Part shown: piece after piece, positions 1 to 64,000 of the stretch | How positions within the stretch are numbered: the stretch's first letter is position 1 | Layout: each line of letters starts with the position of its first letter | DNA from: Psychromonas sp. psych-6C06 | Lineage (GTDB): Bacteria > Pseudomonadota > Gammaproteobacteria > Enterobacterales > Psychromonadaceae | NCBI RefSeq assembly: GCF_002835465.1 | Contig: NZ_PIZM01000005.1 | Coordinates: forward strand, 62,001 to 126,000 | DNA length: 64,000 nucleotides | Reading direction: 5' to 3' | The notes under the pieces: model-generated | The model's database searches: none | The model's input: the letters and a program-made list of their open reading frames with translations, nothing else | What the model was told of the DNA's origin: nothing | Position numbers and translations under genes: made by a program

Positions 1-71
1 CATCCTGCTCATTGCATCTGTCTTTTCTCTTTATTATTGCTGTTGGAGCTCTCCCCACTTTGTGAGCCTAG

Positions 72-332
72 GGTCTGTTGATCTTTCGAGTTTATTTTTG
101 CAACAATTTGTTGGCTATTTATACAAGGCTGAGCCTATGCCGTGTGGTTATTCCACATCAATAGGCGAAAACGCAGTAAAAATGGTCAACAAATGTTGCC
201 CTTCGGGTTCAACACAACACGCTTTGCCCTGTGTTAGACGAAATTCGCTTAGAATGACTAAGCCACATCCCGTCTGCCTTGCTCAAAACGCGTTGTGTTG
301 AACAAAATTTAAACGACAAAGATCAACAGCCC
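72..332. mobile_element. MITE-like element with CTAG duplication
   Basis: The two ends form terminal inverted repeats: the left end reads GGTCTGTTGATCTTT and the reverse complement of the right end reads GGGCTGTTGATCTTT, 14 of 15 matching. The element is flanked by identical CTAG tetranucleotides at 68-71 and 333-336, as expected of a target-site duplication of the IS5 type (established preference for YTAR/CTAG). The interior, 261 bp in all, has no credible transposase; a 79-codon frame inside has no recognisable protein features. There is also an internal inverted repeat, GTTCAACACAAC near 207 against GTTGTGTTGAAC near 291. The element sits upstream of the malE control region. Confidence 0.72.
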
Positions 333-336
333 CTAG

Positions 337-573
337 AGTACGCCTTATTTTTCTCTATTACCTGCATGACTTTGTAACAAAATGAAACAGCTTGATGCAG
401 TACGATCTTCTACTCCCTTTATAAACGGTGGTTTAGCTGGCCTTGTAACGGAAGCTTTAGGGGGCGTAGCTGAGAGGTGGATGACCCATTTGCTGATTAA
501 CCTTATTGTTTATAGCGTAAAGCACGGCAGCTAATGCCAGTCATCATACTTAACTATTAATAAGGTAATCACT
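337..573 (+). promoter_or_regulatory. malE upstream control region
   Basis: This 237-bp stretch lies between the MITE-like element and malE and should carry the malEFG promoter. One 10-mer, GTGGATGACC at 477-486, matches 7 of 10 positions of the MalT box GGGGATGAGG, so MalT control is possible but weakly supported. A second weak candidate is the CTCCCC stretch near 51, beyond the element. The malE ribosome-binding site is AAGG about 11 bases before the ATG. No malK is visible; it may lie before the window. Confidence 0.35.
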
Positions 574-1758
574 ATGAAAAAAACACTTAGTACACTTGCT
601 GTTTCAGTATTAGTTGCACTTGGTAGCGCCAACATTGCACATGCAAAAATGGATGAAGGTCAAATTACAATCTGGATAAACGGTGATAAAGGGTATGACG
701 GTTTAGCATTAGTTGGGAAAAAGTTCGAAGCGGAAACAGGGGTTAAGGTCATTGTTGCTCACCCTGATAAATTAGAAGAGAAATACCAACAGGTAGCTTC
801 AACGGGCGATGGTCCAGATATCATTTTTTGGGCACATGATCGTTTTGGCCAATGGGCGCAAGCGGGGTTATTAGCAGAGGTTAAACCTACAGCTTCATTG
901 AAAGCGAAAATGGTCGACTTTACTTGGGATGCGGTGACTTATAACAATAAATATATCGGTTATCCAGTAGCGGTTGAGTCACTTTCACTTATCTACAACA
1001 AAGACTTAGTGCCGAATCCTCCTAAAACGTGGGAAGAGGTGAGCGCTATTGATAAGCGCCTTAAAAAAGACAATAAGTCTGCCATTATGTGGAACTTAAA
1101 AGAACCGTTCTTCACATGGCCATTAATCGCAGCTGACGGTGGTTATGCTTTTAAGTTTTCTGAGGGGGCGTATAACCCGAAAGATACTGGCGTAAATAAC
1201 GCGGGCTCAAAAGGCGCATTACAATTTATCGTCGATATGATTGAGCGTAAAGAGATAAGCCCTGATGTTGATTATTCGATTGCTGAATCTGCATTTAACA
1301 CAGGTAAAACGGCAATGACAATCAATGGCCCTTGGTCTTGGGGCAACATTGATAAAAGTGGCATCAACTATGGTGTTGCTGTGTTGCCAACCTATAAAGG
1401 TCAATCTGCGAAACCTTTCGTTGGTGTGTTAACAGCGGGTATCAATAGCGCAAGCCCAAATAAAGAGCTTGCTAAAGAGTTTATTGAAAATTACCTGTTA
1501 ACCGATGAAGGGTTAGCATTAGTTAATAACGACAAACCACTGGGCGCAGTCGCGCTTAAATCATTCCAAGCTGAGTTAGAAAAAGATCCACGTATTACAG
1601 CAACCATGGCGAATGCGGAAACGGGCGAAATTATGCCAAATATCGCCGAGATGTCTAAGTTCTGGTATGCAGAGCGAACTGCAATTAATAATGCGGTACA
1701 GGGCCGTCAAACGGTGTCTGAAGCATTAGATGATGCGGCTGCTCGTATTATTAAATAG
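574..1758 (+). CDS. malE: Maltose/maltodextrin-binding periplasmic protein MalE
   Basis: This is the soluble periplasmic receptor of the maltose/maltodextrin ABC importer; it captures malto-oligosaccharides and delivers them to MalFGK2. The 394-residue length is normal for MalE (about 396). Residues 1-24 form a signal peptide with a cleavage site after AHA, and the mature start ([19 protein letters not shown]) is very close to the E. coli family pattern. The C-terminal half keeps the typical [11 protein letters not shown] and [10 protein letters not shown] segments. It is the first gene of malE-malF-malG. A 10-bp-stem hairpin lies between malE and malF and may raise malE transcript levels over the membrane subunits. 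Confidence 0.96.
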
Positions 1759-1764
1759 TGGTCG

Positions 1765-1804
1765 ATACCCGTTATGAGTTAAGCATCTAAACCGTAACGG
1801 GTAT
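1765..1804 (+). promoter_or_regulatory. malE-malF intercistronic hairpin
   Basis: ATACCCGTTA (1765-1774) is an exact inverted match to TAACGGGTAT (1795-1804), giving a 10-bp stem with a 20-base loop. It starts six bases after the malE stop and has no T-run, so it is unlikely to be a full terminator. In E. coli the same gap holds REP hairpins that protect malE mRNA; a similar role here is inference. Confidence 0.55.
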
Positions 1805-1865
1805 AAACAAGCGTAATATTTCAGCGTTGCGCTTTATTGAAAGTCGGGGGTTAAAAGAGGTATTT

Positions 1866-3419
1866 ATGGATCAAGCAATTGAATCAGGCCGGTCGTTAAG
1901 TGTACGCGCTAATTGGATTAAATGGATTGTATTAACACTTGTTTCTTTGGTGGCCGGTTATGCCATTATATTAATGTATGCACAAAATGAGACCATTTTC
2001 GCGTTATTAACATTAGTCATTGTCGCATCTGGTGTGGTCGTTTTTGCTCGCGAAGATACCTACTCCCATCGTTATATTTATCCAGGTATTGCTGCCATGG
2101 TGATATTTATTATCTTTCCACTCATGTACACCGTAGGCATCGCTTTTACCAATTACAGTGGTACTAACCAGCTTACCTTTGAACGTGTACAGGCACAGTT
2201 TCTGGCTAAAACCTATGAGCAACCTAACTCCTCTTATGCCTTTGAACTTTATCAAGTTAGCGATAATAAAGTGCAACTACACTTTCAAAAGCAAGATAAG
2301 CATTATTCAACATCAATTTTCGCGTTAGATGAGAGTGCACCTATTTTCCTCTCTAACCGTGCCGATAAAGTCGGAGAGAAAGCGCCACTTCGTTTCGTTA
2401 TTCAAAACCGTAATGCGCTACGAAAATTAGATATCGTTTCTCTGGAAGGGCATTCGTTATCCATGAGTGGCTTGCGTGAGTTTGCAGCTAGCACACCGCT
2501 GTATGAGTTACAGTCGGATAATTTGACCTTAGTCAGCCTGCTTGACGGCGAGCGATTAAAACCCAATATGGAGATCGGCTTCTATCAAGCGGTTAATGAG
2601 CAGGGCGAATTTATCGGTCGTGAAATTTCACCCGGTTTTGTGGTTGGCAATGGCTGGGAAAACTTTACTCGTATCTTCGTTGATAAAGGCATACAGGGTC
2701 CCTTCGTACAAATATTTATTTGGACAGTTATCTTTGCAGGCTTAACCGTATTATTTACTTTAGCAGTGGGTTTAGTACTTGCTTCTGTGGTGCAGTGGGA
2801 AGAGTTAAAGGGCAAAGCGATTTATCGTATGTTGTTAATTCTCCCTTACGCTGTTCCTGCTTTTATCTCAATATTGATATTTAAAGGTCTGTTTAACCAA
2901 AGCTTTGGTGAAATTAATCAGTTATTAGAAGGTTTGTTTAATTTTAAAGTGAATTGGTTTACCGACCCCTACATGGCTAAAACCATGATACTTATTGTGA
3001 ATACTTGGTTGGGATATCCGTACATCATGATCCTGTGTATGGGGCTATTAAAATCGATTCCGAGTGATCTTTATGAAGCTTCTGCCATTGATGGTGCAGG
3101 GCCGATTGATAACTTTTTCAAGATCACATTGCCGTTAATGATCAAACCGTTAACGCCATTACTTATCGCCAGTTTTGCGTTCAATTTTAATAACTTTGTA
3201 TTGATTCAGCTACTGACTAATGGTGCGCCAGATATTATTGGTTCATCGACGCCAGCAGGACATACCGACCTATTAGTAAGTTACACCTACCGTATCGCCT
3301 TTGAAGGCGGTGGTGGTCAAGACTTCGGGTTAGCCAGTGCCATTGCCACACTGATCTTTATTGTCGTGGGTGCTCTCGCATTATTGAACTTACGTGTTTC
3401 GAAAAAACAACAAGCTTAG
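1866..3419 (+). CDS. malF: Maltose/maltodextrin ABC permease MalF
   Basis: MalF is one of the two inner-membrane subunits of the maltodextrin importer. The reading frame is open from 1827, but I place the start at the ATG at 1866 because AAGAGG lies just upstream and the protein then begins MDQAIESGRS; this gives 517 residues, close to E. coli MalF (514). N-terminal membrane helices are followed by the large periplasmic P2 domain typical of MalF (about residues 95-255), then the transport core. The EAA loop, which docks on MalK, is visible as YEASAIDGAGPIDNFFKITLPL. It is followed nine bases later by malG. Confidence 0.95.
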   Translation: MDQAIESGRSLSVRANWIKWIVLTLVSLVAGYAIILMYAQNETIFALLTLVIVASGVVVFAREDTYSHRYIYPGIAAMVIFIIFPLMYTVGIAFTNYSGTNQLTFERVQAQFLAKTYEQPNSSYAFELYQVSDNKVQLHFQKQDKHYSTSIFALDESAPIFLSNRADKVGEKAPLRFVIQNRNALRKLDIVSLEGHSLSMSGLREFAASTPLYELQSDNLTLVSLLDGERLKPNMEIGFYQAVNEQGEFIGREISPGFVVGNGWENFTRIFVDKGIQGPFVQIFIWTVIFAGLTVLFTLAVGLVLASVVQWEELKGKAIYRMLLILPYAVPAFISILIFKGLFNQSFGEINQLLEGLFNFKVNWFTDPYMAKTMILIVNTWLGYPYIMILCMGLLKSIPSDLYEASAIDGAGPIDNFFKITLPLMIKPLTPLLIASFAFNFNNFVLIQLLTNGAPDIIGSSTPAGHTDLLVSYTYRIAFEGGGGQDFGLASAIATLIFIVVGALALLNLRVSKKQQA

Positions 3420-3428
3420 GGGGCACAG

Positions 3429-4319
3429 ATGCCAATAGTTAAATCTAAAAATGAAAAAAAACGTATTTGGTTTGCCCACCTTTTTTTATGGGTATTCTGT
3501 GCGGCCATTTTGTTTCCACTGTTAATGGTTATTGCTATCTCATTTCGTGAGGGGAATTTTGCTTCGGGATCATTAATTCCTAGCGATCCAACCCTAGAGC
3601 ATTGGAAGCTAGCTTTAGGCATGGTGGTGACACACGCCGATGGTAGCGTCACCAATCCTCCTTTTCCTGTGCTGTTATGGTTATGGAATTCAGTAAAAGT
3701 CGCGGCTATTACTTCTGTATGTGTATTAGCGTTGTCGACAACCTGTGCCTATGCCTTTGCACGTATGCGCTTTGCAGGTAAAAAAGTGTTATTAGAGGGA
3801 ATGCTTATTTTTCAGATGTTCCCCGCAGTATTAGCCTTGGTTGCGTTATATGCACTGTTTGACAAAGTGGGGCAGTACATCCCGTTCCTAGGGTTAAATA
3901 CCCATGGCGGATTAATATTTGCGTACCTTGGCGGTATTGCGTTACACGTTTGGACCATCAAAGGTTACTTTGAAACGATTGATAAATCGCTCGAAGAAGC
4001 CGCTTCGTTAGATGGTGCAACACCTTGGCAGACTTTTAGAATGATTCTGCTACCACTGTCTGTACCTATTTTGGCCGTAGTTTTTATTCTCTCATTTGTC
4101 GCAGCGATAACAGAAGTGCCCGTGGCTTCAATTTTGCTGGTGGATGTCGATAAATACACCCTTGCGGTTGGTATGCAGCAATATCTTTACCCACAAAATT
4201 ATCTGTGGGGCGATTTTGCTGCCGCCGCGGTTCTGTCGGCATTGCCTATCACCATTGTATTTTTACTCGCTCAAAAATGGTTAGTGGGAGGCCTAACAGC
4301 TGGGGGGAATAAGGGCTAG
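3429..4319 (+). CDS. malG: Maltose/maltodextrin ABC permease MalG
   Basis: Second membrane subunit of the maltodextrin importer, 296 residues as in E. coli. Six membrane helices are evident. The MalK-docking EAA motif reads [22 protein letters not shown], split here only for description, and the C-terminus ([12 protein letters not shown]) has the tail that in E. coli MalG reaches into the MalK ATPase dimer. It starts ten bases after the malF stop with GGGGG as ribosome-binding site and ends before a hairpin terminator. The ATPase gene malK is not beside it. Confidence 0.95.
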
Positions 4320-4344
4320 TTATTGAACACTTTTTGTAAAAATT

Positions 4345-4379
4345 GGGAAGCATGATGTTTACCATGCTCTCCCTTTTTT
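4345..4379. terminator. Terminator between malG and glpQ
   Basis: A GC-containing stem (GGGAAGCATG pairing with CATGCTCTCCC, one bulge) is followed by TTTTTT on the + strand. It ends the malEFG operon, and glpQ converges on it from the other side. Confidence 0.75.
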
Positions 4380-4386
4380 ATTGGTA

Positions 4387-5376
4387 TTATTGCCCCTGTA
4401 AAAACTGTACCGCGAGATCCGGAAAATCGGTAAATAAACCATCCACATCCGCTTTGATATAAAAAATATTAAGCAGATCATTAAAGCTATTTGCGTAATC
4501 GGGAATTTCTCCCTTATCTCGGCGGAAGGTATAGGGATGAACTAATAAATTATATTGATGTGCTTGTTCAACCAGTTGCGTAAAAATTAACTGCTGTTGT
4601 GTGGAGCGACTATCAACAATGCGAGGAAACCAAGGGCCAATCGCATCAGCATATTCACTGATTTTCTGCATCGCACCCATTTCATACATCCAGTCGTACT
4701 GATAATTTATTTTTTTGCCACCAATATAGTGACCTGTCTCAAACCAAGCGGTTTCAGCAATTAACTGCACTAGTTTGAGGTTTATATCGAGTGCTATAAA
4801 CAGCTCGTTTTTAATTCGCAGCAACTCATGCGGATCAAAACACTGTAAAAAAATAGCATCGCTCTTTTGATGGTAGCCATAGTGTTTCAATGTTTGTATT
4901 ACTGCCAGTGAGATATCTTTGCCTTCAGAGCGATGAAAGGCAGGCGCTTTTATCTCAGGGTAGATACCAATATTTCTACCGCGACTTTTATTCAATCCTT
5001 GAATAAGTTCAATCTCTTGCGTGAACGTATGTACTTTAAAGTCTGACTTCCAGAGTGGGAAGCGTGCGGGATAAACCGCTTTCTCCTGTGTAATAAAAGC
5101 TTCGGTCATCTGCAAAGACTGGATTTCAGAGAGTGTAAAATCAATGGCATAAAAGCGCCCATCTTGACGAGCGCGATCAGGAAAAACAGTCGCCACATTG
5201 GTTACAGTGTCCAAAAAATGATCATGTAATACTAATAACTGATCATCTTTACTCATCACTATATCTTGTTCAATGAAGTCGGCATTCATCGCATGGGCCA
5301 TTGCTTTCGCCTCCATACTATGTTCGGGGAGGTAGCCACTTGCTCCTCGGTGCGCAATCACTATTTTTTTGCTCAT
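4387..5376 (-). CDS. glpQ: Glycerophosphodiester phosphodiesterase, GlpQ type without signal peptide
   Basis: Hydrolyses glycerophosphodiesters to glycerol-3-phosphate and an alcohol. The GDPD active-site pattern is visible at the N-terminus: HRGASGYLPEHS (residues 8-19), E and D in FIEQDIVMSK, and HDHFLD. At 329 residues it is GlpQ-sized rather than UgpQ-sized (about 247), and has the GlpQ segments around DRARQDGRFYAIDFT. Unlike E. coli GlpQ it has no signal peptide: the protein begins MSKKIVIAHRG and the frame does not extend upstream, because glpD starts 38 bases away on the other strand. It is therefore probably cytosolic. Pairing with glpD makes sense, since the product is the GlpD substrate. 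Confidence 0.88.
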   Translation of the reverse strand: MSKKIVIAHRGASGYLPEHSMEAKAMAHAMNADFIEQDIVMSKDDQLLVLHDHFLDTVTNVATVFPDRARQDGRFYAIDFTLSEIQSLQMTEAFITQEKAVYPARFPLWKSDFKVHTFTQEIELIQGLNKSRGRNIGIYPEIKAPAFHRSEGKDISLAVIQTLKHYGYHQKSDAIFLQCFDPHELLRIKNELFIALDINLKLVQLIAETAWFETGHYIGGKKINYQYDWMYEMGAMQKISEYADAIGPWFPRIVDSRSTQQQLIFTQLVEQAHQYNLLVHPYTFRRDKGEIPDYANSFNDLLNIFYIKADVDGLFTDFPDLAVQFLQGQ

Positions 5377-5414
5377 AATTTATACTCTTATCATTCATAT
5401 TCTATAGTGTAGTT
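5377..5414. promoter_or_regulatory. Very short glpQ/glpD divergent gap
   Basis: Only 38 AT-rich bases separate the two start codons. That is too short to hold two complete non-overlapping promoters with leaders, so at least one promoter must overlap the neighbouring coding region. No convincing GlpR operator was recognised by eye. Confidence 0.4.
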
Positions 5415-6953
5415 ATGAGTGTAGATATGAATAGAGAAATTGAAACTGTTGATATGTTAATTGTAGGAGGTGGCATTAATGGTGCGGGAATCGCCTGCGA
5501 TGCAGCAGGAAGAGGCTTGTCAGTTGCACTCTATGAACAACAAGACTTTGCCGGCGCAACCTCTTCAGCAAGCTCTAAATTAATCCACGGTGGTTTGCGT
5601 TATTTAGAGCAATATCAATTTCGCTTGGTGGCAGAAGCGCTGGCCGAGCGTGAGGTACTACTCAAAAAAGCGCCACATCTTATTATGCCGATGCGTTTTG
5701 TTTTGCCTCATCAGCCATCATTAAGGCCTGCTTATTTAATTAAGCTAGGGCTTTATTTGTATGACCGCCTTAGTAGTCGAAGTCAATTGCCTGCGAGCAA
5801 AGCGATAGATTTTCATCATTCGGGAATTTTGCAATCGCAATTTGAAACCGGCTTTGAATATTCAGATTGTTTTGTTGATGATGCAAGATTGGTTATCTTA
5901 AATATTATACAGGCTAAACAGTTGGGAGCTAAGGTCAAAAATTACTGCCAAGTAATTGATGCAAAAGAGGTTGAACAATACTGGTTAGTGACACTTTATG
6001 ATCAAGTTAATCACCAAACTTTCCAAAAACGAGCTCGTTTATTAGTAAATGCCGCCGGTCCTTGGGTGAGTCAATTTATTGATCAAAAGCTCAATGTTGA
6101 GAGTGAACAAAAAGTCCGTTTAGTTAAAGGTTCACATATTATTCTGCCAAAACTTTATGAGCAACCGCATGCTTATATTCTACAAAATGATGACCAGCGT
6201 ATCGTTTTTGTTATTCCATATTTGGACCGATTCTCTTTAGTTGGAACGACAGATCAAACCTACCAAGAGGCAACGCATCAGGTTGAAATTTCAAAACAGG
6301 AATCTTTATATTTGTTGGATGTGGTTAATCGTTATTTTATTAAACAGAGTGGCATACAGGATATTATTCACAGTTTCAGTGGCTTGCGTCCATTGTGTGA
6401 AGACAAAAAAAGTAGTGCACAAAAGGTTACTCGCGATTATAAATTAGTATTACAACACGCGAATAATAGCGCACCACTTATCTCTATATTTGGCGGCAAG
6501 ATAACCACTTATCGTAAATTAGCCGAATCTGCTTGCAAACTTGCGATGCCTTTTTTTCCTCAGATGAAAAAATCATGGACAGCAAAGACCCCTTTACCTG
6601 GCGGTGATTTTAACGGTACACCTGAGCAATTGACCTCACAACTTTTGCAAAGTTTTAACTGGTTAGATAAAAAAATTGCGCGTCGATATATTGCCCAATA
6701 CGGTACTTTAGCGTGGCAGTTATGTGGCAATAAAAAAGGGCTTGGGGAATTTTTTGGCGCAGGATTATATCAATTAGAGATAGATTATCTAGTGAAAAAT
6801 GAGTGGGTTATTTATCCGCAAGACTTACTTTGGAGGCGCACCAAATTAGCGTTATTTTTAGGTGAAAAAGAGTTGCAAAAAATAACGAAATATTTTAAAA
6901 ATAGCCCCATCTGTAAGGGAGCCATGTCGGCTAAAGGAGAGATAAAGGACTAA
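5415..6953 (+). CDS. glpD: Aerobic glycerol-3-phosphate dehydrogenase
   Basis: FAD enzyme at the inner face of the cytoplasmic membrane that oxidises glycerol-3-phosphate to dihydroxyacetone phosphate and passes electrons to quinone. The FAD-binding Rossmann motif GGGINGAGIACDAAGRG lies near residues 18-34, and the GlpD signature ATSSASSKLIHGGLRYLE follows. The C-terminal part holds FSGLRPL and FGGKITTYRKLAE, both typical. Length 512 against 501 in E. coli. The start is uncertain: ATG 5415 and ATG 5427 are both possible and neither has a strong ribosome-binding site; I keep the first. It is divergent from glpQ, giving a glycerophosphodiester-to-DHAP pathway. Confidence 0.95.
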   Translation: MSVDMNREIETVDMLIVGGGINGAGIACDAAGRGLSVALYEQQDFAGATSSASSKLIHGGLRYLEQYQFRLVAEALAEREVLLKKAPHLIMPMRFVLPHQPSLRPAYLIKLGLYLYDRLSSRSQLPASKAIDFHHSGILQSQFETGFEYSDCFVDDARLVILNIIQAKQLGAKVKNYCQVIDAKEVEQYWLVTLYDQVNHQTFQKRARLLVNAAGPWVSQFIDQKLNVESEQKVRLVKGSHIILPKLYEQPHAYILQNDDQRIVFVIPYLDRFSLVGTTDQTYQEATHQVEISKQESLYLLDVVNRYFIKQSGIQDIIHSFSGLRPLCEDKKSSAQKVTRDYKLVLQHANNSAPLISIFGGKITTYRKLAESACKLAMPFFPQMKKSWTAKTPLPGGDFNGTPEQLTSQLLQSFNWLDKKIARRYIAQYGTLAWQLCGNKKGLGEFFGAGLYQLEIDYLVKNEWVIYPQDLLWRRTKLALFLGEKELQKITKYFKNSPICKGAMSAKGEIKD

Positions 6954-6978
6954 ACTTTAATCGCTGTAGTGAATAATT

Positions 6979-7000
6979 AAGGTCTGTTTTTTGACCTTTT
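6979..7000 (+). terminator. Weak terminator after glpD
   Basis: AAGGTC and GACCTT form a 6-bp stem with an 8-base T-rich loop, followed by TT. It lies 26 bases beyond the glpD stop. Confidence 0.4.
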
Positions 7001-7129
7001 AAATCAATAAAGTAGCATCAATTTGTTATCTTTATTGGCAACTTAACTTAAAGGTGATCTAGGTATTACCTATTTTTCAAATAAAGCGCTAAAAATAAGC
7101 TTTAAGACTAACGATAATAGGAGTGTTGT

Positions 7130-7360
7130 ATGGGAAATCGAAACAGTGGTCATCTCTCAAATGATGCATCAGATACGGAAATCAGTGAATGGTTGGAAGA
7201 CCACACCGATGAACACATTGAATTTATTGAACAGCAAGCTAGAAAAAAACACAGTGGTGCTGAGCGAGGGAAAGTTCGTCGCAGCATCGAAGAGATCAAA
7301 GAGAGAAATCGCCTGAGGGAATTACTCGGCGAAGATTATGACGAGTTATTAGACAGTTAA
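7130..7360 (+). CDS. Small PA3496-like protein
   Basis: A 76-residue acidic N-terminal segment followed by a basic-acidic helical tail (RRSIEEIKERNRLRELLGE). The pattern resembles the short PA3496 family of gammaproteobacteria, whose function is not settled; this is recognition by eye and not firm. The gene has a good start, AGGAG seven bases before the ATG. No signal peptide or membrane helix is seen. Its stop overlaps the end of convergent greB by four bases, and no terminator separates them. Confidence 0.5.
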   Translation: MGNRNSGHLSNDASDTEISEWLEDHTDEHIEFIEQQARKKHSGAERGKVRRSIEEIKERNRLRELLGEDYDELLDS

Positions 7361-7857
7361 ATTAGATCATACTCAATTGTATTAATATACCAAGTGCTAA
7401 CACCACTTGGTGTATTAACCAATGCTTCGTCATCTACCTCTTTTTTGAGCAAAGCACGTGCCATCGGACTATCTATAGAGATGTAATCTTTACGCTGCTC
7501 AATTTCACCACGTTGGTATATTTCATCAGGCCCGACAATCTTAAAACGTTTTACTTCACCTTGCTCATTTTCAATGGTTACCCAAGCCCCAAAAAATACT
7601 TTTCCCGCTTGCTGTTTATTAGGTGTTACGACGGTGAGTTTTTCGAGACGTTTGTTTAAAAAGCGAATACGGGAATCGATTTGTCGTAATAAGCGTTTGT
7701 TTTCTTTGTAATCTGCATTTTCAGAGCGATCGCCTAAACTGGCTGCCCAAGCCACTTTTTCGGTTATTTCTGGGCGGTACTCCTGCCACAGGTAATTCAA
7801 TTCACTTTTGAGTTTTGTAAACCCTTCAGGGGTGATGAGGTCGGTGCGCAATTTCAT
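7357..7857 (-). CDS. greB: Transcription elongation factor GreB
   Basis: Binds the secondary channel of RNA polymerase and stimulates cleavage of backtracked transcripts. The 166-residue protein has the Gre N-terminal coiled coil (about 1-75) with the conserved acidic tip GDRSENADYKENK, which places the catalytic Asp and Glu, and the C-terminal FKBP-like domain with VGPDE and SIDSPMARALLKK. I call GreB rather than GreA because of the basic coiled-coil segment RQIDSRIRFLNKRLEKL and the family-typical YINTIEY end. Confidence 0.93.
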   Translation of the reverse strand: MKLRTDLITPEGFTKLKSELNYLWQEYRPEITEKVAWAASLGDRSENADYKENKRLLRQIDSRIRFLNKRLEKLTVVTPNKQQAGKVFFGAWVTIENEQGEVKRFKIVGPDEIYQRGEIEQRKDYISIDSPMARALLKKEVDDEALVNTPSGVSTWYINTIEYDLI

Positions 7858-7964
7858 TGTTCCGTTAATTATTTTAGATGTAAAGGTTAGCGTTTTTTTA
7901 GCGCTAATTGAACTATTTTTAAAATACAGCCTCTAATTGTTAGATCTAATTTTAGAGGTTTTAT

Positions 7965-8390
7965 ATGTTTACAAAAAAAATAGTGACTTTAATGTGTTTG
8001 ATTTTTAGCGTTGTGTTATTAACGGGATGCAATGACAGCGTCAATAAAAGCGATGATGCTTTGAGCTTATTAGAAACCGAGGTCTATTATCTACAAAAAA
8101 TTCGTTTACCTGAAGGTGCAAAGCTTGAAGTGCGTTTAGAGGATGTTTCGAAAATGGATGTTGCTGCTGAAGTGATTAGTAGTGCCGTCAGAGAATTAAA
8201 AAGTTCGCCTCCCTATGCGTTACAAATTGCTTTTCCCAGTGATCAAATTAAGGCTAATCACCGATATTCATTACGTGCTTCGATTCGTTCAGGGGATGAA
8301 CTGTTGTTTATCTCAACAACGCATATCAATCCTTTTGAAGTAGGTATTGCAACACCGATAAAAATCAAAGTTGACCACGTACAAAAGTAA
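7965..8390 (+). CDS. YbaY/YscW-type lipoprotein
   Basis: A 141-residue exported protein. Residues 1-22 form a lipoprotein signal with lipobox LLTGC, so Cys22 should be lipidated. The rest (LEVRLEDVSKMDVAAEVIS, then ALQIAFPSDQI and YSLRASIRSGDELLFIST) matches the YbaY/YscW-type beta-sandwich family (PF09619), found in outer-membrane lipoproteins. Function is unknown for most members; YscW is a pilotin for a type III secretin, but no secretin gene is near, so I do not assign that role. Preceded by an AGAGG ribosome-binding site. Confidence 0.75.
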   Translation: MFTKKIVTLMCLIFSVVLLTGCNDSVNKSDDALSLLETEVYYLQKIRLPEGAKLEVRLEDVSKMDVAAEVISSAVRELKSSPPYALQIAFPSDQIKANHRYSLRASIRSGDELLFISTTHINPFEVGIATPIKIKVDHVQK

Positions 8391-8402
8391 ATATCTATTT
8401 AA

Positions 8403-8654
8403 CTATTGCGTCGATGACTCGAGTTCAGTGAGGTTAATGAAAGCGGTTTCATTTTTATCGGCGCAAATCCATTCACAAGCTTTAAAATCTAGGCAAACTT
8501 GTGGCCTAAGTGGGTTTTCAAAAAGTTTGCAAAGGTTATTTTCATCCAGCTGGATACAGCGCTCACCTGCTTTTTTACCTTTTTCCATCCCTGGAATTGC
8601 AGAGGTAATGCTTGGTGCAATGCAACATGCGCCACAGCCTAATCGACATTCCAT
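8403..8654 (-). CDS. yeiW: YeiW-like CxxCxxCC-type small protein
   Basis: A small Cys-rich protein of the UPF0153/YkgJ class. Cysteines lie in CRLGCGACC at the N-terminus, then CIQLDENNLCKLF, RPQVCLDF and CEWIC; the pattern implies a bound metal, zinc or iron, but the function is unknown. The frame can be read from a TTG at 8666, but the family usually begins directly with MxCRxGCGACC, so I use the ATG at 8654, giving 83 residues. The gene converges on the lipoprotein gene at 7965, with 12 bases between the stop codons. Confidence 0.7.
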   Translation of the reverse strand: MECRLGCGACCIAPSITSAIPGMEKGKKAGERCIQLDENNLCKLFENPLRPQVCLDFKACEWICADKNETAFINLTELESSTQ

Positions 8655-8804
8655 ATACTTATCCAACCCTAACTATTAAAAAAAGAGACTATTGTAACGT
8701 TTTTCGTTTTTTTTATGACAATTTTTTTCTGATTAATCGACTTTTACACTTTACTAATGAGCAGTTAGTACCATAGTTAATAAGAATAATATTGGAGATA
8801 ATTA

Positions 8805-9305
8805 ATGTTAGTAAAGCGGTCAATAAAAATTAGTTTTTTAATGCTCTATGTGGTGTTGTCTTCATGCCTTCAGGCATCGCAAAAAGCATTGTTAAATATC
8901 TCCTCTACATCTCAATCCGTTAACCAAGAGTTTTCGTTAAAGCAATTACAGCAATTGCCACAACAAAAAATTACCGCGCAACTTCCATGGTGTAATGAAG
9001 TGAATACCTATGAAGGACCACTTCTTGAAGATGTTTTTAAATTAGCAGGTATTCAAGGACGTTGGTTAACCTTTACCGGGTTAGATAATTATCAAATCTC
9101 TTTTGATTATAAGAGTATTAAAGAGTACAAGCCTATTTTGGCCTTACAACGCGATGGAGAATTGTTATCTATTAGGACTAAAGGGCCGTTATTATTGGTT
9201 TTACCCATTGATCAATACAGTGAATTAAATACACCGCTTTATCATGATTATATGGTCTGGCAATTGATAAAAATTGGGGTAGAAGATGTTAAGGGTAGCC
9301 TCTAA
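8805..9305 (+). CDS. Periplasmic oxidoreductase-like domain protein
   Basis: A 166-residue exported protein with a signal peptide of about 24 residues (cleavage near LQAS). The body resembles the molybdopterin-binding oxidoreductase (SUOX-type, PF00174) fold: FSLKQLQQLPQQKI, then YEGPLLEDVFKLAGI and the terminal HDYMVWQLIKIGVE. The catalytic cysteine of true sulfite oxidases is not present in the usual place, so it is more likely a ligand-binding relative than an enzyme. It overlaps the next gene, a membrane diguanylate cyclase, by 20 bases, which implies co-translation and a joint role, perhaps periplasmic sensing. Ribosome-binding site GGAGA. Confidence 0.7.
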   Translation: MLVKRSIKISFLMLYVVLSSCLQASQKALLNISSTSQSVNQEFSLKQLQQLPQQKITAQLPWCNEVNTYEGPLLEDVFKLAGIQGRWLTFTGLDNYQISFDYKSIKEYKPILALQRDGELLSIRTKGPLLLVLPIDQYSELNTPLYHDYMVWQLIKIGVEDVKGSL

Positions 9306-10374
9306 GCGGATTAAACGCAGTCATGTTTTAGTATTAACTGCAATTCTGTTTGTGACTTGCACCTCCATAAGTACCATCATGTTAATTAAAACCCATAATC
9401 TATTGTCATGGAGTGAGCGGGCTACTGGCCGTGCTTTGGTGCATTTGGTGGTAATGCAACAAGCATATTTATCCATTTTAGCATTGCATGAACATGTTGA
9501 TGATGACGGGGCGGATGCGGAGCTATTGAAACATTACGATTTAGCTTGGTCAGCCTATGAAACCCTAATTAATGGAACTCGTCATGCGTATTTTATGCAT
9601 GATCCACAGAACCTTGCTGATTTAAAAGTACATTTTAAAACTTTTAAAAAAAATGACCCCAAAAATAATGCATTGGTAAATGACAAATTACGTAATGCGT
9701 TACAACAAACACAGCAAGCTCATACCTACCTTCTTGGATTGCTAAATCATGAGTTTCAAGGTTTTGCTCGTCTGAATCATGAAAGAGATATTAAGTTGGT
9801 TAACATTAACCATGTGCTGGTAAGTAGCTTATTTGGGGTTAGTTTTAGCACTGGATTATTTCTATTTATTATCTTTCGTGATAGGCGACGCATGGCTTAC
9901 TTAGCTTATCATGATGCATTAACTGGTATTGCAAATCGTGTTTCGTTAAAAGAAAAAATTACTCAGTTACAAAATAACAAAGTAGATTTTTGCAGTCTAC
10001 TGATCGATATTGATGGCTTTAAATCAATTAATGATACCTATGGGCATGATATTGGAGATGAATTGTTAATTCATCTTGCTAATGAAATGAAAGCGGTTTG
10101 CGGTGAACGTCACTTTTTAGGACGATTAGGGGGAGATGAGTTTGCAATTGTTCACTTAGATAGACGTGGCATTGAGCAAATGTCGCAACAACTTTTAACG
10201 ATCACTGCAAACAAAATAGTCATTAAAGGTTGTCAATGCGATGTTGGCTTAAGCATTGGGATTAGTTGTGCCATGGCAGAGCATGAAAGTTGGGTGGATG
10301 TTTTAAAAAGTGCCGATGATGCAATGTATACAGCTAAAGAAAGAGGGGGAAATCAGTACCAAATGCATGAATAG
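9286..10374 (+). CDS. Membrane-anchored diguanylate cyclase (GGDEF)
   Basis: Makes cyclic di-GMP from two GTP. A membrane helix lies at about residues 12-34, a periplasmic sensor region of some 140 mostly helical residues follows, then a second helix at about 175-196 and a cytosolic GGDEF domain. The active-site motif RLGGDEF is intact (GGDEF at residues 282-286), and DIDGFKSINDTYGHDIGDEL is typical. The allosteric I-site (RxxD upstream of GGDEF) reads RHFL, so feedback inhibition by c-di-GMP is probably absent. No EAL domain. The gene overlaps the preceding periplasmic protein by 20 bases; that partner may set the sensor state. Confidence 0.88.
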   Translation: MLRVASKRIKRSHVLVLTAILFVTCTSISTIMLIKTHNLLSWSERATGRALVHLVVMQQAYLSILALHEHVDDDGADAELLKHYDLAWSAYETLINGTRHAYFMHDPQNLADLKVHFKTFKKNDPKNNALVNDKLRNALQQTQQAHTYLLGLLNHEFQGFARLNHERDIKLVNINHVLVSSLFGVSFSTGLFLFIIFRDRRRMAYLAYHDALTGIANRVSLKEKITQLQNNKVDFCSLLIDIDGFKSINDTYGHDIGDELLIHLANEMKAVCGERHFLGRLGGDEFAIVHLDRRGIEQMSQQLLTITANKIVIKGCQCDVGLSIGISCAMAEHESWVDVLKSADDAMYTAKERGGNQYQMHE

Positions 10375-10421
10375 GAATAGTCATGCTATTATGTCGCCAT
10401 AATTTTTAATGAGCGCTAAAT

Positions 10422-12467
10422 ATGATACCCAAAACAGCCCCTATCGCGAAAAAAAAATCACATATCCATGAAATTCATCAACATCAGCGTCAAGATAATT
10501 ACTTCTGGTTGCGTGATGATAACCGCCAATCCCCTGAAGTATTAAATTATTTAAAAGAAGAGAATAGTTATACGCAGGATCAGATGCTACCCCTGAAAGA
10601 GTTGCAGCAAGAACTTTATGAAGAAATGGTGGCACGTCAAGAGCCTGAACTTGAATCGGTTCCCTATTTTAAGAAAGGTTTCTGGTATCTTTCACGCTTT
10701 GATGAAGGTAAAGACTATAGTGTTTATTGCCGTTATAAAGGCACTATGGAAGCTCCTGAAGAGGTGTTTTTAGATTGTAATCAACGGGCGGATGGCCATG
10801 AATATTACCAATTAGGGGATTTAACGCTTTCGCCTAATTCTATGTTGCTCGCCTATTCAGAAGACACCGTTAGTCGCCGTCAATATCGTTTACGTTTTAA
10901 AGATTTGCAAACCGGTCGAGATCTGGATGATGTGATTGAAGATGTTTCTGCTGTAGTCTGGGCAAATGACAATAAAACCATTTTTTATGTTAAAAAACAT
11001 CCAGAAACCCTATTGCCTTATCGGGTCTACCGTCATCAATTAGGTGATGACGCTTGCGATGATGTGCTCGTTTATGAAGAGTTAGATGATACTTTTTATG
11101 TCAATATTTATAAAACTCGATCTGAGCAATATTTGGTTATCTGCATCGATAGTACGCAAACTTCAGAGTGTTTATTACTGGATGCTAATCAACCAGAGGA
11201 ACAGTTTGTTGCCTTTTTACCGCGTCAGCGTGATCATGAATACAGCATCGACCATTTCCAGAATAAATTTTATATTCGCACTAATAATAGCGGTAAAAAC
11301 TTTGCGTTAAAAACGTCAACACAGCCAACGCAAACCGATTGTAATAGATGGGAAACCCTTATTGAGGCGCGAGATGATACCTTGCTAGAGGGCTATGAGT
11401 TACTTAATGAATGGTTAATTGTTGAAGAGCGTTATGCCGGTTTACCGCAACTGCGCCAAATTAATCATCAGACAGGTGAATCTCAAACACTCTGCTTTAA
11501 CGATCCGGTTTACACTGTGTTTAGCCATTACAATCCCGATCCTGATACGACTAAGTTTCGTTATCAATACACCTCCTTTACGACACCATCTACAGTTTTT
11601 GAACTCGACCTTGAAACAGGTAATACAACGCTCTTAAAACAGAGTGAAGTGATGGGCGAGTTTGATAGCCAACATTATCAAAGTGAGCGAGTGTGGGTTG
11701 TTGCCCGTGATGGTATCAAGGTGCCGGTATCATTGGTTTACCATAAGCAACACTTTAATCATCAAAATTCTTTGCTGGTTTATGCTTACGGCTCTTATGG
11801 CTACAGCATGGATATCGGTTTTAGCAGTGCTAACTTAAGCCTTTTAGATCGTGGCTTTGTATATGCTGTCGCGCATATTCGTGGTGGCGAAGAGTTAGGG
11901 CGAGATTGGTATGAACAGGGCAAGTTACTTAAAAAACAAAATACCTTTAATGATTTTGTCGATGTCTCTAAAAGTTTAGTAGAGCAAGGTTACGGCGATA
12001 AAAATCGCGTATTTGCTATGGGAGGCAGTGCTGGTGGCTTACTAATGGGGGCTGTCATTAATCAAGCGCCTGAAATATATAAAGGTGTCATAGCAGCTGT
12101 TCCTTTTGTTGATGTTGTGTCAACCATGTTAGATGAATCGATTCCATTAACCACCGGTGAATACGATGAGTGGGGGAATCCGAATGAGAAAACCTACTAC
12201 GAATATATGCTTTCCTATAGTCCTTATGATCAAGTAAGCGAGCAGCATTATCCAAATATGTTAGTAACTACTGGCTTACATGACTCGCAAGTTCAGTACT
12301 GGGAGCCTGCAAAATGGGTGGCTAAATTACGTGACTTAAAAACGGATGATAATCAGCTGTTGTTATATACCGATATGGAAGCGGGACATGGTGGTAAATC
12401 AGGAAGATTCAAGCATTTTGAAGATACCGCGCGCGAGTTTGCTTTTTTGGTTAATTTGTCAGGCTAA
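10422..12467 (+). CDS. ptrB: Oligopeptidase B (protease II)
   Basis: Cytosolic serine peptidase of family S9A that cuts short peptides after Arg and Lys. The 681-residue protein has the N-terminal beta-propeller (about 70-400) and the C-terminal alpha/beta-hydrolase domain. The catalytic triad is visible as Ser536 in GGSAGG, Asp621 in GLHDSQV and His656 in AGHGGKSGRF. The acidic residues around MLDESIPLTTGEYDEWGNP, which give oligopeptidase B its basic P1 preference, are present. The N-terminal DNYFWLRDD pattern is typical. No signal peptide, as expected. It is a single gene ended by a shared bidirectional terminator. Confidence 0.94.
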   Translation: MIPKTAPIAKKKSHIHEIHQHQRQDNYFWLRDDNRQSPEVLNYLKEENSYTQDQMLPLKELQQELYEEMVARQEPELESVPYFKKGFWYLSRFDEGKDYSVYCRYKGTMEAPEEVFLDCNQRADGHEYYQLGDLTLSPNSMLLAYSEDTVSRRQYRLRFKDLQTGRDLDDVIEDVSAVVWANDNKTIFYVKKHPETLLPYRVYRHQLGDDACDDVLVYEELDDTFYVNIYKTRSEQYLVICIDSTQTSECLLLDANQPEEQFVAFLPRQRDHEYSIDHFQNKFYIRTNNSGKNFALKTSTQPTQTDCNRWETLIEARDDTLLEGYELLNEWLIVEERYAGLPQLRQINHQTGESQTLCFNDPVYTVFSHYNPDPDTTKFRYQYTSFTTPSTVFELDLETGNTTLLKQSEVMGEFDSQHYQSERVWVVARDGIKVPVSLVYHKQHFNHQNSLLVYAYGSYGYSMDIGFSSANLSLLDRGFVYAVAHIRGGEELGRDWYEQGKLLKKQNTFNDFVDVSKSLVEQGYGDKNRVFAMGGSAGGLLMGAVINQAPEIYKGVIAAVPFVDVVSTMLDESIPLTTGEYDEWGNPNEKTYYEYMLSYSPYDQVSEQHYPNMLVTTGLHDSQVQYWEPAKWVAKLRDLKTDDNQLLLYTDMEAGHGGKSGRFKHFEDTAREFAFLVNLSG

Positions 12468-12481
12468 TTTTTAGTAAACAT

Positions 12482-12507
12482 AAAAAAACGCCCCTCGGGG
12501 CGTTTGT
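12482..12507. terminator. Bidirectional terminator between ptrB and RRM gene
   Basis: AACGCCCC-TC-GGGGCGTT forms a strong GC stem flanked by an A-run on the left and TTTG on the right, so it can serve both converging genes. Confidence 0.85.
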
Positions 12508-12531
12508 TATATTGATGCCTGTTCTTACAAA

Positions 12532-13020
12532 CTAAGCTTCTGCACCTTTAGGCTCTTCAGTGCGAGGAGTACGTTCATTTGCTTCACGTACTTTAAGAGA
12601 GCGATCTTGGAACTCTTTCTCATTTAATGCTTCAATTGCTTGTTGTGCATCTTTTTCTGGCATCTCTACAAAACCAAACCCACGACGTTTACCTGTATGT
12701 TTGTCTTTCATAAGGCGCACAGAGAGTACTTTTCCTTGTTCAGCAAAAAGAGTGCGAATCGCCATCTCGTTTGCACGGTAAGGTAAGTTACCTACGTAAA
12801 GTGTGGTAGTGGCAAAATCACCATCATTGCTTGGGGTAGCTTTAGAGCTCGAAGAACTTGATGACTTCCCTGTTTTGATGAATTGAATCGCAAGTCCTGT
12901 TGCGATAGCGCCAATGGCAAAAGAAATTTCAGCTGAAATAGGTAAAGCGGTGAAATTAATAATGATAAAACCTAAAATCGCAACGGCGATAGAAAGCAAG
13001 ATTGAAGTGTTTGACTTCAT
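12532..13020 (-). CDS. Membrane-anchored RRM RNA-binding protein
   Basis: A 162-residue protein with two hydrophobic segments at about residues 7-25 and 30-47, a Ser-rich linker (about 52-60), and one RRM domain at about 70-150. The RRM keeps both RNA-contact motifs, RNP2 (LYVGNL) and RNP1 (RGFGFVEM), in the form seen in bacterial glycine-rich RNA-binding proteins. The C-terminus is charged and disordered. The combination would place the RRM at the cytoplasmic face of the membrane. Related anchored RRM proteins occur in marine gammaproteobacteria, but I know no established function. It is followed by a strong terminator and preceded by a 490-bp gene-free region. Confidence 0.85.
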   Translation of the reverse strand: MKSNTSILLSIAVAILGFIIINFTALPISAEISFAIGAIATGLAIQFIKTGKSSSSSSSKATPSNDGDFATTTLYVGNLPYRANEMAIRTLFAEQGKVLSVRLMKDKHTGKRRGFGFVEMPEKDAQQAIEALNEKEFQDRSLKVREANERTPRTEEPKGAEA

Positions 13021-13510
13021 AATAAAATAACCTCAAAGGTAAAAATGAATATGTATAAATAGGAATTACTAAATCAACTTTTTCAAAGGATTTGTAGAAA
13101 ATATAACCAGTACATGTCTGATTGCGCTACGTTTAATCATCCTCAAAAAAGCAAACATATTGTAAGCTAATTATTTTTCTTTCGTTAACTTCTTTAACAA
13201 AATGAGATTTAGGTAGACTACTAACACCCCTATTTTGTGAAATAGGGCACGCTTAAAGAATCTACAATATTTCTATTTTTATATTCCTATCTCTTTATTG
13301 GTAGGTTATGTAAGCCATTTTTTCTTTAGGAGTGTTAATTCACTCAAAGAATATAAGTTTACTGATCAAATTTATCGCTACTGGGGATTAAAATTTGTTA
13401 TAGTTAGGCCCCTTTTAACTTCTAAGATAAGGCGTTTATATTAAATAAAACATGAGGTTACGTTAGTTCTTGTTTGTTAATATGAGTGTTGCTAATACAA
13501 GGAGTGTATT
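13021..13510. other. 490-bp gene-free region
   Basis: This lies between the divergent RRM gene and the first DUF2298 gene and must hold both promoters. It is AT-rich with no ORF of substance. A short inverted pair, CCCTATTTTGTGAAATAGGG, is visible near 13229-13248. The RRM gene may have a long leader, but nothing I can see proves a cold-shock element. Confidence 0.4.
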
Positions 13511-15568
13511 ATGCACTTAATCTTTCTATTTTTAATGGTATTGATTATTACCATTAATTTCTCAGCGATTGCGCTTTTTGCAACACGTTGGGTTAGTCAT
13601 TATGCATTGGCAAAAATAAGTGGATTATTATTGCTGTGTTTAACGCTATTTTTTATTGAACACTTTATCGGCTTAGGTAATCTCAATTGGTTATGGCCGA
13701 TATCAACCTGCTTTTCACTATTTTACCTCGCTAAAAATAAAACAACTTTATTTAAGCAGCATAAAACCTGTGAGTTGGTGTTCTTCATTGGCCTTGTTTA
13801 TGGATTAATGTGGCGTTTAGCTTTTCCCGATATTAATGGCCAGTCGGAAGACTTAACCGACCTTGCTTTTTTAAGTAGCTATTACCCTGGGCACACATTA
13901 CCCGCAGTGGATAACTGGTTACCTCCCTACAGCTTTAACTTCTATTATGCGTTTCAACATTACTGTGGCGCATTGCTCGGACGCTGGTTAGCTCTGCCGA
14001 TTGGCATGACTTACAACGTCGCCTTTGCTGTGTTACTGGCATTCTTAGTAAGCATGGTGTGGAGCATTGCTTCACTAGCAACCTCAAAATACTTACCTCG
14101 TGTGTTGTTGGTGGTTGCTGTGGTGATGGGGGGATCTGGCATTAGTGCATTTGTTCCTTTTATGTACCAAGCTAATGCGAAAGATGCGGGGGGGCAGAGT
14201 TATGAGTCGCTTAGCCGTCTATGGTCAAGCGTGCGTTTTATTGGTATGTACGATAAAAATGTCAGTACCGACTTTGGTAAAAGCTTAGTGGGTATTGAAT
14301 CGACTGAAAAAGCACCACAAAATCCTGATTTACCGATAGAAACAATTGGTTATTTAACGATGCAGGGGGATTTTCACCCGCCATTAGGTGGGTTCTTGCT
14401 AGTGTTGATCGCAATATGTGCGATTCTCTTAATTGAGCAACCTCGTGCTTATCCCATTAACCCCAATGCGCCCCCTACTAAAGGAGCCTATCAAGCTATC
14501 TTAGTAGCAACCGGCCCGTTGATGTGGATAACAAATACTTGGGTGCTTCCTCTGCAGTCGATATTAGTGTTTGCATGGATTGCCTACCGTTGTATCAGAA
14601 AATTATCGGTTAATTGGACAGCAATAATATTAGGTGGCTTAATTCCACTGTTTTTGATGTTGCCATTTCTAAACGAGTTTACGCGTAGTGCGTTGTCTTT
14701 ATCCATTGGCTTGGTGAGCAGTGAACTACGCACTCCGTTTGTTTCTGGTTTATTACTACTTTGGCCACAGTTATTACTACTTGCAATAGGTGCATACCTT
14801 GGGCGTAAACAACCGATCATCTGGTTATTTGTGGTCACTTTTACGCTGTTTTTAATCGCTTCAGAACTATTTTTTGTTGATGATCCGATGGGCGGGTTAT
14901 ATGAGCGATTTAATACCACTTTAAAATGGTGGTCTTGGTTACAGGTTGCCGTTGTTGTGTCGTTATCAACGCTATTTATGGCAAGCAAAAATCGTATCGT
15001 GCGTGGCGTTAATTTGATTGTCCTATTTGCCCTTGCTAGCTATGCACTGGAATTAGCTTATTACTTTAATAAAACCAGTAAACCTTCTCGTGGCAAATTA
15101 AAGGGGGATTACTTCCTGACAAAAGATCAAATCAAAAAGCAGACTCTAGAGTATCTTATCTCTGCTCCTTATGGTGTTGTCCTAGAAGGGATTGATAATG
15201 CTGCTTATGGCAAAACATCAAGCTTTGCACTGTTTAGTAATAAGTCTTCTCTAGTTGGTTGGCACTCACATGAGTCTCAATGGCGAGGGCATCCAGCCTT
15301 TATTAATCAGCGTGGTAGTGATGCGCGTGCTTTCTATCAGGGGGAGCTTGAAAATAGCCTTGCATGGTTACAACAAAACCGCGTTACTTATATTGTTTGG
15401 TCACAAGAAGACAGTACCCGAGCAAAACAACAGAACACCAGACAACGAATTCACTCACGTATCCATTTGCAATACCATTGGGTGGCTATTCAAAAGTATG
15501 GATACGAAGAGTACGGCATTTGGGTTTTAAAAGATCCTAAAATGCAAAAAAATAGCACTAAAGGTTAA
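13511..15568 (+). CDS. Polytopic DUF2298-type membrane protein, copy 1
   Basis: A 685-residue membrane protein with many hydrophobic helices and a C-terminal soluble domain of about 140 residues. The family call rests on the YYY region NFYYAFQHYCGALLGRWL (near 145-162), seen in DUF2298 (Chlor_Arch_YYY) proteins, and on an acidic first-loop motif (EDLTDLAFLSSY) of the kind GT-C glycosyltransferases use. It is paralogous to the next gene over its whole length: both have FFIEHFIGLG, LNWLWP and PPLGGF. Function is not established for the family; a lipid-linked sugar transferase is likely from the neighbours (GtrB, GtrA). Ribosome-binding site GGAG, nine bases to the next gene. Confidence 0.75.
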   Translation: MHLIFLFLMVLIITINFSAIALFATRWVSHYALAKISGLLLLCLTLFFIEHFIGLGNLNWLWPISTCFSLFYLAKNKTTLFKQHKTCELVFFIGLVYGLMWRLAFPDINGQSEDLTDLAFLSSYYPGHTLPAVDNWLPPYSFNFYYAFQHYCGALLGRWLALPIGMTYNVAFAVLLAFLVSMVWSIASLATSKYLPRVLLVVAVVMGGSGISAFVPFMYQANAKDAGGQSYESLSRLWSSVRFIGMYDKNVSTDFGKSLVGIESTEKAPQNPDLPIETIGYLTMQGDFHPPLGGFLLVLIAICAILLIEQPRAYPINPNAPPTKGAYQAILVATGPLMWITNTWVLPLQSILVFAWIAYRCIRKLSVNWTAIILGGLIPLFLMLPFLNEFTRSALSLSIGLVSSELRTPFVSGLLLLWPQLLLLAIGAYLGRKQPIIWLFVVTFTLFLIASELFFVDDPMGGLYERFNTTLKWWSWLQVAVVVSLSTLFMASKNRIVRGVNLIVLFALASYALELAYYFNKTSKPSRGKLKGDYFLTKDQIKKQTLEYLISAPYGVVLEGIDNAAYGKTSSFALFSNKSSLVGWHSHESQWRGHPAFINQRGSDARAFYQGELENSLAWLQQNRVTYIVWSQEDSTRAKQQNTRQRIHSRIHLQYHWVAIQKYGYEEYGIWVLKDPKMQKNSTKG

Positions 15569-15577
15569 GGATTTAAC

Positions 15578-17656
15578 ATGCAAACTATCTACTTAGTACT
15601 GACAATGGGGCTGTTATGGCTGAATATCGCCGGCCTAACCCTTGCCAGTTATCGCTTTTTACCAGATCACCATTTAGCGCGTTCGACGGGCATTATTGTG
15701 GTCTGTTTAGTGCTTTTTTTCATTGAGCATTTTATTGGTCTGGGCAGTTTAAATTGGTTATGGCCATTTAGTAGTGCACTGTCGCTACTTCTGGTTTATA
15801 AGCACCACGCATTGCCCGCTGAAAAACGTTTTTGGCGTTCAGAGTTATTATTCGCGATGGTGTTTTTCTACAGCTTTGCGTGGCGCTATAGTTACCCAAC
15901 TATCTACCCATCATCTGAGCGAATTACCGATCTTTACTTTATTAGTAACTACTTACCGGGTAATACCTTACCGCCTATTGATAACTGGAATCCGCCACAC
16001 GCTTTCGATTTTTATTATGCCTTTCAGCATTATGCTGCGGCTCTTATCGGTCGTGTTTTAAACTTTGACCCCGGCACCACTTATAATGTCGCTTTTGGTT
16101 TGATCATGGCGTTAAGTATCACCCTTGCATGGTCGGTTGCGAGTAAATTTATTAAAAGTCGCGCCCTTAAAGTATTACTTGTTGCCACTATGGTCTTTGG
16201 TGGAACAGGTATTTCGCCCCTTGCACATATCGCCTTTAATGGCGTAGAAGGGCCGAAAAATGATAGTGAGCAGGAAGCGTCGAGTTATAAACATAGACAA
16301 GCAACCGATGCCTTTAAAATGCTTATTTATAGCGCGCGCTTTGTGGGATCGCGAGAAGATGTCAATTTAGATGAGTTACATAATGCGAATGATTGGTCGC
16401 GTACCATTTTCCCATCTACGACGCCTGATCCATTACCGAGTAGTAATTGGGAACCTCGCGAGCTGCCAATGGAAAACTTTGGTTATCAGTTCTTTGTTGG
16501 GGACTACCATCCGCCATTAGGTGGCTTCTTCCTCTTGCTGTTTACGCTTGCATTACTCGCCGCTATTGAGCGTGGCGTGCAAGTTAAGCTATTACAAGCA
16601 TTATTAGGTCTAAGTGTGCCTGTGATGATTATTACCAATACTTGGACGTTCCCACTTCAAGGTCTGTTATTAATGGGCTGGGTCGCTTATCGCTACTGGG
16701 ATAAAAAAGTGGTCAATTGGGATTGGTTAATTGGGGGAGGGCTGCTGGCAGGTATGCTGATTTATCCTTTCTTCACCGATTTTGCTAATGGCTCATTAAG
16801 CACACCGGTGAAACTGGTGACTGGTTTTGATCATACCCCTATTTCGCGCTTTTTAGTGTTATTGTGGCCATTATTATTACTTATTGTAATGGGACTGTTT
16901 GAACCTAAATATCGCAAATGGAGCATCACCATTGCACTCACATTTGCCTTTATGTTGTTTGTTTCTGAAATGATTTACATTGACGATCCAACTGAGGGTA
17001 AGTACCTACGTACCAACAGTGTGATGAAGTGGTGGGGTTGGATCTATGTCGGCGGTATTATTTCACTCGGTGCAGTTTGTTTAGGATCGAGCAAAAAGTG
17101 GATCCGTTGGTCAACCATTGTCGTTTTATTGTTAGTGAACGTTTACGCCTATGATGTTGCGCGCCATTGGATATACTCAAGTAAAGGTGCAATGGGTAAA
17201 CTTTCTGGGCATGCTTGGTATACTGCCGATGGTAGTCATCGAGACATGTTTAATTATTTACAAGCGCAGCCCTTTGGTGTGTTGCTGGAAAACTTACCTG
17301 ATAACGCTTATATGAACTCTAGTATTTATGCGCTATTTAATGACAAAGCGGTATTGTTGGGGTGGCCTTCACACCTTCGCACTTGGCATGGTGATGTGCC
17401 ACAGGTTTGGAACTTAACCAATGAAATTAGACTCTTTTATCAAGGTAAATTAGCCAATTCTGCGGACTGGTTACAAGCAAATAAAGTTAATTATGTTATC
17501 TTAGAGCGTCATCAAGATGCGGGCAGTTTTGAGTTAATTGATCAGCAAATTAAAGCAGATTACACATGGCAACGTTTTAGCCCACAACACCAAACGGCAA
17601 AAGGAATTTGGACACGTAAGGTGTTGTTTGAAAATCAAGAAGATATACGCCAGTAA
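15578..17656 (+). CDS. Polytopic DUF2298-type membrane protein, copy 2
   Basis: A 692-residue paralogue of the preceding gene. Shared marks are the acidic loop (SERITDLYFISNYLPG), the FYYAFQHYAAALIGR region, the YHPPLGGFF segment and a C-terminal soluble domain with a tyrosine-rich end. The acidic D in the loop and the Tyr cluster probably form the lipid-sugar site, but this is inferred from GT-C family logic and not proven. After it, at 17683-17703, TGGCAC and GTGCCA form a hairpin before the GtrB-type gene, which may lower expression of the genes that follow. The tandem copies may use different acceptors or work as a pair. Confidence 0.75.
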   Translation: MQTIYLVLTMGLLWLNIAGLTLASYRFLPDHHLARSTGIIVVCLVLFFIEHFIGLGSLNWLWPFSSALSLLLVYKHHALPAEKRFWRSELLFAMVFFYSFAWRYSYPTIYPSSERITDLYFISNYLPGNTLPPIDNWNPPHAFDFYYAFQHYAAALIGRVLNFDPGTTYNVAFGLIMALSITLAWSVASKFIKSRALKVLLVATMVFGGTGISPLAHIAFNGVEGPKNDSEQEASSYKHRQATDAFKMLIYSARFVGSREDVNLDELHNANDWSRTIFPSTTPDPLPSSNWEPRELPMENFGYQFFVGDYHPPLGGFFLLLFTLALLAAIERGVQVKLLQALLGLSVPVMIITNTWTFPLQGLLLMGWVAYRYWDKKVVNWDWLIGGGLLAGMLIYPFFTDFANGSLSTPVKLVTGFDHTPISRFLVLLWPLLLLIVMGLFEPKYRKWSITIALTFAFMLFVSEMIYIDDPTEGKYLRTNSVMKWWGWIYVGGIISLGAVCLGSSKKWIRWSTIVVLLLVNVYAYDVARHWIYSSKGAMGKLSGHAWYTADGSHRDMFNYLQAQPFGVLLENLPDNAYMNSSIYALFNDKAVLLGWPSHLRTWHGDVPQVWNLTNEIRLFYQGKLANSADWLQANKVNYVILERHQDAGSFELIDQQIKADYTWQRFSPQHQTAKGIWTRKVLFENQEDIRQ

Positions 17657-17765
17657 TAGTATTTACTGGACTTTATAAATGGTGGCACTCTTGAGTGGTG
17701 CCATTTAGGACGCGTTTTATATGAATAACAACGACCTAAATAATGACAACTAAAGGAATAGTTTT

Positions 17766-18761
17766 ATGGTAGTTAATCCAGAATTAAGCATTGTAGTGTG
17801 CGTTTTAAATGAAGAAGAGAGTATTGATCTTTTTCTTGACGCCGTTACCCCTTTTATTGAGCAATCAGTAAACTCTTACGAGATTGTATTTGTTAATGAT
17901 GGCAGTACCGACCGTACCCTTGAGATAATTAAAGAGCGTGTCGCCGATCCTGAGCGACACGTCAAACTGGTTAACCTTTCTCGTAACTTTGGTAAAGATA
18001 CCGCATTAACTGCGGGTCTCGACTACGCCAAAGGTCAGGCGGTGATTCCGATGGATGTTGATCTACAAGATCCACCTGACTTGATCCCTGAAATGGTGAA
18101 AAAATGGCGTGAAGGTGCCGACTCAGTGATTGCGGTGCGTAAAGACCGAAGTGACGACGGCATCGTTAAACGTAAAACAGCAACGGCATTTTACAAAATA
18201 ATTGGCCGCATGAGTAAAGTCGATATGCCACAAAATGCCGGTGACTATCGTCTTGTCGACCGAAAGGTTGTCGATGTGTTACAAAAAATGCCAGAAAAAG
18301 CACGTTTTATGAAAGGCTTATTCGCATTTCCGGGATTCACGAAAGACTACGTTTATTACAGTCGCCCTGCACGTGTTGCCGGCACGACAAAGTGGAACTA
18401 TTGGAAGTTATGGAACTTTGCTTTGGATGGTATCTTCTCATTCTCAACCGCACCACTAAGAATCTGGACGTATGCCGGTGTATGTGTAGGTTTTGCATCA
18501 CTTGCTTATTTAACCTTCGTGATTATCAAAACCTTAGTCTTTGGTGTTGATGTACCGGGTTACGCATCGTTGATCACCCTTATTCTGTTTTTCAGCAGTT
18601 TAAACCTGATTGGTATTGGTGTGTTAGGTGAATATATCGGGCGTATTTTTGAAGAGGTGAAAAACCGTCCGCTTTACGTTATCGAAGGTTATTACGGTCA
18701 TGAAGAACAGGATCAAACGGTTACTCAACCTGCCTCCCGTGTTCGCCAAAAAATAGAATAA
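17766..18761 (+). CDS. GtrB-type polyprenyl-phosphate glycosyltransferase (GT2)
   Basis: Transfers a sugar from a nucleotide donor to undecaprenyl phosphate on the cytosolic side. The GT-A domain (residues 1-225) shows LSIVVCVLNEEESI, the VNDGSTD motif, and the metal-binding DVDLQDPP. Two C-terminal membrane helices follow (about 235-260 and 268-295), with the GEYIGRIFEEVKNRP motif typical of GtrB/ArnC/DPM1-like enzymes. Length 331 is normal. The next gene, GtrA-type, starts five bases on, the classical GtrA-GtrB pair. Which sugar is used cannot be read from the sequence. Confidence 0.88.
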   Translation: MVVNPELSIVVCVLNEEESIDLFLDAVTPFIEQSVNSYEIVFVNDGSTDRTLEIIKERVADPERHVKLVNLSRNFGKDTALTAGLDYAKGQAVIPMDVDLQDPPDLIPEMVKKWREGADSVIAVRKDRSDDGIVKRKTATAFYKIIGRMSKVDMPQNAGDYRLVDRKVVDVLQKMPEKARFMKGLFAFPGFTKDYVYYSRPARVAGTTKWNYWKLWNFALDGIFSFSTAPLRIWTYAGVCVGFASLAYLTFVIIKTLVFGVDVPGYASLITLILFFSSLNLIGIGVLGEYIGRIFEEVKNRPLYVIEGYYGHEEQDQTVTQPASRVRQKIE

Positions 18762-18766
18762 TCACC

Positions 18767-19180
18767 ATGAAACTACTCAGAGAGTTGGCGACTAACACAC
18801 TGTTTCAACAGTTAGTGTCATTCGCCATTGTTGGCGTAGGAGCAACATTAACCCATGCGTTGGTGTTTAATGTTGCCTTCGACCAACTACAATTTCACCA
18901 TCTCTTCGCTAATATACTTGGTTTTTGTGTTGCTTTTACTGTTTCCTATTTAGGCCAATTTCATTGGACCTTTAAGGCGCAAACAATTCAACTCGCAGAT
19001 AAACGTAGCGCTTTTTTTAAATTTTTAAAAACAGCGCTACTTGGTTTTGCAGTTAATCTATTTTGGTCATTTCTCATTTTGGAAGTGTTACATCTGCACC
19101 ACTATTTCTACTTAGCGTTATTAACTTTTGTCACCCCAATATTAATTTTCATGTTGAATAAATTTTGGGTATTTAAATAA
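18767..19180 (+). CDS. GtrA-family membrane protein (candidate flippase)
   Basis: A 137-residue protein with four membrane helices of the GtrA family (PF04138). The pattern FQQLVSFAIVGVGATLTHALVF and later FLGFCVAF-like and FWSFLILEVL segments, ending in LNKFWVFK, is typical; the terminal KFWVF is the family mark. GtrA proteins are thought to move polyprenyl-phosphate sugars made by GtrB to the periplasmic face. Here it is five bases after the GtrB-type gene. The two DUF2298-type proteins and the PIG-V-like protein next to it are the likely acceptor-side transferases, by inference. Confidence 0.85.
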   Translation: MKLLRELATNTLFQQLVSFAIVGVGATLTHALVFNVAFDQLQFHHLFANILGFCVAFTVSYLGQFHWTFKAQTIQLADKRSAFFKFLKTALLGFAVNLFWSFLILEVLHLHHYFYLALLTFVTPILIFMLNKFWVFK

Positions 19181-19270
19181 AAACAATCGAATAAGTATGT
19201 GAGCTAAATTTCTGTCAGAAAAGAGAGCCACTATTTATTTCGTTTGATATAACAGTAAAGGACTACTGAT

Positions 19271-20398
19271 ATGCAAGGCATTACTGCTTCCCTGAACAAT
19301 TGGGTAGCTCAATCAACCGAGGGCAAACAAGCCTATGTAACACTCGCTGGATTGGCGATATTATCGAGTATTATTCTGTTTATTCCATTTTGGATAGCGG
19401 GGGATTTCGACACTGTTTTTCGTCAGTGGGACGGCCCTAATTATGCTTACGTTGCAAAAACTTTATACGATATTCCTGCTGATCACCCTTTAACGCCTTA
19501 CGGTACTACGCAGGCCTATTTTGCCTGTCATCTACCTATTTATCCGATGACCATTCGCTTGTTTTCCTTTATGGGATACAACAATGCGATGATTTTTACT
19601 ACCTTGATGTACACAGTATTAGCCACGTTAACTTTTTATCAGCTACTCAAAGAGACCAAAGCGGTAGAAAGTCCAATGTGGTCGGCATTTATTAGCTTAT
19701 TTATTCCTGCGCGTTATCTGCTTACACACAGTATTGGTGCAACCGAAAGTACCTTTTTATTCTTCACCTTTGCGTCTTTACTTTCATATCACCGTGGCCA
19801 CTATATTTTGGCCTTTTTCTTCGGTGGAATGATGAGTATAACCCGTATTGTAGGTATCTTAATTGGTGGTGCCTATTTCATTATGTTGGTTAAGGAGCGT
19901 AAATGGAAAGTGTTACCTTGGCTGTCGATTGGTGCCTTGCCATTGTTATTAACCTTTACTTTCCACCATTACCAATTTGGTGATTTTTTTGCCTATTTTA
20001 GTTGGAATAACTCATTGATCCATGGCTCTCCTGTTGATATCTTTAAATATTATGCATCGAGCGGTAACGCGCAGTCAGCGGAGTTTTACCTCGTCATGTA
20101 TGGAATTTATGGTTGTGGTGTCGCGATGTTATGGCGTAAACAGCTGTTCTTTTGGTATGCCGCTATTATGTATACCTTCTGCCTATTTATTTTCCACCAA
20201 GATGTAAGCCGATACCTTATCCCTATCGCACCATTAGCCATTGTAATTGCCTACGACCAAATACTGACCCGTAAAGAGGTGCGTATTGTGTTTATACCAT
20301 TACTGATCTTGGTGTATATCTACGTATTTAATATGATGCATCATAACTTGATTGTGGAGTGGGTATTTGAAAATCTACAGAAAACCTTAGCCATGTAA
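19271..20398 (+). CDS. PIG-V-like GT-C glycosyltransferase
   Basis: A 375-residue membrane protein with about nine hydrophobic helices. The motif WDGPNYAYVAKTLY near residue 55 matches the WDGxxYxxIA pattern of PIG-V-type mannosyltransferases, and DVSRYLIPIAPL near the C-terminus is common in GT-C enzymes. It probably adds a sugar from a lipid-phosphate donor on the outer side of the inner membrane. It lies 90 bp after gtrA-like in the same direction and closes the glycan block. The acceptor is unknown. Confidence 0.72.
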   Translation: MQGITASLNNWVAQSTEGKQAYVTLAGLAILSSIILFIPFWIAGDFDTVFRQWDGPNYAYVAKTLYDIPADHPLTPYGTTQAYFACHLPIYPMTIRLFSFMGYNNAMIFTTLMYTVLATLTFYQLLKETKAVESPMWSAFISLFIPARYLLTHSIGATESTFLFFTFASLLSYHRGHYILAFFFGGMMSITRIVGILIGGAYFIMLVKERKWKVLPWLSIGALPLLLTFTFHHYQFGDFFAYFSWNNSLIHGSPVDIFKYYASSGNAQSAEFYLVMYGIYGCGVAMLWRKQLFFWYAAIMYTFCLFIFHQDVSRYLIPIAPLAIVIAYDQILTRKEVRIVFIPLLILVYIYVFNMMHHNLIVEWVFENLQKTLAM

Positions 20399-20449
20399 GT
20401 GCTATCATCTATTGATATTTGTCGTTTAAATTTTGTATTGCGTGGTATT

Positions 20450-20612
20450 GATGAAGTCATTACAGAAATAGCTGATCTCTTTTGCTGGTTAAAGAAACTT
20501 ACCTCTCCCTTGAAACTTTCGTAAAGGTAGCAATCATTTACGTCAAATTTCGCCTTGAGTTAAGTCACTTTTCAACGCAAAATTTAGATCACATACTTAA
20601 TTCGATTGGTAT
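20450..20612 (+). repeat. Diverged copy of 161-bp repeat family
   Basis: Shares with the copies at 21978 and 44768 the segments GCTGGTTAAA, TTTCGTAAAGG, TCGCCTTGA and the end TTCGATTGGTAT. The left end is degraded, so its boundary is approximate. Confidence 0.5.
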
Positions 20613-20624
20613 TAATTAAAAAAA

Positions 20625-20648
20625 GGGCACTTGGTGCCCATTATTTTG
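20625..20648. terminator. Terminator-like hairpin
   Basis: GGGCAC and GTGCCC form a 6-bp GC-rich stem with a 3-base loop. A-rich on the left and T-rich on the right; probable end of the glycan block. Confidence 0.55.
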
Positions 20649-20807
20649 TCACTAATATAATATTAGTCGGCTCATCACTTTTTAAATAAAGTCATGACCT
20701 GACCATTTATTTTATAATGCTTGCTGGCTCGATGTCGCTGGGTGATGGAAATGGGATAAATAGGTACCGATTGTATTTGGAAAGTTGCCTCGTTAAAGGA
20801 TGACATT

Positions 20808-21902
20808 ATGATTCATAAAACAAAAGCTAAATTAGTTTACCTTACCTTGTTAACATCCACCTTGATGCTAACGCATGTTTGTTTTGCACAGGAGATAAAT
20901 GTAAAACAAGAAAAGAGTAAAGTAACAGAGTCCAAGCAAGCTGAACGCCCCCTCCAAACGAGCAGTGACATGTGGGTCGCTTTTACCTTAGAAAACGATA
21001 TGTTTTCTATTAATCATAAAAGTGATGATGGTTATACCAACGGCGGTATTATTGCTTGGGGCTATGATACTAAAAATAGTTTTGAAGAAGTCGACATGCC
21101 AAATTGGATCCGTGCTCTCAGTAGTTGGACCTATCTAAACGATAAAAACCGTGAACATTTTTCAATTAATTATTCCATTACTCAAAAAATATATACACCT
21201 ACTGACTTACAGGAAGAACAGCTGATAGAAGATGATCGACCCTATGCCGGAACATTAACATGGACAACGCGAATTCATAGTTTTGATCGTAACATTGCCA
21301 ACAGCTTAGGCTTAACACTCGGTATCGCAGGCCCTGCTTCATTAGCAGAGCAAACGCAAAAGGTGATACACCAAATGACTGATTCTGAACAGCCACGTGG
21401 CTGGGATAATCAAATCTCCAACGAGTTAGTGTTTCAAATTGATGCCGAGCATATTCGTCGTTTGTATCATTATAACTTAAGCCGATCACTTCAATTCGAT
21501 ACAAATTTTTACAATAGCGCTGCGCTGGGGAACTTAAAAAGCAATGCGACAACCGGGTTGTCTTTTCGAATCGGTAGTAATCTAGTAAAAAGTTTTGCTT
21601 ATATAACGCCTGCGCCTGCGCGAGCTGTTAATAATTTTGAAGGTAAAAGTGACTTTAACTGGTCTTTGTCTGCCTCTGCTTTTGGGTCTTATGTTTTTAA
21701 TGATGTCTCTATTGATGGTAATACCTTTAAAGAAAGTCATACTGCTGAGTTAACTAACACTCAAACACTGTTGAGTTTAGGTTTAACACTAGATTGGGGG
21801 GATTGGGGGATAATATTTTCTACACAAAAAGCCAGCGATGCATTCGAAGGGCAACAAGGCGGTGGTTATTTCGGCGGTGTAAATATCGCTTATCATTTAT
21901 AA
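20808..21902 (+). CDS. lpxR: LpxR-type outer-membrane lipid A 3'-O-deacylase
   Basis: An outer-membrane beta-barrel that removes the 3'-acyloxyacyl chain of lipid A in the Salmonella prototype (DUF2219 family). A signal peptide ends near residue 28 (CFAQ). The body has the family marks in order: ENDMF (Asn and Asp matching the prototype active site), GYTNGG (Thr), DDRPYAGTL, and QKVIHQMTDS with the catalytic His, followed by PRGWDNQI. The C-terminus ends in the aromatic GVNIAYHL typical of outer-membrane barrels. Length 364 is a little longer than Salmonella LpxR (319) because of an extra N-terminal Lys/Glu-rich linker. Activity is inferred. Confidence 0.82.
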   Translation: MIHKTKAKLVYLTLLTSTLMLTHVCFAQEINVKQEKSKVTESKQAERPLQTSSDMWVAFTLENDMFSINHKSDDGYTNGGIIAWGYDTKNSFEEVDMPNWIRALSSWTYLNDKNREHFSINYSITQKIYTPTDLQEEQLIEDDRPYAGTLTWTTRIHSFDRNIANSLGLTLGIAGPASLAEQTQKVIHQMTDSEQPRGWDNQISNELVFQIDAEHIRRLYHYNLSRSLQFDTNFYNSAALGNLKSNATTGLSFRIGSNLVKSFAYITPAPARAVNNFEGKSDFNWSLSASAFGSYVFNDVSIDGNTFKESHTAELTNTQTLLSLGLTLDWGDWGIIFSTQKASDAFEGQQGGGYFGGVNIAYHL

Positions 21903-21922
21903 GCTTTAAGGCGATTAGCACG

Positions 21923-21950
21923 AAAAAAATGGGCCTCAGGCCCATTTTTT
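21923..21950. terminator. Terminator after lpxR-like gene
   Basis: AAATGGGCCT-CA-GGCCCATTT is a strong stem with A-run before and T-run after; it can act in both directions. Confidence 0.88.
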
Positions 21951-21977
21951 GTATCGGAATTAGCAAGTAATATGGTA

Positions 21978-22138
21978 ATACCAAATCCACTAAATAACTG
22001 TTCAATCTTACTGGTTAAAAGAAGCTATTTCAGCGTTAAAAATTTCGTAAAGGGAACAACCATTTGCATCAATTTTCGCCTTGAACTAACTCCTTTTTCC
22101 TGCGTAATATTTGATCACTATATTAGCGGAATTGGTAT
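21978..22138. repeat. 161-bp interspersed repeat, copy A
   Basis: Nearly identical to the copy at 44768-44928 in sequence and identical in length. The ends are imperfect inverted repeats: ATACCAAATCCACTAA and, from the other end, ATACCAATTCCGCTAA (14 of 16 match). This is a non-coding MITE-like unit with no ORF. Both ends have TA-rich flanks, so the target duplication cannot be fixed by eye. Confidence 0.75.
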
Positions 22139-22171
22139 AAATCCTTCTTGTGATTTGTTCGATAAACTCAT

Positions 22172-22381
22172 CTATTTATTATTTTCAGCTGCAATTTTAG
22201 CAATGCTATCGTAGGTTATTTTACCTGTTGCAACGCCTTGAACAGCTTCATTAGTAGATAAACCTGCTGCAGTTGCTTTCTGGATAAGATCGCCATTTAA
22301 GCCTGCATTTGACTGTGAAGAGCCTGTTGCGAAAACTGAAGTTGATAATAGAGCGAGTGTTATAAAGAGTATTTTTTTCAT
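22172..22381 (-). CDS. Small exported protein, unknown
   Basis: A 69-residue protein with a clear signal peptide (KKILFITLALLSTSVFAT, cleavage near residue 19) and a mature helical part of about 50 residues (LNGDLIQKATAAGLS, then EAVQGVATGKITYDSI). I know no family. The start is the ATG at 22381, with AAGGTG six bases upstream; an upstream GTG at 22390 is less likely since it overlaps this site. It shows no cysteine and no lipobox. Confidence 0.6.
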   Translation of the reverse strand: MKKILFITLALLSTSVFATGSSQSNAGLNGDLIQKATAAGLSTNEAVQGVATGKITYDSIAKIAAENNK

Positions 22382-22528
22382 GTTCTTCACCTTTGTTTGT
22401 TAGTCGATGAAGATAATATACTGAGACATTGATCAAATAAGTAGGAAAGCCGGCATTTCCATTTTGGCAACTATGCTAAATACTAATCCGAATTAAACAT
22501 TGGGAAATAATAGCTGTAAATCTGATGC

Positions 22529-23407
22529 TTATTGATGGTTAATTATTTTCTCACTTAGTTTAAATAACCATTTCTTTTGCGGATCATTCTGTTTTACTCG
22601 GTGATAAATCATCGCTAAGTTGAGGTTAAAATCAGAAAGAGAAGGCAATTCGATGGCGCGACAACCTTCGGGAAACTGCTGTCCCATGGTCACAGAATAG
22701 ATATCAGAAGATCTGACCAGATTTTCAATCGCAAGCGTATTCTCGATTTCACCATGGCAGATAACCTTATTGCCTATTGCATTGAGTCGTTGCAATAGTG
22801 GATAACGAAAATGATCTTGGCTTGCATTACCTGTTATAACTAATGGAAATGCTTGTAGCTCTTGAAATGTGTGTGCGGGATGATTATTACGCACGAAAAA
22901 AGTAGGGGAGATATCGCAGATAGTTTTTTGCATCATTACTTGCGGCAGCGTTTCATCATAGGCGTTAAAAAGCACAGCATCTTCGCCAGCAATTAAGCGT
23001 GATCGCGCTTCTAAGTTCCATTGACGTATGAATATTTTCGCCACTGGCGCTTGTTTACGTATTTCTAGGTATAACTTATCTGCAAAGCGGTCTAAAAATA
23101 ATGGTGCACCATATATGATGATATCTTGTTTTAATGTTTGCGGATTAAAGCTCGTATGTTGGATAGCATCAAGGTTTGAAAGGATATGCTCAAAATAGCC
23201 TATATTATCCTCCATAAATGGAGTCGGTTCAAAGCCACTTTTAGTTTGTACAAACAAGGGATCTTCAAAATGAATTTTTAATTTTGAAAGAATTTTGCTG
23301 ATTGCACTAGAAGATTTATCAAGTGAGTTAGCCACCAATTTTACATTGCTTAATTCATACATTTTAACCAATACATCAATACTTTGAATATCTAAGTTAT
23401 TACGCAT
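22529..23407 (-). CDS. LysR-family transcriptional regulator
   Basis: A 292-residue regulator with an N-terminal winged helix-turn-helix (about 5-62: VKLVANSLDKSSSAISKILSKLK then FEDPLFVQ, split for description) and a C-terminal effector-binding domain of two alpha/beta lobes. The start is the ATG preceded by AAGGA seven bases upstream; the frame extends one GTG codon further. The regulated genes are not shown by the sequence: the small exported protein gene lies downstream on the same strand, and the acyltransferase operon lies upstream with its own long gap. Confidence 0.85.
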   Translation of the reverse strand: MRNNLDIQSIDVLVKMYELSNVKLVANSLDKSSSAISKILSKLKIHFEDPLFVQTKSGFEPTPFMEDNIGYFEHILSNLDAIQHTSFNPQTLKQDIIIYGAPLFLDRFADKLYLEIRKQAPVAKIFIRQWNLEARSRLIAGEDAVLFNAYDETLPQVMMQKTICDISPTFFVRNNHPAHTFQELQAFPLVITGNASQDHFRYPLLQRLNAIGNKVICHGEIENTLAIENLVRSSDIYSVTMGQQFPEGCRAIELPSLSDFNLNLAMIYHRVKQNDPQKKWLFKLSEKIINHQ

Positions 23408-23761
23408 CACTACATCCTTATAACGCTAACGGTAGTACTGCTTATCACCCTAGCATTATTTTACAATTTGCTCTAATGACACTGCACCTTTTTAATAAAG
23501 TGCTTATCGCCAAATATCATTATTGTTTCTGATTTTTAGGTGTGATTGTGCGAATAAATACTAATCAGCAAAACACTGCGTATAGTTTTAAACCCTTGTT
23601 GATTTGAGAGTGAGTGCTAAAAATTGACAGAAGATCTGATGGATATAACGTAAGGTTAATTTAAAGATACAAGTGGGTTTTAGCATCAAATGCCCATCAG
23701 CCCTTAACTGACAGGCATTTACTTTCTTCCCCTTTTTTATAAGGACCTACAAACTTCTTTA
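23408..23761. other. 354-bp gene-free region
   Basis: Upstream DNA of the LysR gene and 3' flank of the acyltransferase operon. One hairpin is visible at 23689-23719 (AATGCC and GGCATT with an inner CAG/CTG), followed on the + strand by a pyrimidine-rich tract. No ORF, RNA gene or repeat copy is seen. Confidence 0.4.
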
Positions 23762-24814
23762 CTATAAAAGCTTCAATCTTTTTGCCCCTTTTATCATCCA
23801 CTTCTGACCCGGTTTTTCGACCAGATAATAGGTGAAAACTGACAGTGGAATAAGCGCACCAAATACCCATAAAAGGGTGTTGGTAGTAAATCCGTAGTGT
23901 GGAATATGTAGTGCTTTATATAAAGCCAATAACCAGAAATGGTTAAGGTAAATAGAGAAGGATAGGGTACCTAAGTAATCTAAACGAGTGATGCGAAAAA
24001 GATCGCTCAACCAGCCTGCTTGAAATACAAACACCAAGATAGTGATTGAAAATAGCATGGGGGCGATAAAGTCGGTGCGTGCACGAATATTGGTATGCAC
24101 CATGAGGTAAAAGCAGGCCACTAATAGCGCAATTTCAATCACGGTCATGATAAGTTTTTTCGTTATCGGCCGATAGTTGGGTGTAGGCATCTGTTCAATG
24201 GCACGATAGGCGCGATAGACCACCATGCCTAAAAAGAACCCCGCAAAGCAGTGTACTAAGCCTGCATTGAGATATCCCCATAAAAGGTGAATATGCAGGT
24301 CTAAATGATGGTATTGACTACTTAATAAAATATAACCCGCCAGTGATAAAATGAGTAATAGCAGCGTATTACCCTTTTTAGCGACATACGCAAATACCAC
24401 TAAATTAACCCAAAACTCAACACTGATGCTCCAGCTCGGCTCATTCCAAGAGAGCCAGTAGTTAGTAAAGCCTGTATTTTGAATCAGGAAGAAATGCGAC
24501 ATAAAGCTTAGTGTTGCACCATCACCAAAGTTTGGCATGCTATTGGTGGCAAGGTAGACCGCTAAAATAGTGAACAGGGTGAAGATATGCAATGGCCATA
24601 GTCGTGCTAAACGTAAAAGGGTAAATTGCGTTAAGGTTGTTTGGCGATGGTCGCTATTTTGTTGCTCATCAAAGTAACGAAAGCTGAGGATAAAGCCACT
24701 TAAAATAAAGAACATATCAACAGCAAGGTAACCCGGCCACCCAGGACTGAGGTGAAAAAAAACCACGATTAAAGCTGCCAAACCACGCAGGGCATCAAGT
24801 GAATAAAAACGCAT
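23762..24814 (-). CDS. Acyltransferase-3 family membrane protein
   Basis: An inner-membrane acyltransferase of the OafA/NodX class (PF01757) that transfers acyl groups, commonly acetyl, to sugars of surface polysaccharides. The N-terminal YSLDALRGLAALIVVFFH carries the family motif with the conserved Arg and the His in helix 1, and MFFILSGFILSFRYF is typical. About ten hydrophobic helices in 350 residues. It starts five bases after the stop of the preceding gene, so it is the last gene of the three-gene operon, and probably decorates the glycan built by the two GT-C-like proteins. Confidence 0.88.
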   Translation of the reverse strand: MRFYSLDALRGLAALIVVFFHLSPGWPGYLAVDMFFILSGFILSFRYFDEQQNSDHRQTTLTQFTLLRLARLWPLHIFTLFTILAVYLATNSMPNFGDGATLSFMSHFFLIQNTGFTNYWLSWNEPSWSISVEFWVNLVVFAYVAKKGNTLLLLILSLAGYILLSSQYHHLDLHIHLLWGYLNAGLVHCFAGFFLGMVVYRAYRAIEQMPTPNYRPITKKLIMTVIEIALLVACFYLMVHTNIRARTDFIAPMLFSITILVFVFQAGWLSDLFRITRLDYLGTLSFSIYLNHFWLLALYKALHIPHYGFTTNTLLWVFGALIPLSVFTYYLVEKPGQKWMIKGAKRLKLL

Positions 24815-24819
24815 TTAAA

Positions 24820-26172
24820 TTATCTACCTTTTTGAATGAAAAAACGGAATAACAGTATTAATAGGAGTATTGCTACCATGGCACTGCTCGCAACGCTAAA
24901 GAAAGGCAACATATCAAGGTGGTAACGATGCAGTTCGCCCATGTATTGCAGTAGGGCAAAGCGTGGCAAGTTGCAGTATAAAACTCCGCCTAAGGCACCA
25001 AATAACGTCACGATAAATGAATAAGTGGCTAAAGCACTATAACCAATACCAAAGCTAAGGGGATCTCGATTTAATAATCGCGTCACTATGCCAGCAAGCC
25101 CAATGGTGAAAAAGGGAAGCAGTGGAATCAAATATCGTGGGCCATATTGGCAAGTGCCTAGTGTTTCAATATTAAGCAGATAAAATAGGTGTAGCAGAAT
25201 AGCTAAAAATATAAATACACGAGTTTGCAATGCTAACTGCTTAGTCCACATAAAAAAGGCAAAACCAAGCATTAATAGCGGTGAGTAGTACCAAAGACTC
25301 AGTCCACCGATTCCAAAATAGGCGTTTAAGTGATGACTAAATTGCGCCCAACTAAAGTTAAAAAAGGTATCTGCATAGTTGCCCGCGACATTGGCTTGCG
25401 TTAATGGGCTACCAAAATAGTAACCGTTATAGATAGCCAGTGGTAACAGCCCGAGTAAAAAACCACATCCAGTAGCAATACTATTGTTTATTTTAAAACG
25501 ACTGATTGAATATAAACCGATAGCCGCCACTATCAATGCTGGTAGCATCGATACAAAAATCGCTAAGCCTAAAAATAGTCCCGCTAAAAAGGCAAGCGGG
25601 TGTCGTGTATTGTCATATTGAAGGGCATTTTTCTCGATGCAGTACAGCGCATAAATTATCAAGCTACTGGCCATAATGTCGTGGTGCTCAATGCCTGAAA
25701 ATATCAACCAAGGACTAGCGAAAGCCAGTGGAAAAAGTGCAAATAAGCTGACTTGTGGGGTAAAACGCCATAACAATAAGGTTTTATAAAGTAACATTAT
25801 GGCGAGTGCGGACATGAAACTGGTTGAAAAAAAGGTTACCAATGAGGCGGTCAAATCGTAGTTGTCGTTGTAGTTATAACCGAGTGCGCGAATCGCAAAA
25901 TAGGGGATGGCTGCGAGTGTAAATTGTCCCGGTTGTTTAGCTGCAAAGCGTTGTCCATCTTTCCAGAATACATCTCCAAGCGGTTGTAAATTCGGATGTT
26001 TACTGTGTCCAAGTGTGTAAGTGCCATGTTCAACAATGGCATCAATACCCATTTGCTGTAGGTTAAAAACACGTTGGTCTTGCAGGTTGATGGTAGCGCC
26101 AATAAATAACCATGAAAGGAAAAATAGTGCGCTAGGAACAGTAAATAGCGCCTTAATTTTAGTTAAACGCAT
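24820..26172 (-). CDS. GT-C-like polytopic membrane protein
   Basis: A 450-residue protein with about eleven hydrophobic segments. The N-terminal loop after the first helix reads NLQDQRVFNLQQMGIDAIVEHG and KDGQRFAAKQPGQF, a pattern seen in uncharacterised GT-C (PMT-like) proteins. No clear DE/DD catalytic pair is seen in the first loop, so catalysis is uncertain. Its ATG overlaps the preceding stop codon by one base (TAATG), showing translational coupling with the PA14 fusion protein upstream. Confidence 0.65.
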   Translation of the reverse strand: MRLTKIKALFTVPSALFFLSWLFIGATINLQDQRVFNLQQMGIDAIVEHGTYTLGHSKHPNLQPLGDVFWKDGQRFAAKQPGQFTLAAIPYFAIRALGYNYNDNYDLTASLVTFFSTSFMSALAIMLLYKTLLLWRFTPQVSLFALFPLAFASPWLIFSGIEHHDIMASSLIIYALYCIEKNALQYDNTRHPLAFLAGLFLGLAIFVSMLPALIVAAIGLYSISRFKINNSIATGCGFLLGLLPLAIYNGYYFGSPLTQANVAGNYADTFFNFSWAQFSHHLNAYFGIGGLSLWYYSPLLMLGFAFFMWTKQLALQTRVFIFLAILLHLFYLLNIETLGTCQYGPRYLIPLLPFFTIGLAGIVTRLLNRDPLSFGIGYSALATYSFIVTLFGALGGVLYCNLPRFALLQYMGELHRYHLDMLPFFSVASSAMVAILLLILLFRFFIQKGR

Positions 26173-28226
26173 TATTCTTCATCCTTTAACTTTTTAGGGT
26201 GGAGCGATGTGCTTGGGATGTTTTGCAATTTCCCTTGCGGTGTTTTATAAAATAGGCGGATAGTTGCTCCTCCCATTGCTTCCATGTAATCCACTTCGAT
26301 GCGATGATATCCCGCCTTGAAATGGCGTTTATTGTGTTTTCGTTCAACACCATGAAAGCCCCAGTTATCAATTAAGATACGATCATCAATATACAATCGT
26401 GCGCCATCATCACTTTCGAGCACAAACTCATATTCTCCATTCTCTGCTAAGTGAATAAGTCCTTGCCACTGCACTGAAAAGTTATCGCTCTGAGTAATAC
26501 CATCGGGAGATTGATAACCCCAATCGACATTGATGCCGGATTCAATGCGTTTAAGAATGGTCTTTTTAAAATCTAAGCCATCAAAATAGGTCGTCAACAG
26601 TCCTGTTTGTTTCATCCTATATGCTTGTAAATTAATATTTAGCAGGCCTGTAATGACTTGATCTTGTTCATCTAAATAAATCCGTTGTAGCACGCCAAAC
26701 TCGCGATTAGGACGATAGAAATACTCATAAAAGGCGCGATCAGGATAGTGTTTCATCAACGCTTGATAGTTACCATTTAATGATTGTGCGATAAGCACCT
26801 CATTACTGAAGTCGAGAGCGTTTCGAGTTAAATCAACGGGATGCATTGTGCCTGAATGTGAGGTTAAGAACACCACTGCGTTGTCTAATTGCGCATCATC
26901 AATCGTGCGAAACAGGTTAGTGCGCTCAAATATTTGCTCTTGAAAATAATCAGAAGCTTGCACTAATTGTTTTAGTGAAAGGGTCGAAAAAATGAGGGTA
27001 AAGGCGTAAAACAAGCCTTTTGCGTAACGATTTTTAGCGTGTAGTAACGATAAAGAAAGTGCGCTTAACAGCGCAATGGGCACGTAAAAAGCATAAAAAT
27101 AGCGTGGCCCATATTGATTTGCTGGAGGACCGCCATATAAGAGGTAGATAATAATCACAGCAGGAATGCTTGCCAATAATGCGATGATTAAACTTCTGTG
27201 TCTATTCACTTTGGCATCTTTGCCTTTAAATAAACACAGTGGTAATAATAAAAGCGCCCAGGCCCAAACAAACCAATTAAACAGCAGAGCAACGTTTGGC
27301 ACTGTGCGTTGTAGATAGCCGACCTCCCATATTTTGCTAAAATCAAAGCTATCTCCGTGTTCTGTATGTACTTGGAAGATGAAACGCGTACCGGAATCAT
27401 GAGGATTATAAAATTGATAAGCGGTGGTTAATACATCACCGGTTAAATGTTGGTTATAGGCTAATAAAGGCAGTAAAAAGCAGAATGCGCCTGCACAAAA
27501 TAATGCTATTTCTCTCACTAATGTTTGTAGGTTAAAACGTTGTTGCTGATTTAACTGATAGAGATAATAAACCAGTAGTGGCAGTAAAAAAGGTAGCGGA
27601 TCTAAGTAGCGGGTGATTAATGCAAAACCAAAAGCTAAACCGCTATAAAAGAGCAATTTGTTACCTTGCTTTGAGCCTTTTTGTTGCACGCTATTAAAAA
27701 ACAGAAACAGTGCTAAACCAATAAAAAAAGCGTTGACCGTGTGCGAGAAAAATGAACCCGATGTTAATAAAAACCAAGGGTTAAGTAGTGTTAGTAATAC
27801 CGCAATCCAGCCGACTTTCGAGGAAAAGTAACGCCTGCAAAAATAAAATAACAGCAACACTGTCGCTGCACCAAACAGCGCATTAACAGTCCAATAAAGC
27901 TTGATAGCAAAATGTTCCTCTATTAAAGCCGCTGGTGCTAATAACAATGAGTAACCAGGAGGGAAGCGACCATAATAACGTCCCTCATTCTCACCAATAT
28001 GAACTAAGTAAAAATACGGTTGTAAGTGTTCGTTAGCGACACTTTTAGGGTGAATGTCGCTATACACTTTTCCTTGAGCAAAGTTTTTTGCTTGAAATAC
28101 ATAGGCGTATTCATCTGCTGAGTTTGGGAAGTGTTGAATAACGTTTTTGGCGATAAACGCAATCACAAAAAACGAGACGACAAAAATCATCAAGCCGATT
28201 TTTATCGATTTTGAAGTTACAGGCAT
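26172..28226 (-). CDS. GT-C-like membrane protein with C-terminal PA14 domain
   Basis: A polytopic protein of 684 residues from the ATG at 28226, chosen because GGAAAGGA lies just before it; an ATG at 28238 would add four residues but has no ribosome-binding site. The first loop has the acidic pair in SADEYAYVFQAKNFAQG and the YGRFPPGYSL segment, typical of PMT/ArnT-like GT-C transferases. Membrane helices fill about residues 10-450. The C-terminal 120 residues form a PA14 domain: WQGLIHLAENGEYEFVLES, DDGARLYIDDRILIDNW and YHRIEVDYMEAMGGATIRL. PA14 binds carbohydrates in several proteins, so it may hold the acceptor glycan in the periplasm. First gene of a three-gene operon. Confidence 0.75.
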   Translation of the reverse strand: MPVTSKSIKIGLMIFVVSFFVIAFIAKNVIQHFPNSADEYAYVFQAKNFAQGKVYSDIHPKSVANEHLQPYFYLVHIGENEGRYYGRFPPGYSLLLAPAALIEEHFAIKLYWTVNALFGAATVLLLFYFCRRYFSSKVGWIAVLLTLLNPWFLLTSGSFFSHTVNAFFIGLALFLFFNSVQQKGSKQGNKLLFYSGLAFGFALITRYLDPLPFLLPLLVYYLYQLNQQQRFNLQTLVREIALFCAGAFCFLLPLLAYNQHLTGDVLTTAYQFYNPHDSGTRFIFQVHTEHGDSFDFSKIWEVGYLQRTVPNVALLFNWFVWAWALLLLPLCLFKGKDAKVNRHRSLIIALLASIPAVIIIYLLYGGPPANQYGPRYFYAFYVPIALLSALSLSLLHAKNRYAKGLFYAFTLIFSTLSLKQLVQASDYFQEQIFERTNLFRTIDDAQLDNAVVFLTSHSGTMHPVDLTRNALDFSNEVLIAQSLNGNYQALMKHYPDRAFYEYFYRPNREFGVLQRIYLDEQDQVITGLLNINLQAYRMKQTGLLTTYFDGLDFKKTILKRIESGINVDWGYQSPDGITQSDNFSVQWQGLIHLAENGEYEFVLESDDGARLYIDDRILIDNWGFHGVERKHNKRHFKAGYHRIEVDYMEAMGGATIRLFYKTPQGKLQNIPSTSLHPKKLKDEE

Positions 28227-28521
28227 TTTCCTTTCCATCCATGGAATGCGTATTGGTTGATACGCTGATTGTTCTCGATACTATGTTTAGCATTACTGTT
28301 CGACCATCCTAGTCTGTCAAGATAATATCATGCCTAAATCAATGATTGCTATGCTATTAGTCCACTTTTGTCGTGTGGATTTGAAAACAAAATAACGGTG
28401 CGACGGGCTAAGTGTGATAAAGATGGTGATTCTGTTATAAATTGGATAGAATGACCGCCATTTATTGACGGTCATCAAGACGCCATTTTTATCATGTAAC
28501 AACACAGGTATTTTACGCTTC

Positions 28522-30318
28522 ATGAAGAATATTCGTAACTTCTCAATTATTGCCCATATCGACCACGGTAAATCGACACTATCAGACCGCTTAATTAGCA
28601 CATGTGGTGGATTAAGTGACCGTGAAATGGAATCTCAAGTTTGTGATTCAATGGATATTGAACGTGAACGTGGTATCACAATCAAAGCACAGAGTGTGAC
28701 GCTAGATTATAAAGCGCAGGATGGTGAAACTTACCAACTTAACTTTATCGATACTCCAGGACACGTTGATTTCTCATACGAAGTATCACGTTCGCTGGCC
28801 GCTTGTGAAGGTGCATTATTGGTTGTTGATGCCGGCCAAGGCGTAGAGGCACAAACATTAGCTAACTGTTATACCGCGCTAGATATGGATTTAGAGGTGG
28901 TGCCAATCTTAAACAAGATTGATTTACCGGCTGCAGAGCCTGAGCGTGTTGCAACAGAAATTGAAGATATTATCGGTATTGATGCTTCAGAAGCGGTACG
29001 TTGTTCTGCAAAAACAGGTTTAGGTATTGATTTAGTTTTAGAAGAGATTGTACGCGCAGTACCACCGCCAGAGGGTGATCTTGATGCGCCACTGCAAGCG
29101 CTGATCATTGATTCATGGTTTGATAGCTACCAAGGTGTTGTATCACTGGTACGTATTAAACATGGCCAAATTAAAGTTGGCGACAAGATGAAAGTAATGT
29201 CTACCGATGGCGTTCACCTTGTCAGCAAGGTTGGTTACTTCACACCAAAACAGTATGAAACAGGCGTATTAAAAGCCGGTGAAGTAGGTTACGTGATTGC
29301 TGGCATTAAAGAGATCTTAGGCGCACCCGTGGGTGATACGTTAACCACGGTTAGCAACCCAGCAGAGGAAGCGTTAGGCGGTTTTAAACGTGTGACACCA
29401 CAGGTTTATGCAGGCCTTTTCCCGGTGAGTTCTGACGATTATGAAAACTTCCGTGATGCCTTAGCAAAATTAAGCATTAATGATGCTTCGTTATTCTTTG
29501 AACCTGAAAATTCATCGGCATTAGGTTTTGGTTTCCGTTGTGGCTTCCTTGGTCTATTACACATGGAGATCATTCAAGAGCGTTTAGAGCGTGAATACGA
29601 TATTGATCTTATCACCACAGCGCCAACGGTAGTTTATGAAGTAGAAACCACTGATGGTGAAGTGCAGTACGTGGATAGCCCTGCTAAATTACCTGCGGTT
29701 AACAATATTCATGAAATTCGCGAGCCAATCGCTGAGTGTAATATGCTGGTACCACAGGACTACTTAGGTAACGTAATTACCCTATGTATCGAAAAACGTG
29801 GCGTACAAACCAACATGGTCTATCACGGTAATCAAGTGGCATTAACTTACCATATCCCAATGGGTGAAGTGGTAATGGACTTTTTTGACCGCTTAAAATC
29901 TACCAGTCGCGGTTATGCTTCACTTGAATATAACTTTATTAAGTTTGAAGTCGCGGACATGGTACGTGTTGATGTACTGATTAATAGTGATCGTGTTGAT
30001 GCATTAGCATTGATAACGCATCGCACTAACTCAGAAACATACGGTCGCCAATTGGTTGAGAAGATGAAAGATCTAATTCCTCGCCAAATGTTCAACATTG
30101 CAATACAAGCCGCGATCGGAAGCAAAATCATCGCACGTTCAACGGTTAAACAGCTAACGAAGAACGTATTAGCGAAATGTTATGGTGGTGATATCAGCCG
30201 TAAGAAAAAGCTCCTCAAGAAACAGAAAGAGGGTAAAAAGCGAATGAAGTCAGTTGGTAACGTTGATATTCCACAAGAAGCGTTCTTAGCAGTGCTGCAT
30301 ATAGGTAAAGATAAATAG
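28522..30318 (+). CDS. lepA: Elongation factor 4 (LepA)
   Basis: Translational GTPase that acts on stalled or initiating ribosomes at the membrane-linked lepA-lepB locus. The start at 28522 gives [19 protein letters not shown], the exact family N-terminus, and 598 residues (E. coli 599); the frame is open 57 bases further up without any family match. G1 [10 protein letters not shown]3 DTPGH, and G4 NKID are intact. The C-terminal basic domain ([20 protein letters not shown]) is typical. The preceding 280 bp contain no gene. It is followed by lepB after a hairpin. Confidence 0.98.
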
Positions 30319-30468
30319 TGGTAATTATTCAGGTCGCAGCTATTTAAGTATATTTTCTCGTCGAAAACGCACATTTAAACGATGTTTTTTCGTCTACAAC
30401 GATATATCTAAATCGACTCGCCCTGAGCACTTATTGGATAAGCGTCAATAAGTATGCCTCATCTAAAT

Positions 30469-30495
30469 AATGCGTTGATTTTTAATCAACGCATT
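30469..30495 (+). terminator. Hairpin in the lepA-lepB gap
   Basis: AATGCGTTGATT and AATCAACGCATT form a perfect 12-bp stem with a 3-base loop, followed by TTGTGTTTT. It lies 26 bases before the lepB ATG. It may end lepA transcripts or attenuate lepB; the T-run is interrupted by GTG, so termination may be partial. Confidence 0.6.
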
Positions 30496-30521
30496 TTGTG
30501 TTTTGAATATAGGAAATAAAA

Positions 30522-31442
30522 ATGGCAAATACATTTGCACTAATTTTAGTTATTTTGACATTTGTAACCGGGATAGTTTGGGTTATCGATAAACTTAAAT
30601 GGGGACCCGCACGTAAAGCTGCGCGTCAAGCCGCACAGGATCAAGCAGAAGTTGGACTTGATGAAAAAACACTGGCTACAATCCATCCTGAAAATGTACT
30701 CATTGAAAACGCTCGTTCGCTTTTTCCAGTGATTGCGGTGGTATTTGTATTACGTTCTTTTTTATATGAACCTTTTCAAATTCCATCTGGCTCGATGATG
30801 CCAACCTTGTTAGTAGGTGATTTTATTTTAGTAGAGAAGTTCTCTTATGGGGTAAAAGAGCCGGTATGGCAAAACAAGTTAATTCCTGTTGGTGAGCCTA
30901 AGCGTGGTGATGTTGCGGTATTTAAATACCCTGAAGATCCACGTGTTGATTTTATTAAACGAGTGGTTGGTTTACCGGGCGATAGTATTGTTTATAAAGA
31001 TAAACAGCTTTACCTTAAGCCTGCCTGTGAATCACAGAACTGTGGTAACTACAAAGCCTTAGACACGCAGCTATTAGGTAAAGAAACCTTCAAAGATCAA
31101 CCGGGTATGGTTGAGGTATATAGCGAAATTTTAGGTGAGGTGGCACATCAAATACTTATCTCTCCTCATATTCCAGATCGTGCAGCAAGCTTCTACCAGC
31201 AAAGCGATGTGAAAACCTATCAATATGAATGGATTGTTCCTGAAGGCCATTACTTTGTGATGGGCGATAATCGTGATAACAGTGCCGATAGTCGTTTCTG
31301 GGGATTTGTGCCTGAGCAAAACTTAGTCGGTAAAGCGGTCGCAACGTGGATAAGTTTTGAATTCTATCGTGATCCAAATGGCTTATTGCCAACGTGGGTA
31401 CCAAGTGGCGTACGTTTTGAACGTATTGGAGCAATTAAATGA
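30522..31442 (+). CDS. lepB: Signal peptidase I
   Basis: Cleaves signal peptides of exported proteins at the periplasmic side of the inner membrane. Two N-terminal helices (about 1-22 and 62-80) precede the catalytic domain. Ser91 in PSGSMMPT and Lys146 in [11 protein letters not shown] form the Ser/Lys dyad, matching E. coli; [14 protein letters not shown] is the third family motif. Length 306 against 324 in E. coli. The stop overlaps the rnc start by four bases (ATGA). Confidence 0.96.
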
Positions 31443-32134
31443 GCGACAATATGAAAGACAATGAACTAAAACGTTTAGAGAAGCGTATTGGTTATCAATT
31501 CAACGACTTTTTACTGTTAAAGCAAGCATTAACGCATCGTAGCGCATTAGGTGCGCACAATGAGCGTTTGGAGTTTTTAGGCGACTCTATTTTGAGTTTT
31601 GCGATTTCAACGGATCTTTACTTACGTTTTCCTAAGGTTACCGAAGGTGATTTAAGTCGTATGCGTGCAACCCTTGTCTGTGGGAAAATGCTGGCAGAAA
31701 TAGGTCGAGAGTTTAACCTTGGCGATTGTTTAATATTAGGCCCTGGTGAGCTTAAAAGCGGTGGTTTCCGTCGTGAATCGATTATTGCAGATGGCGTTGA
31801 AGCAATCATCGGCGCAGTGTTCTTAGATTCTGATATCGATACTGCGAAAGCACTGATATTGCGCTGGTTCGATAGTCGTTTAAAAAACATTAAACCGGGA
31901 ATTAGCCAAAAAGACCCGAAAACTCGTTTACAAGAACATTTACAATCTCGTAAGCAACCGCTGCCTGTCTATGAAGTATTAGAAGTGAAAGGTGAAGCAC
32001 ATAACCAACAATTTACCATGGCATGTATCATCGATGGTATTGACGCGGTGCAGGGCGTTGGCACTAGTCGCCGTAAAGCTGAGCAAATGGCCGCAGGCAA
32101 AATGTTAGTGGCACTTTTGGGAGAAACAGAATGA
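31439..32134 (+). CDS. rnc: Ribonuclease III
   Basis: Double-stranded RNA endonuclease that processes rRNA and controls mRNAs. The catalytic [12 protein letters not shown] motif and the second acidic Asp/Glu site ([14 protein letters not shown]) are intact in the N-terminal domain (about 1-155), followed by the double-stranded RNA-binding domain (about 160-228, with [16 protein letters not shown]). The start at 31439 overlaps the lepB stop; an alternative ATG lies at 31451. The stop overlaps the era start by four bases. 231 residues, normal length. Confidence 0.96.
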
Positions 32135-33033
32135 CACAGAAATGTGGATTAGTTGCGATTGTGGGGCGCCCTAATGTTGGTAAATCAACGTTAATCAATG
32201 CGCTACTTGGCCAAAAGGTGAGTATCACATCGCGTAAAGCACAAACTACCCGTCACCGTATATTAGGTATTGATACAGATGGCGATTATCAGACTGTTTT
32301 TGTTGATACTCCCGGATTACATATCGAAGAAAAACGTGCTATTAACCGTTTAATGAACCGTGCAGCGTCAAGTTCGATTAATGATGTTGAGATGGTTATT
32401 TTTGTCGTTGAAGGAACGCACTGGAACGAAGACGATGAGATGGTACTGAGCAAGTTTGAATACCTGAAATGTCCGGTTATTCTTGCGGTGAATAAAATCG
32501 ACAATGTCGAAGATAAAGAGTTATTGTTGCCACACTTAGAAGAGCTAGGAAAGCGTTACAACTTCAAACATATTTTACCAATGTCGGCGAAGAAGGGCGA
32601 TAACATCGAAAAGATTCGCCAGTGGTCTCAAGAAATTCTACCGGAGTCGGAGTTCTACTTCCCTGAAGATTATATTACTGACCGTTCATCACGCTTTATG
32701 GCATCAGAAATTGTGCGTGAAAAATTAATGCGTTTCTTAGGCGATGAGCTCCCTTATTCGGTGACCGTTGAGATAGAGCAATTTAAGCAGCAAGCTAATG
32801 GTATGTTGCATATTAATGCACTGATTTTAGTTGAACGTGATGGCCAAAAACGGATGGTTATCGGTAATAAAGGCGAAAAAATCAAAGCTATCAGTATGCA
32901 ATCTCGACTTGATATGGAAGAGTTGTTTGATGCAAAAGTCTTCCTTGAGGTTTGGGTGAAAGTGAAAACGGGTTGGTCAGACGATATGCGAGCATTGCAT
33001 AGCCTTGGCTACTCTGACGACTATAGTAAATAA
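32131..33033 (+). CDS. era: Ribosome-assembly GTPase Era
   Basis: Essential GTPase that binds 16S rRNA late in 30S assembly. G1 GRPNVGKST, the switch region (RHRILGIDT), G3 DTPG, and G4 NKID are present, and the C-terminal KH domain carries [10 protein letters not shown]. Length 300 matches E. coli (301). It overlaps rnc by four bases; the rnc-era pair is a standard operon. After era, a 158-bp gap holds a long hairpin before recO. Confidence 0.97.
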
Positions 33034-33062
33034 GCGCGTCGATATTTAACACAACTCTGCGT

Positions 33063-33101
33063 TGGAAATACTCATTTGCAGTAGCAAACTGCGTATTTCC
33101 G
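33063..33101. promoter_or_regulatory. Interrupted palindrome between era and recO
   Basis: GGAAATAC at 33064 pairs with GTATTTCC and an inner TTTGC pairs with GCAAA, giving a long imperfect stem without a T-run. It may be a transcript-processing or stability site in the era-recO gap. Confidence 0.45.
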
Positions 33102-33191
33102 CCTTGATTAGTGATAAATCTCTTTGCGCTTAAATTACTATTTAGGAATGTTGATTGCACAATTTATCATCAGCTAAGAGCTTTCCAATTT

Positions 33192-33896
33192 ATGTCCATT
33201 GAGTGTCACAACGCTTTTATTCTGCATCGACGGCCCTATCGAGAAACGAGCCAGTTACTGGATCTCTTCTGTCAGGATGTGGGCAAAGTTAGCCTTATTT
33301 TTAAAGGTGGCCGTAGTGGTACACGGATGCGTCGAGGCTCTGCACAGCCCTTTACCTTGTTGCAAGCAACCTATTTTGGTCGTGGTGATCTAAAAACCGT
33401 AAAATCCCTTGAAGCTAAAACTCAGGTTGTTCCATTGGCGGGTAACCGCTTGTACATGGCGATGTATATTAATGAGCTTTTGTATCGCTTGTTGCAAGCA
33501 GAAACGGCCTGTGATGGGCTGTTTAATAGTTATCAAGATACACTGCTAGCGATTGCAGGCGATGACGATCCGCAGATAGCATTGCGTAATTTTGAGTTAA
33601 CCCTATTGGAAACACTAGGATATGGTGTTAATTTTGAGGAAGATATCTACAGTGGCGAGTTATTAGAGTGTGGGTTCGAATATCAATACCAGCAACAAGC
33701 TGGGTTTTTTGCTAAACAAGCGATTCATAACAAACAACATATTTATACAGGAGAGCAGATTCAAGCACTCGCTGAACGCAACTTTTGTGAACCAGATACG
33801 ATACAAGCCGCTAAACGTTTTTGTCGGCAAGCATTAGCCCACCTATTGGGCGGAAAACCATTACATAGTCGCGCGCTGTTTAACAGTGCGAAATAG
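33192..33896 (+). CDS. recO: DNA repair protein RecO
   Basis: Works with RecR (RecFOR pathway) to load RecA on SSB-coated single-stranded DNA. The frame is open from 33111, but the family N-terminus (AFILHRRPYRETSQLLDLF) begins just after the ATG at 33192, giving 234 residues against 242 in E. coli. The OB domain is at about 1-80; the C-terminal part holds LYINELLYRLL-like and YGVNFEEDIYSG segments and ends LLGGKPLHSRALF, as expected. Ten bases separate it from pdxJ. Confidence 0.93.
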   Translation: MSIECHNAFILHRRPYRETSQLLDLFCQDVGKVSLIFKGGRSGTRMRRGSAQPFTLLQATYFGRGDLKTVKSLEAKTQVVPLAGNRLYMAMYINELLYRLLQAETACDGLFNSYQDTLLAIAGDDDPQIALRNFELTLLETLGYGVNFEEDIYSGELLECGFEYQYQQQAGFFAKQAIHNKQHIYTGEQIQALAERNFCEPDTIQAAKRFCRQALAHLLGGKPLHSRALFNSAK

Positions 33897-33905
33897 AGGA
33901 AGTCC

Positions 33906-34643
33906 ATGAGTAAATTATTATTAGGCGTTAATATCGACCATATTGCAACACTGCGAAATGCACGTGGTACTTGTTATCCTGAGCCTGCTCATTTAGCTGC
34001 TGTTGCCGAAACAGCGGGCGCGGATGGCATTACTATCCATTTACGTGAAGATCGTCGTCATATTAAAGATCGTGATGTCGCCGTCTTAGCACAAACCTTA
34101 CAAACACGTATGAACCTTGAGATGGCTGTTACCGATGAGATGGTTGAGATTGCCATTAAAACGCAACCTGCTTTTGTCTGTTTAGTACCGGAAAAACGTG
34201 AAGAGCTGACCACAGAAGGTGGCTTAGATGTTGTTGGCTCTTTTGCTAAGGTCGCCGATGCTGTCGCGCGTTTGAATGCTGCCAATATTCAAGTATCCCT
34301 GTTTATTGACCCTGAAAACGATCAAATTGATGCCGCTATTAAAACTGGTGCTGCATATATCGAACTGCATACAGGACAATATGCAGATGCAGAAACCGAG
34401 GAAGTTGAGCTAGCTGAGTTAAATCGTATTGCCTTAGCTGCGACTTATGCATCGAAGGCGGGTATTAAAGTCAATGCTGGCCACGGTCTTAATTACCACA
34501 ATGTAAAACCAATTGCGGCTTTACCTGAAATTATTGAGCTTAATATTGGTCATGCGATTGTCGCACGTGCTGTGGTTGATGGTTTTGCATCGGCTGTGAC
34601 CGAAATGAAACGTCTGATGATTGAGGGAAGAGCAGGGTTGTAA
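33906..34643 (+). CDS. pdxJ: Pyridoxine 5'-phosphate synthase
   Basis: Condenses 1-deoxyxylulose-5-phosphate with the 3-amino-2-oxopropyl phosphate product to give pyridoxine phosphate, the last step of de novo vitamin B6 synthesis. The 245-residue TIM barrel shows the family marks [44 protein letters not shown] and [10 protein letters not shown], which hold the phosphate-binding and catalytic residues. In many gammaproteobacteria acpS follows; here a terminator and an opposite-strand gene follow. Confidence 0.97.
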
Positions 34644-34676
34644 GTGCTTACTCTTACTTTCTTTATTTAGATTATT

Positions 34677-34711
34677 AAAAACCTATCAGCCATTGGTTGA
34701 TAGGTTTTTTT
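34677..34711. terminator. Bidirectional terminator after pdxJ
   Basis: AAAACCTATCA and TGATAGGTTTT form an 11-bp stem around a 13-base loop with inner CC/GG, flanked by A- and T-runs. It ends the lepA-pdxJ block and also the convergent PLD gene. Confidence 0.88.
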
Positions 34712-34722
34712 ATGGCTACGAA

Positions 34723-36267
34723 TTACAGTATGCTTTTAGGCACAATACGGCGCGTTTTTACTTTTAAGCGTGTACTGGTTTTGACTAAATGATCTGGATT
34801 CCATGTTAATGTTGTTTGCCATGCATTTTCGGGTTGCATCTCAACCAACATTCCCGCTTTTACCTGTTTTGCAATTTTAGTCGATGGAATTACTGTAATG
34901 CTCTCGGTATTGAGGTTTGCGCTACGTGGATCTAAATTGAAGGTTGCGATGACGGTAATTTCATCATCAATCACCATCGATTTTGCATGTAGAGTAAAGA
35001 TAGGTGGTGTGGTTAATTGACGGTGCATCTCCTCTGACATCACCTTTTTCCTAATTTGCGCATCGGGCTTAAATTCATAAATTTCGACACCAATTTCAAG
35101 TAGTGATTTGCGCACGCGCTGATAACCATTAAAGGCTTCAAAGTTATCATTAGAAGCAAGGCTATTGGTGAGGATTTTAATGCTAACACCATTGTCGATA
35201 AGCTTTTTAAACAAATTTTGACTGAGATCGGTAGTGATTAAGTAGGGGGTTTGAATAGTAATCGAGTGTTTTGCACTTTGTGTCAGTTCGATTAATCGTT
35301 TGGTTGATAAACCGCCACCTGCAAGAAATTGGCTTTGATCATTTTTTCCCGGTTTGTCAGAGACATATTCGATATCATCTAACCAATGCAGTTGGTCGCT
35401 ATTTTGAATCGCTTTGATAGTCGCGGGCATATTATGAATTTGTGCGCGAATTTCTGGTAGAAAGTTGATTGGATCACAGGCGTATTGATGTAATGGCGTA
35501 TAGTCTGGTTTTTTATATTTCTGTTTAACCAAATTAGCCACCGGTACGCTGAGCGGGTTATCCCAGAACTCATCAAAAGAGCCTTGTACGCGACTTACTT
35601 CGCCACCAATCAGTAACACATCCCTGTCTCTAAAATTAAACCCGTGATCGTAGCCAAAATATTCATCGGCAATATTACGGCCACCAGTAATTGACACTTT
35701 GCCATCGACGGTGAATGTTTTATTGTGCATACGTTGATTAAAACCGTGGAAGTCAGTGACTAAATTACCCAGTTTTTGAAATATATTCTTACCGACATTA
35801 GCCATCGGGTTATATATGCGTACCGACAAATTTTCGTGGGCATCGAGTTGCAAAAGTTCATCTCCCTTAGCATCAATCATAATATCGTCTACTAATAAGC
35901 GTACTTTGATACCACGGTTTGCCGCTTGTACTAAGTAATCTGTGGCGATTAAACCAATGTTATCTGTTGAGAAAATAAAGTATTGAATATCGATACTTTG
36001 TTCGGCGTATTCGGTTAGCCATGCTCTTGTTAACAGCGCCTCTGTACTTTGCTCTAATATGTAAACCCCGGTTTTATCTTTCATTTTATTGGCAATGGGC
36101 GCTAGTTGATCGGTTAAGCTGGTGGCGGGTTTATGGGTAATGGTGGCACAATGATCAACAGTCACCTCTGGCAAGCGTTGCATCGTGTCATCACATGCAA
36201 CAATCGATAACAGTAATACGCTGATTGAGAAATATTTAACGAAGTGGGGGAGGTGGTGTTTAAACAT
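34723..36267 (-). CDS. Phospholipase-D superfamily lipoprotein (cardiolipin-synthase-like)
   Basis: A 514-residue protein with two HKD motifs. The first is HNKTFTVDGKVSITGG (H-x-K-x4-D-x6-GG) and the second HAKSMVIDDEITVIATFN. Both are complete, so it should be a catalytic phosphodiesterase or phosphatidyltransferase. The N-terminus has a lipoprotein signal with LSIVAC; Asp follows the Cys, which favours retention at the inner membrane by the Lol +2 rule. It resembles ClsC-type or PLD-like lipoproteins; the substrate is unknown. It converges on pdxJ and is divergent from csdA, so it stands alone. Confidence 0.82.
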   Translation of the reverse strand: MFKHHLPHFVKYFSISVLLLSIVACDDTMQRLPEVTVDHCATITHKPATSLTDQLAPIANKMKDKTGVYILEQSTEALLTRAWLTEYAEQSIDIQYFIFSTDNIGLIATDYLVQAANRGIKVRLLVDDIMIDAKGDELLQLDAHENLSVRIYNPMANVGKNIFQKLGNLVTDFHGFNQRMHNKTFTVDGKVSITGGRNIADEYFGYDHGFNFRDRDVLLIGGEVSRVQGSFDEFWDNPLSVPVANLVKQKYKKPDYTPLHQYACDPINFLPEIRAQIHNMPATIKAIQNSDQLHWLDDIEYVSDKPGKNDQSQFLAGGGLSTKRLIELTQSAKHSITIQTPYLITTDLSQNLFKKLIDNGVSIKILTNSLASNDNFEAFNGYQRVRKSLLEIGVEIYEFKPDAQIRKKVMSEEMHRQLTTPPIFTLHAKSMVIDDEITVIATFNLDPRSANLNTESITVIPSTKIAKQVKAGMLVEMQPENAWQTTLTWNPDHLVKTSTRLKVKTRRIVPKSIL

Positions 36268-36443
36268 TGTTAGTCCTTTATATCACTTTCCATTTTTGTG
36301 AATATAACATCAATAGTACTGATGTCGTATCGCTTTAATCGTTAATGCCTGTTCATATATCTATATTGTGAGTAAAATTGTTCCGTTAAAGTGGCAAGTT
36401 ACTGCTATTTTCAATCATTTATTTTTTTGGGAGCCCTATTTAA

Positions 36444-37673
36444 ATGGCTAATAAGTTCTTTTCTGTGAATGAGTTTCGTGAACAGTTTCCAATTTTAGCG
36501 CAACAGATGGGGAGCCACCCGCTTATCTATTTAGATAATGCAGCGACGACTCAAAAACCAAGTGAAGTGATTGATGCGATTAGCCATTATTACCTTAACG
36601 ATAACGCCAATGTGCATCGTGCAAGCCATCAATTAAGTAATCGCGCTACAACTGCTTTTGAAAAAGCGCGTGAAACAGTATGCCAATTTATTAATGCGCG
36701 AAGCTGTAAAGAGATCGTTTGGACGAAGGGGACAACCGAGGGATTTAACTTACTAACACATGTTTTTTCTTCACAGCTGAGGGCTGGTGATGAGGTGATT
36801 ATCAGTACACTTGAGCACCACGCTAATATTGTGCCGTGGCAGATGCTGGTAGAAAAGGTGGGTATTAAATTAAAAGTGATTCCGCTAACCGATGAATATT
36901 GTTTAGATATTGCTGCTTATCAACAATTACTGTCGCCAAAAACTAAGTTTGTTTCCGTTGCACATATTTCTAATGCTTTAGGGATTATTAACCCAATCGA
37001 AGAGATGATCTCATTAGCGCATCAGGTCGGCGCGCAAGTGATCATCGATGGCGCACAGGCAGTTGCGCATCTTCAGGTTGATGTCCAAGCGCTAGATTGT
37101 GATTATTATCTTTTTTCTGCACATAAACTATTTGGTCCAACGGGGGTTGGGGTTTTATATGGCAAGCAACATCTGTTAGACGCATTGCCTCCTTGGCAGG
37201 GGGGAGGTGAGATGATAAAAACGGTGAGTTTTACAGGTACCACCTATAATGATCTGCCCTTTAAATTTGAAGCGGGAACACCCAATATTGCCGGGGTGAT
37301 TGGTTTAGCGAGCGCGATTGATTTTGTAAATAGTTACGATCGTAAAATGCTGATGTTACATGAGCAGATGTTGCTTTCAATGGCAGAGAGTGCGTTAATT
37401 TCGATACCCGAAATCACTGTACTTTGTGCAGGTATTGCTAAATCGGGCGCGATTAGCTTTACAGTTGACGGTGAACATCACAGTGATATTGCCATGTTAC
37501 TCGATGCACAGGGGATTGCGGTGCGCAGTGGTAGTCATTGTGCGATGCCACTTTTATCTGCCTTGAATTGCATTGGTACGGTGCGCGTTTCTTTCTCTTT
37601 GTATAATACGCTTGCTGAAGTGACTACTTTTATTAATGCTTTAAAAGGGGTGATTAGTTTATTAAAAGAGTAG
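36444..37673 (+). CDS. csdA: Group II cysteine desulfurase (CsdA/SufS type)
   Basis: PLP enzyme that removes sulfur from cysteine as a persulfide for Fe-S cluster or other sulfur pathways. Lys228 in SAHKLFGPTGVG is the PLP-binding residue and Cys366 in RSGSHCAMP is the persulfide carrier, both where SufS/CsdA enzymes have them. Length 409 is normal. No sufABCDE or csdE gene is beside it, so I use csdA rather than sufS, with limited certainty. The start gives MANKFFSVNEFREQFP with GGGAG upstream. Confidence 0.85.
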   Translation: MANKFFSVNEFREQFPILAQQMGSHPLIYLDNAATTQKPSEVIDAISHYYLNDNANVHRASHQLSNRATTAFEKARETVCQFINARSCKEIVWTKGTTEGFNLLTHVFSSQLRAGDEVIISTLEHHANIVPWQMLVEKVGIKLKVIPLTDEYCLDIAAYQQLLSPKTKFVSVAHISNALGIINPIEEMISLAHQVGAQVIIDGAQAVAHLQVDVQALDCDYYLFSAHKLFGPTGVGVLYGKQHLLDALPPWQGGGEMIKTVSFTGTTYNDLPFKFEAGTPNIAGVIGLASAIDFVNSYDRKMLMLHEQMLLSMAESALISIPEITVLCAGIAKSGAISFTVDGEHHSDIAMLLDAQGIAVRSGSHCAMPLLSALNCIGTVRVSFSLYNTLAEVTTFINALKGVISLLKE

Positions 37674-37707
37674 TAATGCCAGCGCACTTTTTGAGTTTTA
37701 TCGCAAA

Positions 37708-37737
37708 AAATAAGGGATGCTAGTGCATCCCTTATTT
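37708..37737. terminator. Chitinase-cluster-type terminator (csdA / pseudo-chitinase)
   Basis: AATAAGGGATGC-TAGT-GCATCCCTTATT is a perfect stem with T/A-runs on both sides and serves the convergent csdA and pseudo-chitinase genes. The GGGATGC stem recurs at 41172, 45003 and 49377. Confidence 0.85.
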
Positions 37738-37800
37738 AATTAAACGAATTAATAGTTGCTCTGCTTTACTGGTAAAGCTTCGTTTTGAGCTAATGTTAAA

Positions 37801-40800
37801 TTATTTAACGCGCCATGCTCCCCATTCCCCGCTTGTATCGGGTTTATCACCTTGTGTCCACCATGAGGCAATATAAGTAATATCATTCATTACTACTTCA
37901 TCACCTTTTTGATAGATGCTATCGGCATTCCATTGTGGAGCTCCGCTGCAGTTAGGTTGTAACATTTTTGCATATTGTGTCACTGTCATAGTATCTGATG
38001 AAGTACCAACAGTTAGCTCATATTGGTAAGTTCTTACGGGGGGCTGAGGTATCAATAAGTCATCGGTTGTGCAAAGGTTCGTTACTGCCCAATCATCTAA
38101 GGTGATTGTGGTGGTATTTAAGCGCTGATCAACAGTAACAGGCGCTGGCGCTCCCGGTGTTATTGCTTTCCACTCTCCAAAGCCTGCTGGTTGAAAGTCA
38201 TAGGTATAAGAGGCTTTCCAGGTTGACTGAGAGCTGTCTAAAATGACAACACGATCATCATATGGCTCCACAATAACATCTTCACCGGCATCGCTGTTGT
38301 AAAGGATACTATGATAGTAATAATCGATATTTAGTGTGGGTGTGAGTGTTATTGTTGGGGTTGGAGTTGGCGTAACAAGTTGCAATGGCGCAGTTGGTGT
38401 CGCGGGTGGTGTTGGTGTAGCGGGTGTTTGCTCGCAGGCTACATCATTCCAAAACCAAGAGCCTGAACGTGGTGTTTCCCATTTTCCTGGATTGTTTTTT
38501 GCTTCAAAGCAACTATCTGCATAGCGCACGATATCGCCATTTTTTACTAACGTTTCACCAAGTGTAAACGTCATAATATCCTCAGTACCTGTAATTGGTA
38601 GGGGGGTCGGTGGCGGCGTTGGTGATACTGTTGGTGGTATCGTTGGTTGTGGTGGCAAAGAAGGCGTCGGGCATGCGAGTGGAAGCATAATATGATCCTG
38701 TGAAATAATCACTGAGTCAGTATCGTTACCGACAGTTAATTGATACTCGATTTGACGTGGTTTTTGGATGTTTGGACAGGTTGCATAGGATGGCATCCAC
38801 GACGCTAAGGTCACTGTAGTCACCAGTTCATTGGAAATAACAACATCGGGTTCACCAGCGACCACTTTCGTCCATTTCACCTCTTCATCGGTAATCGCTT
38901 GTTTATCACCATTCAATGAATATTGCACTGTTGACGCTAAGCCAGATAACGTCACTGTAGTTGCGTTAAAGCTTGCTTCGACTTTAATATCCGGGCCTGC
39001 ATTGCTGTGATAAATGACAACGGGGGCATTCGGTTTTAATGTTGGCGTTACGGCAATGGGTGTCGGCGCGATGGTTGGAATTGAAGTTGGCGTCGGAGTA
39101 GGGGCGAGCTCTCCCTTAATATTACCGACGGCTTTATTCATCGCATTTAATAGTCGTAACTCTTCATTACCGCCATCGCCATCAATGTGCCATGCCACCA
39201 TGCCACCTAGGCCCTGTTGCTGAAGAAAATCCCCTCTGGCCGCAATTGATTGTGGTGTATCATAAGCGATTAATACTTTGCCTAGGCTATCCCATGAGAA
39301 AGAAGCTTGTGCTTGTTCATCCCAGTAGTAGTTTGCGTTGGGGTTAGCAACGATATATTTTAGTGATTCGTGATAGTCAATGATGCCACTTTGATTTGGA
39401 AATTCTAATACTGACTTATCGAGAAGAGGGTGGCCACTTGCACTGCTTGGCGTGATGCCATCTTCTATTTGTACATCGAGCCAAGCAAGACCATGCATAG
39501 AGGTACCCAATACTAATTTATCGGCTGGTACGCCCTGTGCGAGTAATAAACGGGTTGCGTTTGCTACGGTGGATGATGGGCGACCAAGTGGTGCATAATC
39601 GGGAGCGGTTTGATCGCTCTGTGCAGAAGGTGCAAATTCACCAATCCCTTCACATTGCTCGGTGTTGGTTGTCGCACTACAATAAAGCGCTGATGGATGA
39701 CCTGTTTCTGTTGCCCATTCTGAAGTTAAATTATTAGGCATCATGAAAATATTGTCGAGGTATTGTGCCGCTTGCGCGTAATCGACATCTTGAAGTTTAT
39801 CCCAGCTAACGCCAATCGCTGTGGTTAACTCATATTGTCTTCCTGTCTCAGCGCTTAACTCATCAAGCATCACGCGTAACTCTTGCATTAATGCCACATA
39901 AGCAGGACCATCATTGACAGGATCGCCAAGTAGGTTATTCGCACCGCCACCTCCGGGAAATTGCCAATTAATATCTAGACCATCAAATAATTTCCATGTT
40001 TTTAGGAACTCCTTCGCCGATGCAACAAAGGTATCGCGATTGGCTTTATTAGTGAATCCATGGAATGGGTCCGATAACGTTGCGCCGCCAACTGATGGCA
40101 AGATAGTTAGGTGCGGTTGGCCTTGTTTGAGTGCCATTAGTTGGCCAAAGTTACCAGCACCGATGTCGTTGAATGCGATTGCTTTACCGTCAATGGTCAT
40201 CACTTTTTCAGACCCTCGTTGCGTACCTAAAGCTGCAAAGGTATCGTGGATCACCATTTCATAATCTTGGCTGTCGGTACAGTTTTTTTGTAATACTTTC
40301 CAACCAGTTTCATCCTCTTTTTTAAGGGATTCATTATCTCCACAAAGTGGAATAAAACCATAAATAATATGAGTTAAATTAGTCGCAGGTATATTTTCAA
40401 TAAAAAACTCTTTTTCATAAACACTCGACTCAGTAAAGTAAGCGCCGACGATTTGGTCTGGAGTTTGTTGGTAATATGGGGTATCCGAGGAAATTTTGGG
40501 TGTTAGTGGGGCAAGGTGTGAGCCATCAGTATCGGCAATCACAATCATATCCCTTTCACTGTCCGTACAGCCTTCGTTATTACAGGCGCGCACGACTATT
40601 TCTTTTAAGCCACCATGCGTTATAGAGGCAACGGTATTACCACCTTCACCAATACCTGATGAAACGACTTCATCGTTAATCAATACCTGCCATGATGTGC
40701 CTTTATCGCCAGTAAAAGCCGGAAACCATGTGATTGGCAAGTCAATTTTATCAACGCGCGTCACTTGTTTTTTATAGGTATCAGATTCAGCCACGATAGT

Positions 40801-40914
40801 AACTAAACTGAAATTGTTATATTGCTTATTTAATATTGGGGCGCTAGGCGCAGAAGCTAATGCATTTAATGTTATTGCACTGAGTATTGAAGCAGTTAAT
40901 ATGCTTTTTTTCAT
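37801..40914 (-). CDS. GH18 ChiA-like pseudo-chitinase with CBM5/12 modules
   Basis: A secreted 1037-residue protein: signal peptide (1-21), ChiA N-terminal domain (about 22-130), GH18 barrel (about 155-590), Thr-Pro linkers, two PKD-like modules and two CBM5/12 modules (SGSWFWNDVAC; ASWWTQGDKPDTSGEWG). The GH18 barrel is very similar to the next gene, but its active site is erased. The motif DxxDxDxE reads DGLDINWQ (311-318): Asp to Asn316, and the acid/base Glu to Gln318. The subsite Trp is Ala278 (GGATLSDPF), MSYD is MPNN (392-395), MYGRGW is MHGLAW, and VEWGIYGR is TESSVYEK. With Glu and Asp both lost, hydrolysis is very unlikely. The ORF is intact, so it is probably kept as a chitin-binding protein, by inference. 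Confidence 0.9.
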   Translation of the reverse strand: MKKSILTASILSAITLNALASAPSAPILNKQYNNFSLVTIVAESDTYKKQVTRVDKIDLPITWFPAFTGDKGTSWQVLINDEVVSSGIGEGGNTVASITHGGLKEIVVRACNNEGCTDSERDMIVIADTDGSHLAPLTPKISSDTPYYQQTPDQIVGAYFTESSVYEKEFFIENIPATNLTHIIYGFIPLCGDNESLKKEDETGWKVLQKNCTDSQDYEMVIHDTFAALGTQRGSEKVMTIDGKAIAFNDIGAGNFGQLMALKQGQPHLTILPSVGGATLSDPFHGFTNKANRDTFVASAKEFLKTWKLFDGLDINWQFPGGGGANNLLGDPVNDGPAYVALMQELRVMLDELSAETGRQYELTTAIGVSWDKLQDVDYAQAAQYLDNIFMMPNNLTSEWATETGHPSALYCSATTNTEQCEGIGEFAPSAQSDQTAPDYAPLGRPSSTVANATRLLLAQGVPADKLVLGTSMHGLAWLDVQIEDGITPSSASGHPLLDKSVLEFPNQSGIIDYHESLKYIVANPNANYYWDEQAQASFSWDSLGKVLIAYDTPQSIAARGDFLQQQGLGGMVAWHIDGDGGNEELRLLNAMNKAVGNIKGELAPTPTPTSIPTIAPTPIAVTPTLKPNAPVVIYHSNAGPDIKVEASFNATTVTLSGLASTVQYSLNGDKQAITDEEVKWTKVVAGEPDVVISNELVTTVTLASWMPSYATCPNIQKPRQIEYQLTVGNDTDSVIISQDHIMLPLACPTPSLPPQPTIPPTVSPTPPPTPLPITGTEDIMTFTLGETLVKNGDIVRYADSCFEAKNNPGKWETPRSGSWFWNDVACEQTPATPTPPATPTAPLQLVTPTPTPTITLTPTLNIDYYYHSILYNSDAGEDVIVEPYDDRVVILDSSQSTWKASYTYDFQPAGFGEWKAITPGAPAPVTVDQRLNTTTITLDDWAVTNLCTTDDLLIPQPPVRTYQYELTVGTSSDTMTVTQYAKMLQPNCSGAPQWNADSIYQKGDEVVMNDITYIASWWTQGDKPDTSGEWGAWRVK

Positions 40915-41134
40915 ACCATCATTCCTTTGTGTGTTGATAATGAAACATCGCTAGAGGGCGAGAACGTTTAATTGTCGTGCCTTTCCATGGCATGTTTTCA
41001 TTGCTTGGGCGTTGTAAACTACTATTTTTCGCTATCATATTTAGCGACACAAAGAACTGTAGATTATTTTTGGATGATATTTAAGTACTTGTTTTTTAAA
41101 TACATTGTAATAAGTAGGGTTATTGTTATTTGTG

Positions 41135-41148
41135 TGGGCTCGTTCCCA
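41135..41148. promoter_or_regulatory. Candidate operator upstream of pseudo-chitinase
   Basis: TGGGCTCGTTCCCA is a TGGG-N6-CCCA inverted repeat, about 221-234 bases before the gene start. The same half-sites and most of the spacer recur upstream of the GH18 gene at 44327 and of the GH9 gene. Confidence 0.4.
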
Positions 41149-41171
41149 TTTTTGTTGAGGGGTAAATAAAA

Positions 41172-41192
41172 AAGGGATGCAATACATCCCTT
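41172..41192. terminator. Terminator of GH18 gene 2
   Basis: AAGGGATG-CAATA-CATCCCTT lies 22 bases beyond the stop codon on the minus strand, with T/A-rich flanks. It is a member of the shared cluster family. Confidence 0.75.
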
Positions 41193-41213
41193 AAATGTTA
41201 TCTCAAATAAGAG

Positions 41214-44200
41214 TTACTTAACCAATTTCCACACTCCCCAGTCGCCAGTGGTGCCAGGTTTCTCACCTTGAGTCCACCAACTTGCAACATAGGTTTTCCC
41301 TGCAACGATCACTGTGTCACCTTTGTTATAGGTCGCGTGTGAATCCCATGTTGATTCACACGCTTCGACGCATGCCACCGGGGTAGGGGTTACCGTGGGG
41401 GTTGGAATAGGAGTGATAGTAATACTGGGTGTTGGACTTGGCGCGCAAGTAACCACTGGTATTGGCATGCCTCCAGGAATGGTCACCAGTTTACCACAAA
41501 TCATCACCACTTGATCGGGTGGCGTTGTTGTTGGAGTAATGACTGGGGTAGGTGTTACCACGACACCGTCACAAGCTACTTCATCCCAGAACCAAGAGCC
41601 TACTTTTGGTGTTTCCCATGTACCCGGGTTGTTTTTGGCTTCAAAACAACTACCTGCATAGTTGACGATATCGCCATTACTTACTTTTGTTACACCTGCA
41701 ATAAAGCCATTAGGCATAGGTGTAGGTGTTATCGTTGGAGTAGGAGTCGGTGGCTGACAAGGGACTGGTAAAATAGTCTGTTGTTGCGTCACAATCATGC
41801 TATCGACACTATCTGCCACGTTTAGTTGATACTCAAATTGGCGTGTTTCTGCTACTGGGAAAGGTGCTTCACAGCTACCTGGTGCTACCCAGGCTGGAAT
41901 GTCAATACTGGCATTAAAGCTGTTAGCGTTACTAATGCTTGGCGCGTTAGGTGTTAATGCTTTCCATTGTATTTCAGTATCGCTAGGAACTGGGATAAAT
42001 TCAGAGTTCATTGTCGGTTGGTATAGTGCACTACCTTGTAGATTGATGGTGTGTGTACCGCTCATAAAATGGTGCTCGATTGATTGGTCATACCCTGCAT
42101 CGACTCGGTAGTCAGGTGTAAACTGGGTACTATCTTTGCCAAACAGTGTGATGCTTTTAGCTATCAATGGACCATCTTTGTAAACCACATTAATAGTTAA
42201 TTCATTTACACCTAATTGGTAGTCAGCTCCGGTCACGTTATAGACTTTTACTTCGTTATTACATGCTATCATCGGGCCATGGATTTGGCAGTCAGATGGG
42301 AGTGGAGTAACAATCACTTTGTTACTATTTACAAAGGCAAATACCTCTTCAATATCGCCCTCTAGGTTGTATATATTGAAAGATAAAGAGGCGGTATTTG
42401 CAATATCGATGATCTGGTTTTGTTGAGGAGATAGGATATTATAACCATGATCAATTGTATCCCAATTAGTTATGCCTACTGGGTTACCCACTGCTTGGTT
42501 CATCGCATTTAGTGTACGTTGTGATGCATCACCGCCGTCTCCATCAATCTCCCATGAGAAGATACCGCCTAAGCCTTGCTCTTTTAAGAACACGCCTTTT
42601 GCTGCAATTGATTGTGGCGTATCGAGTGTAATTAAGGTGTTCTTCACATCATCCCAAATGAATGAGGCCTGTGCTTGTTCATCCCAAACATATTTAGCAT
42701 TCTGGTTTGCTTCAAGGTATTTCAGTGCGCCACGGTAATCCATGATGCCTGCTTCCCATGCCCAAGCAGCTTGGTCAACGGCAGTGCCTTCTCCACCTTC
42801 TGCAACTAAAGGGTTGTTTTCAGAATTACTAACGTGGTTACCTACTGCGCCAATTGGACTACCATCTACCATCTGTACATCAGTCCAACCACGGCCGTAC
42901 ATCGCTGCACCTACCACTAATTTTTTAGCCGGAACGCCCTGTTGTAATAATAAACGAGTTGCATTTGCTACTGTATATTCCGGACGACCTGCTGGTGCGT
43001 AGTCGGCTGCTGTTTTATCCATTTGTGAAGAGGGGCCAAATTCACCCGTACCCGCACATTTATCCGCTTCAACATGTGCGCCACAGTAAAGTGCAGTTTG
43101 ATGGCCTGTTTCACTGCCCCATGCACCATAGAAGTCGTAAGACATCATGAATATGTTATCCATATATTGCGCAGCTGCTGCGTAATCAACATCCTGTAGT
43201 TTGTCCCAACCCACACCAATGGCCGAGGTAAGTTCATATTTACGACCTGTTTCAGCGCTTAATTCATCTAACATTGCACGTAGCTCTTGCATTAATGCAA
43301 CATAAGCTGGACCATCATTAACTGGATCACCTAATGCAGTGTTTGCACCGCCACCCCCCGGGAACTCCCAGTCGATATCGATACCGTCAAAGAATTTCCA
43401 TGTTTTTAGGAACTCTTTAGAAGAGGCAACAAAGGTATCGCGATTGGCTTTATCAGTGAAGGCATAGAATGGGTCAGATAATGTCCAACCACCAATTGAA
43501 GGAATGATTTTAAGATGTGGATTACCTTGCTTTAATGCCATTAGATGACCAAAGTTACCAGCCCCTACTTCACCGTAACCTACCGCTTTACCATCGAGTT
43601 TCATCGCTTTTTCTGCACCATTTTGACGCCAGAAGGCCGCGCCCATATCATGAATAACCAGTTCGTAATCTTGGCTCGCCGCACAGTCTGCTTGTAGCAC
43701 ACTCCATCCGGAAGCATTACCATCTTTGAGGGATTTGTTTTCTCCACAAATCGGCACAAAACCATAAATAATATGGGTTAAATTATTGGCCGGAATATTC
43801 TCAACAAAGAATTTTCGTCCATAAATACCCCACTCTACAAAGTAGGTGCCGACAATTTGATCTTGGGATTGTGCATAGTTAATGTTTGCACTATCAACCT
43901 GCGCACCGAGAGGTTGAAGATGAGAGCCATCAGTATCTGAAACAATCATAGTATCTGTCGCACTGTCGGTACAACCATCATCATTACAAACACGCACGAC
44001 AATCTCTTTTAAGCCACCACTGGTGATTGGTACAACAGCATTACCGCCAGCGCCTGTTCCAGAGGTTACTACTTCACCATTAATTAAGAGTTGCCATGAG
44101 GTCGCTGTATCACCGCTAAAAGCGGGCGACCATGTAACAGGTAAATCAACCACATCTACACGTTTGACAAGGGTGTTATAAGCACCGGCTTCTCCTGATA

Positions 44201-44327
44201 CCGTTACAAATCCTTTATTGGTGTAGTTAGCATACTGCTCGAGTAATACGGGGGCATTAGGGGCTGCTGCAAAGGCATTAAATGCTAATGCACTGAGTAT
44301 TGAAGCCGTTAAGATATTTTTTTTCAT
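41214..44327 (-). CDS. GH18 ChiA-like chitinase, intact, with CBM5/12 modules
   Basis: A secreted 1037-residue chitinase. The signal peptide ends near residue 21, the ChiA N-terminal domain spans about 22-135, the GH18 barrel about 157-615, an Ig-like module about 640-720 and a PKD-like module about 735-860 follow, and then two CBM5/12 modules (KVGSWFWDEVAC; ASWWTQGEKPGTTGDWG). The catalytic motif DGIDIDWE (314-321) and the subsite Trp281 (GGWTLSDPF) are intact, as is MSYDF (395-399). It degrades chitin outside the cell, probably processively, but processivity cannot be proved by sequence alone. It is the functional sister of the pseudoenzyme downstream, of exactly the same length. Confidence 0.93.
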   Translation of the reverse strand: MKKNILTASILSALAFNAFAAAPNAPVLLEQYANYTNKGFVTVSGEAGAYNTLVKRVDVVDLPVTWSPAFSGDTATSWQLLINGEVVTSGTGAGGNAVVPITSGGLKEIVVRVCNDDGCTDSATDTMIVSDTDGSHLQPLGAQVDSANINYAQSQDQIVGTYFVEWGIYGRKFFVENIPANNLTHIIYGFVPICGENKSLKDGNASGWSVLQADCAASQDYELVIHDMGAAFWRQNGAEKAMKLDGKAVGYGEVGAGNFGHLMALKQGNPHLKIIPSIGGWTLSDPFYAFTDKANRDTFVASSKEFLKTWKFFDGIDIDWEFPGGGGANTALGDPVNDGPAYVALMQELRAMLDELSAETGRKYELTSAIGVGWDKLQDVDYAAAAQYMDNIFMMSYDFYGAWGSETGHQTALYCGAHVEADKCAGTGEFGPSSQMDKTAADYAPAGRPEYTVANATRLLLQQGVPAKKLVVGAAMYGRGWTDVQMVDGSPIGAVGNHVSNSENNPLVAEGGEGTAVDQAAWAWEAGIMDYRGALKYLEANQNAKYVWDEQAQASFIWDDVKNTLITLDTPQSIAAKGVFLKEQGLGGIFSWEIDGDGGDASQRTLNAMNQAVGNPVGITNWDTIDHGYNILSPQQNQIIDIANTASLSFNIYNLEGDIEEVFAFVNSNKVIVTPLPSDCQIHGPMIACNNEVKVYNVTGADYQLGVNELTINVVYKDGPLIAKSITLFGKDSTQFTPDYRVDAGYDQSIEHHFMSGTHTINLQGSALYQPTMNSEFIPVPSDTEIQWKALTPNAPSISNANSFNASIDIPAWVAPGSCEAPFPVAETRQFEYQLNVADSVDSMIVTQQQTILPVPCQPPTPTPTITPTPMPNGFIAGVTKVSNGDIVNYAGSCFEAKNNPGTWETPKVGSWFWDEVACDGVVVTPTPVITPTTTPPDQVVMICGKLVTIPGGMPIPVVTCAPSPTPSITITPIPTPTVTPTPVACVEACESTWDSHATYNKGDTVIVAGKTYVASWWTQGEKPGTTGDWGVWKLVK

Positions 44328-44628
44328 ACAGTCATTCCTTTGTTTAAAATGGTGAACAATTTGGAATGCGCGCGGATAGTGGCAAGTTATAGCAAAACTT
44401 GCTTAGTGATATGATTCGCCTATCCATGGCATTAATAACCACTTTTTAACAACCTGCTCCTAAGAACTAGGTAGTGGTGATCCAAATTAGTTGATCTCCT
44501 GATCAGTTCGGATTATTTGATGTAGCTAATTTTTATAAACTACATATTAACTGTAAGTGATATTTGATTGTTTTCTCAGCGATACATCATTAACTGTGAA
44601 CTGCTTAACGATTAGAATAGTAAATTTG

Positions 44629-44642
44629 TGGGTTCGTTCCCA
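44629..44642. promoter_or_regulatory. Candidate operator upstream of GH18 gene 2
   Basis: TGGGTTCGTTCCCA, TGGG-N6-CCCA, lies 302-315 bases before the gene start, with the same TCGTT core as the site at 41135. Confidence 0.4.
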
Positions 44643-44719
44643 TTGCGGGTGTTTAACCACTTTGAAATATTTTCACAAGCAATTAAAGAAAAGGGGGAAA
44701 GTAGTCAGAAGGAGGCTTT

Positions 44720-44759
44720 ATACCATCGAATTAAGTATGTGATCTAAATTTTTCCTGCG
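44720..44759 (-). repeat. Inverted fragment of the 161-bp repeat family
   Basis: Reverse-complement match to the right end of the diverged copy at 20450 (segments ATTTAGATCACATACTTAAT and TCGAT). It abuts the next copy, so the two are tail to head. Confidence 0.5.
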
Positions 44760-44767
44760 TAAAATTA

Positions 44768-44928
44768 ATACCAAACCCACTAAATAACTGATCAATCTTA
44801 CTGGTTAAAAGAAGCTATTTCAGCGTTAAAAGTTTCACAATGGGAACAACCATTTACATCAACTTTTGCCTTGAACTAACTCCTTTTTCCTGCGTAATAT
44901 TTGATCACTATATTAGTGGAATTGGTAT
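44768..44928. repeat. 161-bp interspersed repeat, copy B
   Basis: Same length as copy A and almost the same sequence, for example TAAATAACTG, TTAAAAGAAGCTATTTCAGC and TTTGATCACTATATTAG. The ends are ATACCAAACCCACTAA and TTGGTAT. Non-coding. It lies in the promoter side of a chitinase gene. Confidence 0.75.
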
Positions 44929-45002
44929 AAATAACGTTCTAAATGCCTGTGGTATTAATCCGATTAATGGTTTTAGCTAGTAAATTAATTTTAGGCAAAA
45001 AA

Positions 45003-45024
45003 AAGGGATGCAGTTGCATCCCTT
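45003..45024. terminator. Terminator of GH18 gene 3
   Basis: AAGGGATGC-AGTT-GCATCCCTT lies 24 bases from the stop codon, with a T-run on the minus strand. Member of the shared cluster family. Confidence 0.85.
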
Positions 45025-45047
45025 AATATGGTTAGTTTATAGAAAGA

Positions 45048-47297
45048 TTATTTAACTTCTTTCCATACACCCCATTCACCAGTTGTACCAGGCTCTTGGC
45101 CTTTAGTCCACCAGCCAGCAACATAAGTTGTACCGTTTAGTACTACTGAGTCACCAGTGTTGTAGATTGCAGATGCATCCCACGTTGAACCGCCAACAGG
45201 CGTTGGAGTTACTTCTGGAGTTGGTGTTACTTCAGGAGTAGGTGTTACTTCTGGTGTAGGTGTTACTACAGAACCACCTTCACATGGTACTTCATTCCAG
45301 AACCATGATGCAGCAGATGGCGTTTCCCATACACCTGGGTTGTTTTGAGCTTCAAAACATGAACCATTGTAAGAAACAACATCGCCGTTAGCTACTTTAG
45401 ATGAACCTGGAACAAACGCAGGTACTTCACCGATAACAGGAGTAGGCGTTACTTCAGGAGTAGGCGTTACTACAGGAGTAGGTGTTGCAGTTACTACAGG
45501 AGTCGGTGTCGCAGTTGGACGTGGACCACCAGTAGAAGCTAGACCTTCATGCATTGCATTTAAGATGTCGCCGTTATCAGCATCGATTTCCCAAGAGAAA
45601 AGACCTGCTAGACCAAGACTACGAACATAAGCACCTTTAGCTTTAGTCGAACGTGCATCATCAAATGTAATCAATTTACCGTCAGAACGGTTCCATACAT
45701 ATGCTGCTTCAGCTACTTCATCGTATCCGTATTCAAAACCGTTTACGCCTTGCTCATCAGCACCAAGCATGTACTCTTTGATACCTTTGTAGTCGATAAC
45801 GCCAGCTTCCCAAACACCCTGTGCTTTAGTACCTGATAGTTTACCAGTACCTGTACCTGTCATTGGGTTAGTAGGATCTGTTAGGCTTGAAGGCATTACA
45901 CCATCCCAACCACGACCGTACATTGCAGTACCAACAACAAGTTTATTTGCTGGTACACCTTGTGCTAATAAAAGCTCAATACCAGTAGAAGCTGTGTATG
46001 TTGGACCTTTAAATGGAACGCCTTCAGCATCTACGCCAGTACCGTCACATTGTCCTGGTAGTAGAGCATCACTACAGTATAGGCCTGCTTGATGTCCTGG
46101 AACGTTGTTCCAACCACCAAAGAAGTCGTAGTTCATTGAGAAGATGTAGTCCATGTACTGAACCGCTTGACCGTAATCAACATCTTGTAATTTGTCCCAA
46201 CCTACATTGATTGCAGAGGTTAGCTCGTATGTACGACCTGTTTCAGCTTCTAAGTCATTAAGCATTGCACGTAATTCTTGCATTAATGCTACGTAAGCTG
46301 GACCATCTTTTAACTCATCACCTAGGTTAGGGTTTTCACCGCCACCACCTGGGAATTCCCAGTCAATATCTACACCGTCAAAGAACTTCCATGTTTGTAG
46401 GAACTCTTTAGTAGAAGCTACGAATGTATCACGGTTAGCTTTTTCATCGAAGTAGAAGAATGGGTCTGATAATGTCCAACCACCGATTGAAGGTAAGATT
46501 TTAAGGTCAGGATTACGCTGTTTAAGCGCCATCATCATCGCAAAGTTACCTTTGATTGGTGTGTTGAAATCATGGCCAGCTTGCTTGAATGATTTTTGGT
46601 AAGCAGCCCATGGATCATGGATTACAACTTCAAAGTCTTGTGAACCAGCACAAGCAGTTTTAAGTGCGTTGAAGCTGTTACCGCCAACTGATTTAAGTGA
46701 TTCGTTTGGACCACAAATTGGAATGAAGCCGTAAAGGATGTGCGTTAGGTTGTCAGCTGGAATGTTATCAACAGTGTAGTTACGATCGTAAATACCCCAT
46801 TCAACAAAATAAGTACCTACAACAGTATCTTTATCTGTGTTGTATGATTTGTTGTTTGGATCAACATTCATTGTTAATGGTGCTAAGTGAGAACCATCTG
46901 TATCAGCAACTGTGATTTGAGCAGATGTACTTGCAGTACAGCCTGTTGCATCACATGCTTCGATAACTACATCGTAAACACCACCTTGAGCGTAACCAAA
47001 GCTAGCTGTTGTTTGGCTACCTGTGATTGGGCCAGAAGCTACTTCTGCGCCATCAAAGAAAACCTTATATGTGTCGCCAGTTGTACCGCTCCACTGGTTA
47101 AATTTAATCGCGATTTGCGCTTCTTCGTTGTACTTAACCATAGACTTGTAACCAGAGGTTGTGTCCATTGCTAATTCAACTTTAGAGAATTGTAGGTTAT
47201 TTGAACCATACATATCGATTGATGGTGCAGCTGGGGCAGCTGATGCTGAACTTGCAATTGCAGCCAGAATCGATGCAGCTAAGATATTTCTTTTCAT
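45048..47297 (-). CDS. chiA: GH18 ChiA-type chitinase with two CBM5/12 modules
   Basis: Closest of the three to classical ChiA. Signal peptide 1-20, ChiA N-terminal domain (about 21-140), GH18 barrel (about 155-600), Thr-Pro linker, then two CBM5/12 modules (AASWFWNEVPC; AGWWTKGQEPGTTGEWG). The catalytic DGVDIDWE lies at 307-314, giving Glu314 as acid/base, and Trp274 (GGWTLSDPF), MNYDF and MYGRGW are all intact. At 749 residues it is shorter than the two 1037-residue relatives because it lacks the PKD-like modules. It is divergent from the LPMO gene, with a shared 507-bp promoter region. Confidence 0.95.
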   Translation of the reverse strand: MKRNILAASILAAIASSASAAPAAPSIDMYGSNNLQFSKVELAMDTTSGYKSMVKYNEEAQIAIKFNQWSGTTGDTYKVFFDGAEVASGPITGSQTTASFGYAQGGVYDVVIEACDATGCTASTSAQITVADTDGSHLAPLTMNVDPNNKSYNTDKDTVVGTYFVEWGIYDRNYTVDNIPADNLTHILYGFIPICGPNESLKSVGGNSFNALKTACAGSQDFEVVIHDPWAAYQKSFKQAGHDFNTPIKGNFAMMMALKQRNPDLKILPSIGGWTLSDPFFYFDEKANRDTFVASTKEFLQTWKFFDGVDIDWEFPGGGGENPNLGDELKDGPAYVALMQELRAMLNDLEAETGRTYELTSAINVGWDKLQDVDYGQAVQYMDYIFSMNYDFFGGWNNVPGHQAGLYCSDALLPGQCDGTGVDAEGVPFKGPTYTASTGIELLLAQGVPANKLVVGTAMYGRGWDGVMPSSLTDPTNPMTGTGTGKLSGTKAQGVWEAGVIDYKGIKEYMLGADEQGVNGFEYGYDEVAEAAYVWNRSDGKLITFDDARSTKAKGAYVRSLGLAGLFSWEIDADNGDILNAMHEGLASTGGPRPTATPTPVVTATPTPVVTPTPEVTPTPVIGEVPAFVPGSSKVANGDVVSYNGSCFEAQNNPGVWETPSAASWFWNEVPCEGGSVVTPTPEVTPTPEVTPTPEVTPTPVGGSTWDASAIYNTGDSVVLNGTTYVAGWWTKGQEPGTTGEWGVWKEVK

Positions 47298-47804
47298 ATA
47301 CTCAGTCCTTTACTTGTAAATGATTGTTTTACATGGGTAAAGCTAAGAATAGGCAGCAGTATAAGTAAGGGGGGGAGAGTTATCCACGGTAGAGTGAATC
47401 GTCCTTATTCATATTATCGCCAATCCTTGGCTTACATTACTAATAGTTTTACGGTCTCCTGACCCTATTAGTAACTTTTCAAACAGATCTCATCTTGAGA
47501 CAGAAACACTATATGACTTTTATTCTGAGATAACAATAGGTTTGTGGTAAATAATATGATGTCAATCGTATTAAAAAACATCGTTGTGATGTTTTTTTGT
47601 ACCTATAAGTAAACATTTTTAACAAAAAATTAACAAGTTGTGCCTTTTCTGTGAAATAGATCGAGATTAGAATGGCAAGATATGTAAAATGCCCCTCTGT
47701 GGCCTAGGTCACTTTTTGAACACTTTGGTTATCCATCAATTGCAAGATGTCAATTGAACTTAACCTCTTTATGGATTGTTTTTTAGCAAAAGGAGTTGTA
47801 CGAG
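47298..47804. promoter_or_regulatory. Shared chiA / LPMO divergent promoter region
   Basis: A 507-bp region between the divergent chitinase and LPMO genes. A CRP-like site, TGTGG-CCTAGG-TCACT at 47698-47713, lies about 92 bases before the LPMO ATG; it has both TGTG and TCAC half-sites. The TGGG-N6-CCCA motif of the other cluster genes was not found here. An inverted pair, AAACATCG and GATGTTTTT, near 47570-47600 gives a hairpin. AAGGAG lies before the LPMO start. Confidence 0.4.
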
Positions 47805-49355
47805 ATGAAACGTTTTAGTTTAAAACTGTTGTCGGTTGCGATGTTTGGTAGTGCTGTTATTACTAGTTTGCCAGTGGCTGCACATGGTTACTTAAAAATT
47901 GCACGTCAAGTAAATTGTTATAACGATGGTGGCTACTGGTCACCGAATGGTTCTGCTATTCCTAATGCCGCTTGTAAAGCAGCATTTGATGAAAGTGGTA
48001 CAACGCAATTTATTCAAAAGAATGAAATTGCAAAATTGGTCAGTGATTACAACAATATGGACGCCGTTAAACGCGCTATTCCCGATGGAGAAATATGTTC
48101 TGCAGGAGACAGCAGTAAATCAGGATTAAATATTCCCCATCCAGATTGGAAAAAAACTGCGGTGCAAGTAAGTGCTGAAAACACTATTGCCATTGAGCAT
48201 GTTGCTACTGCACCACACAACCCTTCTTTCCGTCAATTTTATCTTACCAAAGAGAGCTACGACCCTAGTATGCCAATTAAATGGGATGATTTAGAGTTGA
48301 TTCACTATGATGATTATACCGTTATGGAAAAAGGCAATACTTTCGTGATTCCTGTTCCTGCAGGGCGAAGTGGTGATGCTGTATTAGTGAGTCGTTGGCA
48401 GCGTTATGATCCAGCTGGTGAAGGTTTTTATAACTGTGCTGATATCACACTAGTGTCTGATGGTAGCGTACCAACAGAGCCAACACCAGAGCCGACAGAT
48501 CCTGTTGTAAGTTTGGTAGAATTAGGTAGTTTCTTAGAGACTGGTATTATCAGCAATAGTGAGATTGATGATAGCGTTCGTTTTCGTATTTTCGATGCAA
48601 CGGGTGTAGAAACGACTGATGTTTCACTACAAATCACTGCTCAAAACCTAGATTCATGGCCTGGTGATATCGCCGATATGGTAATGCAAGATACTAAGGA
48701 CACTTGGGTAATTGGTAACTGGCATGGCGATCATTACATGTATGATTGGAACAACCACTATGCAAATAAAGTGTTTGCGCCAAGTGCTGATTTTGCTTAT
48801 CAATTATCGTTAGTTAAATTTGTTCCAACGCCGGAAGTGTCGCCAACGCCTGTTGTTGCTACGCCAACACCTTCCCCAACACCAGTAATTGTAACAGCAA
48901 CACCAATCATCACTCCTCCCCCTGTAACGGGTGATGTGATTGCTTTTGTACCTGGTGAGACGATAGTAGCTAATGGTGATATTGTTAGTTATGACGGATC
49001 ATGTTTTGAAGCTAAGAATAACCCTGGTATCTGGGAAGCTCCTTCTAGCGCATCGTGGTTCTGGAGCGAAGTACCTTGTGAAGGTGGTGTCGAGGTTACG
49101 CCAACACCAGCTCCTATCGCAACGCCGACACCTGTGGTTACTCAAGCTCCTACGATGACACCTGCACCTACAGCGACACCTGCTCCAGTGGTAACGCCAA
49201 CGCCTGTTGTTGGTGAGTCTACATGGGAAGCTGAGAAAGTTTACAATACTGGAGACACTGTAGTTGTTGATGGTATTACTTACACAGCAGGCTGGTGGAC
49301 GAAAGGTGATAAACCTGGAACAACTGGTCAATGGGGTGTTTGGAAAGCGAAATAA
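47805..49355 (+). CDS. AA10 lytic polysaccharide monooxygenase with CBM5/12 modules
   Basis: A secreted copper enzyme that cleaves crystalline chitin oxidatively and helps the chitinases. The start is ATG 47805, with AAGGAG nine bases upstream; an upstream TTG at 47796 overlaps this signal. The signal peptide ends after VAA, leaving His27 as mature His1, and His138 in TAPHNPSF is the second copper ligand; together they form the histidine brace. The AA10 domain (27-225) is followed by a Thr-Pro linker, a module at about 245-345 (GbpA-like, not firmly identified), and two CBM5/12 modules (SASWFWSEVPC; AGWWTKGDKPGTTGQWG). Total length 516. Confidence 0.93.
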   Translation: MKRFSLKLLSVAMFGSAVITSLPVAAHGYLKIARQVNCYNDGGYWSPNGSAIPNAACKAAFDESGTTQFIQKNEIAKLVSDYNNMDAVKRAIPDGEICSAGDSSKSGLNIPHPDWKKTAVQVSAENTIAIEHVATAPHNPSFRQFYLTKESYDPSMPIKWDDLELIHYDDYTVMEKGNTFVIPVPAGRSGDAVLVSRWQRYDPAGEGFYNCADITLVSDGSVPTEPTPEPTDPVVSLVELGSFLETGIISNSEIDDSVRFRIFDATGVETTDVSLQITAQNLDSWPGDIADMVMQDTKDTWVIGNWHGDHYMYDWNNHYANKVFAPSADFAYQLSLVKFVPTPEVSPTPVVATPTPSPTPVIVTATPIITPPPVTGDVIAFVPGETIVANGDIVSYDGSCFEAKNNPGIWEAPSSASWFWSEVPCEGGVEVTPTPAPIATPTPVVTQAPTMTPAPTATPAPVVTPTPVVGESTWEAEKVYNTGDTVVVDGITYTAGWWTKGDKPGTTGQWGVWKAK

Positions 49356-49375
49356 CTTTCTTTTTCACTGACTAC

Positions 49376-49402
49376 AAAGGGATGCATGCGCATCCCTTTT
49401 TT
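49376..49402 (+). terminator. Terminator after LPMO gene
   Basis: AAGGGATGC-ATGC-GCATCCC followed by TTTTTT. Same stem sequence as the terminators of the chitinase genes. Confidence 0.88.
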
Positions 49403-49538
49403 AATATCTGTTCTAAATTTTATGCAGAAAAACCATCAATCTCAACGCGTTGATTAAAGATACGACTAATCAACGGCAAAGAGAATGATGATGTTAACCA
49501 ATATAAGCGCCACTATTTAGCGATAATTAGCGGTGCTT

Positions 49539-51941
49539 TTAGATTTTTCTCCACACTCCCCATTGGCCAGATTTTTCAGGATCTTGGCCTTGTGTCCACC
49601 ATGCAGCACGATAAGTTATACCATTAACTGTGACTTGATCACCTCCATTATAGATAGCTGTTGCACTCCATGTTGTGTTGCCGTTGGGTGTTGGTGTAAC
49701 AGTTGGTGTTATCACTGGCGTAGGTGTTGTTGTGATTATTGGTGTCGCCGTAATACTTGGCGTAGGGGTAACTGTTGGCGTTGGTGTGCTGATCACATCG
49801 CCACATGATACTTGCTCCCAGAACCAAGAGTTTACTGAAGGTGTTTCCCAAACGCCTGGATTATTTTTAGCTTGATAGCAACTATTTTGGTAACTAACAA
49901 TCTCACCATTTTTAGCGCGTGTTTTTCCGGCAATAAAAGAGGGATATTCAATTACAGGAGTCGGCGTAATCGTTGGCGTCGGTGTAATGACAGCTGGAGT
50001 TGGGGTCATCGTCGGAGTTGGTGTAATGATTACGGGAGTCGGCGTAATCGTTGGCGTCGGTGTGATGATTGCGGGAGTAGGTGTCATCGTGGGTGTCGGT
50101 GTAATGACAGCCGGAGTTGGGGTAATCGTCGGAGTCGGTGTACTGACTATTGGTGTAGGGGTAATAATTGGTGTTGGCGTGATCACTGTTTTGGGTTGTA
50201 ATGCACTGATACTACTCAGTAGATAAACCGTAGCAGCTTGTCCGAAAATGGTTGTTTCTTGATTACTGTAATTACGGTTATGATTCACAAAAATATACTT
50301 TTGTGTATCAAATACGCTGTTATCGAGCATTGCTTGCATTTCTGATTTGTAGGGTTGTGCGATTGCCCCACTTGAAAGTGCATCTAGCAGTGAAGCACGA
50401 TCAACAGGCCCCTCTGAAACGGCTCCAACGGGTTTATTGCCAGAAAGACGGTACATTTGATGATAGATTTGATCCGCACTCTTAAGTACTTTATCTGAAA
50501 CGACAAAGCTTGTTCCCCAATTATTTTTTCCGTACAGGTAATCAAGGTTGTCATAAGCAAGAGGAAGGTAATACTCATCGCCACTTAATGCGTGCTCAGC
50601 AGCCATTGCACCAATTAGTAGATTATTATAAAGAGAAGCCCAATAGATAGTACTCGGTAATCCCCAAATATTTCCTGTTTGCTTTTTCGCAAAGTTGTTG
50701 AAAATCTCCAACTCGTAGGTGAATTGATTGTTAGCATGGTTATCAAATTCTCCTAAACGCTGATTGGCAGAAAGTGAATAGGATGCCCAGCTTGCGGTAT
50801 ATTGAGGTTGTAAATTGATTGCTTTTGCCGCTTCTAAGTATTGTGTATCAGCACTGGCTTGATAAAGTTCAACGGCGGCTAATGCTTTATTATCTTGTTC
50901 ACTGTCATCTGGGTAGAACCACTCTCGGTCGTAGGGGAGGTAGTTGAGTCGGTCACTTGATTGTGCCGCTTTCCATATCGCTTTTGCTTTGCTCAGGTAA
51001 CGTTCACTTAATTCAGTGTCGAAGGGTTTAAATGTTGTTGCACCATGGGCAAGGGCTGCTGCGACTAAAAACATATTGGGCGCATATTTAGCTGCAAAAG
51101 CGGGGCGGTCAAAGCCATTTAATCGGTCATCTTCAGGGTAACGATCGGCTTGATTATGATCTTTATGAGAACCCACTTGATTAATAAAAACGTCATCACT
51201 AGGCAGCAGTTTAACGAGGTAATCCAAACCATGCTTTGCTTCATCAAGAATATCAACGTAATTGGAGTTACTTAATACTTTTTTATGAATGCTAGGGTTT
51301 ACTTCATAGGCGCGCGTTAGGTAATAAGCGGTCACGGCATTAGTTAATGAAAACTTTATATAGTCGCCAGCGTCGTACCAGCCTCCAGTTGCATCAACGG
51401 TGAACTGAGTATTTTTCCATTGTGTACTCTGAGCGCCAGCTGTTGCTGGGCCACTGGCTTCAACTACTTTTGCGAACTCGTCGTCCATATGCGAAAGGCT
51501 ATGATTAAGCGTATCCGCAGTACCACTTCGTGCTGTTTTAAGGTGGGTTAATAGTTGTGTTAACTCACCGGCATACAGGTCTGTATTAATGTTAAACAGC
51601 GTGTGTGCTGTTTCACCATCGGGAAGGGTTACTTGAATACGATAATCACCAGTTTCACGAAGCTGGGAAAGGTCAATCTCATGATTGGAAATAAAAGGGG
51701 AGTAATCACTTTTACTCACATTATTACTATTAATATTGCCAGTTAATACCGTTTGTCCGTTTTTAACCACTTGGTAAGTCGCTTGTTGTAATGATTTGTC
51801 TGACATCACAACCAGCACTTTTTCGCGATCTGGAGTATAACCAAGTTGATTCCCACGTAAGTAGGTATCTGCATTGATAGCGGGGCTAATAGCTAATGAT
51901 ACTGCACTCGCGAGCAGTGTTTTTAATATTTTGTGTTGCAT
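49539..51941 (-). CDS. GH9 glycoside hydrolase with CBM5/12 modules
   Basis: A secreted 800-residue enzyme. Signal peptide 1-24, an Ig-like CelD_N domain (about 26-115), then the GH9 (alpha/alpha)6 barrel (about 120-575). The catalytic nucleophile region GGWYDAGDYIKF (186-197) holds the paired Asp residues, and the acid region reads NHNRNYSNQETTI with the Glu; both are intact. A long linker with 13-residue TPTP repeats and two CBM5/12 modules (VNSWFWEQVSC; AAWWTQGQDPEKSGQWG) follow. GH9 enzymes are mostly endoglucanases, but the CBM type and the gene neighbours point to chitin or chitosan; substrate is not proved. It converges on the LPMO gene. Confidence 0.9.
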   Translation of the reverse strand: MQHKILKTLLASAVSLAISPAINADTYLRGNQLGYTPDREKVLVVMSDKSLQQATYQVVKNGQTVLTGNINSNNVSKSDYSPFISNHEIDLSQLRETGDYRIQVTLPDGETAHTLFNINTDLYAGELTQLLTHLKTARSGTADTLNHSLSHMDDEFAKVVEASGPATAGAQSTQWKNTQFTVDATGGWYDAGDYIKFSLTNAVTAYYLTRAYEVNPSIHKKVLSNSNYVDILDEAKHGLDYLVKLLPSDDVFINQVGSHKDHNQADRYPEDDRLNGFDRPAFAAKYAPNMFLVAAALAHGATTFKPFDTELSERYLSKAKAIWKAAQSSDRLNYLPYDREWFYPDDSEQDNKALAAVELYQASADTQYLEAAKAINLQPQYTASWASYSLSANQRLGEFDNHANNQFTYELEIFNNFAKKQTGNIWGLPSTIYWASLYNNLLIGAMAAEHALSGDEYYLPLAYDNLDYLYGKNNWGTSFVVSDKVLKSADQIYHQMYRLSGNKPVGAVSEGPVDRASLLDALSSGAIAQPYKSEMQAMLDNSVFDTQKYIFVNHNRNYSNQETTIFGQAATVYLLSSISALQPKTVITPTPIITPTPIVSTPTPTITPTPAVITPTPTMTPTPAIITPTPTITPTPVIITPTPTMTPTPAVITPTPTITPTPVIEYPSFIAGKTRAKNGEIVSYQNSCYQAKNNPGVWETPSVNSWFWEQVSCGDVISTPTPTVTPTPSITATPIITTTPTPVITPTVTPTPNGNTTWSATAIYNGGDQVTVNGITYRAAWWTQGQDPEKSGQWGVWRKI
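49950..50200 (-). repeat. Linker-encoding tandem repeat in GH9 gene
   Basis: The DNA codes repeats of a 13-residue unit alternating TPTPxxI and TPTPTx, near 39 bp in period, over about 80 residues. Copies differ in third positions and in I/V/M/A at two places, so the array expanded and then drifted. Confidence 0.7.
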
Positions 51942-52087
51942 CGTTCAACGTCCTTATTGATTTTATTCGGTAGTAAATAGCAATCTTTAATATTCATTCT
52001 TTTTGAGTAATATCTATCTCAGATTGTTCTTTAAGTTTCTGTGTTAGTTGGGTTGGTGAAGCATCATGCTTAATCCGTTCGCACAAA

Positions 52088-52101
52088 TGGGATCCTTCCC
52101 T
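52088..52101. promoter_or_regulatory. Candidate operator upstream of GH9 gene
   Basis: TGGGATCCTTCCCT is the same inverted repeat with one mismatch (CCCT), about 147-160 bases before the GH9 start. Confidence 0.35.
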
Positions 52102-52248
52102 ATTTTATATCGGGTGGCAATTATTGTGATGTTTTTGTTATTAAAGTGTGCGTTAATGCAACATTTTTAGCTTAGGCATCAGTAAAAGGGGCGGGGAAAG
52201 GGAAGCAACTTAACCGTTGATTGCGCTTAACTGAGTGTGAAACGTAAA

Positions 52249-52284
52249 AAAGCCAGCAAATTAAAGGCTTAATTTACTGGCTTT
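52249..52284. terminator. Terminator of the carbonic anhydrase gene
   Basis: AAAGCCAG-C-AAATTAA and TTAATTT-A-CTGGCTTT form a long stem with one mismatch. It lies 128 bases past the stop codon on the minus strand. Confidence 0.7.
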
Positions 52285-52411
52285 GATGCGCATGAGTATA
52301 ACGTTTATTAACGTTATTTCTGACATAAATTACATCATATTGAATTAAAATCAGTGTGTTATGTTCTTTAGACTCTCTGCTTGAAACGCATTTAGTTATC
52401 CTACATTGTGG

Positions 52412-53275
52412 TTATTTAGCAGATAATAATTCAGGATTAATCACTAGGTTTCTTACGCCATGTGCATGATCTTCGTTGAACACATTACCTTCAAGCCATT
52501 TACCCACTGTGTGAATATTTACTTTAGCAATCTTAGGGCGAACACTCCATGATACTTGAAAAGGAGAAGCTTTTTCATTATAGCTAGGTCCTGTCGTTGA
52601 GCCCGCATATTGTACCGCTTCACCAGTATTGCTTGGGATGTTTAATGCCTGTTGATAGCCATTTTTAATGCCATGGGCAGTTAAGTCGCTAAAATCTAGT
52701 GCCTTATCATCATTCACTAAAACGTAAACTTGTGTTTCAACACGTAGTTGCGGATTGCCTATGGAATCATCTAAACAAGCGCCTAATGTTGGTCCAGGTT
52801 TAACTTGTGCGCTTGAGTGAACGTAGTGAACCTCAATGGTATCACCGGGATATAAGCTACCATGCTTACTTTCACCTATCTTGTGTTTAAGAGGCGCTAG
52901 CTCTGCTTTACTTAATTTACCAGAATAAACATAACCGCTGTGGTAGCCATGGCCATCGCCATTACCTGCATATTTATTAAATTCGCCACCTTTATGTTCA
53001 GCATTTTTATGAAAGTGGATATTGCACAAGTTCATTTCCGTGTAAGCCGGAGCGCTACCAAAGTCACGTTGGTTTGTACCTTTAATGACATCAATGTCAC
53101 GCGGTGACTGCGGGCCAAAGCCTTTTCCTGCTGTATTTTCAGCAAGTTGAGCACGTTGAGCTTTGATCACACTATCGGCAACTTGATCTGTGTGTTCTGT
53201 ATGGGTATCAGCTGCATTGACAGCGCTTGGCAGAAGAGCGACTGATGCACAGAAGATAAGTGTTTTTTTATTCAT
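52412..53275 (-). CDS. Delta-class carbonic anhydrase, exported
   Basis: Interconverts CO2 and bicarbonate. A signal peptide ends near residue 22 (VNAA). The protein shows a His-rich motif, NLCNIHFHKNAEHKG, which is the mark of proteins named delta-class carbonic anhydrase in marine bacteria and diatoms, and further on GNGDGHGYHSGYVY and YPGDTIEVHYVHSS. The zinc ligands probably are His residues of HFH and the later VHYVH, by inference. Length 287. It acts in the periplasm and stands alone between the GH9 gene and the transporter. Family recognised from memory, not by search. Confidence 0.8.
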   Translation of the reverse strand: MNKKTLIFCASVALLPSAVNAADTHTEHTDQVADSVIKAQRAQLAENTAGKGFGPQSPRDIDVIKGTNQRDFGSAPAYTEMNLCNIHFHKNAEHKGGEFNKYAGNGDGHGYHSGYVYSGKLSKAELAPLKHKIGESKHGSLYPGDTIEVHYVHSSAQVKPGPTLGACLDDSIGNPQLRVETQVYVLVNDDKALDFSDLTAHGIKNGYQQALNIPSNTGEAVQYAGSTTGPSYNEKASPFQVSWSVRPKIAKVNIHTVGKWLEGNVFNEDHAHGVRNLVINPELLSAK

Positions 53276-53559
53276 TTTTTATATCCTTATTCTACGTTAG
53301 GCTAGCTTCTTTATTTTATTTAACGTATTGAATTGTATCGGTTATGAAGCTGGGGGTAGCTTAATATGAATATTGATATTTACCTATAAAAAAGTAGTAG
53401 TTTGATTATGTTTTGTTTTTTTAGAGGAGGAAAGATGAGGGCTGGTGTAGCCCTCATCTTGAGAGGATATTAAATGGCGTTGTCACCTTAAATGTAAGGG
53501 TTATTAGGGTAACAAACCTATTCACATCGTTAATCTATATTGATGATTGGTTGTTTAAG
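53276..53559. other. 284-bp gene-free region
   Basis: Promoter region of the carbonic anhydrase gene and 3' side of metS. A perfect hairpin at 53432-53460 (AAGATGAGGGCT and AGCCCTCATCTT) has no T-run on either strand, so it is not a clear terminator. Confidence 0.4.
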
Positions 53560-53664
53560 TTACTCTGTGTCATCACTTTTCATCGCTTTACGAATGCAGA
53601 AGGCCGCGCCTCCCCAAGTGATGCCTAAACCAAGTACCATCATAATTATTGCACCTGTTGTCAT
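53560..53664 (-). CDS. metS: MetS-like small partner of the NSS transporter
   Basis: A 34-residue protein, MTTGAIIMMVLGLGITWGGAA at the N-terminus and a basic tail with RKAMKS, translated by eye and shorter than usual ORF cut-offs. It has one membrane helix. Small MetS proteins accompany NSS-family transporters in many bacteria and are required by the methionine/alanine importer MetP of Corynebacterium. The ATG lies two bases after the transporter stop codon, with AGGAG as ribosome-binding site inside the end of the transporter gene, so the two are coupled. Confidence 0.85.
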   Translation of the reverse strand: MTTGAIIMMVLGLGITWGGAAFCIRKAMKSDDTE

Positions 53665-53665
53665 C

Positions 53666-55150
53666 TTATTGCTCCTGTGTGATATTTTGTTTGCTGGCTT
53701 TATTAATAAGGATTGCGGCGATTAGCATCGCAGCCACTAAGCCCCAGCCTAATAACATTAAGTCTGACTGCGCATAGCCACCATAGCCTTCTGTTAATGT
53801 TTTATAAATATTGGTTCCTAAAATTACTAATAGGAATAGCGGGCTTATAAAACGTAAACATATTTCAAACCAATTACCGATAGTAAACTCAGAAACACGA
53901 TTCACATGTTGATGAATATCTGTAACTTTAATGATCCAAGCCATGATGATTAGTTCAATTAGGCAACTTGCAAGCAGTGCAATGTTATTCATAAAGTAAT
54001 CAACAAGATCAAGAAGTAATAATCCGCCATTAGTAGCAAAAGAGATCGAAACAACAAAGCCAATACCGCAAACTAGTGAAGCTGCAACTTTACGAGATAG
54101 GTTTAATTTATCAATAAAGGCAGAGGTGACTGCTTCGATTATAGAGATATGTGAGCTGAGGCCTGCAATCACTAAGGCAAAGAAAAATATCGGACCTAAT
54201 AGATAAGGGGCTGGCAATAAGTTAATGGCAGAGGGGATTGTTACAAAGGCAAGACCAACACCCGATGAAACTACATCGGTTAAAGGTTTTGCTTGCTCAT
54301 GTGCCATGTTGCCTAAAATAGCAAAAATTAAAATACCGGCGACAATTGAAAAACCACAGTTGATTAAAACTGTCATAAAGGCATTGTTGGTGACATCTGA
54401 TTTTGTCGGTAGGTAACTTGAATAGGCTAACATAATAGCGAAACCAACACTGAGCGTGAAGAATATTTGACCATATGCAGCAGACCATACTTTTGGATCG
54501 CTTATTTTACTAAAGTCTGGTTCGAATAAGTAATTTAAGCCATCTAATGCGCCCGGTAACATTATCATGCGTGCAATTAATGCTAACACCATAATAAATA
54601 GCAAAGGCATCATTATTTTACTTGCTCGTTCAATACCGCCTTTTACACCAGTAAAAATGGCTGCAAAAGTAATTAACCATGCAATCGCCATCGGGGTCGC
54701 GATATGCCACTGAATGCTACCTAATTTTGTTGGCCCATTGTCGCTACCTAATTGTAAAAACTCGCTAAAGAAGTAAGCGTTGGTATCTGTTCCCCAACTT
54801 TGCGTAAATGATAAATTAAAGTAAGAGATTGCCCAACCAATGACGGCAACATAATAAACGGCAATAATTGCCGCTAACATCACTTGAAACCATCCTAGCC
54901 ATTCAAATTTACTGTTTAAACGTGCAAATACTCGTGGTGCTGCACCTCGGTACTTATGTCCCATACCAAATTCCATGATCATAAATGGAATGCCGGCAGT
55001 TAGCATAGCGAAAAGATAAGGGATGAAAAACGCACCTCCACCATTTTCATAAGCCATATAAGGAAAACGCCAAATGTTTCCTAATCCAATTGCTGAACCC
55101 ACCGCGGCAAGAATAAACCCTGCGCGGGAACCCCACTGTTCTCGTTTCAT
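53666..55150 (-). CDS. NSS-family sodium-dependent amino-acid transporter
   Basis: A 494-residue LeuT-fold transporter. The start is ATG 55150 (MKREQWGSRAGFILAAVGS), with AAGGA seven bases before; the frame opens seven codons further up without a ribosome-binding site. The first helix shows the unwound signature GSAIGLGNIWRFPYMAYENG, in which the sodium and substrate sites lie. About twelve hydrophobic segments follow. It is followed at once by the MetS-like small protein, so a methionine or alanine importer is probable; other neutral amino acids are possible. Confidence 0.9.
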   Translation of the reverse strand: MKREQWGSRAGFILAAVGSAIGLGNIWRFPYMAYENGGGAFFIPYLFAMLTAGIPFMIMEFGMGHKYRGAAPRVFARLNSKFEWLGWFQVMLAAIIAVYYVAVIGWAISYFNLSFTQSWGTDTNAYFFSEFLQLGSDNGPTKLGSIQWHIATPMAIAWLITFAAIFTGVKGGIERASKIMMPLLFIMVLALIARMIMLPGALDGLNYLFEPDFSKISDPKVWSAAYGQIFFTLSVGFAIMLAYSSYLPTKSDVTNNAFMTVLINCGFSIVAGILIFAILGNMAHEQAKPLTDVVSSGVGLAFVTIPSAINLLPAPYLLGPIFFFALVIAGLSSHISIIEAVTSAFIDKLNLSRKVAASLVCGIGFVVSISFATNGGLLLLDLVDYFMNNIALLASCLIELIIMAWIIKVTDIHQHVNRVSEFTIGNWFEICLRFISPLFLLVILGTNIYKTLTEGYGGYAQSDLMLLGWGLVAAMLIAAILINKASKQNITQEQ

Positions 55151-55585
55151 AAATATTCCTTTTTTGTGCAATTTTTAATAAATGCGAATAATATTGTGCC
55201 TTTACTCGTGTAAAAGCGAACGCGCAGACTACCTATTTAATGTAAAGGCGGCAATGTTAAATGCTAACAAGCTTAATGCCTGTAATGATTTTTGAAGGTA
55301 ATAAAAAGTAAAAACTAAATTGATTTATGTCGCTAACATTTTGATAATGAAAGTTGTACTATACTTTTTAAGGATTAGTTTATTGACTAATAATGTGGCC
55401 GAGAAACTATAACTAAGATCGCAAATATTTTTCAATCAAATACGATTTTATTAGCAATACTTAAGATTTGGTATATGGTTTGCTATACAAAATAGACCGA
55501 TACATAGATAATCTAACTATTAATTTTTAAGCTTTGCCATCGCTAAATAATGGTGATTAAGCAATTTACAGAGGGTGCTACATAT
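55151..55585. other. 435-bp region upstream of mshB
   Basis: Holds the promoters of the transporter gene and of the pilin genes. It is AT-rich; no repeat copy, RNA gene or clear regulatory site is seen. A GAGGG lies about ten bases before the pilin ATG. Confidence 0.35.
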
Positions 55586-56035
55586 ATGAAACAACAATCA
55601 GGTTTTACGCTAATTGAATTAGTGATCGTTATTATTATTCTTGGTATTTTAGCCGCGACTGCTGTACCAAAGTTCGTGGATCTTCAAGGTGATGCTCGAG
55701 CTTCTGCTTTAAAAGGCGTTAAAGCGGCTTTGGAAGGCGGGGCGACATTAACTTATTCTCAAGCCGCGATTGAAGGTAAAGAGAAGGCTTCTTCGGGGCA
55801 GTCGACCAAAAGCGGAGTTGCTCTAGTAAATGGTTATCCTGCTGCAACTGCTGGTGGTATTGAGGTCGCTGTTGAATTAAGCTCTGGAGATTGGGGAATA
55901 ACACATGCTTCAGGAACAACAACTATTATTGCTTCTGGCGCATTAGATACAGCAGGTAATTGTGAAGTGACTTATGAAGAGGCTGCCGACACTAATAGTC
56001 GTCCTGTTATCACTGCAACAACTGATAACTGTTAA
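55586..56035 (+). CDS. mshB: MSHA-type pilin (MshB position)
   Basis: Type IV pilin of the mannose-sensitive haemagglutinin pilus. The start is ATG 55586, giving the short leader MKQQSG and the cleavage site before FTLIELVIVIIILGILAAT, with Glu5 of the mature N-terminus intact. The following KFVDLQGDARASALKGVKAA is the MSHA pilin pattern. A Cys pair near the C-terminus (GNCEVTY and TDNC) makes the disulfide loop. In Vibrio the order is mshB-mshA-mshC, so this first copy is called mshB and the next mshA; the two are alike and the choice rests on order. Confidence 0.8.
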   Translation: MKQQSGFTLIELVIVIIILGILAATAVPKFVDLQGDARASALKGVKAALEGGATLTYSQAAIEGKEKASSGQSTKSGVALVNGYPAATAGGIEVAVELSSGDWGITHASGTTTIIASGALDTAGNCEVTYEEAADTNSRPVITATTDNC

Positions 56036-56115
56036 ATAAGTAATTAAATCATTAAATTTTCAGTGTGGTGTCGTAAAGTCACCGTTATTTTTTATCTCTA
56101 TTTCCAGGAACAAAC

Positions 56116-56577
56116 ATGAACAAGCAACAAAAAGGTTTTACATTAATTGAGTTGGTTATTGTTATTATTATTTTAGGTATTTTAGCTGCCGTTGCAGTAC
56201 CTAAATTTATTGATATGCAAGAAGATGCACGTATTTCAGCGTTAAAAGGTGTTAAAGCAGCACTTGAGGGGGGCGCAACACTGTCTTACTCAAAAGCTGC
56301 CATTGATGGTGTTGAGAAAAAATCAACGCACGACCTAGATGTTGATGGTACTACGGTGAAAATCGTTTATGGTTATCCAGATGGAACGACAGATGGGATT
56401 ATGAAGTCGGTTGATCTGAGCAGTGGTGATTGGAATACCAATGGCTCTAACCCAATCTATGTATTTGCATCATCAGCGTCATCAACACACGTAGATGGCA
56501 CTTGTGATGTAGTTTACACATTAGCTGCAACATCTGATGCACGTCCAACAGTAACGGTTAACGATACTGGCTGTTAA
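56116..56577 (+). CDS. mshA: MSHA major pilin (MshA position)
   Basis: A 153-residue pilin with leader MNKQQKG and N-terminus FTLIELVIVIIILGILAAV, closely related to the preceding pilin (same DMQEDARISALKGVKAALEGGATL region, with small changes). It ends in DTGC with the second disulfide Cys. It is followed by a strong terminator, which fits a highly expressed major pilin transcript that stops here in part, with the minor-pilin genes read at lower level. Confidence 0.85.
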   Translation: MNKQQKGFTLIELVIVIIILGILAAVAVPKFIDMQEDARISALKGVKAALEGGATLSYSKAAIDGVEKKSTHDLDVDGTTVKIVYGYPDGTTDGIMKSVDLSSGDWNTNGSNPIYVFASSASSTHVDGTCDVVYTLAATSDARPTVTVNDTGC

Positions 56578-56603
56578 ATAAAGCATTAACTGTGAAGTTA
56601 CTT

Positions 56604-56632
56604 AAAATCCCACATTGCCTGTGGGATTTTTT
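56604..56632 (+). terminator. Terminator after mshA
   Basis: AAATCCCAC and GTGGGATTT form a GC-containing stem with a 7-base loop, followed by TTTTTTG. It separates the pilin pair from mshC. Confidence 0.82.
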
Positions 56633-56798
56633 GTTTCTGCGTGCTCAAAAGTGTATACAAATTCGAAAGAAGAATAAATGTCTCTTATAATTAAGTCTTT
56701 GAATACGGTTTTATGTTGGCAATCTATTGTTATACACATAGTTTCATTATTAATTCGGCTATTGATCAAGCCACTTCTTTTTCTCTACTGAAGGTCAC

Positions 56799-57299
56799 AT
56801 GGCAAAGAGATTATTGAATAAGCAATTAGTACAAGGTTTTACACTAATAGAGTTAGTGATTGTTATCATTGTACTTGGCGTTTTAGCAGCTGTTGCAATC
56901 CCAAAGTTTGTTAATCGTTCTGGCTTTGAAGATTATACGGTCCGAGATCAATTGATAGCGCGTTTGCGTTTAGTGCAGTTACAAGGCATGAATGCAGAGC
57001 CAACAGACGATAGTAGTGATAACGCTTGCTATTGGTTGGTGGTTAAAAGTAACTGCTTTTATAACGAGCATACTGCTAGAACAGGTGGAAGTTGCCTCAA
57101 TCCCTCACAATCTGGTGTGTGTAATAGTGAAAGCTATAACGACTCTGCACCTGTCAAATACCCGACAGGTATGCTTGTAACGGCTAATTATCGTTTTGAC
57201 TTAGATGGAAAGTTAGCTCAAGGTAGCTCTCCTATTCAGATTAATGGTGACAATGGTTTATCTGTGACGATTGAAGCACAGGGGTTTATTCATGAATAG
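56799..57299 (+). CDS. mshC: MSHA minor pilin MshC
   Basis: A 166-residue prepilin-like protein. The leader ends LVQG, then FTLIELVIVIIVLGVLAAVA with Glu5. The body contains FVNRSGFEDYTVRDQLIARLRLVQLQGMN, the MshC pattern, and a Cys pair region (ACYWLVVKSNC; GSCLNPS). Minor pilins of this class start or regulate fibre assembly. The gene is not immediately after mshA; the terminator and 222 bp come between. The mshD start overlaps its end by eight bases. Confidence 0.88.
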   Translation: MAKRLLNKQLVQGFTLIELVIVIIVLGVLAAVAIPKFVNRSGFEDYTVRDQLIARLRLVQLQGMNAEPTDDSSDNACYWLVVKSNCFYNEHTARTGGSCLNPSQSGVCNSESYNDSAPVKYPTGMLVTANYRFDLDGKLAQGSSPIQINGDNGLSVTIEAQGFIHE

Positions 57300-57816
57300 T
57301 CGTGGTTTTACATTGGTTGAATTAGTGATTGGTATTGTTGTCTTAGCAATTGCAATGTTGACTATGAACACCATGCTTATCTCACAAAGTAAAGATGCCC
57401 TTGAACCGCTGTATCGATTACGAGCCTCTCAACTTGGGCAAAGCATTATGCAAAGTGTGTTGTCACGTGCCTACGATGAAAAGTCAGATCATAATGGGGG
57501 GTTATATCGCTGCGATGAAGTATGGCAACCAGCCAATACGCTACACCCTTGCTCAACGGTATTAGGAATTGATGGCACAGAAGTCGCAGGAGAGCATGAA
57601 AACTACAATGATGTTGACGACTTTATCACTAATGGCTTTCAAGCCGCGGTGAATTATGGTGATGTTTTAGGAGATGCTTTACCTGAACAATATAACAATT
57701 ACGCCATTGATATTAGTGTGGAAGTGTTACGCTCTAGTAGTAAAAAAGTTGTTGTGACAGTCAAAACCCCAAGTAGTGAAGAGATCCGTTTTAGCGCATT
57801 AAAAGGCAACTATTAA
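57292..57816 (+). CDS. mshD: MSHA minor pilin MshD
   Basis: A 174-residue prepilin-like protein, starting at ATG 57292 with AGGGG upstream; the frame is open seven codons further but a longer leader does not fit a class IV pilin. The N-terminus MNSRG is followed by FTLVELVIGIVVLAIAML with Glu5. Characteristic segments are LISQSKDALEPLYRLRASQLGQSI and GLYRCDEVWQP. It overlaps mshC by eight bases and is followed by mshO without a gap (its stop and the next ATG overlap by one base). Confidence 0.88.
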   Translation: MNSRGFTLVELVIGIVVLAIAMLTMNTMLISQSKDALEPLYRLRASQLGQSIMQSVLSRAYDEKSDHNGGLYRCDEVWQPANTLHPCSTVLGIDGTEVAGEHENYNDVDDFITNGFQAAVNYGDVLGDALPEQYNNYAIDISVEVLRSSSKKVVVTVKTPSSEEIRFSALKGNY

Positions 57817-58535
57817 TGACTATAAAACAACAAGGCTTTACTCTGATTGAATTAGTGATTGTGATTATCATACTCGCTGCTATTGGCATTGCGACCAGTA
57901 GTTATATTGCAACGGGGGTCAATATTTACACTGGTATTAGTGAGCGTGATAAAGAGATAAATAGCACCCGTTTTGTAATGGAGCGATTACGTCGTGATAT
58001 TTTAAATGCCTTGCCGAATAGTTTAAAAGTCTCGCCTGATGGCCAGTGCCTGACTTTTACACCAATTATTAAAAGTACCATTTATGGTTACAGCTTCCCT
58101 ATTTCTCCACTTGTTAGTAGCAGTGGCAGTATTACCACAATTGATAATTACAGCGTAGTCACTGGAGACAAAGCGGTTGTTTACCTACTTGATGAAAGCG
58201 AACTAATCACTGAAAAGGTACAAGTTATCAGTGGCTTGACAGATGAAACGATTAGTTTTGCCACGCCGATTAGTTTTCCTTTAGGTTCACCGAGTAAACG
58301 CTTATATATTATTCGTGATAGCAAAAGTTACTTTTTTAATAGTTTAGATGAATTGATTTTAGCGGATGATTGTAATGTCACCGGCAGTATTATGGCGAAT
58401 AACATTACTGGTACATTCAGCGTGATTGCACCGACTTTACAACGTAATGGCTTAGCAAAAGTGACATTTAACCTTGATTTTGATGGACTGGAGGCTCCGA
58501 TTGAACAAACGTTGCATGTTAATAATGTCCCGTAA
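57816..58535 (+). CDS. mshO: MSHA minor pilin MshO
   Basis: A 239-residue prepilin-like protein with leader MTIKQQG and mature N-terminus FTLIELVIVIIILAAIGIA. The middle shows RFVMERLRRDILNALPNSLK and the Cys of DGQCLTFTPII, as in MshO of Vibrio and Shewanella. It is a minor pilin of the PulJ/GspJ-like class. It overlaps mshD by one base and mshP by eleven bases. Confidence 0.88.
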   Translation: MTIKQQGFTLIELVIVIIILAAIGIATSSYIATGVNIYTGISERDKEINSTRFVMERLRRDILNALPNSLKVSPDGQCLTFTPIIKSTIYGYSFPISPLVSSSGSITTIDNYSVVTGDKAVVYLLDESELITEKVQVISGLTDETISFATPISFPLGSPSKRLYIIRDSKSYFFNSLDELILADDCNVTGSIMANNITGTFSVIAPTLQRNGLAKVTFNLDFDGLEAPIEQTLHVNNVP

Positions 58536-58974
58536 TCACCCTGCGCCCCAAAAACAGCAGGGCAGTGCGATCATATTAGCTATTTTTGTGATTATCATTA
58601 TCTCTTTAATTGGCGCAGCACTCGTTTCCTTACAGCGTGACAGTGCTAAAGGCACTAGCTACGAGGTGTATGCCGCACGTGCTTATTTAAGTGCATATTC
58701 TGCGAGTGAAATAGCCTTAGTTGACCTATTTCCGCTTAATAGTTCAGCAGCCAACCCCACAAACTGTAGCGCACTCAATCCACCTAAAATTACAGTGACT
58801 TTTGATGATGATGTTGGTTTCCATGGGTGTCGTGCAAATTATCAATGTGAAATACTTAATCCAAGTATTACCTCTGGGTTGCCTACACGTTATAAAGTGG
58901 TAAGCACCGCTGTATGCGAAAATGCACAAACCGTTACCCGTCGACAAATAACCGTTGAGGCGGTCAGCTTATGA
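58525..58974 (+). CDS. mshP: MSHA biogenesis protein MshP
   Basis: A 149-residue protein with one N-terminal hydrophobic helix (SAIILAIFVIIIISLIGAAL) preceded by MSRNHPAPQKQQG. The start is ATG 58525, which fits the short N-terminus of the family; the frame is open 17 codons further up, but in the mshO gene. A single helix with no Glu5-type pilin leader; Cys pairs are present in the C-terminal half. MshP is of the PilX/GspK-like class in function by inference. Overlaps mshO by eleven bases and mshQ by four. Confidence 0.82.
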   Translation: MSRNHPAPQKQQGSAIILAIFVIIIISLIGAALVSLQRDSAKGTSYEVYAARAYLSAYSASEIALVDLFPLNSSAANPTNCSALNPPKITVTFDDDVGFHGCRANYQCEILNPSITSGLPTRYKVVSTAVCENAQTVTRRQITVEAVSL

Positions 58975-61844
58975 AACGCTATATCCAGTTTTTGCTACTA
59001 CTTATTGCTTTGAACCCTACATTGTCAAAAGCCTACTCGACTGATCCTGATTGTGTTCCTCCTCCTGATGTAAGTGGTTATACCTATATTGCTGGTGATG
59101 TTGATTTAACTGGTGGTGAACGAATGGACGGCGACTTTTATATCGATGGTAGCCTCAGCATGTCGGGACGGAGTTTTATTATTGGTAATATCTATGTCAC
59201 GGATGGCATAGTAACTGGCAACGCAGTTGTCTATGGTGATGTCTACAGTGAGAATTTGGTTGATGAAAGAGGCAATGGACGGATTAATGGAAAAAACTGT
59301 TCAAATGGGGAGCCAATAGCACCACCGCCACAGCCTGGTGTGTGTGAAATTCCTGGTTGGGAGTCTTACGATGTTATTAATGGCGACTATGTATTAAATG
59401 AAGGAGATTCATTTCCCGGTAATTTACACGTAACTGGCTCTGTAACATTAAAAGCGAGCAGTGTTGGTTCAGGTAATATATATGCGCTTGGCGATATTAT
59501 TGTCGAGGCTGGGACTGATACTAGACCTACTGTATTTAGTGGGCGTTTAAATACAGAAGGGTGTTTAAGCATTGCTACCACTAATACTTCTATTTCCGGT
59601 ACACAGTGTTCTACCAGTACTTGTACGCCACCTACCGACGACTATCAATTTGAAATTATAACCCTACCAGACGCATTAACCTGTGAGCCTCATAGCGTGC
59701 GCGTTAATGTGAAAGATACTAGCGGTAACTTGATTGAAGATTATGACAGCTTAATGAGTATTTCAACAACCCCTGCACGAGGCACTTGGAGTCGATTGGC
59801 TGGCAATGGCACCTTGACTGATAGTGGTAATATGGATGGTTTGGCCACCTACCAGTTTGTTACCGCAGATAAAGGCAGTGTTGAGCTTGGTTTATATAAC
59901 CCAACTGTCGGTCAAGTTGAGGTGTCGGTAACGGGTGGTGCAGTTATTTCGGATCAAGCTTCAATTAATTTTCATAAGTCACTAATAAAAACACAGCTGA
60001 GTTGTATCGATACTGTTAATGGTTATTGTGTGAATACAGCTAACCTTCCTTTTTCATTACAATTAAGCGCGGTAAAAGAGAATGAAGAAACAACTTTATG
60101 TGAAGCTTATTCCCCTTCAAATATCGCCTTTTGGTCTGAATATATTTTGCCAACCTCACCAGTGGGAAAAAGTGTAGAAATTGACCTTCAAGCGATAGGT
60201 AAAAGTCAGGTAAACGCCACTCCGATAGGGATCTCTTTTGTCAATGGCATGGCAACGGTAGCGGGTAATTACCCGGATGCAGGCCAAATCATCATTCATG
60301 CTCAAGATGGCGATAACAGTGAAATTGTGGGGCAAGCTGAGCTGATTGTTAACCCGTTACAATTACAAATAAACAGTGTGAATAATAACCCTGCAGAAGT
60401 TTCAGGTTATGATCCTGTTAACGATAATGGTTTTATAAGGGCTGCAGTGCGAAGCCATAGCAACTTAGTCGATGTTGATACCTTTGATGTTACTGTAAAA
60501 GCGGTGATCGATTGTAGTAACGATACTGGTAGTCATTGTGCGACATCGGGTAACGGGCCAAACAACCCTAAAGCACCCAGTTTTAGCAATGAGGTTACCT
60601 TGTTACCTTCATTGGTTTTTCCTAACGGTGCTTCTGCTTCATTAGGGAAGGTGCATTCACAAACAGGCGCGAATCAATTGACTGAATTGATGGTTGGCGG
60701 TGAGCTAACTTATGCAGACCTTTCCTATGATGAGGTGGGGGTATTAGGCTTGCAAGCAACGAGTGTGGATTATATCCAAGCAACTAACGATATCAGTGGC
60801 TCTGAGGTGAAAGAGATAGGTCGATTTTATCCCGCCTATATTGCCTACGATAATTATAATTTTACGGAAGGGTGTAATGACTTTACTTATATGACAAAAG
60901 GAGAAACCAATGATATACCTTTTGATGAGTCGGCTGTTACGTTGAATTATGTGATGCAAGCAAAAGCACAGGCAAGCGCAGGCGAAACTGAGAGAATCAC
61001 TGTAAATTATGATGCCGGCTTGAGCTACCCTGTTGCCGCTGATATTGATTTTTCAGACAGTGCCTATTCTGCGTTTAGTAGTGTCGATTTAAGTGCTCGC
61101 ATTATTCCTGCTAGTTATTACGATCACACACAGTGGCTGTCAGGTGTCTATACGGTGACAGCATTAAAACTGGGTTTGCAAAAAATATTAGGTAGTGCTG
61201 ATGGTCCCTATTTTGAAAACATGCCTGCAGATAGCACCATTAATGATCAAGTTGATTATTATATTCAGCTTACTGGAAAGGATGGTGAAAAACTGCAGAC
61301 GAATGCCACACTCACTTGTACTTCTGATCGTTGCCGTTTACCCGCAGATAATACTTTAAGTAGCTTAGGTGATTTTGCTTATGGTCGCCTATTGGCAGGT
61401 AACGGCCACGGTAGTGAGTTTCAATCTATACGCACTTTAATTGAAGCCACATACTTTAACGGGCTACAGTTTGAACCCTTTCAGCGAGACAGTTGTACAA
61501 CGATTGTTGAGGCGCAGTTGAGTGCTATTCCTACTTTGATTAGTGATGAAGTCGCGGTTGGAAGTGGTAAAACTAAGTTATCAATTTTAAATAGCCCATT
61601 AATAGCAGGTAAAGCATATTTACAATTTTCTGCACCTAATAGTCGTGGAAAGCTTGATTATTTTATTCGTTTAAAAGATCTTTCAAGTGCCAGTCTCTAC
61701 GCTCCTTGGTTACTGGATTACGGAAATGAGGTGAAATGCCCTGATGAATCGGGAATATTAAAGGATTGTATCTCAGGTTATGTAGAGTTTGGCCTGTTTA
61801 GAGGCAATGACCGAATTATTTATCGACTACAAACCTTCGACTGA
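58971..61844 (+). CDS. mshQ: MSHA-associated large surface protein MshQ
   Basis: A 957-residue exported protein with a signal peptide (1-21, LSKA). The N-terminal 200 residues hold polymer-forming (bactofilin-like) repeats such as NGDYVLNEGDS and GSVTLKASSVGSGNI. The rest resembles MshQ of Vibrio and Shewanella (DUF6701), with a C-terminal domain containing FRGNDRIIYRL. Function is unknown; its position at the end of the minor pilin genes suggests a tip adhesin, but this is inferred. Overlaps mshP by four bases. Confidence 0.75.
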   Translation: MKRYIQFLLLLIALNPTLSKAYSTDPDCVPPPDVSGYTYIAGDVDLTGGERMDGDFYIDGSLSMSGRSFIIGNIYVTDGIVTGNAVVYGDVYSENLVDERGNGRINGKNCSNGEPIAPPPQPGVCEIPGWESYDVINGDYVLNEGDSFPGNLHVTGSVTLKASSVGSGNIYALGDIIVEAGTDTRPTVFSGRLNTEGCLSIATTNTSISGTQCSTSTCTPPTDDYQFEIITLPDALTCEPHSVRVNVKDTSGNLIEDYDSLMSISTTPARGTWSRLAGNGTLTDSGNMDGLATYQFVTADKGSVELGLYNPTVGQVEVSVTGGAVISDQASINFHKSLIKTQLSCIDTVNGYCVNTANLPFSLQLSAVKENEETTLCEAYSPSNIAFWSEYILPTSPVGKSVEIDLQAIGKSQVNATPIGISFVNGMATVAGNYPDAGQIIIHAQDGDNSEIVGQAELIVNPLQLQINSVNNNPAEVSGYDPVNDNGFIRAAVRSHSNLVDVDTFDVTVKAVIDCSNDTGSHCATSGNGPNNPKAPSFSNEVTLLPSLVFPNGASASLGKVHSQTGANQLTELMVGGELTYADLSYDEVGVLGLQATSVDYIQATNDISGSEVKEIGRFYPAYIAYDNYNFTEGCNDFTYMTKGETNDIPFDESAVTLNYVMQAKAQASAGETERITVNYDAGLSYPVAADIDFSDSAYSAFSSVDLSARIIPASYYDHTQWLSGVYTVTALKLGLQKILGSADGPYFENMPADSTINDQVDYYIQLTGKDGEKLQTNATLTCTSDRCRLPADNTLSSLGDFAYGRLLAGNGHGSEFQSIRTLIEATYFNGLQFEPFQRDSCTTIVEAQLSAIPTLISDEVAVGSGKTKLSILNSPLIAGKAYLQFSAPNSRGKLDYFIRLKDLSSASLYAPWLLDYGNEVKCPDESGILKDCISGYVEFGLFRGNDRIIYRLQTFD

Positions 61845-62121
61845 CCTTAAAAGAGGAGGGCGTTAGATAACAAGGCTGGAAGGTGGTAAGTCAGGAAGGA
61901 TATAAGGCTGAAAGGCTTGAAGGCGCTTTCCTGCGTTTTAGCTTTCCAGCTTCTAGCTTCTAGCTTCTAGCTTCTAGCTTCTAGCTTTTCAGCTTCTAGC
62001 TTTTTAGCTTTCCAGCTTTCAGCTTTTCAGCTTTTCAGCTTTTCAGCTTTTCAGCTTTTCAGCTTTTCAGCTTTTCAGCTCCTAGCTTTTTAGCTTTTTA
62101 GCTTTTTAGCTTTCCAGCTTT
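61845..62121. other. Gene-free gap between mshQ and xseA
   Basis: Contains purine-rich units (GGCTGGAAGG, GGCTGAAAGG, GGCTTGAAGG) at 61870-61925 followed by the tandem array at 61933-62127. No clear terminator for either gene is seen outside the array. Confidence 0.5.
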
Positions 62122-62127
62122 CTAGCC
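61933..62127. repeat. AGCTTCT / AGCTTTTC degenerate tandem array
   Basis: A run of 7-, 8- and 9-base units, each with AGCTT. The first part repeats AGCTTCT about five times, and the later part repeats AGCTTTTC about eight times, with AGCTTTTT and AGCTTTCC variants. The upstream purine-rich units are close to the reverse complement of the same units, so the region can fold. The array ends inside xseA. Confidence 0.85.
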
Positions 62128-63459
62128 TTTATCCATCACTTGCGCTTTAAACTCACCTTTATCTAATCTGACATTAACTAAGTCACCAGTATTAATGTTA
62201 TTTGCATTGGTGGTTACTCTGCCTTGTTCATCTTTAACGATAGCGTAACCGCGGGCAAGTGTTGCTAAGGGGCTCACGGTGTTTAATTGATGTAATTGAT
62301 TGTTCAGATCATTTTCGCATTGTTTAAGTTTATGTTGCATTGCATTTTTTAAGCGTGTTTTTAACTGTGACTGTGCTTGAACGGCTAATTTAATGCTTTG
62401 TTCCGGGCTATGTTGCTGTAATCCGGCAATTAAGCTTGCTTCTTTTTGCATCTTGCGGGTTATTAGCCCTTGCATAGCGTGGTTTAAACGTAAACTGAGA
62501 TCATCCGATACTAGCGTCTGTTGCTGTAGTTTATGTTTTGGATCTTGTGTTAATAACTTCTCATTAAGCAGTGCTTGCTGGTGTTGGTTTCGCTGTAAAC
62601 ACTGTTGCATTGCTCCTTTTAAACGATTAACTAAGGTATCGAGCTGTGTACTCACAAAGGTTTTATTTTGACTGACAAGTTCGGCCGCCGCAGAAGGGGT
62701 CGCCGCGCGAACGTCTGCCACAAAGTCACTGATAGTGACATCAATTTCATGCCCCACTGCACTGATAACTAGTAACTGACTATTGAAAATTGCATGTGCA
62801 ACCGCTGCTTCATTAAAGCACCATAAATCCTCTAGTGAGCCACCACCACGACCAACAATCAATAAGTCACATTCATTGCGTTGATTGGCAAGTAGAATTT
62901 GTGAGGCAACTGAATCACCACTGCCTATGCCTTGAACCTGACTTGGATAAATAACCACCTGCAAGCGAGGGTCCCTTCGTTTTAGGACACTTAATATGTC
63001 GTGTAATGCAGCGCCTGTTGAAGAGGTGATAATGCCGATACGTTTGATTATTTCTGGTAAAGGTTTTTTATATTGCTCGGAAAATAGGCCTTCAGCTGCT
63101 AACTGACATTTGAGTTGTTCAAATTGCTGTTTTAATAAACCATCACCTTCAGGTTGCATGCTCTCAACAATGAGTTGATAGTCTCCGCGCGCTTCATAAA
63201 GACTTAATTTGGCACGGACGAGCACTTGTTGCCCATGGATAGGGGTAAAACCTGTTCGACGGTTATTGCCTTTGAACATTGCACATCGTACTGCAGCACT
63301 ATGATCTTTAAGGGTAAAATACCAATGCCCGGAAACTGCGATGGTGAGGTTTGAAATCTCACCCGATAACCATACGACACCAAGGCCGGTTTCGAGTAGC
63401 GCTTTGGCTGCTCGGTTAAGGCTACTTACACTATAAATGTTACTGTTTTGGCTGTTCAT
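62122..63459 (-). CDS. xseA: Exodeoxyribonuclease VII large subunit
   Basis: Large subunit of the nuclease that degrades single-stranded DNA from both ends; partner is XseB, not in this window. The N-terminal OB domain (about 1-100: YSVSSLNRAAKALLE, VWLSGEISNLTIAVSGHWYFTLKD), the catalytic domain (ITSSTGAALHDILSVLKRRDP, VGRGGGSLEDLWCFNE, SAVGHEIDVTISDFVADVRAATPSAAAEL), the long coiled coil (about 265-390) and the C-terminal segment (ARGYAIV) are all visible. 445 residues against 456 in E. coli. The stop codon lies in the last unit of the tandem array. Divergent from guaB, as in E. coli. Confidence 0.97.
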   Translation of the reverse strand: MNSQNSNIYSVSSLNRAAKALLETGLGVVWLSGEISNLTIAVSGHWYFTLKDHSAAVRCAMFKGNNRRTGFTPIHGQQVLVRAKLSLYEARGDYQLIVESMQPEGDGLLKQQFEQLKCQLAAEGLFSEQYKKPLPEIIKRIGIITSSTGAALHDILSVLKRRDPRLQVVIYPSQVQGIGSGDSVASQILLANQRNECDLLIVGRGGGSLEDLWCFNEAAVAHAIFNSQLLVISAVGHEIDVTISDFVADVRAATPSAAAELVSQNKTFVSTQLDTLVNRLKGAMQQCLQRNQHQQALLNEKLLTQDPKHKLQQQTLVSDDLSLRLNHAMQGLITRKMQKEASLIAGLQQHSPEQSIKLAVQAQSQLKTRLKNAMQHKLKQCENDLNNQLHQLNTVSPLATLARGYAIVKDEQGRVTTNANNINTGDLVNVRLDKGEFKAQVMDKG

Positions 63460-63647
63460 TGGCGTTCACAAGCTGGTCAAAGGGAGGCTCATATTAGCAT
63501 TGATTTTTTTTGTTAAAAAGAATCAATAATAAACGATTTTTTAATTGTACTTAGGTCACAAAACAATTAAAATCTATCCGCAATATCCTACCCAATAAAT
63601 TATTGGCTAAGGAACAATCCTCCCAACTATAAGTGAGATATTGCAAG
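63460..63647. promoter_or_regulatory. xseA-guaB divergent promoter region
   Basis: A 188-bp AT-rich region with the promoters of both genes. AAGTGAGATA lies just before the guaB ATG. No purine operator was identified by eye. Confidence 0.35.
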
Positions 63648-64000
63648 ATGCTAAGAATTGCCAAAGATGCATTAACATTTGATGATGTATTACTAGTACC
63701 AGCTCATTCGACCGTACTACCAAACACTGCGGATTTAACAACGCAACTAACACAAACTATTCAAATGAATATTCCAATTCTTTCTGCTGCGATGGATACA
63801 GTCACTGAGGCTCGTTTTGCTATTGCCTTAGCGCAAGAAGGTGGCATCGGCTTTATTCACAAAAACATGTCTATTGAAGTACAGGCTGAAGAAGTGCGTT
63901 TAGTAAAAATTCACGAAAGTGGCGTGGTTGCTAACCCTGTTACTGTTTCACCTGAAACGACGTTGTTAGAGATTAAAGAGCTAACCGAAAAGAACGGCTT
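63648..64000 (+). CDS. guaB: IMP dehydrogenase, N-terminal part (cut by window end)
   Basis: First 117 codons of inosine-5'-monophosphate dehydrogenase, which makes XMP from IMP, the first committed step of GMP synthesis. The translated start [21 protein letters not shown] is followed by [35 protein letters not shown] and [13 protein letters not shown], nearly the same as the E. coli protein. The CBS-domain start is near [18 protein letters not shown]. Translation was made by eye because the gene runs past the window. Confidence 0.95.

Follow-up and report, generated by a model that had tools for sequence, protein, structure and literature searches.

The minus strand of positions 37,801 to 40,914 of the window (the whole 64,000-nucleotide stretch of Psychromonas DNA analysed) carries the intact coding sequence of P0001, a ChiA-type protein of 1037 aa whose GH18 active site has been erased by a set of substitutions that is far beyond chance. 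Judged from its sequence, P0001 has almost certainly lost the ability to catalyse by the GH18 mechanism, and purifying selection acted over its branch taken as a whole. We suggest, with a confidence that is evenly balanced, that P0001 is a duplicate of the neighbouring chitinase P0002 that may have turned into a secreted, non-hydrolytic, chitin-associated protein, anchored by its CBMs and with its barrel as a non-cutting platform.

Gene organization of the locus

P0001 (Pfam ChitinaseA_N, Glyco_hydro_18 and CBM_5_12) is surrounded by a chitin-use cluster of chitinases, an AA10 LPMO and a GH9 enzyme. Its reading frame lies on the minus strand, the plus strand of the same interval being full of stops, and it closes a minus-strand series of three ChiA-type genes, in which P0003 (45,048-47,297), an intact chitinase gene with strong codon bias, is followed by the sister chitinase gene P0002 (41,214-44,327), with catalytic residues intact, and then by P0001. 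Domain searches identified the LPMO, with GbpA_2 and CBM5/12, on the plus strand (47,796-49,355), and the GH9 enzyme, with two CBM5/12 modules, on the minus strand (49,539-51,941). The active sister lies only 300 bp from P0001 and, as a product of the same duplication, offers a built-in control.

A terminator-like hairpin is found 3' of P0001 (37,706-37,734, minus strand), and hairpins of the same kind, AAGGGATGC..GCATCCCTT-T, lie 3' of P0002 (41,172-41,192) and P0003 (45,003-45,024); since each chitinase gene has its own hairpin, the three look like separate transcription units. The upstream regions of P0001 and P0002 have in common the exactly matching element ATGGGAACGAGCCCACA (41,133-41,149, minus strand; P0002 copy at 44,627-44,643), and exact copies of this 17-bp element, ATGGGAACGARCCCACA, occur at these two genes only, two in the genome. 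Elsewhere in the window, a delta carbonic anhydrase is predicted on the minus strand at 52,412-53,275 (PF10563, E 1.8e-82); this family was first known from diatoms.

Domain architecture and fold

P0001 opens with a signal peptide of about residues 1-21 (MKKSILTASILSAITLNALAS; 40,852-40,914, minus strand, as are all features of the protein), read from the sequence by a K-rich start, a hydrophobic core and an ALA-S site. It is followed by ChitinaseA_N at residues 21-150 (40,465-40,854; PF08329, E 7.9e-28) and by the GH18 barrel with the erased active site at residues 158-580 (39,175-40,443; PF00704, E 2.4e-58, 198.7 bits), in which the catalytic motif reads DGLDINWQ (39,961-39,984; D313 to N and E315 to Q in ChiA numbering). 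Beyond the barrel come a PKD/Ig-like beta-sandwich common to P0002 (about residues 632-750; 38,665-39,021; placed by alignment to P0002), a first CBM5/12-like module (about residues 780-828; 38,431-38,577) that aligns to the modules of P0002 and P0003 and falls below the Pfam cut-off in P0001, a second Ig/PKD-like region (about residues 865-988; 37,951-38,322; read from sequence) at a place where P0002 has none, and a C-terminal CBM5/12 (residues 994-1034; 37,813-37,935; PF02839, E 1.6e-6). In P0002 an additional Ig-like region precedes the PKD-like domain, whereas P0001 has its second sandwich-like region between its two CBMs; the kinds of all these Ig, PKD and sandwich regions were read from sequence, with no Pfam match. 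Both proteins do have 1037 aa, as originally pointed out, but the shared length is a coincidence because their C-terminal halves carry different domains.

The profile match and the (beta/alpha)8 barrel place P0001 in GH18, and ChitinaseA_N and its position in the ChiA tree place it in the ChiA subfamily. The barrel was modelled with a pLDDT of 83 and a pTM of 0.86, and its best PDB matches are ChiA structures (3b9e, 3b9a, 1edq and 1ehn); prediction is poor for the cleft loops at 395-398, 425-432, 440-444 and 493-506, and single-sequence fold prediction of residues 600-1037 gave a pLDDT of 34.5. The C-terminal CBM5/12 has the conserved aromatics and SWWT motif of a chitin-binding module of this family, keeping W995, Y1001, Y1014, W1018, W1019, W1031 and W1034, and the aromatics of the first module are kept in the alignment with the modules of P0002 and P0003. 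The original prediction of a retained signal peptide, barrel framework and pair of CBM5/12 modules is hence borne out, with the signal peptide read from sequence.

Loss of the active site

Six motif changes from the sister to P0001 had been named beforehand, and all are present: DGIDIDWE to DGLDINWQ (codons at 39,961-39,984), GGW to GGA, MSYD to MPNN, MYGRGW to MHGLAW, WEAG to NQSG and VEWGIYGR to TESSVYEK. Near-invariant columns were defined from an alignment with 38 other ChiA-type proteins; P0001 is changed at 33 of 182 of them, as against 3 of 184 in P0002 and 5 of 185 in L054, the nearest outside relative. These changes affect 13 of the 19 contact columns and 20 of the 163 other near-invariant columns (Fisher p = 3e-7). 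The list of substrate contacts is backed by the literature in part; for the nine residues that rest on published work (PMC5132251; PMC6145945), the enrichment is 6/9 vs 27/173 (p = 0.001). Several of the changes differ from the sister by two or three nucleotides, as at W275 (TGG to GCA) and W472 (TGG to AAT).

In S. marcescens numbering, the residues lost are W167S, R172K, W275A, D313N, E315Q, Y390N, D391N, Y418S, Y444H, R446L, W472N, E473Q and E540H, and those kept are Y163, T276, D311, F316, M388, the +2 aromatic (F396/W397) and the -1 tryptophan (W539/W570). The assertion that almost every active-site residue had changed is therefore too broad.

ChiA mutants of D313 and E315 are described as inactive (PMC6145945; PMC5132251), and E315Q and D313A ChiA are inactive forms used in crystallography (PMC5132251; PMC6145945), so that loss of the GH18 reaction in P0001 is close to certain. 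Where an active GH18 chitinase has DxxDxDxE, which supplies the catalytic Glu (E315) and the assisting Asp (D313), and the Tyr and Asp of MxYD, P0001 has DGLDINWQ and MPNN. One could still imagine P0001 as an enzyme whose catalysis is modified or of another kind, given the intact fold and the retention of D311, W539 and M388, but we regard this as highly improbable: E315Q, D313N, Y390N and D391N together would abolish the substrate-assisted mechanism, in agreement with the loss of catalysis first predicted.

Selection and ancestry

The 1037 codons of P0001 contain 0 stops and no frameshifts, whereas about five stops are expected by 5% divergence in a simulation of neutral drift, and GC content at the three codon positions (0.52/0.45/0.36) is as in a normal gene. 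Neutrality (omega = 1) is rejected on the P0001 branch both with P0001 and P0002 as sisters (2 delta lnL 110, or 55 lnL units) and under the other topology (2 delta lnL 59). The branch omega of about 0.07 (codon model, five genes) is an average that spans the periods before and after inactivation, and dS is near or at saturation (about 2.7 between P0001 and P0002), so that neutrality can safely be rejected but the omega value itself is unreliable; the pairwise dS values to L054 and L042 are saturated, and the omegas derived from them were left unused. P0001 thus has none of the stops, frameshifts or omega near 1 of a pseudogene, and its retention as a coding gene, as proposed at the outset, is upheld. 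With a normal codon signal, neutrality rejected, a confident barrel and CBM aromatics kept, it is not simple junk.

P0001, P0002 and L054 form one group at 100/100 in the tree, a support that applies to the trio and not to its internal order, and the codon model prefers the pairing of P0001 with P0002 by 10.7 lnL. The P0001 branch is very long, at 0.6 vs 0.015 for P0002 (about 40-fold), with 92 vs 6 lineage-specific replacements, and the codon adaptation of P0001 (0.53, the window average) is below that of P0002 (0.58) and P0003 (0.79). These features, together with the empty orthologue search described below, would suit a decaying duplicate that has lost its function, whose unheld cleft drifts first and whose frame is intact because inactivation was recent or its cost mild. 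Such decay is, in our view, improbable, as it must contend with a frame free of stops and frameshifts despite a dS of about 2.7 to the sister, with the rejection of omega = 1, with changes that fall on contact residues more than on the rest of the near-invariant set, and with the retained CBM aromatics.

Search for orthologues and other dead GH18 proteins

The original prediction had proposed looking for orthologues with the same substitutions, and none was found with peptide patterns in 85k genomes, with a DNA pattern or in other searches for relatives. The peptide-pattern scan gave no match, and the DNA pattern DG-D-[DN]WQ[FY]P, in the same number of genomes, matched 9 contigs, 0 of them of ChiA type (7 Psychromonas lipoproteins, 1 Clostridia GH18 and 1 Streptomyces GH18, the latter two with Glu to Gln); the DNA pattern is blind to other substitutions (it would miss the G369 protein described below), and records near the Psychromonas genome of the window may be left out. 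Broader pattern scans also covered class and order, and the plasmid collection yielded only matches below 60% identity. In the order and in the family of G206, 142 ChiA-type copies were read, and 140 of them keep the catalytic Glu, the exceptions being P0001 and the G369 protein. The nearest outside relative of P0002 (L206:967-3615, in G206, a genome of another family; 84% identity) has very long PTPT linkers, and this chiA was probably transferred horizontally.

The G369 protein (L210:5239-7200) consists of ChiA_N and GH18 in an intact ORF with W275A, E315Q and D311N. It has an orthologue of 77% identity with the same neighbours in G667 (L234:8814-10775; neighbour identities in G667 assigned by size and order), the two species belonging to a genus of a family other than that of P0001. 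The gene is flanked by a prepilin peptidase gene on one side and another chitinase gene on the other, and GspE/GspF-like genes adjoin. Comparison of the two orthologues gives a dS of 0.64 and an omega of 0.22, and neutrality (omega = 1) is rejected at a cost of 71 lnL units; hence at least one dead ChiA has been kept under purifying selection after loss of the catalytic Glu. The tree places the G369 protein far from P0001, with L022 and L021, and W275A and E315Q arose independently in the two lineages. Both proteins adjoin a second chitinase gene and have ChiA_N, GH18, an intact ORF and these two changes; the G369/G667 protein, unlike P0001, belongs to a separate lineage, has D311N rather than D313N, keeps W167, has lost W539 and the +2 aromatic, and lies beside type II secretion-like genes. 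It ends in PKD without CBM5/12, and the argument from CBMs therefore does not extend to it.

The scans also brought up further GH18 proteins that lack the catalytic Glu. A GH18-like lipoprotein of about 360 aa (G000:C1:435719-436792; L230:5720-6793; relatives L089-L106) is present in 18 of 24 Psychromonas genomes with the catalytic Glu replaced in 18 of 18 (by Gln in 15, and by Ser, Arg and Lys in one each) and the MxYD Tyr lost, making it a dead GH18 that is conserved genus-wide and stands well apart from ChiA-type proteins such as P0001. Two genomes of the same genus as that of the window have lipoprotein sequences whose starts agree with those on contigs of P. arctica DSM 14288 and Psychromonas sp. 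SA13A, which places the window in Psychromonas. L052 and L047, from Streptomyces albipurpureus and a Clostridia MAG, are GH18 proteins with the catalytic Glu changed to Gln in an otherwise chitinase-like sequence.

Possible function of P0001

The original prediction invoked selection for binding without cutting. For the cleft of the barrel this is doubtful because the aromatics of subsites -3 (W167) and +1 (W275) are lost, and R446, W472, E473 and E540 are lost as well. Loss of the -3 and +1 stacking residues along with the catalytic ones also makes it unlikely that the barrel threads chitin as ChiA does, and chitin binding would more likely rest on the CBMs and the N-domain than on the cleft. 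A decoy role against chitinase inhibitors, which had been considered, is likewise unlikely, since the groove residues that such inhibitors use are gone.

We posit that the P0002 gene was tandemly duplicated and that the copy became non-hydrolytic; P0001 would then be exported and use its N-terminal domain and both CBM5/12 modules to anchor itself on chitin. Its dead barrel would serve as a bulky platform that does not cut, instead of a groove that threads chains, in an adhesin, a spacer or an accessory protein that may hold cells or enzymes on chitin or compete for surface sites. Besides the features described above, this proposal draws support from the gene's own terminator, from the upstream element exactly shared with P0002 and from the independent dead ChiA kept in G369 and G667; against it stand the empty orthologue search and the difference in branch length from the sister. 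Should P0001 have a function that is kept, bacterial chitin degradation would gain a component that does not catalyse but anchors, presents or competes.

It is also conceivable, though unlikely, that the barrel gained a new ligand (another glycan, a chito-oligosaccharide bound anew or a protein partner) that drove its fast change, and that the CBMs only localise it. Changes concentrated in the cleft, some of two or three nucleotides, with other positions conserved, are what such a gain might produce, and a long yet constrained branch fits neofunctionalisation; even so, a conserved set of new residues is not demonstrable without orthologues, and the cleft loops are those that were poorly predicted.

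Comparison with known systems

Among characterized proteins, P0001 is closest in plan to the ChiA of S. marcescens and V. harveyi (about 41% identity to the latter), with which it shares the signal peptide and ChitinaseA_N joined to a GH18 barrel, and from which it differs by W167S, W275A, D313N, E315Q, Y390N, D391N, Y444H, R446L, W472N, E473Q and E540H. Annotation pipelines score such genes as chitinases, and hence overestimate the capacity to degrade chitin wherever there are dead copies.

The parallel drawn with YKL-40-type chi-lectins holds in part. Like the chitinase-like lectins of animals and plants (YKL-39/YKL-40, Ym1, IDGF, TCLL), P0001 has lost the catalytic Glu and is predicted to be secreted. 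In chi-lectins of the YKL-40 type the aromatic cleft is mostly retained, and binding-cleft residues are present in those chitinase-like lectins for which binding of chito-oligosaccharides has been shown. P0001, unlike them, has CBM5/12 modules and has lost the -3 and +1 stacking residues (W167 to S, W275 to A, and W472 to N besides; W539 and the +2 aromatic are kept), which is a point against the comparison. The change of Glu to Gln is also found in Ym1/Ym2 and in the imaginal disc growth factors of Drosophila (PMC1945033).

The supposed lack of bacterial parallels does not hold, as dead GH18s conserved in Bacteroidales have been published, although these are endoglycosidase-like and not ChiA-like: the BT1284 family comprises 85 sequences from at least 20 species, and neither hydrolysis nor N-glycan binding was detected for proteins of this type (PMC11180146). 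BT1284 and the B. faecium GH18-like protein resemble P0001 in being bacterial proteins that conserve the GH18 fold, have other residues in place of both catalytic acids and are encoded beside an active paralogue (PMC11180146). The BT1284 type belongs to the endoglycosidase branch and has DUF1735, with no CBM5/12 reported (PMC11180146), whereas P0001 belongs to the ChiA branch and lies in a chitin cluster. In the literature searched, which included few subscription journals, we found no ChiA-type bacterial pseudo-chitinase that is secreted, bears CBMs and lies in a chitin cluster.

Dead GH18s were thus known already in animals, plants and Bacteroidales, and what appears to be new with P0001 is a ChiA-type, CBM-bearing and probably secreted one; the independent conserved dead ChiA of G369/G667 and the genus-wide dead GH18 lipoprotein are also new. 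It is possible, if somewhat short of an even chance, that bacterial chitin users have repeatedly made kept non-hydrolytic GH18s, as in P0001, the ChiA of the other family and the Psychromonas lipoprotein. If this is true, dead GH18s would be a recurrent functional part of chitin use in bacteria, like chi-lectins in animals.
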